DNA of 64,000 nt, taken from Siphonobacter sp. BAB-5405. Its GTDB lineage: Bacteria > Bacteroidota > Bacteroidia > Cytophagales > Spirosomataceae. This document shows positions 1 to 64,000 of this stretch, piece after piece. Both the position numbers and the translations under genes were made by a program. The stretch spans positions 14,532 through 78,531 of the forward strand of contig NZ_NJAG01000003.1 in NCBI RefSeq assembly GCF_002872335.1, read 5' to 3'. Within the stretch, counting starts at the first letter, position 1. Each line of letters begins with the position of its first letter. The notes below the pieces were generated by a model. It saw nothing but the letters and a program-made list of their open reading frames with translations. It ran no database searches and had not been told where the DNA came from.

Positions 1-21
1 AAAAATAAATGCATCTCCTAC

Positions 22-74
22 AAACGGACGGTGTCAGGCTGGGAATCTTATCCAGCCTGACACCGTCCGTTTTT
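22..74 (+). terminator. Long perfect hairpin, probable terminator of an upstream gene
   Basis: Bases 22-42 are exactly complementary to 52-72, giving a 21-bp perfect stem with a 9-base loop, followed by a short T run (70-74). This is the shape of a Rho-independent terminator for a gene that ends before the window. The stem is unusually long and ends in A/T runs on both sides, so it could work in both directions. Confidence 0.75.
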
Positions 75-420
75 GGGTATCTCATCCACCGATGCTTTGA
101 TCTGGTCCTGACGAAGTAACGAATGAGGTTTAGTACCGGGCTTGGGGACGTCTGGCTTTCCCATCAATCGTCCGTCCGTTTCTCAATCGCTTCGATAACC
201 TCAATAATCACCTTCTACCGATTCATGGATTTTAAGGCAAATCCCCCGCATGGTTTTTTTAAGTATAAGTATCTACTCAGTAACCCGTAAATATAATGTG
301 GTAAGTTGCTGATTAACAGTAGATTAATGTTGAACGACGTACCGATTTGACCGTTTGGTACACTCGGATTTTAAGGTACAGGTCGTTAGAATTTTCTAAT
401 AACCCTAAAACAAAAGAATC
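75..420. other. Intergenic region upstream of hpf
   Basis: About 345 bases with no coding pattern in either strand. It should hold the promoter of the hpf gene, but I found no convincing -33/-7 pair. Nothing else recognisable. Confidence 0.5.
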
Positions 421-717
421 ATGGAACACAGTGTGGATGGCATCAAAATTGACTTGCAAACGGTGGGATTCAAGGAGTCTCCCGAGTTAGTGACCCAGGT
501 AGAAAACGAACTGCGACGCCTCATGCGTTTTCGGCAGGATATCGTAGCCGCTGACTTCTACTTCAGTGAAGATGGCCGCAACCCGGAAACCAATAAAGTG
601 GTACGCTGGCGTCTGGGCGTGCCAGGGAAAGATCTGTTTGCGGAAGCGAACTCGGCTTCGTGGTACAGTAGTCTTCGGGACGCGGGAGAAAAACTTCGCC
701 GCCAGTTTGTAGACTAA
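421..717 (+). CDS. hpf: HPF/RaiA-family ribosome-associated hibernation factor
   Basis: A 98-residue protein with the short HPF/RaiA (sigma-54 modulation, S30EA) fold. Its pattern is an N-terminal strand (residues 6-16), a helix with VENELRRLMRF, a strand AADFYF, a strand VVRWRLGVPGKDLFAEA, and a C-terminal helix. Family members bind the 30S decoding region of idle ribosomes and promote dimerisation or inactivation in stationary phase. The length fits the short form without the C-terminal dimerisation domain. The ATG at 421 is the first in frame and gives a complete domain. It is followed on the same strand by a release-factor-like protein, which suggests a shared role in handling stalled or resting ribosomes. 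The family assignment rests on overall pattern, not on an alignment. Confidence 0.78.
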   Translation: MEHSVDGIKIDLQTVGFKESPELVTQVENELRRLMRFRQDIVAADFYFSEDGRNPETNKVVRWRLGVPGKDLFAEANSASWYSSLRDAGEKLRRQFVD

Positions 718-743
718 GCTTACTTCTTTGAGGTCTATTCAAA

Positions 744-763
744 CGTCTGTTTTTCAACAGACG
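744..763 (+). other. Small hairpin between hpf and the BaeRF gene
   Basis: An 8-bp perfect stem (744-751 with 756-763) and a 4-base loop lie in the gap between hpf and the next gene. There is no T tract after it, so it is more likely an mRNA processing or stability element than a strong terminator. Confidence 0.35.
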
Positions 764-828
764 GAGAACGACCTATGCGTACACTAAATAAAACTTCTCA
801 CTAATACACTCTTCAAAACAGAAAGCTT

Positions 829-2025
829 ATGACCCGATTTAATGTAGATCATTTCAATGCCTTAGCTCAAAAAGAAGCAACTCTTTGCGTCTCCCTCTAT
901 ACCCCCACCGAAAAGATTTCAACCGATGGGCACCAATCAAGTAAAATTCACTTCAAAAACGCGTTGACTGAAGCCCGGAACCAGTTGCTGGAAGTCCATG
1001 AAATGTCAGAATCAGATGCCGATTCATTTTTGGCGGAAAGCTTTCAGTTACTGGACGATCAGGAATTCTGGAAATATAGTTCAGATATGCTGGCGTATTT
1101 CATTTTTGATGGCGAAAGTGTGTTTTACAAACTACCCTTGTCCATCGAATCACCCATTTGTCAGGTAAACCAGCGGCCCTACCTGTTACCGCTCATTCCC
1201 GAGCTAAACGACGACGGACACTTCTATCTGCTGGTATTAAATCTGAAACAGGTGAGCCTGTTTGAGATGACCCGTTCTACCATTGATCAGATTCCTCTGC
1301 CCGATTCAGTCTCGGTTTCCTATACCGAAGAAATCGAAGACGCGGATAATCAGAAAGCCCTGCAACACCGCAGTGGCATTGGCGAAGCGGGAGCCATGTT
1401 TCATGGACAGGGAAGCGGGTCGAGCGAAGCCCGGAAAGCAGAGATTCTACAGTATTACCATCGGCTGAGTACGGACATTGAGGCGATTCTGAACCAAAAT
1501 CCATTGCCATTGCTACTGGCGGGGGTCGATTACCTGATTCCGCTGTACAAACAAGCCAGCAACTATACCCACGTGGTCGAGCCGTATCTAACGGGCAGTT
1601 ATTCGGAAGACGATACCCTAACACTGGCAACCGAAGCCTGGCAGCTGATGGAACCTCAATTCGTACAGGACCGTCTCGACCGAAAGGAGAATTACGGCCT
1701 TTTTGCCGCGAAAGGGCAGGGAGGGGATGACGTGGAAACGGTGATCCTAACCGCTCTTAGTGGTGGTGTCGATACCCTATTCGTTCAGGCTCAGGAAGAA
1801 GTATGGGGAACGTACGACGCGGAGAAATTTAGCCTTACTGTGGAGGAGTCGCCGAGCCGCAGCAATTATTCCTTGCTCAACGAGGCCGCCCAAAAGACCA
1901 TCGCATATGGTGGGAAGGTGTATCTGGTTGAGAAAGACGAAATGCCAGCGACGGATTCCATGATCGCGGGCATGTTCCGCTATCCCCTGACGGAAGTCAA
2001 TCAGGAAACCGAGAACACCCTTTAA
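829..2025 (+). CDS. BaeRF-type (bacterial archaeo-eukaryotic release factor family) protein
   Basis: 398 residues. The N-terminus has the pattern of the bacterial eRF1-like families (residues 17-27, ATLCVSLYTPT), followed by a central alpha/beta domain and a C-terminal L7Ae-like region with VETVILTALSGGVDTLFV and a final GGKVYLVEKDEMP. At residues 190-198 there is a loop, MFHGQGSGS, sitting where these proteins carry a GGQ-like catalytic loop. BaeRF proteins are predicted to hydrolyse peptidyl-tRNA or rescue ribosomes; to my knowledge the function is inferred from domain structure. The position directly after hpf fits a ribosome-rescue or hibernation role. The start at 829 gives the conserved N-terminus with little extra sequence. 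I am fairly sure of the superfamily and less sure of the exact family number (7 is my best guess). Confidence 0.68.
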   Translation: MTRFNVDHFNALAQKEATLCVSLYTPTEKISTDGHQSSKIHFKNALTEARNQLLEVHEMSESDADSFLAESFQLLDDQEFWKYSSDMLAYFIFDGESVFYKLPLSIESPICQVNQRPYLLPLIPELNDDGHFYLLVLNLKQVSLFEMTRSTIDQIPLPDSVSVSYTEEIEDADNQKALQHRSGIGEAGAMFHGQGSGSSEARKAEILQYYHRLSTDIEAILNQNPLPLLLAGVDYLIPLYKQASNYTHVVEPYLTGSYSEDDTLTLATEAWQLMEPQFVQDRLDRKENYGLFAAKGQGGDDVETVILTALSGGVDTLFVQAQEEVWGTYDAEKFSLTVEESPSRSNYSLLNEAAQKTIAYGGKVYLVEKDEMPATDSMIAGMFRYPLTEVNQETENTL

Positions 2026-2064
2026 ATCACGTCAAAAACAAAACCAGAGTTAACCCGATATATT

Positions 2065-3897
2065 ATGCGACAACCGCCCCAAAACTATAAACCCATTGAA
2101 AATTACGGAATCATCGGCAATATGAAGACGACCGCCCTGGTCGGTATGGATGGTTCGATTGATTTCTTATGCTTCCCCCGATTCGATTCCCCGAGTGTCT
2201 TTGCCCGTATTCTGGATCACCAGAAAGGAGGCCATTTTTCGGTAGAGCCCCAGATGAAGGAGGTACAGCATAAACAGCTGTATCTGCCCGAGACGGCCGT
2301 GCTGATTACCCGCTTTTTTTCGGAAGAAGGCATCGCTGAGATAACGGATTATATGCCCGTTCGAAATGAATCCGAACGGAGTTACAACGCCGTGGTTCGT
2401 AAGATCAAGGCGGTCCGGGGGACCATCAAGTTCAAAATGAAAATGCAGCCGCGGTTTGATTATGCCCGCGAAAAGCACTCCGTTGAGCCCAAAGGGGAGG
2501 CGTTGTATTTTAAAGCGGACGACGGTACCAAAACCGAACTTCGTTTACAGGCCAGTTTTCCATTGGAGGTACGCGATGGAGATGCCTACGCCGAGTTTGA
2601 ACTGAAGGAATCAGAACGGGCGTTGATCGTCCTGGAATCCATTGATGCGGGGAAGGAAAAAGACCTCGCCGATCTGGCTTTCTATGCGGAAAAAACGTAT
2701 TTCGATACGATCAATTTCTGGCGTAAGTGGGTCAATCAAACGACCTACAAAGGCCGCTGGAAGGAAATGATCTGTCGGTCGGCGATTACGCTGAAATTGC
2801 TCACTTCGACGGAGTTTGGCTCGGTAGTAGCGGCGGCAACCTTTGGCTTACCGGAGGAACTGGGCGGCGATCGGAACTGGGATTACCGCTTTACCTGGAT
2901 CCGGGACGCGGCCTTTACCATGTACGCTTTTCTGAAACTGGGCTTCAAACAGGAAGCCGCTGATTTTCTGCGTTGGATTATCGAACAGGATAAAAACCGC
3001 GATCTGCACTTGCTGTACAAGGTGGATGGTACGGCCGACATGGAAGAAATCGAACTGACGCATCTGGAAGGCTATAAGCAGTCGGCTCCCGTTCGCATCG
3101 GAAACGAAGCCAACAGTCAGTTGCAGCTGGACATCTACGGCGAACTCCTGGATACGATCTACATCTTCAATAATTACCACCAGCCGATTACGTACGAATT
3201 GTGGGAAATCATCTGCAAGGAAGTCAAAATCGTGATGGAACGCTGGCGGGAAGCCGATCACGGCATCTGGGAAATCCGGAACGAAGAGCATGAATTTCTG
3301 CACTCCCGACTGATGTGCTGGGTGGCCATGGACCGGGCCATTAAAATCGGTGTGCATCGGTCATTTCCTTTTCCCCATCAGGAATGGGTGCAGGTACGTG
3401 ATGAAATCTACCAGGACATTTACCATAACTTCTGGAATGAAAAACTGCAGTGCTGGGTACAGTTCAAGGACGGAGACAAAGTGGCCGAAACCGTGGACGC
3501 CAGTGTCTTGCTGATGCCGCTGGTGCACTTCGTCACGCCCGATGAGCCCCGGTGGATTTCCACGCTGGAAGCCGTCAACCAGCATTTACGACTGGATGTA
3601 CTGGTGTATCGCTACGATAATGAGGTTTCCGGAATCGATGGCTTAGAGGGCGAAGAAGGTACGTTTACCATGTGTTCATTCTGGTACGTGGAATGTCTGG
3701 CCAAGGCTGGTCGACTGGATGAAGCCGTTGAGAATTTCGAAAAAATGCTGGGGTACGGCAACCACCTGGGATTGTTCGCGGAACAGATCAGCAAGAAAGG
3801 CGAACACCTGGGTAACTTCCCGCAGGCCTTCACGCACCTGGGCCTCATCAGTGCCGCTCTGGAACTCGATAAGAAACTAAGTCGCAAAAATGGCTAA
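2065..3897 (+). CDS. Glycoside hydrolase family 15 protein (trehalase/glucoamylase-like)
   Basis: 610 residues, the usual length of bacterial GH15 proteins of the trehalase/glucodextranase type. The N-terminus carries the family signature YGIIGNMKTTALVGMDGSID, followed by a beta-sandwich domain (to about residue 230) and an (alpha/alpha)6 barrel. The barrel shows the conserved block RNWDYRFTWIRDAAFT, the general-acid region IELTHLEGYKQSAPVRIGNE and the second catalytic region GLEGEEGTFTMCSFW. It has no signal peptide, so it should act in the cytoplasm on an alpha-linked glucoside such as trehalose or a maltodextrin; which of these cannot be told from sequence. It starts 39 bases after the BaeRF gene on the same strand and ends before a strong terminator, so the three genes may form one stress or stationary-phase transcript. 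Confidence 0.88.
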   Translation: MRQPPQNYKPIENYGIIGNMKTTALVGMDGSIDFLCFPRFDSPSVFARILDHQKGGHFSVEPQMKEVQHKQLYLPETAVLITRFFSEEGIAEITDYMPVRNESERSYNAVVRKIKAVRGTIKFKMKMQPRFDYAREKHSVEPKGEALYFKADDGTKTELRLQASFPLEVRDGDAYAEFELKESERALIVLESIDAGKEKDLADLAFYAEKTYFDTINFWRKWVNQTTYKGRWKEMICRSAITLKLLTSTEFGSVVAAATFGLPEELGGDRNWDYRFTWIRDAAFTMYAFLKLGFKQEAADFLRWIIEQDKNRDLHLLYKVDGTADMEEIELTHLEGYKQSAPVRIGNEANSQLQLDIYGELLDTIYIFNNYHQPITYELWEIICKEVKIVMERWREADHGIWEIRNEEHEFLHSRLMCWVAMDRAIKIGVHRSFPFPHQEWVQVRDEIYQDIYHNFWNEKLQCWVQFKDGDKVAETVDASVLLMPLVHFVTPDEPRWISTLEAVNQHLRLDVLVYRYDNEVSGIDGLEGEEGTFTMCSFWYVECLAKAGRLDEAVENFEKMLGYGNHLGLFAEQISKKGEHLGNFPQAFTHLGLISAALELDKKLSRKNG

Positions 3898-3948
3898 GGC
3901 GGTATAGCCTTGCCAGGGTGAGTTCTAGATAGTTCTTACGCTTCTGCA

Positions 3949-4001
3949 ATCCGGGTCTGCCCTTCATGGAAACGTTCATGAAGGGCAGACCCGGATCTTT
4001 T
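3949..4001 (+). terminator. Rho-independent terminator after the GH15 gene
   Basis: A perfect 20-bp stem (3949-3968 with 3977-3996), an 8-base loop and a run of T after the stem. It closes the hpf-BaeRF-GH15 group. Confidence 0.85.
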
Positions 4002-4144
4002 ATGGCAGGAAGCCAAGCCGGTTCACGACGCACTTTCCTCAACCGAAGAAGTCAAAAGCACAAGTCAGCCGGATTGGGTGGGAAGACGGTTGAAAGGCGA
4101 ACAACTTTGTATCATCCCAATCAGGAATTTTCAACCGATCAACC

Positions 4145-5104
4145 ATGATACAAAAACGTTTTGCTTTAACCCTTTTACTCGCTACGGCGGGCTTCTGGAT
4201 AGCCGCCCGTACGGCCGACATCCTCGCCGATCTGCGGTTAAAAACTGAAAATATTCAGGAAATCAGTATGGATGCCGTCACGTCCGATGGGCTGAGTGTA
4301 CCCTACGTGCCCTACGAAGGCAAGCAGTGGGCGAAAGCCCTGTCGGCTCCCGCCAAGGTGGAGGCGGTTAAAGCTCTGGGCCGAATTGTAAGGGCCTATA
4401 CCGAAACGGAAGATTTCCGCAAGCGATACGATCAGTACATGCAGGAAAAGTATGACGTGAGTACGGATCAAACGCAACGGCTCCAGTCGGATCAAAACGC
4501 TCGTCAGCAAATGAGCGAACAGACGGAGGCACTGGGCGGATCGTACGATGAGATGGTCCGTCAATCGACGCAGGCGATGGCTCAAATGGAACCTTCGATG
4601 TTACGGATGGTGCTGAAAACCCAGATTGAAGGCCTGGTAGAAGGATTGAACGGAGCTGAAGGAGAGACAAAAACCAAAGGGGCTGCCGAGCTGACCCAGC
4701 TTAAAAAGTTACAGGCGATTACCAATCCCGCAGAATTCAAGAAACAGTACCTGGCCTACTATACCCAATGGATGAACCAGCAGATCAAGGAAGGAAATGC
4801 CCGAATGGTGGAGGATGAGGAAGAAGCAAAGGAGAAAGCCGCCGATTATCAGAAACGCCTTGCTGAATACAAAGCCCATGCCAATCCGAAGCTTGCTCTG
4901 AAGGAACGATTACGGGAATGCATTACCCTCATCGAAAGTGTGGACTTTAACGCCAGACTCATCAAAAAGGGCTCCCGACTGGAGTTCGAAAATCCCGACT
5001 ATCGTAGTAAGTCCAGCACCTGGAAAACGGTATTCCGGATGGGACAGGAACCCGCAATGGCCGTCCGGGATTTCGCCCAGGTTTGGCTTAAGGAGTTAAA
5101 ATAG
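4145..5104 (+). CDS. Exported or membrane-anchored protein of unknown function
   Basis: 319 residues, not recognised. The N-terminus is a signal peptide or signal anchor (IQKRF then a hydrophobic stretch, residues 6-21). The rest is hydrophilic, rich in Q, E, K and A, and mostly predicted helical. It has long stretches that could form coiled coils, for example the segment around MVEDEEEAKEKAADYQKR. There are no cysteines suggesting a lipid anchor and no catalytic motif I can name. It stands alone, with a strong terminator before it and a hairpin after it. ATG 4145 is the only start that includes the hydrophobic leader. Confidence 0.65.
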   Translation: MIQKRFALTLLLATAGFWIAARTADILADLRLKTENIQEISMDAVTSDGLSVPYVPYEGKQWAKALSAPAKVEAVKALGRIVRAYTETEDFRKRYDQYMQEKYDVSTDQTQRLQSDQNARQQMSEQTEALGGSYDEMVRQSTQAMAQMEPSMLRMVLKTQIEGLVEGLNGAEGETKTKGAAELTQLKKLQAITNPAEFKKQYLAYYTQWMNQQIKEGNARMVEDEEEAKEKAADYQKRLAEYKAHANPKLALKERLRECITLIESVDFNARLIKKGSRLEFENPDYRSKSSTWKTVFRMGQEPAMAVRDFAQVWLKELK

Positions 5105-5117
5105 AAGCGTATGGAAA

Positions 5118-5160
5118 CTGAGAAGGTCCCGTATAACTCACGTATACGGGACCTTCTCGG
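5118..5160. terminator. Convergent hairpin between the exported unknown and the DUF4374 gene
   Basis: Bases 5120-5135 pair perfectly with 5143-5158 (16 bp, extendable by a G-T pair). It lies between two genes that converge on it. T tracts are weak on both strands, so termination in either direction is plausible but not certain. Confidence 0.6.
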
Positions 5161-5186
5161 TATTTAATCCTGACTGTCGCGAAGAC

Positions 5187-6410
5187 TTAATTTTTGAGTT
5201 TGTCTACCCGCAGCATGTAGTTGTACCCGCCCTGTAGTTCCAAACCGGGCGTGGTTTTACCCGTGGCCGGATCGTATTCCCACACGTAATCCTTACCCGT
5301 TTCGGCGTTGGACAGGATATAGGCTTTGCCGTTATCAATCGTTACGCTTTCGAGGGTTTCGGAATTGTCGTAGGGAATGTCGCTGAGCTTTTTCGTAACC
5401 GCTCCGGTACTCAGATTGACGATGGCAAAACCGTAGATGTGGCTGGATTTTGAACCACTGGCTGCGATCTTGGGATCTTCGTACTTCACTACGGCTTCGC
5501 CATTGCCGATATTCCACATCGCAAACACCGAGCCGCCCAGTGCATCACTCAGATTGATTTTAAAGCTGGCATCAAACTCGGTCGTGCCGTTTTTGATACG
5601 GTACAATACCGAGGGCAGTTTCATACTGCTTCGCGACGAACCCGGCGTAGCCAGGTGATACAGATCGCCGCTGCTGGTTACGAACGAAGCCGGTTCCCAC
5701 ATGCTGATCCCGCCCGCTCCGGTAGTTTTGTCATCCTGTACCACTTTGGAAAGCGTCATGGCCGGATAATCGAATACGCCTACATTAACCTGGCGGTAGG
5801 CCGCGGGCCAGTTGCCTGTATACATAAATCCTACAAACAGTTTGCCCTTCGTATACTCCGTCGTACCAATGCTCAGGTAGGGAAACCCGGTTGGGCTGGC
5901 GGGTACGCTCAGTTCGCCGTTCGTGATCGCCAGCGTCGTGGCATTGACCACCGAGTATAAAATCTTGTTGCTGTCGCCATTTACGCCAATCAGCACCAGC
6001 GTATTGTCATCCACCCAGGTGTAGCTGCTGACGTTCTTTTGGTAGGTAAAGGGCACTTCCTTCACGGCCGTCAGCTGGTTGTTTTCAAACTTGAATTTCG
6101 AAAATTTTCCGTTGTTCGAACTGGTACTGGGGTAATAGTAAAAGCCACCGTGGGGAATGATGCCGTAATCGGCCTTGCCCGTTACTTCCACGCCATTGCC
6201 GGACAGGCTAAGCACGCCCGTTTGGAGGGAATTGGTACCGACTACGTACTGGAAGGTATTGGGCCAGCTACCCACTTGAAGCCACACGGCGTAGTCGGGA
6301 GCCTGATCGTTGGCGGGCTCTTCAGCGGGACTGTCTTTGCTACAGGATTGGAAACCCGCCAGGGCCGTCAGCAGCAAAAGGGACGAAAGAGTTTTGTGAA
6401 ACAAACGCAT
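5187..6410 (-). CDS. DUF4374 beta-propeller lipoprotein, XusB-like
   Basis: 407 residues from the ATG at 6410. This start is chosen because it gives a clean lipoprotein signal (MRLFHKTLSS..., lipobox LAGFQSC). An upstream in-frame start would add 79 residues that overlap the preceding gene and have no signal. The mature part repeats beta strands in the manner of a propeller (NGELSVPAS..., GKLFVGFMYTG, LYRIKNGT, NMLRVDKLKN-type end). DUF4374 is, as I recall, the family of Bacteroides XusB, a surface lipoprotein that binds ferric enterobactin and passes it to the TonB receptor XusA. Here too it follows a TonB receptor by 29 bases. The window holds a second, frameshifted DUF4374 gene at 8893-10109. 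A substrate other than a siderophore is possible. Confidence 0.85.
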   Translation of the reverse strand: MRLFHKTLSSLLLLTALAGFQSCSKDSPAEEPANDQAPDYAVWLQVGSWPNTFQYVVGTNSLQTGVLSLSGNGVEVTGKADYGIIPHGGFYYYPSTSSNNGKFSKFKFENNQLTAVKEVPFTYQKNVSSYTWVDDNTLVLIGVNGDSNKILYSVVNATTLAITNGELSVPASPTGFPYLSIGTTEYTKGKLFVGFMYTGNWPAAYRQVNVGVFDYPAMTLSKVVQDDKTTGAGGISMWEPASFVTSSGDLYHLATPGSSRSSMKLPSVLYRIKNGTTEFDASFKINLSDALGGSVFAMWNIGNGEAVVKYEDPKIAASGSKSSHIYGFAIVNLSTGAVTKKLSDIPYDNSETLESVTIDNGKAYILSNAETGKDYVWEYDPATGKTTPGLELQGGYNYMLRVDKLKN

Positions 6411-6439
6411 ACGTAAAAATGGATTAGGAACGAAAGGAG

Positions 6440-8785
6440 TTATTGAATGAAATAGCGGAGCTTCACCCCAAAGGCCCGACCCGGTTTCTGCAGCCGGAAA
6501 TTGTCGTAGGCCAGAGCGTTTGCCAGATTCCGGCTCTCGAAGGAAATGTTGTACTTCCCGTTTTCGCGGGAGTAGGTGAGGGAGGCGTTCTGGATGAACT
6601 GGGTCGGAATCCGGTTGAGGCTGGCCTTGGTACCGAAGGCTTCCCAACTCAGGTAAAACCAGTGGACGTACTGAGCCCCCCAGTTCAGTTGAAGTCGGGT
6701 GTTTTTGCCCAGTAAATTGTTTTTCCCGAGGCTGATGTCCGCATTACCGAAGGCCCAGGGTTGATTGGGAATTTTGTTGAGGTACGTAGCCTCGGGCGTA
6801 CCCGTGGAGCCCGGTGCGTATTTGGTCGTGTTGATGGCGTTCTGGTAGCTGCCATTCACCATGATACTCAGCAGGTGGTCGTAATCGTAGCGAAACTCGG
6901 CTTCCAGTCCGTTCACGCGTACTTTGGACGTATTGGCGTAGCGGCTTACGGCCCGGTTGGATTGATAGACAACGGCGTAAATGAAATCGCTGGCATCGCG
7001 GAAAAACCAGGAGGCTTCGGCAAAAAAGTGATGCTTCTGCACGCGTTTATTCAGAAAAGCTCCCACGTTCACGTTATGACTGGCCTCCGGCTTCAGATCC
7101 AGATTGGCAATGATCGTGTAACCGTTTCCGAACATTTCACCCACTTCCTGCAGGCGGTACGAGCGTTCGTACGAAGCTTTCACGCCGATTGATTCCGAAA
7201 TCCGGAACCGCGAGGCAATACCGTAGCCCAACCGGTGAATGAAATCCTGTACGCTGGACGTTTCGCCGGATGTATCCAATGCCCGATCTTGAGCAATGGA
7301 CATGCCATAATATTTGCCGAAATACGTCGTCATCCACCGCTGATCGAGCAGATTTTGCTGATAGGCGAGTCCCAGTAGGTGTTTTCCGAGTACACCTGGA
7401 CTGGCGTCTCCGTCCTCCACCAACTCGTTATACATTTTGTTTTTAACGTGATCGAAGGTGTAGTTGACGTTGATCGAATGCTGATCCGTCAGGGCATAAC
7501 TCGCATTGACCCGTCCGAAGGTTTTGGGTCGGATCACCCGATTCAGGGAACGGCCATAGCCAATTTCTGCCTGATTGGTCTTCACCCGCGAACCGTCCCA
7601 GGCGTATTGATAACCCGCCGTATCGACCACTACGTAATTATCCACGGAACGTGACAGAAAGGCGTTTACGTCCAAACCCTGGACCAGAAAGTTGTTTTTT
7701 CGGTACCGAACCGACGTATTCCAGGCATCGCCGTGGCGGGTCGCTGCTCCGTATACAACCTCCTGCCGGGTTCCCGTCTGAATATCCTGAGCCGACGTGT
7801 TATACGAAGCTCCCACAAAGAAGACGTCGGCCCACTTTTTATTGTTCACTCCGACTTCCAGTTGTCCCATGGCCGACTGAAACGTATCGTGAAAACGACG
7901 CAGGTCTTTCCTAACGTAGACTTCCCGGTCGGCATCCCAGATTTCGATGCCCCGCATGATGTAATTGTTGTCGGAGTAATTGTAGAAGGCATTGGCCCGT
8001 AGCGTGAGGCCCGTTTGGGGGTGAATGTACTGGGCCGTAAGAGCCGCCCGATGCGTGTTGAAGGAGCTGTAACTGTAGCTGGCATCCAGGTAGTTACGGA
8101 TCTGCTGATTGGTGATGAGGTTCACGGCTCCGCCCATCGCATCCGAGCCCAGTGATACCGGCACGACGCCTTTGTAGACTTCGATACGCTCGGCCAGATT
8201 GACGGGAATGGTATTCAGCGTGAGCGAACTGCCCATGACTTCCAGCGGAATACCGTCAATGAAAAACCGGACAGCCTTCCCCGATAAACCATTGATGGAG
8301 AAGTTGAAATCCGAACCCAGACCGCCCTGCTCGCGTACCCGAACGCCCGTTGTGCGGTTGAGTACCTGGTTCATATCCACGTTGGTATTGGCAAACAGGC
8401 GGGTTTCGATGGCGTTGACGGCGAAAGCCTGTTCCTTGACCTGCTGGTTCTCGGTTTTGCCCGTTACGACGACTTCGTTCATCGTGCGGGAATCGGCTTT
8501 GAGAATGAACGCAACGGATTGTCCGGCCCGAACTTCCTTGGATTGCGGAAGAAAACCCACCCCCGAAGCCGTAATCGTCAGCAATTCCGTCCGGTTTACC
8601 CGAAGCTGAAAGGCCCCCGTCGTATCCGTGGTGGTCCCGAGGGCAGAACCTTTTACGCGAATGCTGATCCCCACGAGGGGCAGCTTGTCTTCGGAAAGAA
8701 CCGTACCCGAAACGGTCGGTTGGGCCAACGACCGGAGAGTTAGGAAGAAAAGAAGGAAGAAAGAGGTAGAGATAGACGCTTGCAT
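6440..8785 (-). CDS. TonB-dependent outer-membrane receptor, XusA-like position
   Basis: 781 residues. A signal peptide (to LAQ, about residue 22) is followed by a carboxypeptidase-regulatory-like domain (about 24-105: VSGTVLSEDKLPLVGISIRV), a plug domain (VVVTGKTENQQ, INGLSGKAVRFFIDGIPLE, IEVYKGVVPVSLGSDAMGG) and a 22-strand-type barrel ending in RAFGVKLRYFIQ with a terminal aromatic. It imports a large ligand across the outer membrane with TonB energy. There is no STN signalling domain, although an ECF sigma/anti-sigma pair lies upstream. Its neighbours are two DUF4374 lipoproteins, so a siderophore or similar iron ligand is the most likely cargo by analogy with XusA. The gap to the upstream gene is 107 bases. 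Confidence 0.9.
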   Translation of the reverse strand: MQASISTSFFLLFFLTLRSLAQPTVSGTVLSEDKLPLVGISIRVKGSALGTTTDTTGAFQLRVNRTELLTITASGVGFLPQSKEVRAGQSVAFILKADSRTMNEVVVTGKTENQQVKEQAFAVNAIETRLFANTNVDMNQVLNRTTGVRVREQGGLGSDFNFSINGLSGKAVRFFIDGIPLEVMGSSLTLNTIPVNLAERIEVYKGVVPVSLGSDAMGGAVNLITNQQIRNYLDASYSYSSFNTHRAALTAQYIHPQTGLTLRANAFYNYSDNNYIMRGIEIWDADREVYVRKDLRRFHDTFQSAMGQLEVGVNNKKWADVFFVGASYNTSAQDIQTGTRQEVVYGAATRHGDAWNTSVRYRKNNFLVQGLDVNAFLSRSVDNYVVVDTAGYQYAWDGSRVKTNQAEIGYGRSLNRVIRPKTFGRVNASYALTDQHSINVNYTFDHVKNKMYNELVEDGDASPGVLGKHLLGLAYQQNLLDQRWMTTYFGKYYGMSIAQDRALDTSGETSSVQDFIHRLGYGIASRFRISESIGVKASYERSYRLQEVGEMFGNGYTIIANLDLKPEASHNVNVGAFLNKRVQKHHFFAEASWFFRDASDFIYAVVYQSNRAVSRYANTSKVRVNGLEAEFRYDYDHLLSIMVNGSYQNAINTTKYAPGSTGTPEATYLNKIPNQPWAFGNADISLGKNNLLGKNTRLQLNWGAQYVHWFYLSWEAFGTKASLNRIPTQFIQNASLTYSRENGKYNISFESRNLANALAYDNFRLQKPGRAFGVKLRYFIQ

Positions 8786-8892
8786 GGGGAAACGAGAAGG
8801 GGAAACAACGCCTTCTCATCTCCTAGTTGCATAAACCCGACTATACCGAAGCTGGGAGAGAAATAAAATGCGGTCCGTGAAACGCGGCAGCC

Positions 8893-10109
8893 TTAGTCAG
8901 ACGTTTGGCCGGACGCTTCCTTCAGTTTTTCGAGCCGTAAGAGGTAATCCACGGGGCCTTCGATTTTCAGCCCTTTCTTCAGGCTCTGATCGTTTGGATT
9001 ATAGACCCAGATGTAATTGTCGTCAGGTCCGGCATTGACAGAAATGTATACCAACCCCCGATCCACGAGTACGCAGCTACGGGCACTGCCTTTGTCCAGG
9101 GGTAGAGCCAGTTTACGCGTCGTTTTTTGATTCAGGTCTACCACGTAAAATTCCAGATGCGGTACCTGATAATGGTCTTCCATGGTTTTGAAAAGCTCCT
9201 GGCGTTCACTCCGCACAATCGCCTGACCTTTTCCAATGTACCAGAGCCCATACGCGTGATTGTGAATAGCGGAGGCTGAAATATTGAAAAAGTACGTAGA
9301 GTCGAGGTTCGCTTCGCCCGCTTTGATTCGGTAGATAGCCGTTGGTTTCTGGGGGTGATTGCCTAACGCAAAGCCCGGACAGGCCAGAAAATAAAAGTCT
9401 CCCTTTTCGTCAGCGAACGTACTGGGCTGCTCCGTATTGATGCTTCCCGGATACGTCGATTTCGTGTCTTTCTGCGTACGGATGAGCCGCATCGAAGGAT
9501 ACGCCAGCGTACTCACGTAAAGCGTATCGCTGGTGGTATACTGACCGGGGCGACCGGATACCGTGTGATACGTATAGCCAACGAAGAGCTCGGAACCCCG
9601 AAAGTGACTGAATCCCACCGACATGGAATGTAAGGCCCAAAAGGCAGGGATAGGGGTAATTTCCCCGTTTGGGCCTGCATCGTACGGACATCGACGCGGG
9701 CGTACTGCAATTTGGAAATTTTACGATTATATGAAATCAGGAAAAGCGAATCCGGCGTGAGCCAGTTGTAGTTTTCAATGAAGGACATCTCAGGCAGTGC
9801 CACAGAATCCTGAGCCGTAAAGTGCTGATCAATCAGCCGATGGCGGACCAGATAGCCGCTCTTCCGGTTCATGTGGTAGTAATTGCCATCCCGCTCGATC
9901 AGCTCCGCCCAAAGCTGGGGAATCGGGACCGGAACGCCTTTGCTGAGGGGATCAATATGACCGGAATCCAACTGATCCGTACGGACGATGTATTCCCGGG
10001 CATCCCCGGACCTCATGACATAAATTCCGTACGTTCCTTCCGGGTGGGATTGGTGGCAGCCGATCAGACCAAGCAGACTCCAGAAAACAAGTAAAAACCT
10101 CAGGTGCAT
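8893..10109 (-). pseudogene. DUF4374-like lipoprotein, interrupted by a one-base frameshift
   Basis: Two overlapping frames together make one DUF4374-like protein. The first (10109 down to about 9670) begins with a lipoprotein signal (FWSLLGLIGC) and runs to VRTMQAQ. The second (to 8893) continues NGEITPIPAFWALHSMSVGF...LFVGYTYH...AIYRIKAGE...LLRLEKLKE. The join aligns with the intact paralogue at 5187-6410 (ITNGELSVPAS...KLFVGF). One extra base in the AAA or GGGG run (9668-9670, 9663-9666) restores one frame of about 400 residues. As written the first frame reads on to 9513 and ends as a 198-residue product. It starts 9 bases after the anti-sigma gene, so they are co-transcribed. It could be a real mutation or a homopolymer sequencing error; there is no canonical X XXY YYZ slip site in frame. 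Confidence 0.8.
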
Positions 10110-10118
10110 ACAGCTACT

Positions 10119-10721
10119 TCAAATACCCCATTCATCCATCAGTTGCCGTTTGGCGACGGGCGGAAGGCTCTGGAGCGATTTTTCTTTAATGACCAGTATC
10201 TTTTCGTGATCGGCTCTCTGGCAGGTGTAAAAAGCAAAGTACGTTTCCCCTTTCTGGAAAGAAAAATGTTCGGGCGATTGCTCGATAAACGAAAGCTGCA
10301 CGTCTTTTTTCGGCTGAATCTCTAAGAGACCGCAGAAGTTAATAATGCCCGCCTTCGTGACCTGGACCTTGCTTTCGGGACCCGCCGCCAGGGTATAGTC
10401 CCGGCCCGAAATTTCCTGTAACTGAGGGGTAGCTGGCGTGTGCGGGCGATACAGCAACCAGCCCAGACCCAGTACCACCACGCACGCGGCCGCGACGGAG
10501 CCAGGCAGCGACCACCGGGAAAGCCGACGCGGTTTCGCCGAAGGCAACTCCTGCTGAATTTCCGCCCACATTTCCTGCTGGATGGTTGCTTCGTCCACGA
10601 AAACGGGGAACGAATCATCCACGTCCGAGTCATCCAGCAGCCAGTTTTCTACGGCTGTCTTTTCCTCGGGCGTACAGTGTCCACGGTGGTATTTTTCAAG
10701 GAGTTCCTTCGTAACCTTCAT
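10119..10721 (-). CDS. Short anti-sigma factor, FecR-like N-terminus with atypical periplasmic part
   Basis: 200 residues. The cytoplasmic part starts like Bacteroidota FecR proteins (TKELLEKYHRGHCTPEEKTAVENWL, here cited as residues 4-28), followed by one membrane segment (about 72-91) and a periplasmic part of only about 105 residues. A typical FecR is over 300 residues, with a FecR domain and a C-terminal domain that meets the STN domain of its receptor. Neither is obvious here. The C-terminal part (GRDYTLAAGPESKVQV...) may be a reduced FecR-type beta domain. It should hold the ECF sigma factor encoded 84 bases upstream at the membrane. It lies immediately before the frameshifted DUF4374 gene. 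Confidence 0.75.
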   Translation of the reverse strand: MKVTKELLEKYHRGHCTPEEKTAVENWLLDDSDVDDSFPVFVDEATIQQEMWAEIQQELPSAKPRRLSRWSLPGSVAAACVVVLGLGWLLYRPHTPATPQLQEISGRDYTLAAGPESKVQVTKAGIINFCGLLEIQPKKDVQLSFIEQSPEHFSFQKGETYFAFYTCQRADHEKILVIKEKSLQSLPPVAKRQLMDEWGI

Positions 10722-10805
10722 GATAGCTTTTAGCGAAAGCCAGGGTTCTTTTCGGTAAAAGTAGCATATCAGAGGTCTTACCGCAGTACCAGTCGGATGA
10801 AAAAA

Positions 10806-11345
10806 TCAGAGGGCGTATTCGGGTAAGTTCGTTTTCAGGGAAAAGAGGGCTTTGGAGATGTGGTGCTCCACGGCCCGTTCCGAGATCAGGAGATGAGAGG
10901 CAATTTCTTTGTTGGTAAGGCCCTGTTCCCGGCTCATCCGGAATACCCGCTGGCACTGGGCGGGCAGCCGTTCGATAAGGGCGGCGAGCCGTTCCGATAA
11001 ACTCTGGGCCAATACTTCGTGCTCGGTATAGTTCTGGGCCTGCACTTGCCGGGAACCTAGGTGCTGGAGATGTTGCTCATGAATTTTTTCGTTGCGAAAG
11101 TGTTCGAACACCTTCAGCTTGGCTGAGCGAACCAGGTATTTTTCAACGGACTGTGTAATCTCAAGTTCGTTTTTACGCTCCCAAAGCGATTTGAAAATAT
11201 CCTGCACCATTTCCTTTACCAGTTCCGGATCGCCGACGGAATGGTAACAGACCGCATAGACCTTTCGCCAATACAACTGATAGATTTCCTTGAAGGAATC
11301 TTCAGTAATTCGCGTAGGGCTTGAAGCCGGGGACAGAGTAGACAT
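10806..11345 (-). CDS. ECF sigma factor (FecI-like, Bacteroidota type)
   Basis: 179 residues from the ATG at 11345. Region 2 is at VKEMVQDIFKSLWER with the core-binding helix, and region 4 carries the helix-turn-helix (GLTNKEIASHLLISERAVEHHISKAL). I prefer 11345 over the in-frame start at 11381, because a full promoter (-7 at 11379-11386, -33 at 11408-11411) places transcription start near 11373. That excludes the longer form. It heads an operon with its anti-sigma and the DUF4374/TonB genes, which it probably activates, possibly together with distant targets. Confidence 0.9.
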   Translation of the reverse strand: MSTLSPASSPTRITEDSFKEIYQLYWRKVYAVCYHSVGDPELVKEMVQDIFKSLWERKNELEITQSVEKYLVRSAKLKVFEHFRNEKIHEQHLQHLGSRQVQAQNYTEHEVLAQSLSERLAALIERLPAQCQRVFRMSREQGLTNKEIASHLLISERAVEHHISKALFSLKTNLPEYAL

Positions 11346-11378
11346 AGGGCAATCGATTCGCTTCCGAACAGGATGGGG

Positions 11379-11411
11379 CAAATATAGAGTTTTATTTATA
11401 ATGATTCCAAA
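11379..11411 (-). promoter_or_regulatory. Bacteroidota sigma-A-type promoter of the ECF sigma gene
   Basis: On the minus strand, TTTG (complement of 11408-11411), a 21-base spacer and TATATTTG (complement of 11379-11386) match the Bacteroidota -33 TTTG / -7 TAnnTTTG consensus exactly with canonical spacing. The start codon at 11345 lies about 28 bases past the expected transcription start. Confidence 0.75.
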
Positions 11412-11640
11412 TAGTCATTAGGTTAATAATGGAGGGGTGGTGGAGAGAACCGGAAGTATCAGACAAGCAAGCTTCACGCAATGAACCCTCACGGATGAAT
11501 CAAAACCAGCTTTATCCGTGAAAAAATGGATTATCCACCGCTGTTACTGAGAATACTTGAAACTCCCTAGGAAAGAAATACGGGAATGCGTTAATTTTAT
11601 GGGTCATTATCTAGAATATGCCTATACTCTAGACCTTGCT

Positions 11641-13941
11641 ATGAAATTAAAAGTCCCCGTCATACTACTCCTGCTGGCCAGCATCTTATGGTACTGCAAA
11701 ACCAGTCAGCCCCCAGCGGCACAAACCCGGACCGCTGAAGAAAAAAACGTCCGTACCGATGCGGTAGCGGTAGTACCCGCTCAGGAAGCCCTGAAATACA
11801 TGACCATCGAGGATGGCTTTGAGGTACAGCTGGTAGCGGCTGAACCACTCGTTGAAGCTCCGGTTGCCCTGAGTTTCGACGCCAAAGGACGCATCTGGGT
11901 GGTGGAAATGCCGGGGTATATGAATGATACGCTAGGTTCGAATGAAGAAGCTCCCACCGGTAAAATTGTCATTCTCGAAGATACCAATCAGGATGGCCTG
12001 ATGGATCGTAAAAAGGTATTTATAGATTCGCTCATTCTGCCCCGGGCCATCTGTTTCATCGAAAACGGCATCCTCGTAGCCGAGCCGCCGTACCTGTGGC
12101 ATTACGACATCAAAAACGATAAACCGGGGAAGAAAACCCTGGTGGATTCAACGTATGCCAAGGGGGGGAACGTCGAACACCAAGCCAATGGGCTGGTACG
12201 AGCGTTGGACAACTGGATTTACAATGCCAAATCGGACAAACGGTATCGCAAAGTCGGCGATAAATGGCTCATCGAAAAAACGCATTACCGGGGGCAGTGG
12301 GGGATAGCTCAGGATAATGCGGGCCGTTTGTACTATAATCACAACTCCCAGAATGTTATCGCCGATTATTACTTACCGGGTTTTGGAGCCGGAAACGCCA
12401 ATCAACGCAACGACGTAGCGGGCTTCAACGTCAATATTACTACGGATAACCGCGTGTACCCATTGCACGCCACGCCGGGCGTAAACCGGGGGTACATGAA
12501 AGAAACGCTCGACGATAGTTTGCGGCTGCGTAGTTTCACGGCGGCCTGCGGACCCGTCGTGTACCGGGGCGAACAGTTTCCGGCCGCGTATGCTTCCAAC
12601 GTATTCGTCGCTGAACCTTCGGCCAATTTAGTGAAACGGAATCTGGTGCAGGAGCAGGGGAATGTGCTGGTAGCCAAGCAGGCGTATCAAAAACGCGAAT
12701 TTTTAGCCAGTACGGACGAACGCTTCCGGCCGGTAAGTTTGAACAACGGTCCGGACGGAGCCCTGTATCTGATCGACATGTACCGGGGTATCATTCAGCA
12801 CAAAACCTACCTGACTACGTATCTGAAAGGACAAATTGCCAAACGGCAACTTACGCAACCCTTGAATTGCGGCCGGATTTATCGCATCGTTTCCAAACAA
12901 AAGCCGTACACAGCCGCCCAACGGCCCTTGCCGCAGCAACCCGAGCAACTGGTAGCTTTATTGGAAAGTCCGAACGGCTGGTTGCGGGATTACGCTCAGC
13001 AAGCCCTGATTGATGGCAAATACACGACAATGGTCCCCCGGCTGCGACAACTCCTGACGGAAGGCACGCAGGAACTGGCCCGGGTGCACGCCCTGTGGAC
13101 GCTGGAAGGCTTAGGAGCCTTGTCGACGCAGGACGTACTGCTTTGCCTGCGGGATTCTTCCTGGCCGATTCGTCGGCAGGGGCTAGGCGTGATTCCTTCG
13201 CAACTATCAGCCAGCAACTGGCAATTGTACGCGGCCGAACTCGAAAAAAGAACGAACGATACGCTGGCTTACCCGTACCTGGCTTTTTTGAGCGGCTCCC
13301 TGCGTCGCTTTAACGCTCCGGCTGCCGATGCATTGGCGGAAAAAATACTACAAAAACGGCCCCGCGATCGTTACCTGGCAGCGGCCGTGGTGAGTACGTT
13401 GGCGAATAACGAAGCGGAATTTCAGGATCGACTCCGAGCGAGTGTACCGGATTCCAATCTGGCCGTGTATCGAAGCCTGAAAGTGGCCCTGAAGAATGCT
13501 GCCAGCACCCGTACCAACCGCGATCCGGCCCTGCTAGCCCGACAGTATCCGAAGGGAGCAAACCTTTTCAATACCATTTGCCAGACCTGTCACGGAAAAG
13601 ACGGGAACGGCGTGGCTTCGCTGGCTCCCCCGCTCAACAAATCGGAGTGGGTAACGGGTCGGAAAGATCACCTGATTTCCATTGTACTGTATGGTCTGAC
13701 TGGCCCCGTATCGGTGAACAATCACCTATACACGGCCCCCGAAATCAATGCCGATATGCCCGGTATTGGGTATGATCCTTCGCTATCGAGTGGGGATGTG
13801 GCTGAGCTACTGAGTTTCATTCGGAAATCCTGGCAAAACAATGCCGAAGGGGTGACGACTGGCGAAGTAGATCAGGTACGGAAAAGCCTGGTGAAACGCG
13901 AAAAAGCATTCACGATTAAAGAATTACAGGGTCAACAGTAA
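11641..13941 (+). CDS. Lipoprotein with propeller/HEAT-like regions and C-terminal cytochrome c domain (PVC-type heme-binding)
   Basis: 766 residues from ATG 11641, which begins a lipoprotein signal (LLLLASILWYC). An in-frame TTG further upstream would put 28 residues before it and is rejected. The N-terminal two thirds match the membrane-bound dehydrogenase type common in Planctomycetes and Bacteroidota (PEGF-like start MTIEDGFEVQLVAAEPLV, then GPDGALYLIDMYRGIIQHKTY). HEAT-like helical repeats follow (LLESPNGWLRDYAQQALID...). The C-terminal domain has a heme c motif (CQTCHGKDGNGVA) with a possible distal Met later (MPGIGYDP). It probably passes electrons from oxidation of a sugar or other organic substrate to the respiratory chain in the periplasm; the substrate is unknown. 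It is transcribed alone, divergently from the sigma operon. Confidence 0.82.
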   Translation: MKLKVPVILLLLASILWYCKTSQPPAAQTRTAEEKNVRTDAVAVVPAQEALKYMTIEDGFEVQLVAAEPLVEAPVALSFDAKGRIWVVEMPGYMNDTLGSNEEAPTGKIVILEDTNQDGLMDRKKVFIDSLILPRAICFIENGILVAEPPYLWHYDIKNDKPGKKTLVDSTYAKGGNVEHQANGLVRALDNWIYNAKSDKRYRKVGDKWLIEKTHYRGQWGIAQDNAGRLYYNHNSQNVIADYYLPGFGAGNANQRNDVAGFNVNITTDNRVYPLHATPGVNRGYMKETLDDSLRLRSFTAACGPVVYRGEQFPAAYASNVFVAEPSANLVKRNLVQEQGNVLVAKQAYQKREFLASTDERFRPVSLNNGPDGALYLIDMYRGIIQHKTYLTTYLKGQIAKRQLTQPLNCGRIYRIVSKQKPYTAAQRPLPQQPEQLVALLESPNGWLRDYAQQALIDGKYTTMVPRLRQLLTEGTQELARVHALWTLEGLGALSTQDVLLCLRDSSWPIRRQGLGVIPSQLSASNWQLYAAELEKRTNDTLAYPYLAFLSGSLRRFNAPAADALAEKILQKRPRDRYLAAAVVSTLANNEAEFQDRLRASVPDSNLAVYRSLKVALKNAASTRTNRDPALLARQYPKGANLFNTICQTCHGKDGNGVASLAPPLNKSEWVTGRKDHLISIVLYGLTGPVSVNNHLYTAPEINADMPGIGYDPSLSSGDVAELLSFIRKSWQNNAEGVTTGEVDQVRKSLVKREKAFTIKELQGQQ

Positions 13942-13958
13942 TTCCTTTGTGTTCAAAT

Positions 13959-14000
13959 CCTGCGTCCCTTTGCTACGTTTCGGTAGTGAAGGGACGTAGG
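13959..14000 (+). terminator. Hairpin after the cytochrome-domain lipoprotein
   Basis: Bases 13959-13976 pair with 13983-14000 (18 positions with a few G-T pairs) around a 6-base loop. T tract is short, so it may be a weak terminator. Confidence 0.55.
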
Positions 14001-14031
14001 CGTTTAAAGCCATGGTTCAACTTACTAATGA

Positions 14032-14760
14032 ATGGCGTGTATGACTATCGAAGAAACGAACGGCTGGGAAGCTTCCGCGGCAGCCTGGATTGCCGACATG
14101 GGAGAAACCGGTGATTATGGTCGCCAGTACGTATTGGATCGGCCGATGCTTGATCGGGTTCGTCCCTTTCGGCGGGCTTTGGATGTGGGTTGTGGCGAAG
14201 GGCGTTTTTGCCGGATGATGCAGGAAATCGGACTTCAAACGGTTGGCATCGACCCAACTGAAACCTTACTGAAACAGGCTCGGCATCGCGATCCGGCGGG
14301 TGAATATCACTTGGGCAAAGCCGAAGCACTACCGTTTCCAGACGCCTCGTTTGATCTGGTCGTAAGTTATTTAACGCTGATTGATATTCCCGATATTCGA
14401 CGGGCCATTGCGGAGATGAGTCGCGTTCTGATGCCCGGCGGAAGCCTGCTGATTGCTAACCTGACCAGCTTTAATACGGCAGGCGTCGAAACGAGCTGGA
14501 TACCCGACCCGACGGGACAACTTAAGTACGGAATTGACCGTTACCTGGAGGAACGGGCCGCCTGGGTGAGCTGGCGGGGCATTCGCATTCAGAACTACCA
14601 CCGACCGCTGAGTACCTACATGACCCTGCTACTCGAACAGGGCTTGCAGTTACGGCATTTTTCTGAGCCCAGGCCCTACGGTGGCGATCCGGCGAAAGTA
14701 GAGCATTACAGCCGCGTACCTTATTTTATGATGATGGAATGGCAAAAGCCACTCAGTTAA
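14032..14760 (+). CDS. Class I SAM-dependent methyltransferase
   Basis: 242 residues. Motif I is ALDVGCGEGRF, the acidic end of strand 2 is in VGIDPTETLL, motif II is in FDLVVSYLTLIDI and motif III is RVLMPGGSLLIANL. This is the Methyltransf_11 (UbiE/BioC-like) fold. The substrate cannot be inferred. The start at 14032 is the first ATG; a second ATG at 14041 would drop only three residues and is equally possible. It lies 4 bases before the next gene on the same strand, so the two are probably co-transcribed. Confidence 0.88.
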   Translation: MACMTIEETNGWEASAAAWIADMGETGDYGRQYVLDRPMLDRVRPFRRALDVGCGEGRFCRMMQEIGLQTVGIDPTETLLKQARHRDPAGEYHLGKAEALPFPDASFDLVVSYLTLIDIPDIRRAIAEMSRVLMPGGSLLIANLTSFNTAGVETSWIPDPTGQLKYGIDRYLEERAAWVSWRGIRIQNYHRPLSTYMTLLLEQGLQLRHFSEPRPYGGDPAKVEHYSRVPYFMMMEWQKPLS

Positions 14761-14764
14761 GTGC

Positions 14765-15730
14765 ATGACAACAAAACGGTTTAAAGTCCAGCTTCTACGA
14801 TGGCTGGGTGGAGTTATATTAGTTATTTTTCTAATTATCAATGTACTGATGGCTTTTCATGCCTATCGGTTTACGTACTTTTACGAAGCTCACGAAGCTC
14901 AGTTTCGTCGTCCGGAGCGGATGACCAGGGGCGAAAAGCTATCGCAGGCCCTCTTTGGTTTCCGTTTTCCCAAACGTTCAGTCAACGAAACGCCCGATTG
15001 GCCGTACCAGACCATCCGACTTAAAAACGAACGTAATCAAACGCTGGTGGGGTGGTACAGCCCGGCGGAAGAAGCCTCGAAAGGAACGGTGATTCTCTGG
15101 CACGGGCACGGCTCTGCGAAATCCCGCGTACTCGCCGAGGCGACGTACTTTCGACGACTGGGATACGCCGTTGCTCTGTTTGATTTCCGGGCTCACGGAC
15201 AGTCGGATGGGAACGTATGTACGATCGGCTACCACGAAACCAGCGATGTCAAAACGGTCTATGATTGGGTACAGGCCAAAGGCGAACAACGGATCATCTT
15301 TTGGGGGATGTCGATGGGAGCCGCCACGATATTGAAAGCCATACCGGAGTTTAATCTACAGCCGACGAAAGTCATTCTAGAGTGCCCCTTTGCTTCTCTG
15401 GAAGATGCCGTGAAAGGTCGCCTGCGTTCCCTGCATTTACCCGAACAACCCTTGGCGAATCTGCTGCTCTTTTACGGCGGACTGGAACGCAACCTAAAGG
15501 CTTGGGAGTACCAGCCCGCCGAATATGCCCGGAAGCTAACGATGCCCGTATTGCTCCAATGGGGTCGCAGTGACCCTCGGGTATCGCGGGATGAAACGAA
15601 CCGGATTTTCCGTAATCTGGCTTCGGACCAGAAACAACTGGTGATTTACCAGGAATCGGGCCACCAGTCGTTTTGCCGCCACGAAACCGATCGTTGGGAG
15701 CGGACTGTGCGTAACTTCCTGAATCGTTGA
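14765..15730 (+). CDS. Membrane-anchored alpha/beta hydrolase
   Basis: 321 residues. The N-terminal membrane anchor (about residues 13-30, GGVILVIFLIINVLMAF) is followed by an alpha/beta-hydrolase domain. Visible motifs are the oxyanion HGHGSA, the nucleophile elbow GMSMG (in FWGMSMGAA), the acid in WGRSDPRVS and the catalytic His in ESGHQSF. It resembles the YqkD/BD-FAE-like serine hydrolases anchored in the inner membrane. The substrate is unknown. It sits 4 bases after the methyltransferase, which suggests translational coupling, and its stop is 4 bases from the convergent stop of the next gene. Confidence 0.85.
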   Translation: MTTKRFKVQLLRWLGGVILVIFLIINVLMAFHAYRFTYFYEAHEAQFRRPERMTRGEKLSQALFGFRFPKRSVNETPDWPYQTIRLKNERNQTLVGWYSPAEEASKGTVILWHGHGSAKSRVLAEATYFRRLGYAVALFDFRAHGQSDGNVCTIGYHETSDVKTVYDWVQAKGEQRIIFWGMSMGAATILKAIPEFNLQPTKVILECPFASLEDAVKGRLRSLHLPEQPLANLLLFYGGLERNLKAWEYQPAEYARKLTMPVLLQWGRSDPRVSRDETNRIFRNLASDQKQLVIYQESGHQSFCRHETDRWERTVRNFLNR

Positions 15731-15733
15731 AAA

Positions 15734-17248
15734 TTAATCGTTAACCGATACGGTGGCCGCGTGTACCGTCTGACTTTTGAGCGTCATCGGAAACTGGGTA
15801 CCCTGATAACGAACCAGCACGGACTGGCTGCCCGTACCCAAGTGAATGGGTTGTCCGGCGGTGGCTACCACCAGCAGTTCGCCCTTGGAGATAGCACCCC
15901 GGATGTAGGGGCGAGGGTCCTGGTTCTCGGCCAGGAGTTGCGTACCGGGCCGCTTGTCGGTTTGCCAGGTTTTACCGTTGTCGATTGAGAATTCCAGTAA
16001 CAGGTTGTATTGCGTATTGGGGTCATTCCAGAAGCGATTGAACTGGAACGATCGCCATTTGCCCGCTTCGATGTAGTCCTGACCGATGGTACGCTTGCGA
16101 CTGTCCGTCCAGTTGTACAACCCGCCCCCGTAGCGATACGAACCCGTGACGTATCCCCAGAGCGACATACTTTCCAGAATCCAGCTACCAACGGCGGGCC
16201 AGGCTCCGGTGCCATCGTTGCCACCTTCGTACACGGACATGATCCATTCGATATTCTGCGGACGATGGCCCGCGGGTAGGGTCTGGAAATAGGCGTCCGT
16301 CCATTCCAGTTTTTTCTGAATCGGGTGAAGGCTTTTGCTGGCATAATCCGCATGGGAAGCGTAGAGTTTCCCCGGCCCAATAACACTGGGCTCGTGTGAA
16401 GGATCATTCCAGAAATAGTACGGTAAATGGAAATAGGGGAGTGTACCGGGAAAAACCGTAACACCCGCTTCTTTAAACATTAGGTACCGCTGCATATTAG
16501 CCAGCTTCCCGCTCGGGTTCTGCTCCGAGCCGCCGGCTTCATTACAGAGCGAATTGTGCGAAGAACAGTAGACCTGAAACGAAACGTTAGGGTATTTGTC
16601 TTTGACTTCCCGGATGGCCCGGCAGAGGGTTTTGACGCCGAGGTACGTATATGGGCCTTCTTCCAGATCCAGATCAAGCAGAATCGGATGATCGCCCCAG
16701 CCTACTTCCATGGGAAAGTCGATGGCGTACCCTCTCACCGCGTTATATACTTCCTGGTACCGTTGGGCAACCTGTGGCGAATCCATCCAGTTGCCCGGAA
16801 AGACATTGGAGTACATCATGCGGTAGACGCCCGTTGTTTTCGGAAGGTTATACGCCGCCAGAATAGGTTTAAGCCGACCAGGCTGAATACCCCGCTGATT
16901 CCACTGGGGATGATGAAAACCGCCGTGCAAATCGGCCAGCATCGTCAGGTGTACGTAGTTGATCGCTCCCTTTTTTACCTGTTCGGCCTGTACGTTGAAG
17001 TCAAAATCAGTTGAGATCGTATTGATCGCTCCCTTGGGTAGCTGATAGGCAGGAATCTGGTTGAGGGCCGCCCGTCCGACCGGAGCCGTGAGCGTAAGCC
17101 GATTGATTTCCTTGGGCGAAGCCAGCGTAGTCGTCGATGTTCCGGAAAGCAGGCGGGGCGATCCTTCGGGGCGGTCGAACCAAAACCAGGCGGCTACAGC
17201 CATCGTAAAGGCCAGGGCCATGAAAAGGTAGTTTTTCATCAGAAGCAT
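15734..17248 (-). CDS. Secreted or anchored protein of unknown function, possibly TIM-barrel glycosidase-like
   Basis: 504 residues, no family recognised. A signal peptide or anchor lies at the N-terminus (residues 5-22). The central part has an arrangement suggesting a beta/alpha barrel: FDFNVQAEQV, INYVHLTML, ILLDLDLEEGPY, VSFQVYCSSHNSLC, IEWIMSVYEGG. The C-terminal part is beta rich (YNLLLEFSIDNGKTWQT, and GELLVVATAGQPIHLG), which could be a carbohydrate-binding or Ig-like module. The acidic strand ends would fit a retaining glycosidase, but I cannot name catalytic residues. It is transcribed alone; either ATG 17248 or ATG 17239 could start it. Confidence 0.6.
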   Translation of the reverse strand: MLLMKNYLFMALAFTMAVAAWFWFDRPEGSPRLLSGTSTTTLASPKEINRLTLTAPVGRAALNQIPAYQLPKGAINTISTDFDFNVQAEQVKKGAINYVHLTMLADLHGGFHHPQWNQRGIQPGRLKPILAAYNLPKTTGVYRMMYSNVFPGNWMDSPQVAQRYQEVYNAVRGYAIDFPMEVGWGDHPILLDLDLEEGPYTYLGVKTLCRAIREVKDKYPNVSFQVYCSSHNSLCNEAGGSEQNPSGKLANMQRYLMFKEAGVTVFPGTLPYFHLPYYFWNDPSHEPSVIGPGKLYASHADYASKSLHPIQKKLEWTDAYFQTLPAGHRPQNIEWIMSVYEGGNDGTGAWPAVGSWILESMSLWGYVTGSYRYGGGLYNWTDSRKRTIGQDYIEAGKWRSFQFNRFWNDPNTQYNLLLEFSIDNGKTWQTDKRPGTQLLAENQDPRPYIRGAISKGELLVVATAGQPIHLGTGSQSVLVRYQGTQFPMTLKSQTVHAATVSVND

Positions 17249-17698
17249 ATCTACTAAACTGAAAAAACGCCGGATTTAGCGTTTTGGTTACGGAAAAGGA
17301 AAATCAGAGCGGAAAAATAGCCTTCCAGAAGTCCCGCAAAAATGATTCTTCTTTTGCTGATTTGTTCATCGATCTTCTTGTTTTTGCCGGATTTTCAAGG
17401 AATAGTCCTGCTTCCACGAATGTCCGTTAAAAGCATTTAAGTGTTGAATATGGTTAGTAAAATTCTTCTGCCCCGCCCTTCAAAATCAGGTAGAGAGAAT
17501 CGGCGTCTAGCGGCGGTTACAAGTCCTTGGAGCTTTGTCAGACTTGTACTTCGTCTGGAAAATACGCATACCGTCTTCTGCTCAATTCAGTACGGACAAA
17601 TCCCACTTCAGTTCTTTTGACGTAGTAAACCCATTCGATTCGCTTCAATTTTGAACCGTCGATTTCATACACAAGTCGAGTTATTCAACCTTCAAACA
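17249..17698. other. Divergent intergenic region, nothing recognised
   Basis: About 450 bases between two divergent genes. No clear coding, no perfect TAnnTTTG box and no strong hairpin. It must contain at least two promoters. Confidence 0.4.
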
Positions 17699-18277
17699 AT
17701 GATTACCATGTCTGTAAAAACAAGTATCGCAGCCTCCCGTACCATTCGTAATCCCATGCTGAAAGATGAAGTAGTTTTCCTGGAAACCAGTCTGGAAAGT
17801 CAGGGCCAACATACGCTGGTCGAAGTGACGCTGTCGGCGGGGGGAGGCAATCCGCTGCACTTCCACCGGGCTTTTTCCGAAGAGTTTACCTGTCTGGAAG
17901 GCGAACTGGGTATTCAACTGGGTAAGCAGATGCTGTACCTCAAACCGGGCGAATCAGCGATGGCTCCCGCCATGAGTCGCCACCGTTTCTTCAACCGGAC
18001 CAGCGAACCCTGCCGGTTTCGCTGTCGCATTGCTCCGGGTTTTCCGGGCTTCGAGCAAACGTTGCAGATTACCTACGGCCTGGCCTGTGATGGCAAAGCC
18101 AATGCCCAGGGAATGCCCAAAAATCCCTATGAACTAGCGTACGCCTTCATGATTAGCGGAACGTGCCTGACGGGCTGGATGAGCGTACTGCAACCCGTAT
18201 TGAATTACCTCGGCCAGCAGGCGATCAAGAAAGGAATTGCTGCTGAGTTACAGCGTAAGTATCTGAAAATCTGGTAG
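17699..18277 (+). CDS. Cupin-domain protein
   Basis: 192 residues from the ATG at 17699 (17708 is equally good). An upstream in-frame start at 17651 adds residues without cupin character. The metal-binding cupin motif is clear: PLHFHRAFSEEFTCLEGEL with two His and a Glu, then the second motif PAMSRHRFFNRTSEPCRF with a His. The C-terminal 70 residues are mostly helical (LAYAFMISGTCLTGWM) and may be membrane-associated. The enzyme or binding role is unknown. Its context is a stand-alone gene before a LytS-type kinase. Confidence 0.78.
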   Translation: MITMSVKTSIAASRTIRNPMLKDEVVFLETSLESQGQHTLVEVTLSAGGGNPLHFHRAFSEEFTCLEGELGIQLGKQMLYLKPGESAMAPAMSRHRFFNRTSEPCRFRCRIAPGFPGFEQTLQITYGLACDGKANAQGMPKNPYELAYAFMISGTCLTGWMSVLQPVLNYLGQQAIKKGIAAELQRKYLKIW

Positions 18278-18361
18278 AATCGTTTGCTTTTTTAGTACCT
18301 TTTTCATTGGCTACATCCGCGAAGTTCTCGTCGGTCTTGAATGCACTGAACATTCGATTTC

Positions 18362-19387
18362 ATGAAACAGTGGGCACGGTTTGACCGCTACGACTTTCTG
18401 ATCTATCTCCTCAATTACCCGGCACTGATCATTGCCAATTACATCATCTTTGGAGCGACGTACTTTCAGCACCGTTCATTGTTCCTGGGTACTACGCTGA
18501 TCGCCAATGGCTGGGGATTGATCGTTTTTGTCACGCTTACGCTCTGGATGAAATTCATGCGGTTTTGCTACGGAGCCCCGGATGAGTTCGGACAGCGATT
18601 ACTGTACTCCATGCTGGGCTACGTGGCGGTGATGATGTCGGTTATTCTCGGCGTCTTCTGGGTATACGACCAACTGGGGTATCCGTACAATCCCGACAAG
18701 ATTCCCTGGGTATTGATGATAGGTTTTGTTACGAACGTTACGTCGGCGGGTTGCCACGAATCCATTTTTACGTATAACCAGCTCCGGGAAAGTACCCGTC
18801 GGGAAGTGGTACTGAAAGAGCTGAACATGCAACAGCAGATGGACGTGCTCAAACAACAGGTCAATCCGCATTTTCTGTTTAATAGTCTCAATTCGCTGAT
18901 TGCCCTGATCGGCGAAAATCCGGTTCAGGCGGAAACCTTCGCTCAGGAGCTGAGTTCCGTGTACCGCTACGTGTTACGGGCCAATGAGCAGGATCTAACG
19001 GATTTGCATACGGAGCTGGAATTTATCCGCTCCTATGCTCATTTGTTACGCACCCGGCACGGGGCGGGCTTTCAATTGGTGAGCCAGATCGACCCGCAGT
19101 TCCGGCGGTACCAGTTACCGCCCCTGACGCTTCAGTTACTGGTCGAAAATGCCGTCAAGCACAATGTGGTACTCAACAGCCAGCCCTTACGCGTAGAAAT
19201 CCACACGGATGAGCTGGCCAATCTGTACGTCCGAAACAACCTGCAACCGAAAAAGCAAAGGCTTCCTTCCAGTGGGGTGGGGCTGACGAATATCGTTCGG
19301 AAGTACCACATGCTTGGACAGGCTCAGCCCTCCGTGCGACAGGAGGCGGGCCAGTTTGTCGTAGCTCTGCCGCTGATACCCGTCTAA
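18362..19387 (+). CDS. LytS/YehU-type sensor histidine kinase
   Basis: 341 residues. Four hydrophobic segments lie in the first 130 residues, then the His_kinase domain with the H-box LKQQVNPHFLFNSLNSL and the N-box LLVENAVKHNVV. The G-box is SSGVGLTNIVRKYHML. It is the common Bacteroidota type that normally works with a LytTR response regulator in the next gene. None is present here: the following gene encodes a muramidase on the same strand. The regulator must therefore be elsewhere, or the kinase is an orphan. Confidence 0.88.
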   Translation: MKQWARFDRYDFLIYLLNYPALIIANYIIFGATYFQHRSLFLGTTLIANGWGLIVFVTLTLWMKFMRFCYGAPDEFGQRLLYSMLGYVAVMMSVILGVFWVYDQLGYPYNPDKIPWVLMIGFVTNVTSAGCHESIFTYNQLRESTRREVVLKELNMQQQMDVLKQQVNPHFLFNSLNSLIALIGENPVQAETFAQELSSVYRYVLRANEQDLTDLHTELEFIRSYAHLLRTRHGAGFQLVSQIDPQFRRYQLPPLTLQLLVENAVKHNVVLNSQPLRVEIHTDELANLYVRNNLQPKKQRLPSSGVGLTNIVRKYHMLGQAQPSVRQEAGQFVVALPLIPV

Positions 19388-19472
19388 AAATGCACGTAGC
19401 CGCATCGGTAGGCACCCAATTTCCCGTACCTTGGGTTCGAATTTCAGTCACCTCCGAATCTACGTTTTACTT

Positions 19473-20663
19473 ATGCGGCTCGCTATTCTGCTTTTCTGGC
19501 TCTTTTTTGGCTTCTACGCCCAGGCTCAATCCTCCAAACCCATCCTCACGGGAGCCGACCGAATCGATGAATACCTACCGTATCTGAAAGGAAAACGGGT
19601 AGCTCTGGTTGTGAATCAAACCTCGATTATTGGTTCCCGGCCCAGTGTGGATAGTCTGGTGAGCCGCGGCGTACAGATTGTAAAGATTTTCGGTCCTGAA
19701 CACGGCTTTCGGGGCAATGCCAGTAATGGAGCCAAAGTCGGCGATGAACGCGATCCCAAAACGGGAATTCCGGTGCTCTCGCTGTACGGCAAACGCAAGA
19801 AACCGCTACCCGAGGATTTAACGGATGTCGATCTGCTGGTTTACGATATTCAGGATGTAGGAGCCCGCTTTTACACGTACATCAACACCCTGCACCGGGT
19901 GATGGAATCCTGCGTGGAAAATAAAAAGGAACTGGTGATTCTGGATCGGCCCAATCCCAACGGGTACCTCGTCGATGGCCCCATCCTGGAAGATCACCTG
20001 CACTCGGGCATCGGCATGCACCGTATTCCCGTCAGCCACGGCATGACCATCGCCGAATTTGCCCGGATGATCAACGGAGAAGGCTGGTTGCCGAACAAAG
20101 CGACCTGTCAACTACACATTGTAAAAGTGGCCAACTACCGGCACGAGTTGCCCTATGATTTACCCGTGATGCCTTCGCCCAACCTGAATACGCAGCAATC
20201 CATTCTGCTGTATCCGCACATTTGCTGGTTTGAAGGGACCATCATCAGCCAGGGACGGGGTACGTACTTTCCTTTTACGGTACTCGGTGCTCCGGCCCTG
20301 AAAGGTAAATATGCTTTCTCGTTCAAACCCGTCAGTATCAAAGGGATGAAAGAAGAACCTTTGCACGAGAATCAGGACTGTTACGGACTGGATTTACGGA
20401 AATACGATACCCGGCAACTACGTAAAAGCGGTCGCCTAAATCTGCAATGGCTTATCGAACTATACCAAGCGTATCCGGACAAGGACCGTTTCTTCGATAA
20501 AAGTCAGCATAAAGAAATTGGCGAGTTTGATAAACTATCGGGTACTGAACAACTGCGGAAACAAATCATTGCCGGCAAAAGCGAAGCCGAGATTCGAAAG
20601 AGCTGGGAGCCGGGTCTTTCCCAGTTTAAGACCATGCGGAAAAAGTACTTGTTGTATCCGTAG
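19473..20663 (+). CDS. NamZ-family exo-beta-N-acetylmuramidase (DUF1343)
   Basis: 396 residues from ATG 19473, which starts a signal peptide (LLFWLFFGFYAQAQ). Family motifs are GKRVALVVNQTS, the block FGPEHGFRGNA, VYDIQDVGARFYTYI, ILDRPNPNG and the C-terminal PSPNLNTQQSILLYPH. NamZ removes terminal MurNAc from the non-reducing end of muropeptide glycans, so it acts in peptidoglycan turnover and recycling in the periplasm. The position 86 bases after the kinase leaves a shared transcript possible. The lead residues before 19473 lack a signal and are rejected. Confidence 0.85.
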   Translation: MRLAILLFWLFFGFYAQAQSSKPILTGADRIDEYLPYLKGKRVALVVNQTSIIGSRPSVDSLVSRGVQIVKIFGPEHGFRGNASNGAKVGDERDPKTGIPVLSLYGKRKKPLPEDLTDVDLLVYDIQDVGARFYTYINTLHRVMESCVENKKELVILDRPNPNGYLVDGPILEDHLHSGIGMHRIPVSHGMTIAEFARMINGEGWLPNKATCQLHIVKVANYRHELPYDLPVMPSPNLNTQQSILLYPHICWFEGTIISQGRGTYFPFTVLGAPALKGKYAFSFKPVSIKGMKEEPLHENQDCYGLDLRKYDTRQLRKSGRLNLQWLIELYQAYPDKDRFFDKSQHKEIGEFDKLSGTEQLRKQIIAGKSEAEIRKSWEPGLSQFKTMRKKYLLYP

Positions 20664-20784
20664 GGCATTCATTCAAGACCTAGCTTGAGTAGCTATTTTT
20701 CTTAGGGGGATTTCCGGAAGGCTTGTCAAACAAAGGGGCGTACCTTAAATTGCTTCCTTTCCCATTTTGTAAACGAACGAACCT

Positions 20785-22083
20785 ATGAAGAAAACACTAC
20801 TACTGGCTTTGGCCACGGTGGTTTACTCGGGCTCCGTCTGGGCTCAGAAGACGGCTACACCACTCACGGCTGAGAAGAAGTACGAAACTGAAATCAATAC
20901 GCTGACCAGCCGTTCCCGGGTAAAAACGGCCTTTCAAACCATTCTGGACCTCGAGCCCGAAACGCGTAAAGATCATTTGCTGTTAACGCAGATTCCTTCC
21001 CCGCCCTTCAAAGAGCAGGTACGGGCCAAAAAATACGCTGAATTACTGCGAACTGCCGGAGCCGATTCAGTATGGATGGATGAAGTAGGCAACGTACTGG
21101 CTCGTCGAAAAGGCAAAACGGGCAAACGAACGGTAGTCCTGGAAGGACACCTCGATACCGTTTTCCCGGAAGGAACGGATGTAACGGTGAAACAGCGGGG
21201 CGATACCCTGTTTGCTCCCGGTATCGGAGATGATAGTCGGGGACTGGCTGTTGTGCTGGCCGTTCTTAAAACCATGCAGAAAAACAACCTTCGCACCGAG
21301 GGTGATGTACTCTTTGTCGGTACGGTAGGCGAAGAAGGTCTGGGGGATCTGCGGGGCGTTAAACACCTGTTTTCTGGAAAAGGCCCTAAAATTGATTCCT
21401 ACCTGTCGGTAGATGGGTCGGGGATCGGACCAATCACCAACGGCGGTGTCGGTTCGGTACGGTATCGGGTAACGTACAAAGGGCCGGGCGGGCATTCCTA
21501 CGGTTCGTTTGGGCTGGTTAACCCGCATCAGGCCCTGGGTCGGGCGATTCATTACTTTACGCTGGAGGCGGACCAATTTACCCGTACGGGGCCTAAAACG
21601 ACCTATAGCGTCAGCGTAATTGGTGGCGGGACTTCCGTAAATGCCATTCCATTTGAATCGTGGATGGAAGTCGATATGCGTTCGGAAGATCAGCAGAAAC
21701 TTTCCGGAATCAACGACTTATTTCTGGCCGCCGTACAAAAAGGGTTGAAGGAAGAAAATGCCATCAAACGTTTGGGTGCCGACCTGACAGTAGACGTCAA
21801 GAAAGTAGGCGATCGACCTTCGGGTCTGACGGAGGCTAAGCAGCCCCTCATTCAGCGGATGATTGCCATCAGCCGGTATCTCAAAGCCGAACCTTCGCTG
21901 CACAGCAGTTCCACCAATGCCAATATTCCGTTTGCGAAGGGCGTTCCGGCGGCTACGATTGGTATCGGTGGCGTGGGCGGCGGTGCTCACTCCCTGGGCG
22001 AGTGGTGGATGAACGATAAAGGATATCTCGGTATTCAGCAAGCCCTGCTGATCGTACTGGCGGAAGCTGGTTATACGGAATAA
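20785..22083 (+). CDS. M20-family metallopeptidase, secreted
   Basis: 432 residues with a signal peptide ending in VWAQ (about residue 21). Two-zinc M20 ligands are visible: LEGHLDTVFP (His and Asp), GIGDDSRGL (bridging Asp), GTVGEEGLGDLRG (Glu-Glu), YLSVDGSG (Asp) and GGGAHSLGEWW (last His). The dimerisation domain lies between (YKGPGGHSYGSFGL). It probably removes an amino acid or opens small peptides in the periplasm. The final motif SSSTNANIPFAKGVPA fits the peptidase T/M20 class. It is followed by its own terminator. Confidence 0.88.
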   Translation: MKKTLLLALATVVYSGSVWAQKTATPLTAEKKYETEINTLTSRSRVKTAFQTILDLEPETRKDHLLLTQIPSPPFKEQVRAKKYAELLRTAGADSVWMDEVGNVLARRKGKTGKRTVVLEGHLDTVFPEGTDVTVKQRGDTLFAPGIGDDSRGLAVVLAVLKTMQKNNLRTEGDVLFVGTVGEEGLGDLRGVKHLFSGKGPKIDSYLSVDGSGIGPITNGGVGSVRYRVTYKGPGGHSYGSFGLVNPHQALGRAIHYFTLEADQFTRTGPKTTYSVSVIGGGTSVNAIPFESWMEVDMRSEDQQKLSGINDLFLAAVQKGLKEENAIKRLGADLTVDVKKVGDRPSGLTEAKQPLIQRMIAISRYLKAEPSLHSSSTNANIPFAKGVPAATIGIGGVGGGAHSLGEWWMNDKGYLGIQQALLIVLAEAGYTE

Positions 22084-22106
22084 GGAATGTAGTTAATTGC
22101 TTCATG

Positions 22107-22148
22107 AACAGCCTGGTGGGACTTTTTACCCCATCAGGCTGTTGGGTT
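22107..22148 (+). terminator. Terminator after the M20 peptidase
   Basis: AACAGCCTGgTGGG (22107-22120) pairs with its complement at 22129-22143, followed by a T-containing tail after the stem. Good intrinsic terminator shape. Confidence 0.7.
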
Positions 22149-22200
22149 TTGCTGGGTATGGTTGTTTTCGAATTCCGTACATAACCAGCCCTTATCAACT

Positions 22201-23001
22201 ATGGCAACGCAGGAAAAATTTGCTCTGATCACCGGAGCCACGAGTGGCATTGGGTACGAACTGGCCAGGCTATTCGCCAACGATCAGTATAATCTGGTCA
22301 TCGTCGCTCGCAATGCCGACGAACTGAATACAACGGCTATCGAATTGAGCCAGCAATACGGAGTGGAGGTCGTCACCCTGGCGAAAGATCTGGTACAGCG
22401 GGAAGCTCCCCAGCAAGTATACGAAGAAATAAAAGCCAAGGGCATTCAGATCGATGTACTGGTCAACAATGCCGGTCAGGGCCAGTATGGACTGTTTATC
22501 GATACGGATCTGGAACGGGAGCTGGATATTATTCAGTTGAACGTCAGTGCTTACGTATCGCTGACGAAGTTTTACCTGCAGGAAATGGTGGCCCGTAACG
22601 ATGGAAAAATCCTGAATGTGGCCTCCATTGCCAGTAAATTGCCCGGTCCCTGGCAGGCGGTCTATCACGCGACGAAGGCCTTCGTGCTGTCCTTTACCGA
22701 AGCCTTGCGTAGTGAAATCAAGGAAAGTGACGTTACGATTACGGCTTTGTTGCCCGGCCCGACGGACACCGATTTCTTCAACAAAGCCCAAATGCAGGAG
22801 TCGAAAATCGTGCAGGAGGGCGATCTGGCCGATCCAGTACAGGTGGCGAAAGATGGTTACGAGGCCCTGATGGCAGGCGACGACAAAGTAGTATCAGGTC
22901 TGAAAAACAAGCTGCAAACAGCGGTGAGCAACGTTATGCCCGATTCGATGTTGGCGGATACGATGAATAAGCAGCAGCGGCCTGCGGATACGCATTCCTG
23001 A
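22201..23001 (+). CDS. Short-chain dehydrogenase/reductase
   Basis: 266 residues from ATG 22201; an in-frame start at 22162 precedes it without conserved sequence. It has a Rossmann motif TGATSGIG, NNAG in LVNNAGQGQYG, a catalytic Ser region (NVASIASKLPG) and YxxxK in YHATKAF. This is the classical SDR fold, close to the DltE/YqjQ-type. Substrate not known. It stands alone between two terminators. Confidence 0.9.
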   Translation: MATQEKFALITGATSGIGYELARLFANDQYNLVIVARNADELNTTAIELSQQYGVEVVTLAKDLVQREAPQQVYEEIKAKGIQIDVLVNNAGQGQYGLFIDTDLERELDIIQLNVSAYVSLTKFYLQEMVARNDGKILNVASIASKLPGPWQAVYHATKAFVLSFTEALRSEIKESDVTITALLPGPTDTDFFNKAQMQESKIVQEGDLADPVQVAKDGYEALMAGDDKVVSGLKNKLQTAVSNVMPDSMLADTMNKQQRPADTHS

Positions 23002-23024
23002 ACTCTCAAATGAATCGATTACAG

Positions 23025-23067
23025 CACCCGGCTTTCGTATGGTCATGTACGGTAGTCGGGTGTTTTT
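23025..23067 (+). terminator. Terminator after the SDR gene
   Basis: 23025-23039 pairs with 23048-23062 (a few mismatches in the middle), then a T run to 23067. Confidence 0.7.
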
Positions 23068-23077
23068 ATAAGTCAAC

Positions 23078-23110
23078 TTTGCGGTCGGCTGTCGAATAGC
23101 TCTATCTTTA
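23078..23110 (+). promoter_or_regulatory. Candidate promoter of the UMF1-type transporter
   Basis: TTTG at 23078-23081 and TATCTTTA at 23103-23110 are separated by 21 bases. This is 7 of 8 positions of TAnnTTTG with the right spacing, 24 bases before the start codon at 23135. Confidence 0.5.
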
Positions 23111-23134
23111 AGGGGCCGTAAACAACCGTTCTGT

Positions 23135-24442
23135 ATGCTGATTAAAAATGACCCCAAAGTGATCAATGCCTGGTGTTTTTATGACTGGGCTAACTCCGTA
23201 CACGCTTTGGTGATTGTAACCGCCATTTTTCCCATCTATTTTGGAGCCACGGCGGTAACCCGCTCCCCGGATTTTGTTACCTACTTTGGGATGGAATTTC
23301 AGAATTCGGTGGTGTTTTCCTATTCTGTATCCATCGCTTTTCTGATCATTGCCGTGCTGAGTCCCCTGTTTTCAGCCATTGCCGATTACTCCGGTCGCAA
23401 GAAGCTGTTTATGAAAATCTTCTGTTATTTCGGAGCTTTCAACTGTGCCTTACTCTTCTTTTTTACGAAAGAAAATTACGTCAGCTCAACGCTGTTCTTC
23501 ATCTTCTCGCTCGTCGGCTGGGCGGGGAGTATCGTCTATTACAATTCCTTCCTGCCCGAAATCGTGACGGAAGATCGCTACGATGCCGTCAGTGCCCGCG
23601 GTTTTTCTTTAGGCTATATCGGTAGTGTACTACTGCTGGTTTTTAACCTGACGATGGTATTGAAACCCGAATGGTACGGTATCACCGATGCGAGTCTGCC
23701 GCCCCGCATTGCCTTCCTAAGCGTGGGCGTATGGTGGGCGGGTTTCGCTCAATATACGTTTGCATACCTGCCGGAAGTATCCTTGGAAAAGGAGCGGCAG
23801 AAGAACTGGTTATGGAATGGCTTCATCCAGCTGAAACTGGTGCTGCAACAGATCAAAGGAATGCCGCTGTTGAAACGCTTTCTGCTGGCGTACTTCTGCT
23901 ATAACATGGGGGTACAGACGGTTATGTATCTGGCCACACTTTTCGGCGATAAAGAGCTTCATCTGGACTCCGGTTCCCTCATTGCCGTCCTGCTGGTCAT
24001 TCAGCTGGTGGCGATTTTGGGGGCCTGGCTGTTTGCCAAAGCCTCGGCCCGTTGGGGAAATTTCCGGGCTCTGATGGTCGCGGTATTCATCTGGATTGGT
24101 ATTTGCGGGGCTGCGTACTTCGTGCAGACGGGGGCTCAGTTTTACGTACTGGCCTTCGTCGTGGGTCTGGTCATGGGTGGGATCCAGTCGCTGTCGCGTT
24201 CGACTTACGCCAAACTGCTACCCACGGGTACGCACGATACGGCTTCGTTCTTTAGTTTTTACGATGTATGCGATAAAACATCAACCGTGATCGGGACCTT
24301 TCTTTTTGGGGTAGTCATTCAGTTCACGGGCTCGATGCGGTACAGCGTGCTGGTCATTGCTGGAGTCTTTGTGATTGGATTCATCATGCTAACCATTTTG
24401 ACCCGAATAAAAAAAAGAAGTCCAATTCTTGCATCCGTCTAA
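23135..24442 (+). CDS. MFS transporter of the UMF1/Atg22-like family
   Basis: 435 residues with about 12 membrane segments. The N-terminal signature INAWCFYDWANSVHALVI is typical of the UMF1 (unknown major facilitator, Atg22-like) group. The loop between segments 2 and 3 has ADYSGRKKLFMK, the MFS motif A. Yeast Atg22 exports amino acids from the vacuole; the role of bacterial members is not established. The start at 23135 lies in front of the signature by a few residues. It precedes tRNA-Val by 31 bases on the same strand, but the tRNA has its own promoter inside the end of this gene. Confidence 0.85.
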   Translation: MLIKNDPKVINAWCFYDWANSVHALVIVTAIFPIYFGATAVTRSPDFVTYFGMEFQNSVVFSYSVSIAFLIIAVLSPLFSAIADYSGRKKLFMKIFCYFGAFNCALLFFFTKENYVSSTLFFIFSLVGWAGSIVYYNSFLPEIVTEDRYDAVSARGFSLGYIGSVLLLVFNLTMVLKPEWYGITDASLPPRIAFLSVGVWWAGFAQYTFAYLPEVSLEKERQKNWLWNGFIQLKLVLQQIKGMPLLKRFLLAYFCYNMGVQTVMYLATLFGDKELHLDSGSLIAVLLVIQLVAILGAWLFAKASARWGNFRALMVAVFIWIGICGAAYFVQTGAQFYVLAFVVGLVMGGIQSLSRSTYAKLLPTGTHDTASFFSFYDVCDKTSTVIGTFLFGVVIQFTGSMRYSVLVIAGVFVIGFIMLTILTRIKKRSPILASV

Positions 24443-24458
24443 TCGAGCCTTATTTTTG
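24429..24458 (+). promoter_or_regulatory. Promoter of tRNA-Val
   Basis: TTG at 24429-24431, a 19-base spacer and a perfect TATTTTTG box at 24451-24458, 15 bases before the mature tRNA end. It overlaps the last codons of the transporter gene. Confidence 0.7.
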
Positions 24459-24473
24459 TGATCCTAAACGCTT

Positions 24474-24548
24474 GGAATGTTAGCTCAGTTGGTTCAGAGC
24501 ACTACCTTGACAGGGTAGGGGTCAGGGGTTCGAGTCCCTTACATTTCA
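24474..24548 (+). tRNA. tRNA-Val (GAC)
   Basis: 75 bases fold as a cloverleaf. The acceptor GGAATGT pairs with ACATTTC (one G-T pair) plus discriminator A. The D-arm contains TAGCTCAGTTGGTTCAGAGC, the anticodon stem is CTACC/GGTAG with loop TTGACAG giving anticodon GAC, and the T-arm AGGGG/CCCTT has loop TTCGAGT. The CCA end is not encoded. Confidence 0.93.
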
Positions 24549-24566
24549 CTTCTGTAAAGCCTCAGT

Positions 24567-24613
24567 AAACAAAAACACCCGCTTAAAGTTAATTTAAGCG
24601 GGTGTTTTTGTTT
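24567..24613. terminator. Perfect terminator after tRNA-Val
   Basis: 24567-24587 pairs perfectly with 24593-24613 (21 bp, 5-base loop). The T-rich right arm gives a strong intrinsic terminator, symmetrical enough to work in both directions. Confidence 0.9.
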
Positions 24614-24662
24614 ATACTCGAATGGGCCAAGCCCGATTCCGTTATTTATTATTGTAAGCTCC

Positions 24663-26563
24663 ATGGTGGTCAATTACCGTCAAGTACTGGAACACATCAG
24701 TGAGGCCGTCTTCCTGCTGGATGCAAATGGATATATTCAGTATTGTAATCCCGGAGCGACTCGGCTGACGGGTTATTCAGTCAATGACCTGAATCATCAG
24801 TCGATGGCCCTGCTGAGAAGCGGCGGCAACGATCTCATTCAGGCGGAATACGAGCGAACGGTCGCACTACGCGAAGGCTTCACGCACAGCAAAAACTGGA
24901 TTTTCCGAAAAGATGGCAGTTTTTTTGGGGTGAAATGACAGTCACCCCCGTTTTTGACGAAGAACAGGTCTGCACGGGTTATACCTGCCTGTTGCGGGAT
25001 AGTACCGCGGTGCTGGAAGAAACCATTCGCCTGCGAGACAATGAAGAACGCTACCGGCTGATGGTGGAAGGGGTGAAAGAGTACGCCATTTTTCTACTCG
25101 ACACCGGCGGCCATATCGTTACCTGGAATGAAGGAGCTCAGCGTACCAAAGGCTATTCACCGGATGAAATTGTGGGGAAACATTTTTCCATTTTCTATAC
25201 GGCGGAAGACCTGGAAGATGGCAAGCCCGCTCGTGAACTAAAAATTGCCATTGCAACGGGCAAATACGAAGAACAGGGCTGGCGAGTCAAAAAAGACGGT
25301 TCCGTCTTTTGGGCGAATGTGGTTATTACGGCTTTGTTCAACGAACGAAACGAACACATTGGCTTCTCGAAAGTAACCCGCGATCTTACCGAAACCAAGT
25401 ATCAGCAGGAAGCCCTGCGAGAGAGTGAGGAACGCTACCGTTCGCTCGTGGAGCAGGTAGGCGATTACGGTATTTTCATGATGGACGAAAAAGGTCGCAT
25501 CGTTAGCTGGAATACCGGGGCTCAGCGAATCAACGGATATACGACTGAGGAGATTCTGGGTAAGTATTTTTCCATTTTCTATACCGAAGAAGACATCCTG
25601 AACGGGAAGCCGGATTTTGAATTACGAACGGCCCGGACTGTAGGCACGTACAAGGAAGAAGGCTGGCGACTACGGAAAGATGGGAGTAAATTCTGGGCGA
25701 ACGTGGTCATTACGGCCCTGTACAGCAGTGAAAAAGTGTTCATGGGCTTCTCAAAAGTAACCCGCGATCTGACCGAACGCAAACAGGCCGAGCTGGCCTT
25801 ACGCGAAAGTTACGAACGCTTCCGCTCCCTGGCCCATACGCTTAAAAAAACCAATACTGAACTGGCCTATGCCAATCAGGAACTGGAACAGTTTACCTCC
25901 ATCGTTTCCCACGACCTGCAGGAGCCCATCCGGACCATTAAAAGCTATCTGCAATTGCTGGATTTGAAACTCGATGCCGAACAATACACGGACCTGAAAG
26001 CGTATATTAGCCGAACCATTCACGCGGCCAATCGCATGCGGGAGCTGATTCAGAACCTGCTGCATTATTCGCAGTTGAGTCGCGGCGAAATTCTGGAAGT
26101 AACCATGCCGACGTCGGAACTCATCGAGCAGGCGTTGCAAAACCTGAAGACTTCGATCGAACGCACGCAGCCGGAAATCCGTATCGAATGCGAAGTGGAT
26201 GCCGTGAAGGGAGATCGGGTACAGCTGGTGCAGTTACTCCAGAATTTGCTGAGTAATGCATTGAAATTTACCAACGCGGAAAAACCACTCCTTACGATTC
26301 GGTGTACGGAGGTGGAAGGACACGTGAAATTTTCCGTATCGGACAATGGCATCGGGATTGCTCCCGGGGATTACGCGAAAGTGTTTGATATGTTCAGACG
26401 CCTGCATACCCAGAAAGAATATCCCGGTACGGGTATTGGACTGACGATCTGTAAAAAGATTGTCGATCGGCACCGGGGCACGATCTGGCTTGAGTCGGAA
26501 GCCGGCCAGGGAACGACCTTTCATTTTACGTTGTACGAAAAACCAAGTGAACACTTCGTATGA
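24663..26563 (+). CDS. Multi-PAS sensor histidine kinase, first PAS split by a frameshift
   Basis: One kinase of about 633 residues in two frames. 24663-24938 encodes the first part of a PAS domain (HISEAVFLLDANGYIQYCNPG...), breaking off after RKDGSFFG. 24935-26563 resumes with MTVTPVFDEEQVCTGYTCLLRDST, the end of the same PAS. Adding one T to the T7 run at 24920-24926 joins them as FFWGEMTVTPVF, as expected for a PAS/PAC. Two further PAS domains follow, similar to each other (NEERYRLMVEGVKEYAIFLLD and EERYRSLVEQVGDYGIFMMD). Then come a HisKA with SHDLQEP (His at codon 25910) and an HATPase with NALKFTN, DNGIGI and GTGIGL. It is cytoplasmic, with no membrane segment. The start of the response regulator overlaps its end (ATGA), so they are coupled. 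If the break is real, the second frame could still yield a kinase lacking the first PAS. Confidence 0.82.
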
Positions 26564-26991
26564 GAACTTATACGATTTTAATTGCGGAAAACGACGAGGA
26601 CGAACGATTCTTTATGCAACAGGGATTCGACGAAGCATCGGGTTTGTTTGCCGTGGAAGCTCTGGTGAAAAACGGCGATGCCCTGCTTGAATGGCTGACG
26701 CTGAATGCCCCCCGCCGACCTGACGTGATTTTATCGGATCTTAATATGCCGGGGAAAAATGGTTACGACGTCATCAACGAGCTCAAAATCCAGCCCCTGT
26801 ACGCTTCCATTCCCGTTATTATTACCTCAACGTCGCCGATTCAAAGTACCATCGAACGTTGCCTGACGCTGGGAGCCGCTGATTACATCGTAAAACCCGA
26901 AACATTCATCGAATACGGACCTTTCGTACGGGAATTACACCAGCGTATCCGCACCAAACAGCTTATTCCTGATGCCGAGGAGCCTTCATAA
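26560..26991 (+). CDS. Single-domain response regulator
   Basis: 143 residues, a receiver domain alone. It has the acidic pair ENDEDERFF, phospho-acceptor Asp in ILSDLNMPGKNG, IITSTSP with the Thr/Ser, and Lys in YIVKPE. There is no output domain, so it works by protein contact or as a phosphate shuttle. The start codon overlaps the stop of the kinase gene (26560-26563), which makes the kinase its obvious partner. Confidence 0.9.
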   Translation: MRTYTILIAENDEDERFFMQQGFDEASGLFAVEALVKNGDALLEWLTLNAPRRPDVILSDLNMPGKNGYDVINELKIQPLYASIPVIITSTSPIQSTIERCLTLGAADYIVKPETFIEYGPFVRELHQRIRTKQLIPDAEEPS

Positions 26992-27026
26992 AAAAAGCCG
27001 TAATCAGGAGCGATTACGGCTTTTTT
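26991..27026. terminator. Bidirectional terminator between two convergent response regulators
   Basis: 26991-27005 pairs with 27012-27026 (15 bp, A-run/T-run ends) and serves both flanking genes. Confidence 0.9.
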
Positions 27027-27044
27027 ATAAGGGCTAGAACAGTA

Positions 27045-27467
27045 CTAACTTGCCTGAACGGGCAGTTGTACGGTGTTTGTCCAGAAGTGATAAACGGTAT
27101 CCCATAAATTGGACAATCCACGAAAGTTGTTTGGTTTCACGATGTATGAATTCGCTCCCAGGTCGTAAGCCGTATGAATGGTATCTTCATTGTCCGACGT
27201 CGTCAGCATCACAACCGGCATTTCTTTCCAGGCGGAAGAATTTTTCAACTTTTCAAGCAAAGCCAAACCACCCATTTTAGGCATGTTAATGTCCAGCAAC
27301 ATTACGCTGGGACGCGTTTTCAGGCCTTGTAATACTTCAAGGGCGTGCTGACCATCCTCGGCAAAAACTAATTCGCAGTTGTATTCCCCTTCCTGACAGG
27401 CCAGTTGCAATAAATCACGATCATCTTCGTCGTCTTCAACGACAATAAAGAGTGGTTTTATGGACAT
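27045..27467 (-). CDS. Single-domain response regulator, Rcp1-like
   Basis: 140 residues from ATG 27467. Longer in-frame starts exist, but the residues before it are unlike receivers. It has the acidic pair VVEDDEDDRDLL, acceptor Asp in MLLDINMPKMGG, Thr/Ser in VVMLTTSDNED and Lys in YIVKPN. This type of receiver (Rcp1-like, DD-rich) often pairs with phytochrome or PAS kinases in Bacteroidota. It lies between two PAS kinases on the opposite strand and has its own promoter in the gap to the second kinase. Confidence 0.88.
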   Translation of the reverse strand: MSIKPLFIVVEDDEDDRDLLQLACQEGEYNCELVFAEDGQHALEVLQGLKTRPSVMLLDINMPKMGGLALLEKLKNSSAWKEMPVVMLTTSDNEDTIHTAYDLGANSYIVKPNNFRGLSNLWDTVYHFWTNTVQLPVQAS

Positions 27468-27869
27468 GAGTTGGCTATAAAATAATACGTTCCGAAAATG
27501 GTTTCGGCGTAGGTATACAAACGAAAAGTGGGAAGGGTAGTTCCCAAAAAAGAACAATAATTTTTCAAAAAATGTACGTTCTATCACAAAGAAATACAAT
27601 TTTTTCGGCACCAGGAATAAGGTCGTATTAAATGTAGATTAGAGTTATCTGAAAAGAGAATTTACTTGAGAAATGATAAGTATACACCCGTTCTGTCGAT
27701 TATTTTCGCAGTGCTAATAGTGTAGAGGTCCTGTCTGGTTTTCGGATAGCGTCATCCCGTAGACAGTGGATTTAGCCAACGAAACACGTGAGTAGAGAAA
27801 ACAGAATGACTTCGTACGGGTTACGTAAAAGGGAAAGTTTTTCCAGAATAGTATTGTTTGAAAATAGGC
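27468..27869. other. Divergent intergenic region between response regulator and PAS kinase
   Basis: About 400 bases, AT-rich near 27550-27610. It should hold both divergent promoters, but I find no perfect -7 box and no strong hairpin. Confidence 0.4.
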
Positions 27870-30800
27870 ATGCAGCATACCCAGGAATCAAACCCTGAAG
27901 AGAAACGGACACGGGCAGTAGATGATTTCATGTGGGAATGGAATCGGGAAGACGGTGACGTCTGGTGGAGTGAAGGCTACGCAGCTCGGGTAGGGTTTCC
28001 GGAAGAACCGACCTTGGCCTCAGGAGCATACTGGCATTCGCGTATTCACCCCGATGATCAGGTGTGGGTAAGTGAAAGCCTGCAACAGGCTTTGCAAAAA
28101 AGGCAGAATGCCTGGGATACGACATACCGCTTTCAGAAGGCGGATGGTTCCTATATAATCGTGAAGGATCAGGCTCATTTGATATGGAAAGGCGAGGCAG
28201 TCCGGTTGCTGGGCACTTCTACCGTACAGAACGAAGCTCTCTACAGATCTACGCAGTTCTATTTAGCCGCTTTTGATCAGGTACCTTTGGGTATGATCGT
28301 TACGGATGCAAACGGTCAGATTGTGCGGGCCAATGCCAGTTTTCAGCAACTCAGTGGCTATACGGCTGCCGAACTACAGCAGCTTTCCTATCGGCAACTC
28401 ATCTACCCTGCGGATTTGCCGGTGTATAATGCCCGTCTGGAATCCCTGCAAACGAACAGTTCAACGCAACTGGAAAGCCGACTTCGCCGAAATAACGGAC
28501 AGGTTTTATGGGTAAAGCAGACGATTACCCGGATTCCGGAGTTGGGCTATTACTTTACTACCGTTGAAGACATTACGCATGAACACCTGCACCGGCAACA
28601 GCGGGAACGCTTACTGACGCTGGTGGAAAACAGTTCAGAGCTGATGGTGATTGCCGGTATGGATGATCAGTTGCTGTACATTAACCAGGCGGGTCGCGAA
28701 CTGGTTGGCTTACCGGCCGAGGTTTCCCTTTCGCACCGCAAAGTATCCGACTTTTACTGGCAGGATCAGTATGCTTTCGTTCGGGAAACGATTTTACCGG
28801 CCTTGATCGAAAAGGGGCACTGGAAGGGGGAATTCAGCATCCGGCACTTTCAAACTGGAGCTGCGATTCCCGTTTTTGCGAGTGGTATCCGAATTGATGA
28901 TCCGGATACGGGCAAGCCCATTGCCCGAGGTTTTACGTTACGGGATATGCGACCGGAGGAGCTGGCCCGACAAACCATCCTCGAAAGTGAGCGGCATTTC
29001 CGTAATCTCGTTATGCAGGCCCCGGTCGCCATTGGCCTCCTGAAGGGGCGGAAAATGGTAATTGAAACCGCCAACGAATTTATGCTGGAGGTGTGGGGAA
29101 AGACGGAGTCGATTGTTGGGAAACCCCTGCTTTCGGCACTGCCAGAACTGGCCGGACAAGGTTTCATCGAACTCTTGCAGGATGTGTACGATACGGGCAA
29201 CCCCTTTTACGGAAACGAAATTCTGGCTCAGATCATCCGAAATAATCGTCTCGAAGCCCGCTACTATAACTTTGTATACGCTCCGGTACGCCAGTCTGAC
29301 GGTACGATTACGGGCGTGATGATTGTCGCTAACGATGTAAGCGATCAGGTGAGGGCTAAGAAAGAAGTTCAGTTTAGCGAAGAACGATTCCGGAGTTTTG
29401 TGCTGGGTTCGCCCACGCCGATTGCCATTTATACGGGCAAAGAACTGCGAATCGAAACCGTGAATCAGGCGATGCTCGACACCTGGCACCGGGATGGTAG
29501 CCTGGTAGGAAAAACGTTTCGAGAGGCGTTCCCGGAGCTGGATCCCCAGCATTTTTACCAGCTGCTGGAGCAGGTATATGAAACGGGTCGAACGTACAAC
29601 GCTCAGGAAGACCGGGCCGATCTGCTCATCGACGGTGAATTCCGTACCTTTTATTTCAACTTTACCTATAAAGCATTACGGGATGCCCGTGGAGAGGTAT
29701 ATGGGATCATTAATACCGCAACGGATGTTACCGCCCAGGTTAATGCCCGGCAACAGCTGGAGGAAACCGAGCAGAACTTACGCGATGCCATTGAACTGGC
29801 CGAGCTGGGGACCTGGAGTCGTAACCTGAATACCGGAAAGATCAGGTGCTCCAGCCGAATCCGGCAATGGTACGGTTTTGCTGAATCCGAAACGGATATT
29901 GAAACGTTTATGGCAGCGGTGCATCCGGAAGACCGACATCAGGTCCTGGATATGATTTCTCAGGCCGTAGCTTTCCGGAAATCCGATCACTATTCAGCAG
30001 AATACCGGGTTGTACATCTGCAAACGGGCGAGGAACGGATGGTTCAGTCCCAGGGAAAAGTAACCTGCGACCCGCAGGGAAAACCCTACCTGCTCAGTGG
30101 AACGTCACGGGATGTGACTTCGCAGAAGCAGGCAGCTCTTGGGCTTGAACGTCTCGTTTCGCAGCGTACGCGGGAATTGCAGCAGGCCAATGAATTATTA
30201 CAGCTTTCCAACCGCGAACTGGAACAGTATGCCTACGTGGCCTCGCACGATTTGCAGGAACCCCTGCGAAAAATCCGGATGTTTTCGGGAATTATCCGGG
30301 AGATGAACGATTTACCCGAACAAGCCCGAAGCCCGCTGGCCAAAGTCATTCACTCATCGGAACGCATGACGTTACTGATTCGGGATTTGCTCGAATTTTC
30401 CCGGCTCCTGAAGGTCGATCGTGTGCTGACGCCTACAAATTTGAACACCATCGTCCAGAATGTGATTACGGATTTCGAACTTGCCATTCAGGAAAAGTCG
30501 GCTACGGTGGAGGTGAGTACGTTGCCCACGGTGAATGCCGAATCGCTGCAAATGAATCAGCTGTTTTACAACTTGCTGAGTAATGCACTCAAGTTTACCA
30601 AGGAAGGTGTACCGCCCCGGATCAGCATTACCTGCGAGCGTCTGATACCCCAGAAAGTACAGGCATACGCCCTGCCCGAAGGAGCGTATTATGACATTCG
30701 GATAGACGACAACGGCATTGGTTTTTCGGAGAACTACAAAGAACAGATTTTCGAAGTTTTCAAGCGACTGCACACGCGGGAAGTCTATCCTGGTTCGGGA

Positions 30801-30944
30801 ATCGGCCTGGCGTTGTGTCGGAAGATTGTTCAGAATCACGGCGGCCTGCTGTACGCCGAATCGGAGGAGGGGCAGGGGTCTACTTTTCACGTAATCCTTC
30901 CCGATCCTTCGGAAGCATTCCGGTCGGCGTCGGTTTCCTTTTAA
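27870..30944 (+). CDS. Cytoplasmic sensor histidine kinase with about six PAS domains
   Basis: 1024 residues from ATG 27870 (a TTG four codons earlier is a less likely start). Six PAS/PAC-like domains in a row can be counted. PAS1 is of the PAS_3 type (MWEWNREDGDVWWSEGY, RIHPDD), with later ones beginning YLAAFDQVPLGMIVTD, LVENSSELMVIAG, NLVMQAPVAIGLLKG, SFVLGSPTPIAIYTG and AELGTWSRNLNTG. Domains 4 and 5 are near duplicates. Then a HisKA with ASHDLQEP (His about residue 793) and an HATPase with NALKFTK, DNGIGF and GSGIGL. No membrane segments or receiver domain. The signal is unknown, and the divergent Rcp1-like regulator at 27045 is a natural partner. No periplasmic or light-sensing chromophore motif is visible. 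Confidence 0.9.
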   Translation: MQHTQESNPEEKRTRAVDDFMWEWNREDGDVWWSEGYAARVGFPEEPTLASGAYWHSRIHPDDQVWVSESLQQALQKRQNAWDTTYRFQKADGSYIIVKDQAHLIWKGEAVRLLGTSTVQNEALYRSTQFYLAAFDQVPLGMIVTDANGQIVRANASFQQLSGYTAAELQQLSYRQLIYPADLPVYNARLESLQTNSSTQLESRLRRNNGQVLWVKQTITRIPELGYYFTTVEDITHEHLHRQQRERLLTLVENSSELMVIAGMDDQLLYINQAGRELVGLPAEVSLSHRKVSDFYWQDQYAFVRETILPALIEKGHWKGEFSIRHFQTGAAIPVFASGIRIDDPDTGKPIARGFTLRDMRPEELARQTILESERHFRNLVMQAPVAIGLLKGRKMVIETANEFMLEVWGKTESIVGKPLLSALPELAGQGFIELLQDVYDTGNPFYGNEILAQIIRNNRLEARYYNFVYAPVRQSDGTITGVMIVANDVSDQVRAKKEVQFSEERFRSFVLGSPTPIAIYTGKELRIETVNQAMLDTWHRDGSLVGKTFREAFPELDPQHFYQLLEQVYETGRTYNAQEDRADLLIDGEFRTFYFNFTYKALRDARGEVYGIINTATDVTAQVNARQQLEETEQNLRDAIELAELGTWSRNLNTGKIRCSSRIRQWYGFAESETDIETFMAAVHPEDRHQVLDMISQAVAFRKSDHYSAEYRVVHLQTGEERMVQSQGKVTCDPQGKPYLLSGTSRDVTSQKQAALGLERLVSQRTRELQQANELLQLSNRELEQYAYVASHDLQEPLRKIRMFSGIIREMNDLPEQARSPLAKVIHSSERMTLLIRDLLEFSRLLKVDRVLTPTNLNTIVQNVITDFELAIQEKSATVEVSTLPTVNAESLQMNQLFYNLLSNALKFTKEGVPPRISITCERLIPQKVQAYALPEGAYYDIRIDDNGIGFSENYKEQIFEVFKRLHTREVYPGSGIGLALCRKIVQNHGGLLYAESEEGQGSTFHVILPDPSEAFRSASVSF

Positions 30945-31020
30945 CTGGTAAAATCACGAATGAAGAGCACGGTGGCACCGGTTTTTTAGCGTATCGGTTA
31001 TAAATCAATACCACGAGACT

Positions 31021-31272
31021 ATGGAAAATGCTGAAAAGAAAATCGATCCTAATCAAACCAAGCACCAACAAAATCCCAGCTTGTCTTCGGGAAAAGGTGA
31101 GGGCGATGTCTACCATGAAAACCAACGGGTAGAAGTAGAAGAGGAGGGCGAACGTCCGAAAAAAGAACCGCTGGGTGGTTTGGAAGTAATCCCGAACAAG
31201 CCAAACGTATCGTATACGGCTAGTGACGAGGAAGGCGATATCATCCGTCAGGAAAAAGAGAATAACCAGTAA
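31021..31272 (+). CDS. Small acidic protein of unknown function, probably disordered
   Basis: 83 residues, rich in E, K, N, Q and G, with no hydrophobic core, cysteine or signal peptide. Segments such as VEVEEEGERPKK suggest a disordered, charged protein. It starts 76 bases after the kinase stop on the same strand and is followed by a perfect terminator, so it is likely transcribed with or just after the kinase. The codon pattern looks like coding sequence, but I cannot assign a function. Confidence 0.6.
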   Translation: MENAEKKIDPNQTKHQQNPSLSSGKGEGDVYHENQRVEVEEEGERPKKEPLGGLEVIPNKPNVSYTASDEEGDIIRQEKENNQ

Positions 31273-31321
31273 GATTGAGACTGCCGCCTTAAGCGGTGAT
31301 CATCGTCCCAACCTTCGTTAT

Positions 31322-31359
31322 AAAAAAAACCTCGTACATCCATGTACGAGGTTTTTTTT
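31322..31359. terminator. Bidirectional terminator between the small acidic protein and oxyR
   Basis: 31323-31339 pairs with 31342-31358 with long A and T ends. It serves both converging genes; the last base overlaps the oxyR stop region. Confidence 0.88.
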
Positions 31360-32293
31360 ATAAACTAACCACGGCCCGTTCTTGCTGTCGTAGCATTTTT
31401 GCGGGTACCACTTTCTGAATTTCCTCAGACAAAGCCGCTACTATTTTTTCTTTGAGGTAATTACGGCTGGTAACCAGACCGACCTCCCGGACGGGGGCAG
31501 GTGTCTGGAAGTACCGAATCAGTTCGAGTTGGTCTTCCGTGAAATCCTGGGTTGCCAGTTCGGGTAGAATGGTCATGCCACCTGACGTATTCACCATTTT
31601 CTTGAGCGTTTCCAGGCTGCCTGCCTTGTATTCGATCTGGTGAAGATCGGCCGCCTGTCGGGTCAGCTGGCAGAGATGCTCAATCTGGGAACGCAGACAG
31701 TGGCCTTCTTCCAGCAGCCAGAGTTCGTTGGGGTCCAGCTCCTCGGGAACCGCGTATTTCTTGTAGTAGAGCGAATGTTCGGGTGAAACGTATACGAGCA
31801 GCTCTTCGTAAAACAGCGGATATTCCTTCAACATATCATCCTGAAAAGGCGTAGCCATCAGGCCAATGTCGAGTTGCCCGTTTTTCAGCTGTTCAATGAT
31901 GCTTTCCGTATTTTGTTCCGTAATCTTCAGCCGAATATCGCTGTAGGTAGTCAGAAACTGCTTCAGAAACAGAGGAACCAGGTACGGAGCAACCGTGGGA
32001 ATGACGCCCAGCCGTACTTCGCCGGCGAGTTCATTCTTGCGTTCGTCAACGATGCCCTTGAGTTTTTCGCAGGATTGTAACACGTGCCGGGCCTGCTGTA
32101 CAATCAACGCACCGATCTCGGTGGGTTGGGTGGGCTGCTTCTTGCGGTCAAGCAGTTGTACTTCCAGTTCGTCTTCCAGCTTCTGAATTTGCATACTCAG
32201 CGAAGGTTGCGTAACCGAGCAGGCATCGGCGGCTTTCCCAAAATGACCGTAGTCAGCAATGGCCACCAAGTATTCGAGTTGTGTGATCGTCAT
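31358..32293 (-). CDS. oxyR: OxyR, LysR-family peroxide-sensing regulator
   Basis: 311 residues. The LysR helix-turn-helix is at residues 15-45 (HFGKAADACSVTQPSLSMQI). The two redox cysteines of OxyR are present in the right place: Cys199 in EEGHCLRSQ and Cys208 in EHLCQL, which match the E. coli C199/C208 pair in spacing and, by my count, even in number. It is divergent from ahpC across 198 bases that carry a palindrome near its own start, the typical arrangement for OxyR regulating itself and ahpC. The gene ends in the terminator shared with the small acidic protein. Confidence 0.93.
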   Translation of the reverse strand: MTITQLEYLVAIADYGHFGKAADACSVTQPSLSMQIQKLEDELEVQLLDRKKQPTQPTEIGALIVQQARHVLQSCEKLKGIVDERKNELAGEVRLGVIPTVAPYLVPLFLKQFLTTYSDIRLKITEQNTESIIEQLKNGQLDIGLMATPFQDDMLKEYPLFYEELLVYVSPEHSLYYKKYAVPEELDPNELWLLEEGHCLRSQIEHLCQLTRQAADLHQIEYKAGSLETLKKMVNTSGGMTILPELATQDFTEDQLELIRYFQTPAPVREVGLVTSRNYLKEKIVAALSEEIQKVVPAKMLRQQERAVVSL

Positions 32294-32302
32294 TAGAAAA
32301 AC

Positions 32303-32322
32303 TTATTCTTTCTTCAGAATAA
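32303..32322. promoter_or_regulatory. Candidate OxyR/LysR operator dyad
   Basis: A perfect 7-bp dyad (TTATTCT, six bases, AGAATAA) lies 10-29 bases upstream of the oxyR start. It contains a T-N11-A core as in LysR-type sites. Position fits autoregulation of oxyR. The effect on ahpC, 170 bases away, is uncertain. Confidence 0.4.
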
Positions 32323-32491
32323 TTGATTTGTATGATGGAGTAAAGTTGGCTTGTTTTGCAGCCGAAACCAAATAAAACATTTCCGGGATCGTCCTTTTCC
32401 AGTATTGCAAATTAGTACATTGATTAGGATTATTCAAGGGAAAAATTGTTTTTATTGTTACTGTAATTCATTACTAAACCATCTTCTTCTC

Positions 32492-33046
32492 ATGGCAAAT
32501 GGTATGCTGGGCTTAGGTGCCCAATTCCCGGAATTCAAGAAAACTGCCGTTGTATCTCTCGAAAAAGGCAACGAATTTTATGATATCACGAGTGAAGATC
32601 ATAAGAACGCTGGAAAATGGCTGGTGCTGTTCTGGTGGCCTAAAGATTTCACGTTTGTATGTCCTACGGAAATCGCTGCTTTCAACCAGAAAGCTTCTGA
32701 CTTCGCCGATCGCGATGCTCTGTTGATCGGTGCTTCTACGGACAGCGAATTCGTTCACCTGGCCTGGCGTAAAAACCATGACGATCTGCGTGATCTGAAA
32801 TTCCCCATGCTGGCCGATACGTCAAAGTCACTGGCGGAAGAGCTGGGCATCCTGACTGCTGACGAAAGAATCGCTTACCGCGTAACGTATATCGTCGATC
32901 CCCAAGGTATCGTTCGTTTCGTAGCCGCTAACGACCTGAACGTAGGTCGTAACGTGGACGAAGTACTGCGTGTACTCGACGCTCTGCAAACCGACGAACT
33001 TTGCCCCTGCAACTGGGTAAAAGGTGAAGAAACGATCAACGCCTAG
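32492..33046 (+). CDS. ahpC: Alkyl hydroperoxide reductase AhpC (mycobacterial-type peroxiredoxin)
   Basis: 184 residues from ATG 32492; an in-frame start upstream adds 47 non-conserved residues in the leader and is rejected. The peroxidatic Cys57 is in FTFVCPTEIAAF. The C-terminal end has ELCPCNW with Cys171 and Cys173. This three-cysteine layout (one N-terminal, two near the end) matches Mycobacterium tuberculosis AhpC rather than the AhpF-dependent enterobacterial type. It reduces hydrogen and organic peroxides. The adjacent ahpD gene provides the matching reductant system. It is divergent from oxyR. Confidence 0.93.
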   Translation: MANGMLGLGAQFPEFKKTAVVSLEKGNEFYDITSEDHKNAGKWLVLFWWPKDFTFVCPTEIAAFNQKASDFADRDALLIGASTDSEFVHLAWRKNHDDLRDLKFPMLADTSKSLAEELGILTADERIAYRVTYIVDPQGIVRFVAANDLNVGRNVDEVLRVLDALQTDELCPCNWVKGEETINA

Positions 33047-33072
33047 GTCCAGGACATATTTCAAAAGTATTT

Positions 33073-33108
33073 AATAACCCTGGTGAGTCAATCGTCAGGG
33101 TTATTTTC
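33073..33108 (+). terminator. Hairpin between ahpC and ahpD, partial terminator
   Basis: A perfect 10-bp stem (33073-33082 with 33096-33105), 13-base loop and TT-rich tail between the two genes. It may reduce ahpD level relative to ahpC rather than stop transcription fully. Confidence 0.55.
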
Positions 33109-33147
33109 TAAGAGGCCACGCCTCTTTTCCCAAAAAACAACAAGCGT

Positions 33148-33735
33148 ATGTTTGGCATTGCATCTGAAACCAAAAAGAACTTACTCGCTGAGATTAAATT
33201 GCCCGAGACTTTCGAAAGCCTCTGGCTCGACCGTCTGAATGCGACGGATCACCGATACCTGAAGGACCTGCGTATCAACGTACAGAACGTCCTGAAATCG
33301 CAGAACCTGACTAAGAAAGAAGCGTTGTTGATGGCCCTCGGCGTGGCGATCAATGAGAAAAGTCAGGCTGCCGTGATTGAAGCCATCGAATCCGCTGCGA
33401 AAGCAGAAGGGGCAGAAGATAAGGAAATTCAGGAAGTAGCAGCCTGCGTTTCTTTGATGAACGCCAACAACGTATTCTACCGTTTCCGTCACTTCATGGA
33501 TTCCGAAACGTACAATACGATGCCCGCTGGTATCAAGATGAGCATCATGATGAATCCGGTGCTGGGTAAAGAATATTTCGAGCTGCTGAGTCTGGCTATT
33601 TCGGCCATCAACGGTTGTGAAATGTGCGTAACTTCTCACGAAGCCAGCGTTCGTCAGCACGGAGCTACCCAGGCTCGTGTATTTGACGCTATTCGTCTGG
33701 CCGCGATCTTCAAAAGCTTCCTGACGTTATTGTAA
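33148..33735 (+). CDS. ahpD: AhpD-like alkylhydroperoxidase (carboxymuconolactone decarboxylase family)
   Basis: 195 residues. The active-site block is AINGCEMCVTSHEASV with Cys157, Cys160 and His164, and a Glu at 145, twelve residues before the first Cys. These are the four positions of the M. tuberculosis AhpD relay (E118, C130, C133, H137). AhpD reduces AhpC using lipoylated dihydrolipoamide succinyltransferase. The order oxyR, ahpC, ahpD matches the mycobacterial arrangement. The last 9 bases overlap the 3' end of the convergent AlgJ-like gene if the latter is read in its restored frame. Confidence 0.9.
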   Translation: MFGIASETKKNLLAEIKLPETFESLWLDRLNATDHRYLKDLRINVQNVLKSQNLTKKEALLMALGVAINEKSQAAVIEAIESAAKAEGAEDKEIQEVAACVSLMNANNVFYRFRHFMDSETYNTMPAGIKMSIMMNPVLGKEYFELLSLAISAINGCEMCVTSHEASVRQHGATQARVFDAIRLAAIFKSFLTLL

Positions 33736-34748
33736 GAGCTGACGATTCAGTTGCCGGAGCCATAAATCCCGGCTCTGGCAGGTCCAGTGACTATCGCCCG
33801 GCTGGTACGCAGCAGGCCCAGCGGCCGCACGAGTCGGTAGGCATCCACTACTTTTAGTTTCAGTCGCGGATCCGACTGAATGCGTTCGATCAGGTGATTA
33901 TAGCGGCCCAGGTAATTGGCCGCTATAGTTGTTTTATTGGGGATGATGCTCAGGTACACCTCATCAAAACCCAGTGAGTGGTACTTCTCGTAAGTCTGGT
34001 TCAGATTCGTAATGAGCGTACTGAATTCTTTATCGCCGACGGGATTAAAGTTGGAATTAATCACCGTCGAATCCGTATCCAGATTTAAAAGTAAATGCTG
34101 ATGATCGGGCGTAATCGTCGTCATCGAATGGACCCGATTGAAGAAAGTCAGGTTCATCCAGGCCTTGAATTCACGCAGGTGTAGAAAGACCGGCCAGTTA
34201 AACAGCACATTATCCAGCCGTTCTTCGGGGTAGGTGAGTCGCACATCCTTCGGCCCCGTCATAAACTCATCGAAATCGGCCTCGTACGAATGCGTTTTTT
34301 CGACGGGTTTGACCGGCTGCGGGCTCAGTACAAAGTTACTAACCGGCGTCGCCAGGTGTTCCCGAAAATGCCGCTCGACCGATTCAATCAGCAAAATATT
34401 ACGGACAGACGTATCCAGATGAATGGTCGTATGATCGTTCCAGTGCGTATACGTATAGGTACGGGTCTGAAAATCCTGAGCATCCACCGAGCCGGGTTCC
34501 ATAAAGCTATCGCCAATGGCGTACAAAGCCACGGGTGCCTGGGGCGTAGGATCACTAAATAATTTCCGACACGATTCACGTACGGCTTTAAACGCCGCCA
34601 GATTGGTAAATCGGTACAAGTCTCCGTATTTGTAATCATCGGGCAAATAACCCTCTTTCCCAACAGTGAAATAGAGGGTTTTAGACGTACTCGCCGCAAA
34701 AACGACGAGTAGAGCAAGCAGAGCAATAATGCGTACGAATGAGGCCAT
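33727..34748 (-). CDS. AlgJ/AlgX-like SGNH O-acetyltransferase partner, frameshifted near the end
   Basis: About 340 residues. The N-terminus has a signal anchor (residues 6-20) and an SGNH-type block YAIGDSFMEPG (residues 76-86). The unrestored frame ends at 33747 with LLRTSRAIVTGPARAG, unlike the family. Adding one base to the GGG run (33817-33819 on the plus strand) switches the frame to AAYQPGDSHWTCQSRDLW, which contains the D-S-H-W element of AlgJ/AlgX-type proteins and ends at 33727. That strongly suggests the frame break is an artefact or a recent mutation. In this family the SGNH protein takes acetyl groups from the MBOAT partner encoded just upstream (42-base gap) and places them on a secreted polysaccharide. 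Confidence 0.8.
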
Positions 34749-34789
34749 GGCGTATTCGCGTATGGATGATACCGGCAGGCCGAAATCTC

Positions 34790-36220
34790 CTAAAACTGAA
34801 AGTAGATAAACTGGTTAGAACTGAATACTCCGAAGAAATAACAGCTGAGAATCAGGAGGGTAAACACCGTCCAGAACGGTCCATTTTTCTTCGTTGGAAT
34901 GAGAAAATAACGGTACTCTTTCCACATCATAAACGCGACCAGAGCGATACTAAACCACATTTCCGTAGCGTTGAGCGGCGTTTGTAAAGTGTCGTGGATG
35001 GAAATGGACGCCAGCCCTTTGAATACGCGGTACGCATCTCCCAGCGTTACCGCCCGGAAAAATACCCAGGTCAGGGTTACCAGCCCAAAGGTCAGAATGA
35101 CCTGAAACAGACGGTACCACAGGGCCGTAGGAACCTGAATACGCCGTTTTTCCATGAACTTATCCCGAATCTGGGCGAGCGTCTGGTACAACCCGTGAAG
35201 GGTACCCCAAATGACGAAGTTCCAGCTGGCTCCATGCCAGATACCGCTGACAAAAAACACCGCAAACCGATTGAAATACTGGCGAGCGGGCGACACCCGG
35301 CTACCGCCCAGCGGAATGTAAATGTAATCGCGGAACCAGGTAGACAGGGAAATGTGCCAGCGACGCCAGAACTCGGAAATCGAAGCAGCTTCGTACGGGG
35401 ACTTGAAGTTTTCCATCAGGGTAAAACCCATCACTTTGGCCGCTCCAATGGCGATGTCTGAATAGCCCGAAAAATCGCAGTAGATTTGGAAACTGTAGAA
35501 AATGGTTGCCACACAGAGGCTCGTACCGTTATGATCGCTAATGTTGGCGTAGGCCGGGTCTACGACCATCGCCAGCCGTTCGGCAATGACTACCTTCTTA
35601 AACAGGCCCCAGGCCATTCGCATGAGCCCTTCCTTGACATTCTCCCAATTATAAGGGAAGTATTCGTGGAACTGCCAGAGTACGTTCTGCGGGCGTTCGA
35701 TCGGCCCGGCCACCAGCTGCGGATAGAACATCACGTACAGAGCATAGATCCCAAAATGGCGTTCGGCTTTCTGATTGCCCCGGTACACTTCAATGGTGTA
35801 ACTCATGGCCTGGAAGGTGTGAAACGACAGACCAATCGGTAAGATAATGCCCGGTAGCAAATCCATCCCGAGCCGTGGAATATGCCGCGTATTGCCCAGC
35901 AGATGCAAAACGGCTTCCACATTTTCGGCAATAAAATTGAAGTATTTGAAAAAAGCCAGAATCCCCACATTCGCCACCAGACTCAGCAAAAGCAACGCTT
36001 TTCGGTTGCGGGGATTTTTGGTATTTTCAATCCAGATACCTGCGATGTAATCAATGACAATCGTTCCAAAAAGAATCAGAATATACTTGGGAACGAAGAT
36101 GAGATAGAAATAACAACTGGCCAGTAATAGTAATAGCCAGCGTCCACTCCACCGGAGACTGAAATAACTAAGCGTTACGATTCCGAAAAAGAGAAGAAAT
36201 TGAAGGGAATTAAAAACCAT
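34790..36220 (-). CDS. MBOAT O-acyltransferase, AlgI-like
   Basis: 476 residues, about 10-12 membrane segments. The hallmark is FFVSGIWHGASWNFVIWG with the catalytic His, preceded by FWRRWHISLSTWFRDYIYIPLGGSR. It moves an acetyl group across the membrane for O-acetylation of an exopolysaccharide, together with the AlgJ-like protein that follows. The pair is on the same strand as the glycan cluster, but a terminator at 39092-39122 and the large unknown gene lie between. Confidence 0.92.
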   Translation of the reverse strand: MVFNSLQFLLFFGIVTLSYFSLRWSGRWLLLLLASCYFYLIFVPKYILILFGTIVIDYIAGIWIENTKNPRNRKALLLLSLVANVGILAFFKYFNFIAENVEAVLHLLGNTRHIPRLGMDLLPGIILPIGLSFHTFQAMSYTIEVYRGNQKAERHFGIYALYVMFYPQLVAGPIERPQNVLWQFHEYFPYNWENVKEGLMRMAWGLFKKVVIAERLAMVVDPAYANISDHNGTSLCVATIFYSFQIYCDFSGYSDIAIGAAKVMGFTLMENFKSPYEAASISEFWRRWHISLSTWFRDYIYIPLGGSRVSPARQYFNRFAVFFVSGIWHGASWNFVIWGTLHGLYQTLAQIRDKFMEKRRIQVPTALWYRLFQVILTFGLVTLTWVFFRAVTLGDAYRVFKGLASISIHDTLQTPLNATEMWFSIALVAFMMWKEYRYFLIPTKKNGPFWTVFTLLILSCYFFGVFSSNQFIYFQF

Positions 36221-36242
36221 TGGAAGTCGTATAAAAAACGCC

Positions 36243-36250
36243 CAAAACTA
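36243..36250 (-). promoter_or_regulatory. Candidate -7 box of the MBOAT gene
   Basis: TAGTTTTG on the minus strand is an exact TAnnTTTG, 23 bases before the start codon. No -33 element is evident. Confidence 0.35.
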
Positions 36251-36298
36251 ACGGTTTGGATTGGAAATTCATGGGAATAGGAGCATCGACTCCTGGAA

Positions 36299-39016
36299 TT
36301 AACGGATTTTGGACGTCAGAATCTGTACTCCTTTTCCGCTGGTAGCATAGATGAACAGCTTCTGATAGGACTCCGCAAACTCGATTGTAACCGGGTAAAG
36401 GCTTGGAATGGGGGCCTGAATCATCGGTTCACCCTGTAAATTGTACAGCATAGTACCCCGCGAATCCGTCACGGATAAAATTTTCGTTTCGGCTCCAAAA
36501 GCAAAGTATCGCAACTGACTTTCCGGCGTAATCGGGAAAATATTAAAAAGCGAATTGGCCTGTTTATCCAAGATCGTTACGTTCTGATTCGTTTGCTGCA
36601 CAATGAGCCAATCCTTCCCAGTTTCTTCTAATAACGTCCGGAAACGCGTTTCGCGGGAGGGCTTAATCAGCTGTCGGTGCTGAATAATCTTGCCTTCCTG
36701 ATTCATTTTTAGAATTTCACCAGAAACGCTGACCAGTTGCAGGGAGAAATCCGCGTCGCGATCGGTCGTTTCGACAAAGGCAGGCCCGTCAAAGTTTTGC
36801 TTGAGTTGAATCGGGAAATGCGGCAGAGCCTTGCCTTTCGCGTTGGTAAGCGTCAAATGGCCATTCGGTTCGAGTAGCACCGCGTACGAATCGCCCTGCG
36901 TAGTTACCTGAGTAATGGGAGTCAAGGCGTGCCGCACATCGGGAATGGTACCGGAAGGAACGAGGTTGAATGCAGCTTTGCTGACTGTGTATAGTCGTCC
37001 TTCGGCGTCGAGGGCCGAAAACTGGGTACGCCGTTCGGGCGTCTGATCGAAAATGGTCAGCCGATAGTCCAGCAAACGGCTGAAGGGTTTGGACGCGTAC
37101 AGTTGATAGCCTTTCGCTGTGGGGTTCAGGATGTACAGGCGATCGGCGGTGAAGAGTACGAGCTGATCGCGTCCTTTCCCAAAGTAGTCCATCAACTGAA
37201 TGGGAGCAACCAGCGGACCCGACAGCCGGAATTTCACCGAAGGAGCCGCCCCAATGGCTATCGGAATCAGATCATGATCCTGCGTCTGAACGATCAGGTC
37301 GGTCGTACCCGTGATGGCATTCCGGTACACGTATGGCTCTCGCTGCAAGGGGCGACCCAGCGGATTCGGGATGAGCTTTTGCAGGAATACTTTTCGCAGC
37401 AGACCCGGTTCCGTCGTAATGCGTCCTTTGGTCCAGATGAGTCGATGATCAACTTTACCCGCCCGAACGCCGGTTTGCCAGGTAAGAAAATTCAGGCGTT
37501 TGAGCGGTTCTTCCAGATTGGTAATCGGACCTTTCCACTCATTTTTGAGGCCTTTCAGAACTGAAAACCAGGATTTTCCGGCATTAAAAACCATTGTGAA
37601 CGGTTGGGGTTTCATAAGCCGCAGCACTTCCTGAGCCTGAGCCGAATTCATCCACACATTCCCCCGTCGGTAATCCATGATGTAGTTTCGGATCACCTGC
37701 ACATTGCTGCCAAAGACGGCGTATCCATCTACGATCGTGTAATAGGTACGGGGAAAGCCCTGAAAAGCACTCCCAAACCACACCGCCGGGACTTCTGTCA
37801 GTAGTAATTGCCGCACAACGTTTCCGGCAACCAGTTCTTCAAAACGGGGAGCTTTTTCGTGTTCCCGTATCGCGGCAGCGTCTTTCTGAATCCAGCGAAT
37901 AAAGGCTTTGGGTTGATTCAGCTTTACCAGGAGCAGGTTGCCACCTTCGTTGAGTTCATCACTTTCCATGCGGCACAGCACCAGCTCCCGATTGACGTGG
38001 TAGTAAATGGAATCAGGGGTAACGGGATAATTGTCCTGCCAGAGTGATTTCTGGTCCGCCAGCTCGGATTCGTGCTTTCGCTGGTAGCGGATAAAACGAT
38101 TGGCCCAGCCAATAGGGTCCGACAGGTTGAGCTTCACCATCGTGGCCGTTCCGTTGGGAATGAAGCGTTGACTGAGCATGCTGCCCGACTGCTGGCCGTC
38201 GAAGGTATGCCAGTAGGGATTGGCTTCCGGAAGGGTGGTGGTGGTCTGAACCGATAGTTCTTTCCGTAGGCCATCGACCTGGCATTGAAACGCCGTATTC
38301 GTGGGCAGTAGCGACAATAAGGCTCCTCCGGGCGATTGCTGATTCATGAGCCGTCCGGCCAGTAACTTCAACGCCGGGCCATTCATCCAGAGTTTGGTTT
38401 TCGCAGTAACATACTCCGCAGGTACGGGTGGCGAAGTGGCCGGAACATCGAGTAGCTTACTGATTTTCATGGCCACGTTTTCCACCAGTAGCGAAGACGG
38501 ACTCAAGATCAAATAGTTATCGTATTGCATGAACGAAAACCGTTTACGGCTGGCCGCAATGGTAACGTCGGTAATGGCCTGTTTGGCCGTTTGATGGGTA
38601 AGACCCCGTACAGCTTTGGAATTGAGGGAATTGAGCTGGCTTAAAAAGATCTGATCCTGAGCCTGGTAGGGAATGTAAAGTACGTAATTAACGGTACTAC
38701 TGGTTTCTACGTGCAGAGCGTATGTGATAGTTTTACCGTGCAGAAAATTCGACAACTGAGCCGTGTCCGTCACCGCCTGCCGCAGCACACTTAGGGCGTC
38801 CTGAGCTTCTTCCAGAATCGGTAAATCGGAAAGCTTCATCTGGTATGAACGCAGAGGCTCGGACGGATTCTGTAGTGCCGTACTTTCGACGGCTAACAGA
38901 TAATCTTCCGGGATGTATGCCCAGGCCGAGCGTTCGTTCGTTGACCAGCGGTAGTACGCCCAGCAACCTAATCCGATAACGATAGCAAGGCCCAGAATCC
39001 AGTAAATACGCTTCAC
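36299..39016 (-). CDS. Large membrane-anchored protein of unknown function
   Basis: 905 residues, not recognised. It has one N-terminal membrane anchor (about residues 5-22, IYWILGLAIVIGLGCWAYY), then a long periplasmic region. The first half (about 35-560) has features of DUF3352-like proteins (AWAYIPEDYLLAVESTAL, repeated fold-like segments). The second half (about 560-900) is rich in short beta strands with repeated Y/L-x-L patterns (LIVQTQDHDLIPIAIG, LVLFTADRLYILNP) like a beta-propeller. It stands between the glycan cluster terminator and the MBOAT gene on the same strand, 78 bases upstream of MBOAT, so a role in export or acetylation of the polysaccharide is possible but not shown. Confidence 0.6.
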   Translation of the reverse strand: MKRIYWILGLAIVIGLGCWAYYRWSTNERSAWAYIPEDYLLAVESTALQNPSEPLRSYQMKLSDLPILEEAQDALSVLRQAVTDTAQLSNFLHGKTITYALHVETSSTVNYVLYIPYQAQDQIFLSQLNSLNSKAVRGLTHQTAKQAITDVTIAASRKRFSFMQYDNYLILSPSSLLVENVAMKISKLLDVPATSPPVPAEYVTAKTKLWMNGPALKLLAGRLMNQQSPGGALLSLLPTNTAFQCQVDGLRKELSVQTTTTLPEANPYWHTFDGQQSGSMLSQRFIPNGTATMVKLNLSDPIGWANRFIRYQRKHESELADQKSLWQDNYPVTPDSIYYHVNRELVLCRMESDELNEGGNLLLVKLNQPKAFIRWIQKDAAAIREHEKAPRFEELVAGNVVRQLLLTEVPAVWFGSAFQGFPRTYYTIVDGYAVFGSNVQVIRNYIMDYRRGNVWMNSAQAQEVLRLMKPQPFTMVFNAGKSWFSVLKGLKNEWKGPITNLEEPLKRLNFLTWQTGVRAGKVDHRLIWTKGRITTEPGLLRKVFLQKLIPNPLGRPLQREPYVYRNAITGTTDLIVQTQDHDLIPIAIGAAPSVKFRLSGPLVAPIQLMDYFGKGRDQLVLFTADRLYILNPTAKGYQLYASKPFSRLLDYRLTIFDQTPERRTQFSALDAEGRLYTVSKAAFNLVPSGTIPDVRHALTPITQVTTQGDSYAVLLEPNGHLTLTNAKGKALPHFPIQLKQNFDGPAFVETTDRDADFSLQLVSVSGEILKMNQEGKIIQHRQLIKPSRETRFRTLLEETGKDWLIVQQTNQNVTILDKQANSLFNIFPITPESQLRYFAFGAETKILSVTDSRGTMLYNLQGEPMIQAPIPSLYPVTIEFAESYQKLFIYATSGKGVQILTSKIR

Positions 39017-39091
39017 TAAGGGTCAATTTTTAGAAAATCGGTGAGCGGGGCATGAGCCACCGTATGTAATACCGAATGTACGGAACAACTT

Positions 39092-39122
39092 AATAAAATT
39101 GCCAGTCGGTTTCCCGACTGGC
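39092..39122 (-). terminator. Terminator of the glycan cluster
   Basis: On the minus strand, a perfect 9-bp stem (39101-39109 with 39114-39122) closed by a GAAA tetraloop is followed by an AT/T tract. It lies 45 bases after the stop of the flavoprotein gene. Confidence 0.8.
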
Positions 39123-39167
39123 AGCGAATAAAAGGTTCCTCGTCGAAACTTCAAATAAAAATTGAGC

Positions 39168-40559
39168 TTACTTACCCCACATGGCGTTAGCGGTGTCGGG
39201 GAAGAAGAGGGAAAGTTCGGGTACGTTCATCGCTACTCGGTTGGCCCATTCCACGCCCTGCATCAGGGAGTGATCCTGGTTGGAAACTTCGTACTTCCAG
39301 GCACCGAAGCGGCCACGGGAGTAGATGTCAAAGGGTTCCAGAGCGGGTAATACGGTTTTCAGAATGCCGTCGCGTTCAACACTTGGCGTGGGATAACCGT
39401 ACTCGAAACGAATATGGAATTTAGAAATGATGTCGTCGGCTGATTCGATGAGTCCATCTTCCAGCAATGCCTGGATGGTTTCAGCCATCAGCGTTTCCTG
39501 GTTCACGGGTTTCTTGGGTGACTCACTCACTTCCACCATTAACGACCACTGTGTGTTAATGTCGGGTACGTTGTTGGGGGAGTAGTTTGAGAATACCGTA
39601 ATCCGGTAGTAGGGACTATTGGATTCGGGGAAGTACATCCAGCATTTCGTCGCCAGTTCTGCTTTGGGCTGTCCTTTCAGACCAATACCAATGACGTTGG
39701 TTGACGAGTGTTTCAAACCCTGAGCTTTCTCCACAACGGCTGGGTCGAGGCCCTGTACCTTTTTCGTGAACAAATCGACGGGCATGGTATTCAGTAACGT
39801 CTGATAGCCTACCGTACGACCGTCAGCCAGCGTAATCTGCTTTTGTTCCGCATCAACGCTGGTTACTTCGGCGTTGAGCAGAATGTTTTCGCGACCCACC
39901 AGATCACCTACGGCTTCCCAAATTCCTCCCGTACCGCCATGTTTGGGGAACTGGAAGGTGGCATTGGGGCCCCAGGAATAATCGTCGTTATTGAATAGGA
40001 TATTTTTGGTAATGCGGTGCAAATCCACAACGGATACGCGTTCGCCTACCCATACAGCGTTCATGTCTTCGGTCGGATAGGCCCAAACCTTGAAGTTATA
40101 CGGGAACATGAAAACCTCGCCCAGACCTCTACCCTGCGTAGCCAAAATCCACTCGCGGAAGTTTTTAGGCTTACCCTGGAAAGGATTCTTGTACAGGTCG
40201 ATCAGGCCATCCAGACACTTCCACATCGTATCCTGCGAGAGGTATTTGATGTTGTTCTGGAAGGGATAGGGTACGAAACGGTTCTCAATCCAGACCCAGC
40301 TTTCGCGTTGGTGCGTCAACCAGCCATCGGCTCCGAGAGCCTTCAGCATCAGGTCGTCAAAGTACTTATAGTGAGAAAACTGGACGTGTCCGCCTACGTC
40401 CCAGGTAAAGCCTTGTTCATCAACGAAACTGGTGGCGAGCCCTCCAATGTGGTCTTCTTTTTCCAGAACCAGAAAATCGGTAATGCCCAGTTCTTTCAAA
40501 CGATACGCCGCCCCCAGGCCCGTTGGGCCTGACCCAATAATTACATACTGATAATTCAT
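39168..40559 (-). CDS. FAD-dependent oxidoreductase, UDP-galactopyranose-mutase/amine-oxidase-like
   Basis: 463 residues. The N-terminal FAD-binding motif is YVIIGSGPTGLGAAYRL, with EKEDHIGGLATS following, the classic start of the UDP-galactopyranose mutase and protoporphyrinogen oxidase fold. A second conserved block is GGHVQFSHYKYFDDLM. It lies in a run of glycosyltransferases, so a sugar-nucleotide mutase or a related oxidoreductase role in glycan building is more likely than heme synthesis. The substrate cannot be read from sequence. It is the last gene before the terminator. Confidence 0.8.
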   Translation of the reverse strand: MNYQYVIIGSGPTGLGAAYRLKELGITDFLVLEKEDHIGGLATSFVDEQGFTWDVGGHVQFSHYKYFDDLMLKALGADGWLTHQRESWVWIENRFVPYPFQNNIKYLSQDTMWKCLDGLIDLYKNPFQGKPKNFREWILATQGRGLGEVFMFPYNFKVWAYPTEDMNAVWVGERVSVVDLHRITKNILFNNDDYSWGPNATFQFPKHGGTGGIWEAVGDLVGRENILLNAEVTSVDAEQKQITLADGRTVGYQTLLNTMPVDLFTKKVQGLDPAVVEKAQGLKHSSTNVIGIGLKGQPKAELATKCWMYFPESNSPYYRITVFSNYSPNNVPDINTQWSLMVEVSESPKKPVNQETLMAETIQALLEDGLIESADDIISKFHIRFEYGYPTPSVERDGILKTVLPALEPFDIYSRGRFGAWKYEVSNQDHSLMQGVEWANRVAMNVPELSLFFPDTANAMWGK

Positions 40560-40613
40560 GCCTGAATAATTTTCTAAATGAGTCAGAATGGTAGAGTTAG
40601 ACAGTTATTAGCA

Positions 40614-41360
40614 CTAGGATTTGATGGCTTTCACTTTCGAGTTAAGCTCCTGGCGGAATTTAAAGAGCTCCTGAAAGCTTTGCCAACACACTTTCAATAA
40701 TTTCATTTTTTGGATGGAGACCTCACCGGTTGCCCGTTCCTTGTGCGTAATGGGGATATCGAAGGTTTTGTTACCCGCCTTACGAGCCATGATGGCCAGG
40801 AAGATATTAGGAGCAAACGGCAGTGGCGTTGGAAGCTGAGCGAGCAGCTTCTTCAGCAAACTTCCTTTAATAAGACGGAAGGGGATGTTACTATCGGAGA
40901 TAAACGTACCGTAAACGGCGTACAGCGAGTACTTCAAAACCCGGGTTACAAAAAGCCGGAATGTCGCATCGTGCCGCACCTGACGGAAGCCCATGATGAA
41001 CTCGGATTCGTTGCGTTTCTCCCAGAGTTTCAGGACATCTTCCGCCACAAACTGATCGTCGGAATCCGTTTGAAACACCCATTCCGAATTAATTTCAACG
41101 GCTTTCCGGTAGGCATGAACGACCGCATTCCCGTGTCCTCCGTTCTTTTGATGGACAACCATCAAAAGGGGATATTTCGGAGCGATTTGATCTAGTTTGG
41201 CTCCAGTTGAATCCTTAGAACCGTCGTTTACAACAATCAGGCGGGTTTCGCCAAGGGGTTGAAAATATTTTTCAAGGAATGCCGACCAATTTTGAACAAC
41301 GGTTTCAATGATTTCCTCCTCGTTGTAGGCAGGCATTACAATGGATAGCAGAACAGACAT
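40614..41360 (-). CDS. Family 2 glycosyltransferase, dolichyl-phosphate-mannose-synthase-like
   Basis: 248 residues of GT-A fold. It begins LSIVMPAYNEEEIIETVV, with IVVNDGSKDSTG, then GGHGNAVVHAY and the metal-binding DSDDQF (DxD). There are no clear membrane segments after the catalytic domain. It likely makes a polyprenyl-phosphate-linked sugar, the usual donor for the GT-C-type membrane enzymes present in this cluster. It lies 54 bases before the flavoprotein gene on the same strand. Confidence 0.9.
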   Translation of the reverse strand: MSVLLSIVMPAYNEEEIIETVVQNWSAFLEKYFQPLGETRLIVVNDGSKDSTGAKLDQIAPKYPLLMVVHQKNGGHGNAVVHAYRKAVEINSEWVFQTDSDDQFVAEDVLKLWEKRNESEFIMGFRQVRHDATFRLFVTRVLKYSLYAVYGTFISDSNIPFRLIKGSLLKKLLAQLPTPLPFAPNIFLAIMARKAGNKTFDIPITHKERATGEVSIQKMKLLKVCWQSFQELFKFRQELNSKVKAIKS

Positions 41361-41411
41361 GAAATAACTATTGGTTGGGGACTAAAGGCAACATGATATA
41401 GGTTGATGCCG

Positions 41412-41419
41412 CAAAGGTA
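41412..41419 (-). promoter_or_regulatory. Candidate -7 box upstream of the GT2 gene
   Basis: TACCTTTG on the minus strand is an exact TAnnTTTG in a 245-base gap between the GT2 gene and the upstream membrane protein gene. It suggests a separate promoter for the distal part of the cluster. No -33 match at the right distance. Confidence 0.4.
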
Positions 41420-41605
41420 GTGCAATATTTCGATGAATCAGGTTTATACTCCTGAGCTTCGTTGGTTTCAGTCGAAATAAGGTCAAACGCTTTCAAGCCA
41501 TGTCCCTGGTTTATAGTATAACTTTAAGATGGAAGCTTTGTTTTCAATGCTATGGATTAAAAGTACCTTCCTCAAGGATCATAACAATTCCTTAATCCAT
41601 CTAAC

Positions 41606-43237
41606 TTACCAGTTCTGGGGTAAGGCTGGCGTTTGAGGTCGTGGCTGAATATGAATGGACCGCCCCGTCTGGTAAAAGCGGGGAGAACCCGTAGCAGTCT
41701 GCCGAATCACGAAAACCAGATATAATCCCGGCTCGTACTCCGCGTGTGAAACGGCAGTCTGTGAAACCGGCTGAATGTATTGCTCATGAGTCGGAGAGGC
41801 AAAGGGCTGAGTTGTCGTCGTAAAACCAAAGGGTACGAGATACGATTTTTTCAGACTACGCAGTAGGTAATACGAATCAAGGAAATCCTTTCCAGTCGGC
41901 ACGCCTTCACTCGTCAGCAGGGTATACGCTGCCGACGGTTGTAGAGAGATCGGGTAGGGTTTCCAGCGGGCAAACTCACCTTTAATCATGTCATCTGCGT
42001 ACGCATCATACCAGGCCGGAGCCGGGTCATTGATCAGGGGCTCTTTTACGGGTACCCGCGGGTACGTCCAGTTGAACTGCATACTCAGCAACTGATTACG
42101 CAGGCGAAGCGTATCATCATAAAAATACGAATAGCAACCGAGCAGAATGGCTACGCCCAGTACACTCGCCGTAATCCCAATTGCTTTTCGTACGGTAGTC
42201 GAGACCTGCATCAGTAGCCAGGTATACACCAGCATCGCCAGCAGAATCGTGTAGATTTTGTATCGGCTGGTCATGAACGTTGCTTCGTCAAAACCCATCC
42301 GTCCAATCGCTACCATTACTGTCGTGCCGCCAACGAAGGCCAGCATACCCAGTAAGAAAGTATCCAGCGAAGTCAGCTTTGAACGCCAGGCCTTCCAGCT
42401 TAGTTGCGTAGTCATACCCAGGGCAGCCAGTACCAGCAGGGCTCCGGTCGCCAGTACCACCAGTGTCGACTTGCGGGGCCATAAGGGTTCGGCAACGGAA
42501 CCGGAAAATAGTAAGACCGACCGAATGAAGGTCAGCACTTTATTAGTAACCGGCTGTGTAGGCTGCTCGGTTTTGTTGTAATACAGGAAATATAAAATCC
42601 AGAAAAGAATGCCCAGACCCGTCCACAGCCAGGCTTTTCTTCGGGAAGAGCGAAGAAATAACAGCACTGCCCCGATGGGCCAGAGTAACAGGCCGTTAGT
42701 ACTGGTAATTCCCGCCAGTATTCCCCAGCCTATGGCCCAGCCCAGCGTACGGTGATAAGACAAAGCGTATAGTCCGCACGCGACCCAGGCAACGACGCTG
42801 AAATTCTGCAAAGCGGCCATGCCCCAGTACATGTTTTCCCACTGCGAAAGATTGAACAGCAGAAAAGGCAGCGGCAACAGATAGGCCAGCGAGCGATACG
42901 GTTGCAGGGCTTTCCCCCAAACCACCAGCAAAAGCAGCAGCGAGGCATTGCCCACCCACATCAGGTGCACGAAGTTGAGCTTGCCCGTGAGCGTGTAATT
43001 CAGAAAGGAAATGATTCGATCATACACGATCCGGTGCTCATTGTGCTGTCGCCAGAACGCCTGAAATACCTGCCCCAGGGTTTCCGCCGACTCCACCCGT
43101 TCGATGAACGCCCGTAAGCCGTGATCATCCCATTTGGGAATATTAAGTGCGTAGGTATGAAGCAGGCTGAAGTACCAGAAAATGGGTACCAGACCGACCA
43201 GCAGAGCCACAAAAGCGATACTTTTTTTAAGGGACAT
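41606..43237 (-). CDS. Polytopic membrane protein, GT-C-like
   Basis: 543 residues from ATG 43237. About 11-12 hydrophobic segments fill residues 5-375, followed by a soluble C-terminal part of about 150 residues. The first periplasmic loop has IPKWDDHGLRAFIE with an acidic pair, a place where GT-C enzymes carry their catalytic Asp or Glu. I cannot name a family, but the shape and cluster fit a polyprenyl-phosphate-sugar-dependent glycosyltransferase. It is 34 bases after the transketolase C gene on the same strand. Confidence 0.7.
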   Translation of the reverse strand: MSLKKSIAFVALLVGLVPIFWYFSLLHTYALNIPKWDDHGLRAFIERVESAETLGQVFQAFWRQHNEHRIVYDRIISFLNYTLTGKLNFVHLMWVGNASLLLLLVVWGKALQPYRSLAYLLPLPFLLFNLSQWENMYWGMAALQNFSVVAWVACGLYALSYHRTLGWAIGWGILAGITSTNGLLLWPIGAVLLFLRSSRRKAWLWTGLGILFWILYFLYYNKTEQPTQPVTNKVLTFIRSVLLFSGSVAEPLWPRKSTLVVLATGALLVLAALGMTTQLSWKAWRSKLTSLDTFLLGMLAFVGGTTVMVAIGRMGFDEATFMTSRYKIYTILLAMLVYTWLLMQVSTTVRKAIGITASVLGVAILLGCYSYFYDDTLRLRNQLLSMQFNWTYPRVPVKEPLINDPAPAWYDAYADDMIKGEFARWKPYPISLQPSAAYTLLTSEGVPTGKDFLDSYYLLRSLKKSYLVPFGFTTTTQPFASPTHEQYIQPVSQTAVSHAEYEPGLYLVFVIRQTATGSPRFYQTGRSIHIQPRPQTPALPQNW

Positions 43238-43271
43238 TCCGAAAATCAAAGCCCGTGAGGGGCCGCTTCAA

Positions 43272-44168
43272 TTACAGGGTTAAGGCTTGAAGAATAGAGT
43301 CGGGGTCGAGGTGAGAACGTTGCTGATGATACGCCTGATCGCCGTACAACCCACCCGGATAGCCCTCGGCCCGCAGACTTTTGAAGGATTTCAGCGAAAG
43401 TCCGCGTTCGAGTACCTGTACTGATAATTGCTGAGCCAGTCCACCAATGCTGACGTGTTCTTCAGCCACCAGCACGTGACCCGCAGATTCGAGTAAGGTG
43501 GCTACTTCATCCGTGAGCTGTAAGGGCAGGGTGAGAGCCGTAAGCAGGTTCCAGGGCTGACCCGATTGTTCCAGAGCCGTCAGTACATTCTGAGCCACCG
43601 GTCCCAGGGCCACCACCGTACCCTGAGCATCGGGGTAGGTACGCAAAATGCGGAAGGAACCCGATTCACGTTCGAATGAAGGCGTGTTTTTTCCGTAGCC
43701 CAGTCGCAGATAAGCCGGACGGGCTTCCCGTACCATGCTTTCGATGCTGAGTTCCACTTCGTCGGCAAAGGCGGGTACCCAGCACTTGACATTTTGCAGC
43801 GGACTCAGAGCCGCCATATCTTCAATGGCGTGATGGGAGCTACCCATGATTCCGTAGCCGTATCCACCCCCATTACCTACCAGAAAAACGGGCAGGTTAT
43901 GCAGACAAACATCGTTACGGAACTGTTCCAGGCAGCGATACACGATGAACGGAGCAATGGAATAACAAAAAACTTTGTAACCCCGGTAGGCCAATCCGGC
44001 GGCCATACCGACCATATTCTGCTCGGCGACACCGGCATTGATGAAGCGGGGCCCCAGGGTTTTCTGTACATTTTCGAGAGCGTTGTAACCTAAATCACCC
44101 GTAATGAATACGAGTTTCTCATCCGCCGCTCCCAGTTTTTCAATGGCTTCACTAAATTCTTTTCTCAT
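43272..44168 (-). CDS. Transketolase C-terminal half (pyrimidine-binding and C domain)
   Basis: 298 residues. It starts with the PYR domain (FITGDLGYNALENVQ..., then INAGVAEQNMVGMAAGLAYRG, holding the conserved Glu for thiamine activation) and ends in the transketolase C domain. It should pair with the N-terminal half encoded at 46323-47141, forming a heteromeric transketolase as in split archaeal and cluster-borne enzymes. It transfers two-carbon units between sugars. Its place among glycosyltransferases suggests a special sugar, not central metabolism. The gene is separated from its partner by a fusion gene, and the gap before it holds a heptad-repeat hairpin. Confidence 0.88.
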   Translation of the reverse strand: MRKEFSEAIEKLGAADEKLVFITGDLGYNALENVQKTLGPRFINAGVAEQNMVGMAAGLAYRGYKVFCYSIAPFIVYRCLEQFRNDVCLHNLPVFLVGNGGGYGYGIMGSSHHAIEDMAALSPLQNVKCWVPAFADEVELSIESMVREARPAYLRLGYGKNTPSFERESGSFRILRTYPDAQGTVVALGPVAQNVLTALEQSGQPWNLLTALTLPLQLTDEVATLLESAGHVLVAEEHVSIGGLAQQLSVQVLERGLSLKSFKSLRAEGYPGGLYGDQAYHQQRSHLDPDSILQALTL

Positions 44169-44184
44169 GAGGAATTAGTTGTCA

Positions 44185-44252
44185 GTTTTCGGTTTACCGT
44201 TTTCAGTTGAAAGCACTGTTCAATTGAAAACGGTAAATCGAAAACAGTAAAC
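44185..44252. repeat. Inverted heptad repeats (GTTTTCR type) upstream of transketolase C
   Basis: The left arm (44185-44205) is three tandem 7-base units, GTTTTCG, GTTTACC, GTTTTCA. The right arm (44225-44252) is four units, TGAAAAC, GGTAAAT, CGAAAAC, AGTAAAC, complementary to the left. Together they can form a long stem. A related array is at 46254-46325. Confidence 0.75.
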
Positions 44253-44256
44253 TACA

Positions 44257-46242
44257 TTACTTTTTCTGCTGCGTGACCAGCGTTTTGATTTCTTCGGACG
44301 TCTGGTATTTCTTTCCGCCTTTACGGACGATCGTTCGGATGAACTTGGGCCGTTTTTTCGTTTCTTCAAAAATCTTACTGATGTACTCGCCCAGGAACGA
44401 CAGACCCATCAGGGTTAAACCGCCGAATAGCGTAATCAGGATAATCACCGTCGTAAAGCCCTGCGGGGTATCCGGTGCAAAAAAGTACTTGGCTAGAATC
44501 TGATAGAAAATGCCCAGTACGGAAAGTCCCGTGAGCGTAAAACCCGCGTAGCTCATCAGTTCCAGCGGTACGAAACTGAAGGAGAAAATGGCCTTTTTCG
44601 CCCAGCCAATGTTTTTCCGCCAGTTATTGGTCGATACGCCAAACATCCGCTCGGGCCGCACGTAGGGAACGCCCGTTTGCTTGAAGCCCACCCAGGCCCG
44701 TAATCCCCGCAGGAATTGCTCGGTTTCGGGGAGAGCGACCAGTTCTTTGACTACTTTCCGGTCAATCATGGAGAAATCACCGGCATCGCGGGGGATGGGG
44801 ATGTAACTCAGACTTTGGAAAATCCGGTAAAAGAGTTTGTAAAACACGTGCATGTGCGGTTTCATTTCCCGCTGTACCCGCGTTCCGTAGACGACCTCGT
44901 AGCCTTCCTGCCACTTTTCGTAGAAGTCGGGAATAATCTCCGGTGGATCCTGTAAGTCACCATCCATCAGGACAACGGCATCGCCCGTTGAGATTTCCAT
45001 CCCACTCAGGAACGCCGACTGACTGCCAAAATTCCGCGAGTGCGTAATGCCAATTACGTTAGGATCTTTGGCACACAACTCTTCCAGCACCTGTTCGGTA
45101 TTATCGGGCGAGCGGTCGTTGACGAAAATGATTTCGTACCGCACCTTCATGGCATTGAACGTCTTCACGAGACGTTCGTACATGTAAGGCATGGCCTGGG
45201 CATCCTTGTAACAGGCAATAATGGCCGAAATCACCGGATTCAGGTACGGATTCTGGAAGGCCGGAATGATGCGTTCTTCGTACTGATGTCGCTCCTGCCA
45301 ATCGTAGGTGCGTCGCAGACCCTGAGCCAGCGTATACTGGGCTTCCCAGTTCAGATCCCGGCGGGCGGCTGAAGGATCGCCGTACCACTCGGCTAGGTCC
45401 CATTTGCGGTTTTGCATGGTGCCGTAGACCGCTTCCTGGTTGATCCCGAAATGTTCCTGTACGGTTTTGACGAGATCGGCGATGGTGGTTTTCACCCCGG
45501 ATGCAATATTATAGGAATTACCGCCAATGACGTTGAAGTCGGCCAGAGCCGCTTTCACAAAGGCGGCAATACAGTCATCCACGTACACAAAATCGCGGGA
45601 AATTTCGGGGGATACCAGCGGAGGAAGTTGTCCTTTTCGAACGTTCTCCACCAGACGTGGAATCAGCCGGTCGGGTTCTTCCCAATCGCCGTAAATGGAA
45701 TACAGCCGTAAGTTGACCGCTTTTTTGCGTTGTACCTGGTGGTAAAACTGAATCAGATACGCCGAAGAAACCTTCGAGACCGCATAGTGACTGTTCGGTT
45801 CAACCGGATCCGTTTCGGCGGGAGCTGTACAGTTAAAACCGTATTCAGAACTGCTGCCTGCGTGAATATACACGGTCTCCGGCGTACAGTTTTCCAGAAT
45901 GTTTACCGTACCGATGACGTTGGTTTCGTAGGTAAGAATGATATTCTGCTGTTTGGAGTACGCCCCGTACGCCGCCAGATTGAAGACGGTTTTGGGTTGC
46001 AGTTCATCGAAAACCCCCTTTACGGACGTAGGAGAAACAATGTCACAGTGAATGACATTCTCCGCCGGTACGTCGAGTAATTTCAGTCGCCAGGCTTTGC
46101 GGGCGTCGTGGGTAAGGGTATACACGTCCTTGCGAACGGCGAAAATCTTTTCAAACAGGGCAGCTCCGATAAACCCACTGGCTCCATACACGAAGATGGG
46201 CCCTCGCAACTGCAAAATATCGTCACGTAATAATTCGGTCAT
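44257..46242 (-). CDS. Fusion of an NAD-dependent epimerase/dehydratase and a family 2 glycosyltransferase
   Basis: 661 residues. The N-terminal part (about 1-325) is an extended SDR: FVYGASGFIGAALFE nucleotide motif, GSSSEYG with the active-site Ser region, and YAVSKVSSAYL with the YxxxK pair. The C-terminal part (about 335-600) is a GT-A domain, with AIIACYKDAQAM, IIFVNDRSPDNT, NFGSQSAFLSGM and DGDLQDPPE (metal-binding). Two C-terminal membrane segments follow (about 560-640), as in ArnC/GtrB-type polyprenyl-phosphate glycosyltransferases. The fusion would let one protein make a nucleotide sugar and transfer it to the lipid. It lies between the two transketolase halves, 80-88 bases from each, and each gap carries related heptad repeats. 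It could also be two separate activities linked for stoichiometry. Confidence 0.88.
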   Translation of the reverse strand: MTELLRDDILQLRGPIFVYGASGFIGAALFEKIFAVRKDVYTLTHDARKAWRLKLLDVPAENVIHCDIVSPTSVKGVFDELQPKTVFNLAAYGAYSKQQNIILTYETNVIGTVNILENCTPETVYIHAGSSSEYGFNCTAPAETDPVEPNSHYAVSKVSSAYLIQFYHQVQRKKAVNLRLYSIYGDWEEPDRLIPRLVENVRKGQLPPLVSPEISRDFVYVDDCIAAFVKAALADFNVIGGNSYNIASGVKTTIADLVKTVQEHFGINQEAVYGTMQNRKWDLAEWYGDPSAARRDLNWEAQYTLAQGLRRTYDWQERHQYEERIIPAFQNPYLNPVISAIIACYKDAQAMPYMYERLVKTFNAMKVRYEIIFVNDRSPDNTEQVLEELCAKDPNVIGITHSRNFGSQSAFLSGMEISTGDAVVLMDGDLQDPPEIIPDFYEKWQEGYEVVYGTRVQREMKPHMHVFYKLFYRIFQSLSYIPIPRDAGDFSMIDRKVVKELVALPETEQFLRGLRAWVGFKQTGVPYVRPERMFGVSTNNWRKNIGWAKKAIFSFSFVPLELMSYAGFTLTGLSVLGIFYQILAKYFFAPDTPQGFTTVIILITLFGGLTLMGLSFLGEYISKIFEETKKRPKFIRTIVRKGGKKYQTSEEIKTLVTQQKK

Positions 46243-46253
46243 TAGATAGGGTA

Positions 46254-46325
46254 GTTTACAATTTTCAGTTTTCAGTTTTCAGGAAGAAACCCAACTGAAC
46301 ACTGCAAACCGACAACTGTAAACTA
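46254..46325. repeat. Inverted heptad repeats (GTTTTCA type) between transketolase N and the fusion gene
   Basis: The left arm (46254-46281) has four 7-base units, GTTTACA, ATTTTCA, GTTTTCA, GTTTTCA. The right arm (46293-46325) has complementary-type units, AACTGAA, CACTGCA, AACCGAC, AACTGTA and AACTA at the transketolase stop codon. Similar to the array at 44185-44252. Confidence 0.75.
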
Positions 46326-47141
46326 AAGAACGTGTTCTACAGATAGTTGATACGCTTCGATGACGTCTTTTTGGGCCTGGGCGTACAGGTCTGCGGACAT
46401 GGGTAGGTAATGCCATTCCATGCGGTTTTCCATGTACGAGATACCCTTGCCTTTGATGGTATTGGCGACGACTACTTTCGGCTTGCCGTTGCGTTGGGTA
46501 CGTAACTGTTCAATGGTTTGAATGATCGTAGCAATGTCATGGCCATCGATCTCAACGACGTCAGCTCCCAACACTTCGTATTTGCGGGGGTCCGCCGAAT
46601 CACCTAGAATATCCTGGGTGTGGCCAAATCCCTGCAAACGATTCCGGTCGATTAATACTACTAACTGATCGAGCTGATTGTTTACGGCAAAGTGTAAAGC
46701 TTCCCAGGTTGTCCCTTCATTGGTTTCCCCGTCCGACATCAAAACGAACGTCAATGCATCCACGCCGCTCAGCTGGTTGGCTTTCGCAATGCCCGTGGCA
46801 ATGGGCAAACCGTGGCCCAGGGAGCCGGTGGCAAAGGGAATACCCGTATGCTTGTTGGGGGCGGGGTGAGCCGGAAGCGTTGTATCGTTTTTGTAGAACG
46901 TCTGGAGGGTGTCGTCCGAAATTTCACCGAGATGATTCAGGCACGTATACAAAGCCGCTGCGGCGTGCCCTTTGGACAGGATAAAGACTTCCGAATCCCG
47001 CTTTTGTTTGACGAGCGATCCGATCATCAAATCAAGGCAACTCATCGAACAGCCAATATGACCGGCATTGGCCATTTTGTAGAGTTCGAGCGTCTTTAGT
47101 CGCAGTTCCCCGGCTAATTGTTTCAATTCAGTTTCCAACAT
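46323..47141 (-). CDS. Transketolase N-terminal half (thiamine-diphosphate-binding)
   Basis: 272 residues. Motifs are the conserved LSKGHAAAALY, the thiamine-diphosphate signature MSDGETNEGTTWEA leading to LIDRNRLQGFG, and PHAPNKHTGIPFATGSLGHGL-like text (AHPAPNKHTG, FATGSLGHGLPIA). It needs the C-terminal half at 43272-44168 to be active. The order is unusual, as the two halves are split by the epimerase-GT2 fusion. Upstream 99 bases separate it from the GT39-like gene on the same strand. Confidence 0.9.
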   Translation of the reverse strand: MLETELKQLAGELRLKTLELYKMANAGHIGCSMSCLDLMIGSLVKQKRDSEVFILSKGHAAAALYTCLNHLGEISDDTLQTFYKNDTTLPAHPAPNKHTGIPFATGSLGHGLPIATGIAKANQLSGVDALTFVLMSDGETNEGTTWEALHFAVNNQLDQLVVLIDRNRLQGFGHTQDILGDSADPRKYEVLGADVVEIDGHDIATIIQTIEQLRTQRNGKPKVVVANTIKGKGISYMENRMEWHYLPMSADLYAQAQKDVIEAYQLSVEHVL

Positions 47142-47240
47142 GGAAAGTAAGGCTGGCAGTTGAAAATGGTTAATGGTAGTCAGACCCGTAGAGGGCTTAT
47201 GCTAAGGTCGGTACCGGAAGGCTTTTCGTGCGAAGCAACC

Positions 47241-48977
47241 TTAGTACCGATATTTAGAACGTTCAAAATCGAAAATCAGACGTTTCTGGCCCGTTGATTT
47301 TTGCCAAAGATACAACTTATCCTGCTCAAGGGAGTCAATTCGTTGCCAATACGAGGCATCTTTCGGTAAGTAGACATTGGTCAACTGAGCGTCCAGAATC
47401 GAGATTTTAATGTTCGCTGTGTACTCATCCGCTGATCCATACACATCCTTCACACCGCTGGGGTACAGGATGGTATCGCCGGGAGCGTACAGCTTTTTGA
47501 TCTCCTGAGCCGCCGCCCAGTACGGATTCGCAATCCGTGCTTCCGAACGGTACGTGTACTTGGGTGATCGGTCTTCGTAAATTTCCTGTAAAACCTGAAC
47601 CAGCCAGCCCATCTGAGCGACGCAGGCTACACCGACGACCATTTTACTCCAGAGCGGCAGGCGTCTACTTTCACGTAAGGCAATGGCAATCAGAATCAAC
47701 GCATACGGAAAGGAGAAGCCCCCGTAGCGTTGTGTAATGCCAAAGGTGTGTCCGTTTTTCAGGGACATTACGACCAGAAAAGCGGTCGGTAAAAAGGTAA
47801 GCAGTACGAAAAAGACCAGCAAGGGCCGTTCGGCTACCGCCCGGTTTTTAAACGCGTACACCAGCAGAACACCCGCCAAAATCATCGAACTCTGGAAAGC
47901 CAGGAAGGCAAAGGGCTGAGTCGTGTATAAAAACAGGGATACGATGGTTAATACAATCGCAATCAGTGACCAGCGAAACTGTTGCTTGCGTTGGTACTGC
48001 CAAATGGCAAACAGGGAAAGTACCGTGGTAATCGACAGGATAATCAGATTTCGTTTGCCACTCAGACGGCTAGCCAGTCCGTTGCTCACCCAAAACTGAT
48101 CAGCTAATACCGGAGCCAGTTTCTTCCAGATATTCGGAAGGGTAGCCTGGGTGATCATGCCATCCGTCTGTGTATCCGCAATTTTTTTGTAAAGTTCTCC
48201 CTGATACTTCAGCGTGTGTAACGTGTATTCGCCGCCTTTGCCGGGCGACATCCACCAGACCATGCCCAGTACCGGAAAAATCAGAGATAGAGCTAAGCCC
48301 ATCCAGATTCGCACGTTCCGTACGTAGAGCAATACGTACAAGCCGTGAATACCAATCACGACAATGCCCAGGAAGTGACAGAACCATACCAGCCAGGCCA
48401 GCAATCCGTACCAGAGAAATCTGGTCCAGTGAACAGGTCTGGTGGAGCGAACAATATCCAGAAAAACGTCCGTAGCCAGCAGCGTAAAGAAGAACGTCAT
48501 CGAATAGTTACGGGCCTGATGACTGTAAGCGACAAAAAACGGCTCGATGGCCATCAATAAAGCCACAAACAGGGCCATTCGATCGCTTTTCAGGTGTTTC
48601 TGCGTGAACCGGAAGACCAGAGCCACCGTCAGAACGCTGAAGATGACCGAAAGCAGTCGCACCGCAAAGTCACTCATGCCAAACAAAGCCACCCAGGCGT
48701 GAAACAGCACGTAGTACGCGGGAGAATTTCCGATGTCACTCCGGTTGATGGCTTCGTAGTAATCAGCCATGTGCTTGGGTCGCCAGAAATCCTTGGGTGT
48801 AAAATATTTCTGGTGTAATTCCGGTTGATTGGCCCCCTCCAGCGGTACGCCCTGCGAAACCAGCAGGGTTGATTTTTCGTCGAAAAACAGACTGTAATCG
48901 CTGAGCGTATGCAGACGTAAACCGACCGCAAGGATAAGAATTCCAGAGAGAAGAAGGTAGATAGTGGGTCTTGACAT
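47241..48977 (-). CDS. Membrane glycosyltransferase, GT39/ArnT-like
   Basis: 578 residues with about 11 membrane segments. The first loop has LSDYSLFFDEKSTLL with the conserved acidic residues seen in PMT/ArnT-type GT-C enzymes, and a further loop with the DIGNSPAYYVLFHAWV pattern. A soluble C-terminal domain follows. It likely transfers a sugar from polyprenyl phosphate to a protein or glycan outside the membrane. It is the first gene of the minus-strand glycan cluster. Confidence 0.85.
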   Translation of the reverse strand: MSRPTIYLLLSGILILAVGLRLHTLSDYSLFFDEKSTLLVSQGVPLEGANQPELHQKYFTPKDFWRPKHMADYYEAINRSDIGNSPAYYVLFHAWVALFGMSDFAVRLLSVIFSVLTVALVFRFTQKHLKSDRMALFVALLMAIEPFFVAYSHQARNYSMTFFFTLLATDVFLDIVRSTRPVHWTRFLWYGLLAWLVWFCHFLGIVVIGIHGLYVLLYVRNVRIWMGLALSLIFPVLGMVWWMSPGKGGEYTLHTLKYQGELYKKIADTQTDGMITQATLPNIWKKLAPVLADQFWVSNGLASRLSGKRNLIILSITTVLSLFAIWQYQRKQQFRWSLIAIVLTIVSLFLYTTQPFAFLAFQSSMILAGVLLVYAFKNRAVAERPLLVFFVLLTFLPTAFLVVMSLKNGHTFGITQRYGGFSFPYALILIAIALRESRRLPLWSKMVVGVACVAQMGWLVQVLQEIYEDRSPKYTYRSEARIANPYWAAAQEIKKLYAPGDTILYPSGVKDVYGSADEYTANIKISILDAQLTNVYLPKDASYWQRIDSLEQDKLYLWQKSTGQKRLIFDFERSKYRY

Positions 48978-49124
48978 GGCACCATGTATTCAGTCCGGTT
49001 AGACCGAATCAGCCGCGAAAATGATTAAAAACCCACAGTCCTGCAAATCAAGAATGGATTTGAAAGCAAGCTCATCTCCCGGTCCTTTGTCAGGAAGCGG
49101 GCTTTAAAAGGGTGCAATCCGGGG

Positions 49125-51182
49125 TTATTTCCGCAAAATCGTGAATTCTACCCGGCGATTTCGTCGTCGGTTTTCCTCGCTGTAATTGTTGGTGATCGGG
49201 CGACTCGACCCGTACCCTTTGCAGAGAACCCGGTCGGCGGCAATGCCTTTGAATACTAAAAAGCTCTTGATATGCTCGACGCGTTGCTGGGATAAAACCA
49301 GGTTGGCATTGAAATCACCCTGATTGTCGGTATGCCCTTCCATCAGAATCTGCATGTTGGGATTTTCCTTCATGACCTGAACGAGTCGGCGTAGTTCTGC
49401 AAAGGAAGCCGAATCAACTTCGGGCTGACTTTGCTCGAAATAAACCGTATTCATGACGATTCGGGTGCCTTTTTCCATGGGAACCAGAAGCAGGTTCTTA
49501 CGTACTTCCCGATACCGTTTTTCATTCCGCAGATCCAGTTCCTCACTTTGGGCGTAAAAGCCCTCTTTCGACGAGTTCAGACCATAGAGTTTCTTGAGTG
49601 GCAGAATCAATTTATACTCCCCGGTTTCGGGATTAAACTCCGTTTGGATACTATCTTTTTTACCTTCCAGCACCTGAGCGATTACATCGGCCGTGATTGG
49701 TTTGAGCGTATAGGCATGGAGCACGGTACCCGAAACAATGACCACCGGTTCGGGTTTAATGGCTTCATTGATGCGGATCCGAAAAATATCTTCGAATCCG
49801 AGCGAATTCTGGTCCGAGCACAGGTACGCATAATCACCCGAAGCGGGTACCGTAAAGTAACCATCCCAACCCGGTGTATTGATGTCCGGTCCCAGGTTTT
49901 CCGGTTCTGACCAGCGTTGCCAGCTATCGTCGAGACGTCGGCTTACGAAAATGTCCTGCTCACCGTATCCTGGCCAGCCTCGGCTACTGAAATAGATGGT
50001 CTTCCCATCCGCCGCCAGAAAAGGTGAGCCTTCTTCTTCGGCGGTATTGATGTCCGGACCCAGGTTACGGGGTGTAGACCATTGTCCGTTTTTTTGCAGG
50101 AACGAAATGTATAAATCCCGGCTACCCCGTGAATCACTGCGTTGAATGGCCATGAGCAGGGTCCGCTTGTCGGGCGATAAAGAATATTCAGTGGTGAAAA
50201 ACCCTTTTTTGTTGGGGATAAGATTCAGGTTTTCAATAATGACCGGTTTGGGGAAAGACCAACCCGTCTGGCCTTTATGGGAAGAAGATATGCCGAACTG
50301 CATCTCACCGTTTGGCATATACTGGTTGAGCAGCAGAGCCGTGCGGGAATCAGCAGATATGGAGCAGAGGGCATTATGATCTTTATTGTTGAGGGGGGCT
50401 CCGATATTCTGAGCCGGTTGCCAGACGCCATTCAGATTCTGGGCAAACCAAATGTCCTGAGGTTTCATTTCCGGGGCGTCCGGATAATCAGCCTTGGGTT
50501 CGCCCATATTATCCGGGTGATTCCAACGCGTAAAAAAGAGCGTTTTACCGTCTGGGGCAATGATGGGATTCAGTTCTTTGGCCGCCGAGTTAATGGCCGG
50601 GCCTAGGTTTTCCTTGACCAGTTTCTGCGGAAATCGGCTGTTGGCTAGTTTGATGACGGGTTGGTATGTTTCCGCACCCAGCGATATGCCGATGGCATCA
50701 ATCTGGTTCATGCCCGGTCGGCGGGCGGTGTTTAGTACTACGCGAATGGCGGAGACCCGGTAGGGGGTAAGGGCCGGAAGCTTGATCGACCAGATCTTTC
50801 CTTCGCTCGCTGGCACAGCTTCCGTATTAGAAAAAATTAATTTTTCAGCACCCTTTTCGTCGCTGGCCCAAACCTGATGTACACAGCCCGCTCCGAAGTT
50901 TTCAACCACAATCACCTGCCGGATACGGGTGAGCGTATCAAAAGCTACTTTGACAAATTCCTCGCCCGAATCGGGCTGAGCCGGTTGCCAGGCCGCTTTG
51001 TTGGGACCTGCGTAGGGACCCGTATTGGGTTTGCCCAACACCTGTACGGCACGGTACGCCGGATCATCAGAGGCTGTTTCTGAGGAAACCTGTACGACTT
51101 TCGAAGCCCAGTAGATACGTTGAGCCTGAAGGCTAAATCCCCAAAAAAATAAAACTACTACTAGCCCAATCGCTCGTTTCAT
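49125..51182 (-). CDS. OmpA-family protein with PD40-type repeats
   Basis: 685 residues. A signal peptide (MKRAIGLVVVLFFWGFSLQAQ, residues 1-20) is followed by a discoidin-like beta domain (about 20-180), WD40/PD40-like repeats (ELNPIIAPDGKTLFFTRW, IYFSSRGWPGYGEQDIFVS, YAYLCSDQNSLGFEDIF), a carboxypeptidase-regulatory-like domain (about 480-570), and a C-terminal OmpA domain (MEGHTDNQGDFNANLVLSQQ, cited only in part, and KGYGSSRPI) that binds peptidoglycan. This arrangement is common in Bacteroidota surface proteins of the gliding or secretion type. It is monocistronic, divergent from the M14 pair. Confidence 0.85.
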   Translation of the reverse strand: MKRAIGLVVVLFFWGFSLQAQRIYWASKVVQVSSETASDDPAYRAVQVLGKPNTGPYAGPNKAAWQPAQPDSGEEFVKVAFDTLTRIRQVIVVENFGAGCVHQVWASDEKGAEKLIFSNTEAVPASEGKIWSIKLPALTPYRVSAIRVVLNTARRPGMNQIDAIGISLGAETYQPVIKLANSRFPQKLVKENLGPAINSAAKELNPIIAPDGKTLFFTRWNHPDNMGEPKADYPDAPEMKPQDIWFAQNLNGVWQPAQNIGAPLNNKDHNALCSISADSRTALLLNQYMPNGEMQFGISSSHKGQTGWSFPKPVIIENLNLIPNKKGFFTTEYSLSPDKRTLLMAIQRSDSRGSRDLYISFLQKNGQWSTPRNLGPDINTAEEEGSPFLAADGKTIYFSSRGWPGYGEQDIFVSRRLDDSWQRWSEPENLGPDINTPGWDGYFTVPASGDYAYLCSDQNSLGFEDIFRIRINEAIKPEPVVIVSGTVLHAYTLKPITADVIAQVLEGKKDSIQTEFNPETGEYKLILPLKKLYGLNSSKEGFYAQSEELDLRNEKRYREVRKNLLLVPMEKGTRIVMNTVYFEQSQPEVDSASFAELRRLVQVMKENPNMQILMEGHTDNQGDFNANLVLSQQRVEHIKSFLVFKGIAADRVLCKGYGSSRPITNNYSEENRRRNRRVEFTILRK

Positions 51183-51475
51183 GAATCAAAGACGGTGATA
51201 AAAGGAGTAACCCTTCTGCAGAAATTAGGTGGTGGTACGCAGAAAATGGGTTGCTCCGGTACTTCTTAACGCAAAAGCTCAGACCTCTTATCTCTATTCT
51301 TTCGATTTTAGTCGAAAATTAAAAGAAAACCAAAGTGAACGCCCGGACCAACATCTATTTTTGTCTGGAAGCGGGAAATAAACGTTGTTTTTTTTCGGTA
51401 CAGCTCTGGCTGTTGCAGTGAAAAGATGGGCCGAATGCCCCCTTTCAAGTTTCAAATAAAATCAAATAACCCCTT

Positions 51476-53182
51476 ATGAGAAAACGCTTTATCAGCACGC
51501 TTGGGCTTGGCCTGCTGCTGGGAGGCCGTTTGTGGGCCCAGTCTGGCTATACCGACCAGGCGGCTTTAACCAAACGCCTTCAGCAACTTAACGCCCAGTA
51601 CAAGAACCTAACTTCCCTGCAATCCATCGGCAAAACATCTACTGGAAAAGACCTCTGGGTACTGAGTGTGGGTCAGGGCGATCGCGGCAAAAAACCGGCG
51701 GTCGTGATTGTCGCCAACCTGGAAGGCTGGCACCTGGCCGGTACAGAATTAACTCTGCAAACCGCAGAAAAATTATTAAGCGGAGCATCTTCCGACAGCG
51801 TAGCCCGATTGCTTACGAGCAAAACCTTCTACTTTCTACCTAACCTAAACCCCGATGCGGCGGCTCAGTACTTCGCTAAACTGAAATATGAGCGTTCGTC
51901 TACGGCCCGACCCGTGGACGAAGATCGGGACGGTCGCGTAGATGAAGACGGTCCGGAAGATTTGAACGGCGATGGGCTTATTACCCAAATCCGAATTGAA
52001 GATCCGACGGGAACCTACCGCGTAGCCAAAGGCGACCCTCGCGTATTGGTGAAAGCAGACGCTGCCAAGGGCGAACAGGGTCAGTACCTGATGTATACCG
52101 AAGGCATCGATAATGACAAAGATGGGGCGTTCAACGAGGACGGCCTCGGCGGAATTCACCTCAACAAAAACTTTACGTTCGAATACGAGCCCTTCAAACC
52201 CGGCTCGGGTGATTACCCCGTATCGGAATTGGAAAACCGGGCTTTGATCGACTGGTTGTACGAGAATAAAAACGTGTATGCTATTCTAACGTTTGGTCCT
52301 TCCAACAACCTGACCGAAGCCTACAAGTTTGATCCCATGAAGGCCAATCAGCGGGTCGTAAAAGGCTGGCAGGCGAAAGATGTGGCTGTCAATGAATACG
52401 TAAGCAAGCTGTACACGGCGACAGGACTGAAAGATGCTCCAAGTTTACCGTCCACGAAAGGCGATTTTCCTTCCTGGGCGTACTATCACTTCGGGAAGCT
52501 GAGTTTTTCAACGCCCGGCTGGTGGATGCCCAAGGATACTGCTCGGGCGGGCAGTCCTCGTCCGGCCGGAGCTACGCCAGTACCCGGTGGACGGCCCGGT
52601 ATGGGAGCTGGTCGCGGAGCCGCTGCGAGTCCGGCCCTAGGTTCAGAAGAAGACGTAGAACTGCTGAAATGGGCGAAAGCTAATAATATCGAAGCGTTTG
52701 TGGAATGGAAGGAAATTAAACACCCTGATTTTCCTGGTAAGAAAGTGGAAGTCGGTGGATTGGTACCTTTCGTCAAATGGAACCCACCCGTAGCTATGCT
52801 GACGCCGGCGGCCGAAAAACACGCCAGTTTTCTCTTGAGCGTAGCCAAAGCCATGCCCGAAGTAGAGATCGTGAATGTACAAACGGAAACGCTGTCGCCA
52901 GGTCTGAACCGTATTACGGTGGATGTGCACAACAAGGGTTTACTGCCGACGCACTCCGAACTGGGTAACCGGGTGAAATACGAAGACCGTCTGAAAATTG
53001 TGGCGACACCCGCCAAAAATCAGAAGCTGGTGTCGGGTCGTACGCATCAGCTGGTCCGCACCGCGATTGCCGGTAATGGAGTCGAGCAACTGACCTGGCT
53101 GGTATCGGGTACGGGAACGTTCACCATCGAAGCTTCGTCGGCACCGGCAGGTTCATCCAAAGTTACTGTTAATCTGAAATAA
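51476..53182 (+). CDS. M14 carboxypeptidase-like pseudoenzyme, catalytic residues lost
   Basis: 568 residues, signal peptide to WAQ. It is clearly paralogous to the next gene: the same start, the same calcium-loop-like acidic insert (DEDRDGRVDEDGPEDLNGDG) and same C-terminal beta domain. But the M14 residues are missing. The zinc motif HSNE of the neighbour is EGWH here (ANLEGWHLAGTE), the third zinc ligand in YHNYSG is replaced (ILTFGPSNN), the substrate Arg in NRDW becomes Lys (NKNF), and the catalytic Glu in SNELW is replaced (STPGWW). It keeps the fold, and its length and frame are intact. It also has a proline/glycine-rich insert near residues 350-390 (RPAGATPVPGGRPGMGAG). It likely binds peptides or helps the active partner. 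Confidence 0.82.
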   Translation: MRKRFISTLGLGLLLGGRLWAQSGYTDQAALTKRLQQLNAQYKNLTSLQSIGKTSTGKDLWVLSVGQGDRGKKPAVVIVANLEGWHLAGTELTLQTAEKLLSGASSDSVARLLTSKTFYFLPNLNPDAAAQYFAKLKYERSSTARPVDEDRDGRVDEDGPEDLNGDGLITQIRIEDPTGTYRVAKGDPRVLVKADAAKGEQGQYLMYTEGIDNDKDGAFNEDGLGGIHLNKNFTFEYEPFKPGSGDYPVSELENRALIDWLYENKNVYAILTFGPSNNLTEAYKFDPMKANQRVVKGWQAKDVAVNEYVSKLYTATGLKDAPSLPSTKGDFPSWAYYHFGKLSFSTPGWWMPKDTARAGSPRPAGATPVPGGRPGMGAGRGAAASPALGSEEDVELLKWAKANNIEAFVEWKEIKHPDFPGKKVEVGGLVPFVKWNPPVAMLTPAAEKHASFLLSVAKAMPEVEIVNVQTETLSPGLNRITVDVHNKGLLPTHSELGNRVKYEDRLKIVATPAKNQKLVSGRTHQLVRTAIAGNGVEQLTWLVSGTGTFTIEASSAPAGSSKVTVNLK

Positions 53183-53190
53183 GGAGGGGT

Positions 53191-53393
53191 GTTTGCGGTG
53201 GTTTGACTAGCGTTTGAGAAGGTTTAAGTTGGTTTCAGGTAGTTTGAAAAAGGGTTTGTTAATGTTTGAAAAGGTAGGATGAAGTAAAAGGAAGTGTGGT
53301 ATGATCTACGCTTGAATAAGCCTTCAAACCGTATCAAACTAGAAACCCATTTAAACCAAAAACGTACGCAAACTAGAAACGCAGTCAAATCCA
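53191..53393. repeat. Two inverted arrays of short GTTTGA / AAAC repeats between the M14 genes
   Basis: The left array has eight GTTTGA-like words starting at 53191, 53201, 53212, 53222, 53232, 53242, 53254 and 53264, spaced 10-12 bases. The right array has words AAAC (last AAAT) at 53326, 53336, 53343, 53353, 53360, 53370, 53377 and 53387, spaced alternately 10 and 7, which means four 17-base units. The two arrays are reverse complementary in type and would fold as a large imperfect hairpin. Confidence 0.8.
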
Positions 53394-53424
53394 GACAAGC
53401 ACTTCTCCATTATACGCTATTTCC

Positions 53425-55218
53425 ATGAAGAAAATTTTAACCCTTTCGCTGCTGCTGTCGGGCGTATCGGTGCTGGCTCAGCAGAAAGATCCCATCGGCA
53501 TTCGGGCCATTGGTACGCCGCCCAATCCGAAAGTACAGGTTGCCTGGAACCGGTACTACGACTACAAAGGTCTCGTTGACATCATGCAACGCATGGTGAA
53601 GGCGTACCCGAATCTGGCGAAACTCGAAACCATCGGTAAATCGCAGCAGGGTCGCGACCTGTATGTATTGACGATAACGGATCTGAAGTCCGGCAAAAGT
53701 GATACGCAGAAACCTGCTTTCTGGACGGATGCCAACATTCACTCGAATGAATTACAGGGCTCTGAAATGGCTCTGTACGCGGCCTGGTACCTGACCGAAA
53801 ATCACGCCAATAATCAGTTTATTAAGGAATTGCTGCGGGATAAAACCTTTTATTTCGCTCCGACGATCAACCCCGACGCCCGCGAGGATTTTATCTACAA
53901 GCCCAATACGGCCAACACGCCCCGCTCGGGTATGACGCCGATTGACGATGACGGCGATGGACTGGTCGACGAGGATAATTTCGATGATCTCGACGGCGAC
54001 GGTGAGATTACGATGATGCGTCGGAAGTCTCCCTATGGTCGTTTGAAAGTAAATCCGGAAGATCCCCGGATGCTCATTCCGGCAAAACCCGACGAAGCGG
54101 GCGAGTACGAAATGCTCGGGATCGAAGGCCTCGATAACGACGGTGATGGACTCGTCAATGAAGACCGTCCCGGTAGCTACGATCCGAACCGCGACTGGGC
54201 CTGGAACTGGCAGCCCGATTACATTCAGGGCGGAGCTTATAAATACCCGTTTAGTCTGCCCGAGCCGCGAGTGATTATGGAATGGGTGATGAAGCACCCC
54301 AACATTGCCGGGGCTCAGAGTTACCACAATTATAGCGGGATGTTTTTACGCGGTCCCGGAGCGGCTGAAGACGATGTACATTACGATCCGGCTGACGTAC
54401 AGGTCTACGATTATTTGGGCAAAACGGGCGAGAAAATGATCCCAACCTACCAGTACGGAGCCATTCACAAAATTCTGTATACGGTGTACGGGGGAGAAAT
54501 CGACTGGTTTGCTCTGGGTCGCGGGATTTTCATGTTCTCGAATGAATTGTGGACGTCCTATCTGTATTTCAACAAAAAAGGCGAAGCCAACGAACTTCGG
54601 AACGCTCCCAATACGGAGCCGTACGATTTTGATCGGCTGCTGCTACACGGTGATGCCTTTGTGGACTGGAAACCCTTCAAACACCCGCAGTACGGCGATA
54701 TTGAAATCGGTGGATTCAAGAAAAATTACATTCGGAATCACCCCGGCTTTATCCTCGAAACGGACGGTCACCGTAACGCGGCCTTCACGATTTTCCACGC
54801 GAACCAGATGCCTAAAATCGAGGTGAAGGAAGTAGCAAAGAAAGAACTGGGCAACGGACTCACGGAAATTACGGCCACGATTATCAACAGCCGCATTATT
54901 CCTACGCACTCGTCGTTTGATGTGAAAAACAAAATCAACCTGCCCGATTACATTACTCTTAAAGAGGCTCAGGTAGTAAGTGGTCTGCAAATGACGAATC
55001 CCGATGGAAGTGGGTACGGATACGGCTCTACCCCGGCTTTTGAAAGCTACAAAGAGCAGAAACTTAACCCGCAAACGCTGGAAGTTGCCAATATTCCGGG
55101 AATGGGCTACGTTCGCCTTCGCTGGATTGTGAAAGGAAACCCGGCCAACTGGAATATCGAAGTCAACAGCCAGAAAGGTGGTCTGACGACGGCTACGGGT
55201 AGTTTTGCGAAGAAGTAG
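53425..55218 (+). CDS. M14-family zinc carboxypeptidase, secreted
   Basis: 597 residues with a signal peptide to LAQ (about residue 18). M14 residues are present: zinc ligands in ANIHSNELQGSE (HSNE) and YHNYSG (His), substrate-binding NRDW, and the catalytic Glu in MFSNELWTSYL. Calcium-loop-like DxDxDG motifs occur twice (DDDGDGLVDEDNFDD and DNDGDGLVNEDRPG). The C-terminal domain is a beta-sandwich. It removes C-terminal residues from peptides outside the cytoplasm. It is paired with the degenerate paralogue at 51476, 242 bases upstream, with a repeat array between. Confidence 0.9.
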   Translation: MKKILTLSLLLSGVSVLAQQKDPIGIRAIGTPPNPKVQVAWNRYYDYKGLVDIMQRMVKAYPNLAKLETIGKSQQGRDLYVLTITDLKSGKSDTQKPAFWTDANIHSNELQGSEMALYAAWYLTENHANNQFIKELLRDKTFYFAPTINPDAREDFIYKPNTANTPRSGMTPIDDDGDGLVDEDNFDDLDGDGEITMMRRKSPYGRLKVNPEDPRMLIPAKPDEAGEYEMLGIEGLDNDGDGLVNEDRPGSYDPNRDWAWNWQPDYIQGGAYKYPFSLPEPRVIMEWVMKHPNIAGAQSYHNYSGMFLRGPGAAEDDVHYDPADVQVYDYLGKTGEKMIPTYQYGAIHKILYTVYGGEIDWFALGRGIFMFSNELWTSYLYFNKKGEANELRNAPNTEPYDFDRLLLHGDAFVDWKPFKHPQYGDIEIGGFKKNYIRNHPGFILETDGHRNAAFTIFHANQMPKIEVKEVAKKELGNGLTEITATIINSRIIPTHSSFDVKNKINLPDYITLKEAQVVSGLQMTNPDGSGYGYGSTPAFESYKEQKLNPQTLEVANIPGMGYVRLRWIVKGNPANWNIEVNSQKGGLTTATGSFAKK

Positions 55219-55227
55219 TCGGGATGG

Positions 55228-55348
55228 GTTTGACGTTTGAAAGGGTTTGAAGTTTCAGTAATTAAGAGGGTTTGATGTTTAAATTCCCGATTCATGCAGG
55301 GTGAACTTTCTGTGCTCAAACTTTAAACGCATCAAACCTTACTCAAAC
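55228..55348. repeat. Second GTTTGA / AAAC inverted array after the M14 peptidase
   Basis: GTTT words at 55228, 55235, 55245, 55252, 55270 and 55277 (steps 7, 10, 7, 18, 7) face AAAC words at 55318, 55325, 55334 and 55345 (steps 7, 9, 11). Same word types and same 7/10 rhythm as 53191-53393. Confidence 0.7.
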
Positions 55349-55357
55349 CTGATCCTT

Positions 55358-55396
55358 TAAAAAGACGCTGTTCCTCCGGGGATAGCGTCTTTTTTC
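55358..55396 (+). terminator. Terminator after the M14 peptidase
   Basis: An 11-bp stem (55359-55369 with 55384-55394), ending in a T run. It closes the peptidase transcript, after the repeat array. Confidence 0.8.
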
Positions 55397-55485
55397 TGTT
55401 GGTTTCTCGGGATGTAGGTTGATGTATGATCGGGTTGGATGGTTTAAAATTTACCCCGCATTGCATACGGGTCCAATATCATTAG

Positions 55486-55504
55486 CCATGGGTTATACCC
55501 ATGG
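55486..55504. repeat. Small palindrome with GGGT/ACCC core
   Basis: CCATGGGT at 55486-55493 pairs perfectly with 55497-55504 across a 3-base loop. Similar GGGTT/AACCC palindromes occur at 62841-63158. Confidence 0.55.
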
Positions 55505-55523
55505 AACGCTGGTCTGGAAATCA

Positions 55524-55614
55524 GTTTAAGGTCTGATTGGTTTGAAGAGGGAAGATGTGTGAGGTTTAAACTTTCAAACTTCAAACGTATTAAACCTTAA
55601 ACTCCCTTAAACCC
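55524..55614. repeat. Third GTTT / AAAC array
   Basis: GTTT words at 55524, 55540 and 55564, then AAAC words at 55568, 55576, 55583, 55592, 55599 and 55609 (steps 8, 7, 9, 7, 10). The right arm again follows the roughly 17-base alternation. It lies just before the next gene. Confidence 0.65.
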
Positions 55615-55677
55615 AACTCCCGAAACAATTTCCTTCCCACGCCTCTTTATACGAGCGAATTGAACGATCCCTTTCCC

Positions 55678-56694
55678 ATGGATACACTGACCCATATTAC
55701 CATCGGAGCTTGTGTGGGCGAAGCGATACTAACCAAAAAAATAGGCAAGAAGGCTCTGCTCTGGGGGGCGATTGCTCAAAACCTGCCCGACATCGATTCG
55801 GTCACGAGTCTCTGGTTATCACCCGCTGAAAACCTGCTGGTACACCGGGGAATCACCCACTCGCTGGTTGTTGCGTTTCTGGTACCGGCTTTGCTGGCGG
55901 GGCTGATTCGAAGATTTTATCCGCAAGTCTCTTTCCTTCGCCTGTACGGATTTGGAGTACTTCAACTGCTATTGCATGATCTGCTGGATTTATGCAATTC
56001 CTACGGGACGGGTATTCTCGAACCCTTCAGTTCGCAACGACTGACCTTCAATCTTTTATACGTAATTGATCCCCTGTTTACGCTTTCACTGGTAGTGGCG
56101 AGTATAGCCCTCTGGCAATTACGGCCGGAAGCCGCCAGTCGGCGGGTATGGTTGCTGGCAGGACTGATTCCTTGCGGTTTATACACCCTGTGGACGATTG
56201 AGCACAAGCGACGCATCAACGAGGAAATCGAAGCCTCTCTGGCGTCCCAGCATTTGCCGTACAATGATTATTTTACTACGCCTACACCCTTCAACGGGCT
56301 ACTCTGGTATGCCGTGGCAAAAAGTGGGGCGGGCTATCAGCTGGGGTACCGTTCCGTATGGGATCGGGGGCAAACGGATTTTCATTACGTACCGCAGGGA
56401 GAAGAATTACTGAGTAATGAGAATGCACAAGTCCGGAATTTGAAATATTTTTCACGGGGATTTTATACCGTGAGCCGTAACGAATCGGTCCTGCAATTCA
56501 ACGTGTTACGGTTTGGGCAGATTCGGGGCTGGGAAAATCCAGACGCTGAATTCGCCTTTCATTTTTATCTGACACCCGGTTACGACAATCGGCTGGTCAT
56601 GCAGCGGGGACGCTTTACGGGCTGGACCTGGCAAAGCGTGCAGCAAATGTTTCGCCGGATCAAGGGCGAAACGGGTAGCCTTGAGAAGTATTGA
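55678..56694 (+). CDS. DUF457/YdjM-type membrane protein (metal-dependent hydrolase family)
   Basis: 338 residues from ATG 55678 (a TTG further upstream at 55660 is less likely). It starts MDTLTHITIGACVGE, the usual signature of YdjM-like proteins, and has HRGITHSLV with two His residues and, later, LLLHDLLDLCNSYGTG. These conserved His/Asp residues suggest metal binding. About five membrane segments fill the first half; the second half is soluble. Its function is not established. Its stop overlaps the alternative TTG start of cls, and the cls ATG lies three bases later, so both are probably co-translated. Confidence 0.82.
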   Translation: MDTLTHITIGACVGEAILTKKIGKKALLWGAIAQNLPDIDSVTSLWLSPAENLLVHRGITHSLVVAFLVPALLAGLIRRFYPQVSFLRLYGFGVLQLLLHDLLDLCNSYGTGILEPFSSQRLTFNLLYVIDPLFTLSLVVASIALWQLRPEAASRRVWLLAGLIPCGLYTLWTIEHKRRINEEIEASLASQHLPYNDYFTTPTPFNGLLWYAVAKSGAGYQLGYRSVWDRGQTDFHYVPQGEELLSNENAQVRNLKYFSRGFYTVSRNESVLQFNVLRFGQIRGWENPDAEFAFHFYLTPGYDNRLVMQRGRFTGWTWQSVQQMFRRIKGETGSLEKY

Positions 56695-56696
56695 GT

Positions 56697-58160
56697 ATGA
56701 CCTTACTGGAAGAAATTGACTGGCTGCTCATTGGCGAATTAATCTATGGTCTGATCGTAGCCGCCACGTGCGTACGCATCATTTACGACACCCGAACCAG
56801 CACGAAAACGCTGGCCTATCTGCTCTTAACGGTTTTTCTGCCCGTTGTCGGCATGATTCTGTACTTCTCGGTAGGACTGAACTATCGAACCCGTAGTCTG
56901 TACAGTAAAAAACTTTTCGACGATGATCAACTCCTCAAGAAGCTCTACGCTCAGATAACCCGGGTCACCCGTAACAACCTCGAAACGGATCATCAAGCCG
57001 TGCAGCAATACCGTGAACTGGCGTATTTGCTACTCAATGATAATATTAGTCCGTTAACGGCTAATAATGACATCAAAGTCCTTCGCAACGGTGAAGAAAC
57101 ATTTCCTGAAATTCTGAAGGCCTTGCAAGCGGCCAGGCATCACATTCACATCGAATACTACATTTTTGAGGATGATACCATTGGGAATGCGATCAAGGAC
57201 GTGCTGATCGAAAAAGCCCGCCAGGGTGTACAGGTCCGCTTTATCTACGATGATTTTGGCAGTCGGTCCATTCGCCGCACATTGGTACCGGAACTGCGGG
57301 CGGCGGGCGTGGAGGCGTATCCCTTTTACCGTATTATATTCATCGCACTAGCCAACCGACTGAATTACCGCAATCACCGGAAAATTATTGTGATTGACGG
57401 GAGTACGGCTTTTACCGGGGGAATTAATATCTCGGATCGGTATCAAAATCCCAATTCAAATAAGCTGTACTGGCGAGATACGCATCTGCGAATCGACGGA
57501 CCGGGGACGTACTATTTACAGTATATTTTTCTCTGCGACTGGAATTTTTGTGCCGGACAATCGCTCATGCCCGAACCCGAGTTTTTCTGTGAACCCGAAG
57601 CGTCACAGACGAACGCTCTGGTACAGATTGCTTCCAGCGGTCCCGATTCCGTTCAACCCAGTATTCTCTTTTCCCTGTTACAGGCGATTAATCTGGCCCG
57701 AAACGAAATCCTGATTACGACGCCTTATTTCATCCCGGGAGACAGTCTGCTGGATGCCCTGATTGTGGCGGCTTTGAGTGGTGTAAAAATCAAATTACTC
57801 GTACCGGGCATTTCGGATTCCTGGCTGGTCAATACGGCCGCTCAGTCGTATTACGAGGATTTACTGCGGGTAGGCGTGGAAATTTACCGGTACCAGAAGG
57901 GCTTCGTTCACGCCAAGACCCTCGTGGCCGATGGCTTACTGTCTTCGATCGGAACGGCCAATATGGATTTTCGAAGTTTCGAACTCAATTTCGAAGTGAA
58001 CGCCTTTCTCTACGACGCTCAGGTGTCCGAATACCTGCGTAATATCTTTTACGAAGACATACAGGACGCTGAACGGCTCGATCCTAGTCAGTGGCTACAG
58101 CGACCAGCCTGGAAGAAAATGCTGGAAAAAGTAGCCCGCATGATTTCACCTTTACTGTAG
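56697..58160 (+). CDS. cls: Cardiolipin synthase (phospholipase D family)
   Basis: 487 residues from ATG 56697 (a TTG two codons earlier overlaps the stop of the previous gene). Two N-terminal membrane segments (about residues 15-60) are followed by two phospholipase D motifs: NHRKIIVIDGSTAFTGG (H-x-K-x4-D) and FVHAKTLVADGLLSSIGTAN (same). This is the Cls layout. It condenses two phosphatidylglycerol molecules to cardiolipin and glycerol at the inner membrane. It follows the YdjM-type gene by 2 bases, hinting at a shared membrane-lipid role. Confidence 0.93.
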   Translation: MTLLEEIDWLLIGELIYGLIVAATCVRIIYDTRTSTKTLAYLLLTVFLPVVGMILYFSVGLNYRTRSLYSKKLFDDDQLLKKLYAQITRVTRNNLETDHQAVQQYRELAYLLLNDNISPLTANNDIKVLRNGEETFPEILKALQAARHHIHIEYYIFEDDTIGNAIKDVLIEKARQGVQVRFIYDDFGSRSIRRTLVPELRAAGVEAYPFYRIIFIALANRLNYRNHRKIIVIDGSTAFTGGINISDRYQNPNSNKLYWRDTHLRIDGPGTYYLQYIFLCDWNFCAGQSLMPEPEFFCEPEASQTNALVQIASSGPDSVQPSILFSLLQAINLARNEILITTPYFIPGDSLLDALIVAALSGVKIKLLVPGISDSWLVNTAAQSYYEDLLRVGVEIYRYQKGFVHAKTLVADGLLSSIGTANMDFRSFELNFEVNAFLYDAQVSEYLRNIFYEDIQDAERLDPSQWLQRPAWKKMLEKVARMISPLL

Positions 58161-58203
58161 GATAAGGGCTAAGTGTGGAGTGATCCATACTGATTTAGAA
58201 AGC

Positions 58204-59622
58204 TTAAGGATTCACCGACAGTTGCTCATTATTTTGCGGCAGTTTGGCTTTATACCGGGGCAATTTGGTAGCGATAAAAATACCGAGAGCCACCAGCGAC
58301 CCAGAAATCATGAAGACATACTGAATGGAATAGTGTTCAGATAACATTTCCGACGTATTCCGGCTGATGTAATACTGATAGATAAATTGCTGGATCATCC
58401 CACTAAAAGCGATGCCGATCGAACCGCTTAATTGCTGAATGAGCGTATAGACCGAAGAGGCGGGCGTCACCTGATTGGGGAGTACGGCGTTCATGGCGGT
58501 AGCGGTCAGCGGCGTAATCAAGAGACCTAGTCCAATCCCCCGAATCATCATGGAAAGTAGTACATACCACACCATGGGCTCATTGATTTGCGAGAACAGG
58601 AACATGGAAAGAGCTACCAGTCCCAGCCCCGCCATGACAAAACGTTTGGGGCCGTACTTATCCGACAGATTTCCTGCGAGTGGCGTGAAAATCGCCATCA
58701 TGATGGAGTTGGGCAGAATCATCAGTCCGGATTCCAGTTCAGAAAATTTCAAATAACCCTGAAGTAAGAACGGTAACAGAAATAAGCCGCCGAATAAAGC
58801 GATGGAGCGAAGTACCGTAATCAGCACGCAGTACACGTACGTCGGTCGCTCGAAAATGCTAAGATCGAACAAGGCTCCGGGCCGATGGTAGCTGCGTTTG
58901 ATAAATACGCCCAAGGCTACTAAGGAAAGAACCAGAGGCAACCATACCTGCAAAGACCTGAAGCCCTGGCTGGAAAACTGGGCAATGGCAAACTGAAACA
59001 GCAGAATAAATAGTGTAAAGAGGGCAAAGCCACCCAGGTCGAAATGAATACTGGTATCCCGACTACGGTCCAGAAACTTCAGTGACCGCATGGCGAGTGC
59101 AATAGCCAGGATGCCAATGGGCAGGTTAATGTAGAAAATGGAAGTCCAGCCGAAATATTCCGTCAGCAAACCACCCAGCGTAGGCCCGATCGCTGGACCC
59201 GTAATGCCTCCCAGCGACCACCAGCCCATGACTTTACCGCGTTCGTTAGCCGGAAAGACGGTTGTCAAAATCGCCATGGCGGTAGGGGAGAGCGAACCCC
59301 CGCCGAAGGCCTGAAAGGCTCGGGCCGTAATCAGCTCGGGCAGGGTAGTGGAAAGGGCACAACCCAGCGAACCTAAAATGAATAACAGTAAACTTCCCAG
59401 ATACAATTTGTAAAAACCAATGCGTAGCCGTAGCCAGTTGGTCAGAGGCATGAACATGCAAAAACCCAGCATGTAAATGGTAATGACCCATTCAATCTCA
59501 TCGACGTTTACCCCAAACTCCCGACTCATGGTGGGTAAGGAGACATTCACAATACTGCTGTCAATGCCTGCCATCAGTGTTCCCAGCATTAAAGGGATAA
59601 TCAGGGAAATAGTATTCTTCAT
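58204..59622 (-). CDS. MFS transporter, DHA2 family drug exporter (EmrB/QacA-like)
   Basis: 472 residues with 14 membrane segments. The motif at the start (GTLMAGIDSSIVNVSLPTM) is typical of DHA2 antiporters, and motif A/C-like stretches follow (SPTAMAILTTVFPANERGK, GITGPAIGPTLGG). It exports small toxic compounds with proton exchange. No membrane-fusion (EmrA) partner or outer-membrane channel is adjacent, so it would act alone or with partners elsewhere. It is divergent from the small His-rich protein gene. Confidence 0.9.
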   Translation of the reverse strand: MKNTISLIIPLMLGTLMAGIDSSIVNVSLPTMSREFGVNVDEIEWVITIYMLGFCMFMPLTNWLRLRIGFYKLYLGSLLLFILGSLGCALSTTLPELITARAFQAFGGGSLSPTAMAILTTVFPANERGKVMGWWSLGGITGPAIGPTLGGLLTEYFGWTSIFYINLPIGILAIALAMRSLKFLDRSRDTSIHFDLGGFALFTLFILLFQFAIAQFSSQGFRSLQVWLPLVLSLVALGVFIKRSYHRPGALFDLSIFERPTYVYCVLITVLRSIALFGGLFLLPFLLQGYLKFSELESGLMILPNSIMMAIFTPLAGNLSDKYGPKRFVMAGLGLVALSMFLFSQINEPMVWYVLLSMMIRGIGLGLLITPLTATAMNAVLPNQVTPASSVYTLIQQLSGSIGIAFSGMIQQFIYQYYISRNTSEMLSEHYSIQYVFMISGSLVALGIFIATKLPRYKAKLPQNNEQLSVNP

Positions 59623-59724
59623 AAATCGCTATACATTCATCCGGTAGTAGAAGCTAAATCCGAAAAAATCCTTCCACGATCAACTATAAAGCTTCAACCC
59701 CAAACCAAATATCAAAAGCTTTTC

Positions 59725-59732
59725 TATTTTTG
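59725..59732 (+). promoter_or_regulatory. Perfect -7 box before the His-rich protein gene
   Basis: TATTTTTG is an exact TAnnTTTG, 33 bases before the start at 59765. The expected -33 element is not obvious. Confidence 0.45.
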
Positions 59733-59764
59733 TGACACATCGTCCCTGATTTGAAACCTTCCCT

Positions 59765-60148
59765 GTGATCCTAGCTACGCAATCTTCCTGGCGAAGCCTG
59801 TACCGGCTGACAGTCGCGAGATTTTTTCTCGGCCTGTTTACGGTAATGCTCGTCAATGGCGTAGTGTTCCGGCACGGGCACCGACTGGCCGATGGACGGA
59901 TTATTTCTCACGCTCACCCCTTCCGATCGAAGACGAAAGGGCCCATTCAGCCCAACTCCCACACGTCACTGGAGTTGCTGTTACTGGATGCGGTGTCCAA
60001 TCCCGTACTGGATCTGCCAAGTGTTGAATCGATTGATTTTCAGACCTGGGAAATTGAATTAAGTCCGGTTTTTACGCTTTTCTACCAGGGAATTACGCCG
60101 ATTGGTGAATTCCTCTATTACTCTCTCCGAGGTCCACCCGCGGCCTAG
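59765..60148 (+). CDS. Small membrane-anchored histidine-rich protein, possibly metal-binding
   Basis: 127 residues from a GTG start at 59765. One membrane segment (about residues 18-36) is followed by a histidine-rich region: VFRHGHRLADGRIISHAHPF and a further NSHTSLELL. The spaced His residues (HGH, HAHP, SHT) suggest a metal site facing the periplasm. The rest is not recognised. It is the first gene upstream of a TonB receptor, with 210 bases between them, so a role in metal uptake or sensing is plausible. A family name was not recovered. Confidence 0.6.
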   Translation: MILATQSSWRSLYRLTVARFFLGLFTVMLVNGVVFRHGHRLADGRIISHAHPFRSKTKGPIQPNSHTSLELLLLDAVSNPVLDLPSVESIDFQTWEIELSPVFTLFYQGITPIGEFLYYSLRGPPAA

Positions 60149-60358
60149 TGTAACTCATTTTCGAAATGATTGGCTATTCAGGCCTAACGTAGAGGTGTAC
60201 CGGCTCCGCAGGAGATCGTATGTCTTTGCACGTCAATGTAGTCCGAAGATTTCTCCTTTCTTTCTTTTTGTATCCTAGCAGGTAGCATCGCGTGTAGTTC
60301 CCGTGTCTTGGGGGTATGCGTATGCCTGTATGGTCCATTTTTCCCGCAAAAACACTCG

Positions 60359-62782
60359 ATGAAAAATATTTTCTTCTTCTTCTGCTTTCTGTTTTCAGGA
60401 AGCCTGTTCGCTCAGAATACCCTTTCCGGTAAAGTGATTCACCGGGAAGACAACGAAACCGTCGTGGGTGCAACGGTATACATTCCGGAATTACGCGTGG
60501 GAGCCACCTCCGACGTAAACGGTACCTACAAAATTTCCAATCTGCCCAAGGGTACCTTTACGGTGCAGGTCAGTTACGTTTCGCACCGGACGGTGATCGA
60601 AAAAGTGGCTGTGGATGGAGCAACGACCAAGGATTTTGTGATGGAAAACGCCGCTCAGTCGCTCGAAGAAGTAATTGTTTCGGGATCATCCACGAAAACG
60701 GTGATCAAGGAAAGTCCCATTCCGATTGCGGCCATTACGCAGTTGCGGTTATTGCAGCAATCTTCGACCAACCTGATCGATGCCGTAGCCAAACTACCCG
60801 GCATGTCGCAGGTATCGACCGGAGCGGGGCTGAGTAAGCCCATCATTCGAGGACTGGGCTTCAACCGGGTGATCACCATGCACGACGGCGTACGGCAGGA
60901 GGATAACCAGTGGGGGGAAGAGCACAGCATCCAGATTGATGAGTATTCGATTGATCGCTACGAAATCATTCGGGGAGCCGGTTCGCTGATGTACGGTTCG
61001 GATGGGCTAGGAGGCGTAATGTCCGTATTGTCGCCGCGTCCGATCGAGGAAGGTAAAATGGTGGGTCGCATCCTGAGTAACTATCAGACGAATAATAATC
61101 TCTACGGAATCTCGGCTCAGATCGCGGGGAACAAAAACGGATTTGTCTGGCTGGCTCAGGCTTCGACCAAGTCCACCAAGAATTACCGGAATGCGTACGA
61201 CGGTCGGGTGTTCGCTTCCAATTTTACCGAGCCGATCAATTTCAACGGATATTTTGGTTTGAATAAGAAGTGGGGCTATTCCCGTATTCACTTCCTGCGG
61301 ACCTTCCAGAAGTACAACATCATCAACGGGACCCGTGATGTTACGGGCCGCTTCACAACGGCGAGTGTCAATGCCAGCGGCGAGGAAGTAGACCGCCCGG
61401 TTACGGATGGCGAACTCAACAGTCGCGACTTCATTCCATATAATTCACAAAAACTCATTAACGAAAAAGTTTCCTGGAATAACCTGGTCAATTTCGCCAA
61501 TGGCTCATCAGCTACGGCGGTCGTGAGTATGGCCCGCAATCGTCGGAGCGAGTACGGTGATGTGACTCGTCCCTGGGAGTCGCAACTGGACTTGTACCTG
61601 TACACCAATTACTACGACGTGCGGTACAACTTCGCGGCCAAGAATAACTGGGAGGTGAACGTCGGTACCAACGGGATGTTCCAGCGACTAGACAATCAAG
61701 GTTTTCAGGTACTGTATCCGAACTACAACCTCTTCGACAACGGCGTATTTCTGTTCGCCAAGAAGAGCTACGATCGGCTGAAACTTTCCGGTGGGGTGCG
61801 ATATGATATTCGCTTACTCGACATTGGCAAACTGTACATCGACCCAGACGGTAATTTCCAGGTAACGCCGCAAGGGGCAGGTAGTGAGCGTTTTGCGGGT
61901 TTTGACAAAAACTACCAGAACGTATCGGCCAGTTTAGGCGGCGTGTATAATCTGACCGAAAAATTAGCCGTACGGGTGAATGGTTCGCGGGGTTTCCGGG
62001 CCCCTACGGTACCCGAGCTTTCGTCGAACGGCATTCACGCCGGGACCTTCCGCTATGAAATCGGTAAGCTCGACGCCGTGCCGGAAGTGGCTTATCAGGG
62101 CGATTTAGGACTGACGTACGAAGACAAAAACTGGTACGTGGATCTGAGCGTCTTCCAGAACTCGATTCAAAACTACACGTACTCCGAACGGGTACAGAAA
62201 CCCAATGGGCAGGACACGCTGTACAACGGCAATGTTCCCATTTACCGCTACGCTCAGGGCAATGCCCGGCTTCGGGGTATGGAAGGTACGGTAACGTTCA
62301 ATCCGCAGGCGGCTCGCTGGTTTAGTATTACGCAGAGTTATTCAGCGGTATTCGGGGACAATCTCTCGGCCCGCGAAGCGGAGGCCCAATACCTGCCGTT
62401 CATGCCCGCTCCCCGCTGGATTTCGCAAGTAAAATTGACGAAGGATCGGTATCGGGATTTCCTGCGGAATCTGTACCTGACCGTCGATCTGGAAGTAACG
62501 CAGAAGCAGAATCGCTTTCTGGCGGCTTACGGTACGGAAACCGCAACGCCGGGGTATCAGCTCGTGAATATCGGACTGGGTACGGACATCGTAACGAAGA
62601 ACAAACGAACGTTGGCGTCCTTTTACTTCTCAGCTAACAACGTTTTCGATGTAGCGTACCAGTCGCACCAGAGCCGCCTGAAGTATCTGGATGTAAACCC
62701 ACGAACGGGTCGGGCCGGGGTATTCAACATGGGGCGGAATTTGAGCTTTAAGTTGATTATTCCGTTTGAAGTGAAGATTTAG
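60359..62782 (+). CDS. TonB-dependent outer-membrane receptor, metal-type candidate
   Basis: 807 residues from ATG 60359. An earlier in-frame start at 60308 lacks a signal peptide. A signal peptide ends in LFAQ (about residue 19), then a carboxypeptidase-regulatory-like domain (TLSGKVIHREDNETVVGA), a plug (EEVIVSGSSTK, PGMSQVSTGAGLSKPIIRGL, GVRQEDNQWGEEHSIQID, GSLMYGSDGLGGVM) and a barrel ending in SFKLIIPFEVKI. The plug sequence around RQEDNQWGEEH is of the zinc/copper receptor type (ZnuD-like) in style. With the upstream His-rich protein it suggests metal import, but siderophore uptake is not excluded. Confidence 0.88.
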   Translation: MKNIFFFFCFLFSGSLFAQNTLSGKVIHREDNETVVGATVYIPELRVGATSDVNGTYKISNLPKGTFTVQVSYVSHRTVIEKVAVDGATTKDFVMENAAQSLEEVIVSGSSTKTVIKESPIPIAAITQLRLLQQSSTNLIDAVAKLPGMSQVSTGAGLSKPIIRGLGFNRVITMHDGVRQEDNQWGEEHSIQIDEYSIDRYEIIRGAGSLMYGSDGLGGVMSVLSPRPIEEGKMVGRILSNYQTNNNLYGISAQIAGNKNGFVWLAQASTKSTKNYRNAYDGRVFASNFTEPINFNGYFGLNKKWGYSRIHFLRTFQKYNIINGTRDVTGRFTTASVNASGEEVDRPVTDGELNSRDFIPYNSQKLINEKVSWNNLVNFANGSSATAVVSMARNRRSEYGDVTRPWESQLDLYLYTNYYDVRYNFAAKNNWEVNVGTNGMFQRLDNQGFQVLYPNYNLFDNGVFLFAKKSYDRLKLSGGVRYDIRLLDIGKLYIDPDGNFQVTPQGAGSERFAGFDKNYQNVSASLGGVYNLTEKLAVRVNGSRGFRAPTVPELSSNGIHAGTFRYEIGKLDAVPEVAYQGDLGLTYEDKNWYVDLSVFQNSIQNYTYSERVQKPNGQDTLYNGNVPIYRYAQGNARLRGMEGTVTFNPQAARWFSITQSYSAVFGDNLSAREAEAQYLPFMPAPRWISQVKLTKDRYRDFLRNLYLTVDLEVTQKQNRFLAAYGTETATPGYQLVNIGLGTDIVTKNKRTLASFYFSANNVFDVAYQSHQSRLKYLDVNPRTGRAGVFNMGRNLSFKLIIPFEVKI

Positions 62783-62787
62783 AAGAA

Positions 62788-62840
62788 TATCAAACGCAAA
62801 GAAGGACGGGCGATTCGCTCGTCCTTCTTTGCGTTTGATA
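62788..62840. terminator. Perfect terminator after the TonB receptor
   Basis: 62788-62808 pairs perfectly with 62820-62840 (21 bp, 11-base loop). The gene ends at 62782, only 5 bases before. It has no strong T tract beyond the stem. Confidence 0.75.
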
Positions 62841-62963
62841 GGGTTGGGTTAAAACCCAACCTTAGGAAAGGGACCGAGCCTATGGCTCTTGGGAGTTCGG
62901 TTGAGTGGCGAGTGAGAGCCGTAGGCTCGGTTTGTCTGGTAGGAACGGGTTTCAACCCGTTCT
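62841..62963. repeat. First copy of a 123-bp palindrome-rich direct repeat
   Basis: Contains four small palindromes in order: GTTGGGTTAAAACCCAAC, a CCGAGCCTATGGCTC hairpin, GAGCCGTAGGCTC and GAACGGGTTTCAACCCGTTC. It is repeated almost unchanged at 63037-63158. Confidence 0.85.
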
Positions 62964-63036
62964 AATTGTACCCGTCCTGCTTGCACCCATCTGCTTGCCC
63001 GTTGCCCGCATTCCGATCAAGCTCGTTGTGGCGTTG

Positions 63037-63158
63037 GGGTTGGGTTAAAACCCAACCTTAGGAAAGGAGCCGAGCCTACGGCTCTTGGGCTTCGGTTGAG
63101 TGGCGAGTGAGAGCCGTAGGCTCGGTTTGTCTGGTAGGAACGGGTTTTAACCCGTTCT
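63037..63158. repeat. Second copy of the palindrome-rich direct repeat
   Basis: Same order of four palindromes as 62841-62963, with a few substitutions (TATGG to TACGG, TTTC to TTTT) and one base less. The substitutions mostly keep the pairing, as expected if the hairpins matter. A half copy of the GGGTT type is at 55486-55504. Confidence 0.85.
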
Positions 63159-63200
63159 GCTTGAGCCCGTTCCTACCAAAGCCGTTGTCCTCTGAATTAA

Positions 63201-63863
63201 TTACAAAGCCGCGTCCTTCTTCAAATCAGCAATCACTGTTTCCGGGCTTTCCGCGGAAAAAACAAAGTTTCCGGCGACGAGCACATTGGCTCCGTGTTCT
63301 ACCAGCTTCCGGGCATTCCCCGCATTCACCCCACCGTCCACTTCAATGAGTAACTGCGGGTTAAGCGTATAGCGTAATTCCGACAGACGGTTGATTTTTT
63401 CGTACGTCCGTTGGATAAATTTCTGTCCACCAAAACCCGGATTCACGGACATAATCAGCACCAGGTCCAGCTCTTCCAGAATATCCTCCAGCAGAAAAAC
63501 CGGCGTATGCGGATTAAGAGCCACGCCCGCCTGACAACCCGCATCTTTAATTTGCTGAATGGTACGGTGCAGGTGCGTGCAGGCTTCGTAATGAACCGTA
63601 ATGCGATCGGCTCCGGCTTTTTGAAAGGTCTCGATGTATCGCTCGGGCTGCGTAATCATCAGGTGAACGTCGAGGGGTTTCTGGGCGTAGCGTTTGACGG
63701 CTTCGACCACGGGAAAACCAAAGGAAATATTGGGGACAAAGACCCCATCCATGACGTCCACGTGAATCCAGTCGGCTTCGGAGCGGTTGAGCATTTCGAT
63801 TTCACGTTGCAGGTTCGCAAAATCAGAGGCAAGTATCGAAGGTGCGATTAAAGGCGTTTTCAT
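63201..63863 (-). CDS. rpe: Ribulose-phosphate 3-epimerase
   Basis: 220 residues, the normal length. It begins LIAPSILASDFANLQ and has WIHVDVMDGVFVPN (metal His and Asp), VHLMITQPERY, SVNPGFGGQKF and LIEVDGGVN (the last Asp). It converts ribulose-5-phosphate to xylulose-5-phosphate in the pentose phosphate pathway, which links it to the transketolase reaction of this window, though that pair is in a glycan cluster. ATG 63863 fits the conserved N-terminus. Confidence 0.95.
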   Translation of the reverse strand: MKTPLIAPSILASDFANLQREIEMLNRSEADWIHVDVMDGVFVPNISFGFPVVEAVKRYAQKPLDVHLMITQPERYIETFQKAGADRITVHYEACTHLHRTIQQIKDAGCQAGVALNPHTPVFLLEDILEELDLVLIMSVNPGFGGQKFIQRTYEKINRLSELRYTLNPQLLIEVDGGVNAGNARKLVEHGANVLVAGNFVFSAESPETVIADLKKDAAL

Positions 63864-63867
63864 TCTG

Positions 63868-63875
63868 CAAAGGTA
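63868..63875 (-). promoter_or_regulatory. Candidate -7 box of rpe close to the start codon
   Basis: TACCTTTG on the minus strand is an exact TAnnTTTG only 5 bases before the rpe start codon. If used, the transcript would be leaderless or nearly so. No -33 element is seen. A divergent exact TAAATTTG lies at 63874-63881 on the plus strand. Confidence 0.35.
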
Positions 63876-64000
63876 AATTTGTATGCGAAAGTTTTAGACC
63901 TTTGTATAAAATCAGTTTCCAGTGGGCAAAGACTGCGTTTAGGGTAGATAAAACCGTCACGCGTCGCACTGAAAACGGTCCCTTAGTAACCGTACGCATG

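Follow-up and report, generated by a model that had tools for sequence, protein, structure and literature searches.

In lineages across Bacteroidota, a degenerate M14 carboxypeptidase homologue (protein A) is kept beside a second homologue (protein B), and we lean towards the reading that the two form a secreted A-B complex of two proteins in which A is the obligate, non-catalytic subunit. In the window (the whole 64,000-nt stretch of Siphonobacter sp. BAB-5405 DNA under analysis), the checked open reading frames place A first (51476..53182, 568 aa), as a predicted secreted pseudo-carboxypeptidase, and B second (53425..55218, 597 aa), as a predicted secreted zinc carboxypeptidase homologue with complete catalytic residues. 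Both genes, and all features within them given below, are on the + strand.

In its fold, A still resembles a carboxypeptidase. It matches Pfam Peptidase_M14 (E 7.5e-21; B, E 1.3e-38), its predicted fold is that of M14, and it aligns with B over nearly the full length (30% identity, E 4e-58); M14 is the family to which both proteins were assigned. Peptidase_M14, starting at residue 33, is the sole Pfam domain found in A, the N-terminal discoidin or propeptide domain of eukaryotic M14 pseudopeptidases was not found by Pfam, and NCBIfam gave no match for A or B at E 0.1. What A has lost are the catalytic residues. In bovine CPA numbering, window A carries Glu83-Gly-Trp-His86 (51722..51733) where the His69-x-x-Glu72 zinc motif would sit, i.e., EGWH for HSNE, as well as Ala129 for Arg127, Lys231 for Arg145, Gly274 for the zinc ligand His196 (52295..52297) and Pro347 for the general base Glu270 (52514..52516), whereas window B keeps the equivalents of all six residues, among them the zinc motif His106-Ser-Asn-Glu109 (53740..53751), the third zinc ligand His301 (54325..54327) and the general base Glu374 (54544..54546). 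The initial annotation had described this contrast from the window, and it stands in 56 A and 56 B sequences: His69, Glu72, Arg127, His196 and Glu270 are each kept in 0/56 A, Tyr248 is present in 56/56 B and 0/56 A, and the recurrence of the loss in all 56 A sequences excludes chance. Both His, both Glu and Arg145 are kept in 56/56 B, a set picked at >500 bits, which barred strongly degenerate B from entry. Before this count, frames below 500 aa (contig-cut or frame-split), A below 300 bits, B below 500 bits and identical sequences were dropped, while near-identical rows were retained; catalytic residues were read in 56 + 7 + 3 B sequences, which cover some rather than all of the B from the 390-genome search. 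Among eight further A sequences, one (from G591) has His at position 69, without the other zinc ligands. B has the M14 fold together with Glu270 and the full set of three zinc ligands, and is probably an active carboxypeptidase in most lineages.

Several positions of the former active site of A are conserved as other residues. Gly274, Asn277 and Asn278, in the conserved TFGPxNNL, and Pro347, in the conserved TPGWW, are maintained across the family, and A has conserved acidic and His residues that are absent from B (His338, 96%; Asp418, 91%; Asp195 and Asp354, 88% each; Glu98 and Glu471, 86% each; His449, 80%). The segments around its former catalytic residues are only slightly more conserved than the rest (mean entropy 1.38 versus 1.65, p 0.03), in a comparison that took a column neighbouring Tyr248 as Tyr248. 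As initially annotated, A also retains a signal-peptide-like N terminus (51/56 A and 42/56 B pass, as called by eye and by a simple hydrophobicity count) and calcium-type DxDxDG loops, which are found in both proteins (A, Asp148-Asp166, 51917..51973, and Asp212-Asp222, 52109..52141; B, Asp174-Asp192, 53944..54000, and Asp237-Asp247, 54133..54165). The C-terminal region of A, which starts at residue 463 (52862..53179), is rich in beta structure and has a counterpart in B. The Gly/Pro-rich insert reported for A is real in the window, where residues 355-387 (52538..52636) form a linker of 59% Gly, Pro and Ala that is predicted to be disordered (pLDDT under 50), but it is lineage-specific, the stretch ranging from 9 to 91 aa across the 56 A sequences.

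The pair recurs in many related genomes. A phylum census of 296 genomes, scoring at most four candidates per genome, found A in 30, B (>500 bits) in 31 and both in 30. In the order census of 390 genomes (at most three candidates per genome), A occurs in 83 and B in 79, all 79 B genomes have A, and in 77 of the 79 A adjoins B and comes first; most genomes of the order have neither gene. Among the fetched loci, B lies directly downstream in 61 of 65 distinct A copies (keyed on the last 120 frame residues), and three of the remaining four reach a contig end. Across 36 representative loci, no neighbour other than the pair itself recurs more than four times. Outside Bacteroidota, the phylum survey covered Calditrichota, with A in 1/40 genomes, and plasmid records yielded one distant haloarchaeal record for A and five records for B. 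The A-B gap, assuming first-Met starts, has a median of 10 nt over 51 pairs and is at most 60 nt in 46 of them. The spacer in the window is 242 nt (53183..53424), which speaks against translational coupling of A and B at this locus; a portion of this spacer is found again in the genome just once, as a weak match, and we rejected it as a multi-copy element on that ground. A terminator-like hairpin of 16 pairs with a T-rich tail lies 3' of B (55359..55394, + strand). Since terminator-like sites in the region are not enriched (8 found versus 6.6 expected from shuffles) and promoter-like matches are no more frequent there than in shuffles, the putative operon structure rests on the comparative spacing.

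In the tree of 116 rows, a branch sets all A apart and another all B (SH-aLRT 92 and 99), and they do so again in a 52-row tree rooted on haloarchaeal M14 (97 and 99), for which two haloarchaeal sequences served solely as outgroup. A third paralogue (C51 type) falls outside A+B in the 116-row tree and joins B at 90 in the rooted one; given this conflict, the closest paralogue of A may not be B, nor that of B be A. By a simple counting method, in which ratios at a synonymous difference of 0.70 or above were not relied on, synonymous sites were unsaturated in 8 of 17 A pairs, and these give a dN/dS of 0.019-0.085 (four pairs gave no value and five more were at or above the limit), and the 13 computable pairs span the same range. 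B lies below A in 8/9 pairs where both could be computed. A is thus under purifying selection, and this, with the M14 fold and the recurring pair, supports the initial suggestion that catalysis was lost without decay and that a non-catalytic role is selected. The distances of A and B correlate (Mantel r 0.905, 51 pairs), as is expected of any two genes that move together.

One genus bears on what that role might be. In four of the seven genomes of g251 (G698, G579, G640 and G591), two or three zinc ligands are missing from B; the first two are among the 79 B of the order census. These members cluster in both the A and B trees (88/93 and 96/95), but in the B tree the clustering may be due to long branches and in the A tree its support is only moderate, so B may have lost its ligands more than once. 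A search for B-type proteins, other unrelated M14 peptidases aside, found no second B copy in these genomes. The ligand-lacking B keeps all 13 scored calcium-loop acids, and its N-lobe, calcium insert, stretch after the insert and C-terminal domain are 40-83% identical to the apparently live B of G548. Identity over the segment from His196 to Glu270 is 49% in G698, 46% in G579, 12% in G640 and 20% in G591; identity is also lowered over segment 400-450, which lies outside the cleft (65, 59, 31 and 35%). The live partner thus seems, from its residues, to have died in one genus while the pair was kept: A is open and full length in all four genomes and 66-69% identical within the pairs G698/G579 and G640/G591. 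The initial annotation had offered regulation of the active neighbour as one role for A, and this is unlikely to be the whole of it where A is kept beside such a B. Constraint is relaxed, with an A dN/dS of 0.131-0.145 for G698 against the live-B genomes G692 and G712 and of 0.136 for G698/G579, compared with 0.062 for the live-B pair G692/G712; B reaches 0.228 for G698/G579, and the A ratio of 0.067 for G640/G591 is saturated and was not used. With both proteins relaxed, slow decay of the whole pair in this clade is possible.

The same genomes weigh on the idea that A, like alpha-MPP or TldE, is purely a catalytic helper, completing the substrate cavity of B or switching B on and useless without B activity. 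M16B MPP (PMC11266112) and TldD/E (PMC5810440) are established precedents for such a metallopeptidase pair of one active and one inactive member, A-B pairing is near universal, and the relaxation of A where B lost its ligands is what a helper would predict; against this, four g251 genomes lack both an intact and a second B and still have an open, full-length A, and we regard the idea as a serious but unlikely one. It is similarly unlikely, in our judgement, that A is a secreted binding protein that shares a pathway with B but acts independently and never touches it, for example by catching the peptides to be trimmed by B. The unlinked A and B of G247, G391 and G441, which lie on separate contigs, would fit such a protein, as would the complete predicted fold of A and the residues that A alone conserves where the active site used to be, but no B genome among the 79 lacks A, and B, too, is kept in the ligand-lacking clade, so that B would need a role without its zinc site.

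A new chemistry, in which the swapped Glu83 and His86 form a new metal or active site with other residues, could draw on an acidic residue at position 69 in 48/56 A, His at position 72 in 46/56 and the A-specific conserved set (His86, Glu98, Asp195, His338, Asp354, Asp418, His449 and Glu471). We find it quite improbable: divergent A branches have Lys at position 69 (7/56) or, at position 72, one of Gln, Asp, Ile, Leu, Ser and Arg (10/56), and in 51/56 A Pro stands where the general base would be. Finally, A might be a decaying relic still open by chance. Related genomes with a decayed or absent A, which the initial annotation had named as refuting evidence, do exist: A is frame-shifted in Siphonobacter G002 (L044, L145) and lies in pieces in G172 (L123), and both genes are missing from most of the order. 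We give this reading practically no credence, as it is refuted by the low dN/dS of A and by its phylogenetic spread, with 56 full-length frames of at least 500 aa found phylum-wide; in simulations on a B frame of 556 codons, neutral evolution over distances of 0.2-1.0 introduced on average 11-25 in-frame stops (30 simulations each).

M16 peptidases have an HxxEH motif and a fold unlike that of M14, and TldD/TldE is cytoplasmic and also of a different fold; for eukaryotic M14 pseudopeptidases, we know of no operon with an active partner. The co-occurrence of an inactive with an active homologue (79/79), mostly adjacent, is a trait that A-B shares with the heterodimers of the MPP and TldD/E type. 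The M16B family (PMC11266112) includes alpha-MPP/beta-MPP, prokaryotic operons of two genes, and the Core I/II subunits of the bc1 complex; here, too, an active homologue is paired with an inactive one that keeps its fold and is needed, and some homologues of the subunits are pseudopeptidases (Core I/II), which recalls the ligand-lacking g251 clade; A-B differs in its predicted secretion, its calcium-type loops and a heterodimer that is only proposed. E. coli TldD/TldE, in the passages of PMC5810440, likewise joins a bacterial metalloprotease to a homologue stripped of every metal ligand yet essential for activity, with a solved heterodimer structure, and differs in that its activity is known. 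The eukaryotic M14 pseudopeptidases AEBP1, CPXM1, CPXM2, CPD domain III and Ecm14 share with A the M14 fold and substituted catalytic residues, as described in parts of PMC11266112 and PMC7706225. Those tabulated in PMC11266112 keep at least one zinc ligand (AEBP1, e.g., His69 and Glu72), whereas A has lost all three together with Arg127, Tyr248 and Glu270. The passages of the pseudopeptidase review name no prokaryotic M14 pseudopeptidase, and we found no description of a prokaryotic M14 pseudoenzyme pair in the open PMC literature, a scope outside which most subscription papers fall. Passages of PMC5053510 describe Helicobacter pylori Csd1/Csd2, a heterodimer of a metallopeptidase and a degenerate homologue, and the LytM domain of EnvC, where residues around the degenerate site are needed to activate amidases; unlike A-B, these belong to the LytM/M23 family. 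In C. difficile, the pseudoproteases CspA and CspC are co-encoded with the active protease CspB, a likeness to A-B, and are proposed in part of PMC6464247 to be ligand receptors controlling it; they are subtilisin-like and act in spores.

Returning to the favoured A-B complex, A and B would be ancient paralogues of a calcium-loop M14 carboxypeptidase. The zinc site of A would have been lost early, most simply on the A stem branch, after which several former active-site positions may have been fixed as other residues (TFGPxNNL, TPGWW). One operon would make both proteins, both would be exported, and they could pair through a shared scaffold of calcium-type loops and beta-rich C-terminal regions. 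In most lineages, B would remove residues from the C termini of peptides, and the part of A would be to hold or present the ligand or to stabilise B. The pair of one clade appears to function although B has lost its zinc site, which would make binding or scaffolding the core job; the pair probably does something besides cutting. It is tempting to go further, to a possibility we hold only tentatively: that two carboxypeptidase folds, scaffolded by calcium, make A-B a secreted complex for recognition that can do without peptidase activity, A being the constant part and B having been switched off in one clade, with scaffold and calcium loops kept and the cleft lost. Such a complex, present across Bacteroidota, would be to M14 what MPP and Core I/II are to M16B, with binding naturally separated from catalysis.

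A is still annotated as a peptidase by Pfam. Should A and B indeed form a complex, some of the "M14 peptidases" of Bacteroidota are two-subunit assemblies, and assays on B alone may miss the function of B. With three species whose B is apparently live and four whose B appears dead, g251 is a natural setting in which to see what role is left to a pseudoenzyme partner after catalysis has gone, a question otherwise addressed by engineered mutants.

The first of two tandem M14-fold genes, A (51476-53182, forward strand, 568 aa), had been described as losing every catalytic residue that the second, B (53425-55218, forward strand, 597 aa), retains. The residue comparison bears this out; like the results below on selection, co-occurrence and B proteins that have lost zinc ligands (dead B), it is computational. 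Comparing 56 full-length A with 56 full-length B sequences (frames <500 aa, A <300 bits, B <500 bits and identical rows removed), we found His69, Glu72, His196 and Glu270 (bovine CPA numbering) each kept in 56/56 B and 0/56 A. Instead, A carries Glu (34), Asp (14), Lys (7) or Asn (1) at position 69, His at 72 (46/56), Gly at 196 (46/56) and Pro at 270 (51/56). The set is also missing in eight additional A sequences from genera g191 and g251; A of genome G591 (g251) has His at position 69, with the rest still missing. Old active-site positions conserved as non-catalytic residues (Gly274, Asn277, Asn278, Leu279, Thr346 and Pro347 of the window's A) suggest that the site was rebuilt rather than drifting, while around the former catalytic residues mean conservation exceeds that of the rest of A only slightly (p = 0.03). 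Alternatively, judging from sequence, the metal site of A may have been relocated instead of lost.

A is an old subfamily rather than a decaying copy. A and B each make up one side of a branch in a tree of 116 rows, so that the catalytic loss is most simply explained by a single event on the A stem; the split is also recovered with haloarchaeal M14 proteins as root. A third calcium-loop paralogue (G000:C51:4687-6384, locus L031 in the window's genome; relative L029 in genome G033) lies outside A plus B in the former tree, but joins B (support 90) under the haloarchaeal root. It keeps His69, Glu72 and Glu270, but His196 aligns with Asp, and Arg127 with Ser in L031 and with Ala in L029; its contig from the window's genome yielded no second M14. 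Two non-adjacent M14 proteins on a Halomontanus rarus plasmid (L150:5983-7617 and L151:3007-4668; zinc motif kept, by eye) can be aligned for most of their length with A and B, which extends the architecture to Archaea. As the initial annotation had proposed, catalytic loss came without decay: besides the 56 full-length frames, the suggested dN/dS check on A gave 0.019-0.085 (NG86) for the eight pairs, out of 17, whose synonymous difference is <0.70, all 13 computable A pairs fall in this range, and B lies below A in eight of nine pairs computable for both. Separately, a one-base frameshift breaks A beside an intact B at L044:4896-6691 (the L145 region of Siphonobacter relative G002), reflecting recent decay or assembly error; at L123:6215-11360 (genome G172), A is broken into two frames that overlap, with two copies of B in tandem behind them; and divergent A at L128:6631-8691 and L129:5070-7112 have an 86-91-residue stretch where the Gly/Pro linker stands.

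A and B are almost always found together. The pair was indeed present in related genomes, where it had been proposed to look; the survey covered Bacteroidota and Calditrichota. A occurs in 16/59 near relatives, the window's genome counted (the automated tally of 18 takes in two weak matches), and in 1/40 Calditrichota genomes. Among 296 phylum-sample genomes, 30 hold A, 31 hold B (>500 bits) and 30 both; in G191, the sole exception, the contig begins right at B. In the order sample (390 genomes; A at E up to 1e-60, B up to 1e-120), A was detected in 83 and B in 79; all 79 also have A, directly upstream on the same strand in 77. Four have A without B at this cut-off: in G463, A is cut by a contig end; in G465 (350 contigs), no B lies in the 12 kb examined; and G591 and G640 hold a degenerate B below the cut-off. 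B adjoins 61 of the 65 distinct A fetched at that stage; of the others, three are truncated where their contig stops, and G247 carries its B on a different contig. One B match (G534:C8:61681-63417) contains an in-frame TAA. The median A-B gap is 10 nt (51 pairs, first-Met starts assumed); among these pairs, only the window's genome (53183-53424) and its near-identical relative G001 have a spacer as long as 242-243 nt. Inverted words of the GTTTGA/CAAAC type lie in the window's spacer, of which the genome has a single weak second copy (contig C10). Beyond the pair, no neighbour is shared by more than four of 36 loci, and A-B adjacency is near-constant; the two genes therefore travel as one unit while their surroundings change. 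Such pairing of an inactive with an active metallopeptidase homologue resembles TldD/E (PMC5810440) and M16B, whose pairs include prokaryotic two-gene operons and whose Core I/II are in some cases pseudopeptidases (PMC11266112). The A-B family, however, is M14, whose pseudoenzymes the latter source reports from eukaryotes; we found no report of a prokaryotic M14 active/inactive pair in the open PMC literature.

In four of seven species of g251, a genus of the same order as the window's genome, B itself lacks two or three of its zinc ligands. B of G698 has lost His69, Glu72 and Tyr248, keeping His196, Arg127 and Glu270; that of G579 has lost His69, Glu72, Arg127, Arg145 and His196, keeping Tyr248 and Glu270; and those of G640 and G591 retain none of the three zinc ligands and have also lost Arg145, Tyr248 and Glu270 (now His), with a deletion over the Tyr248 region, Arg still aligning at 127 in G640. 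When every candidate was scored, none of the seven genomes (G579, G591 and G640 being single-contig assemblies) showed a second B copy, the two weak matches elsewhere reaching 36-38 bits. Since the four species group in both the A tree (88/93) and the B tree (96/95), one loss would suffice for all; several independent losses are possible, as the grouping involves long branches and moderate support.

Against the live B of G548, the His196-to-Glu270 cleft segment of dead B is 49% (G698), 46% (G579), 12% (G640) and 20% (G591) identical, and the Arg127 segment 61%, 32%, 32% and 29%, respectively. The N-lobe, calcium insert, stretch after the insert and C-terminal domain retain 40-83%, all four exceeding the cleft segment in each species; residues 400-450, outside the cleft, are lower too (65%, 59%, 31% and 35%). 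Between live B of different genera (G548 versus locus L112), the cleft reaches 69% versus 51% for the C-terminal domain, so the order of conservation is reversed in dead B. Both frames of the dead-B pairs are open and adjacent, 13/13 scored acids of the putative calcium-binding loops of dead B are kept, and a B frame simulated under neutrality acquires 11-25 stops on average at distances of 0.2-1.0. In dead-B species A has become the better conserved partner (69 versus 53% for G640/G591; 66.5 versus 52.6% for G698/G579), yet A too is under weaker constraint beside dead B (dN/dS 0.131-0.145 for G698 against G692 and G712, versus 0.062 between the live-B G692 and G712). On the simplest reading of these sequences, the pair serves a function that outlasts loss of the peptidase site; slow decay of the pair is the alternative. 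This clade also weakens the view of A as a pure catalytic helper of B in the style of alpha-MPP or TldE, which may apply elsewhere in the family. We propose that A and B, in contact through a shared scaffold, probably form an exported complex that may bind a ligand, in which A would be the constant non-catalytic subunit and B, in most lineages, presumably an active peptidase.
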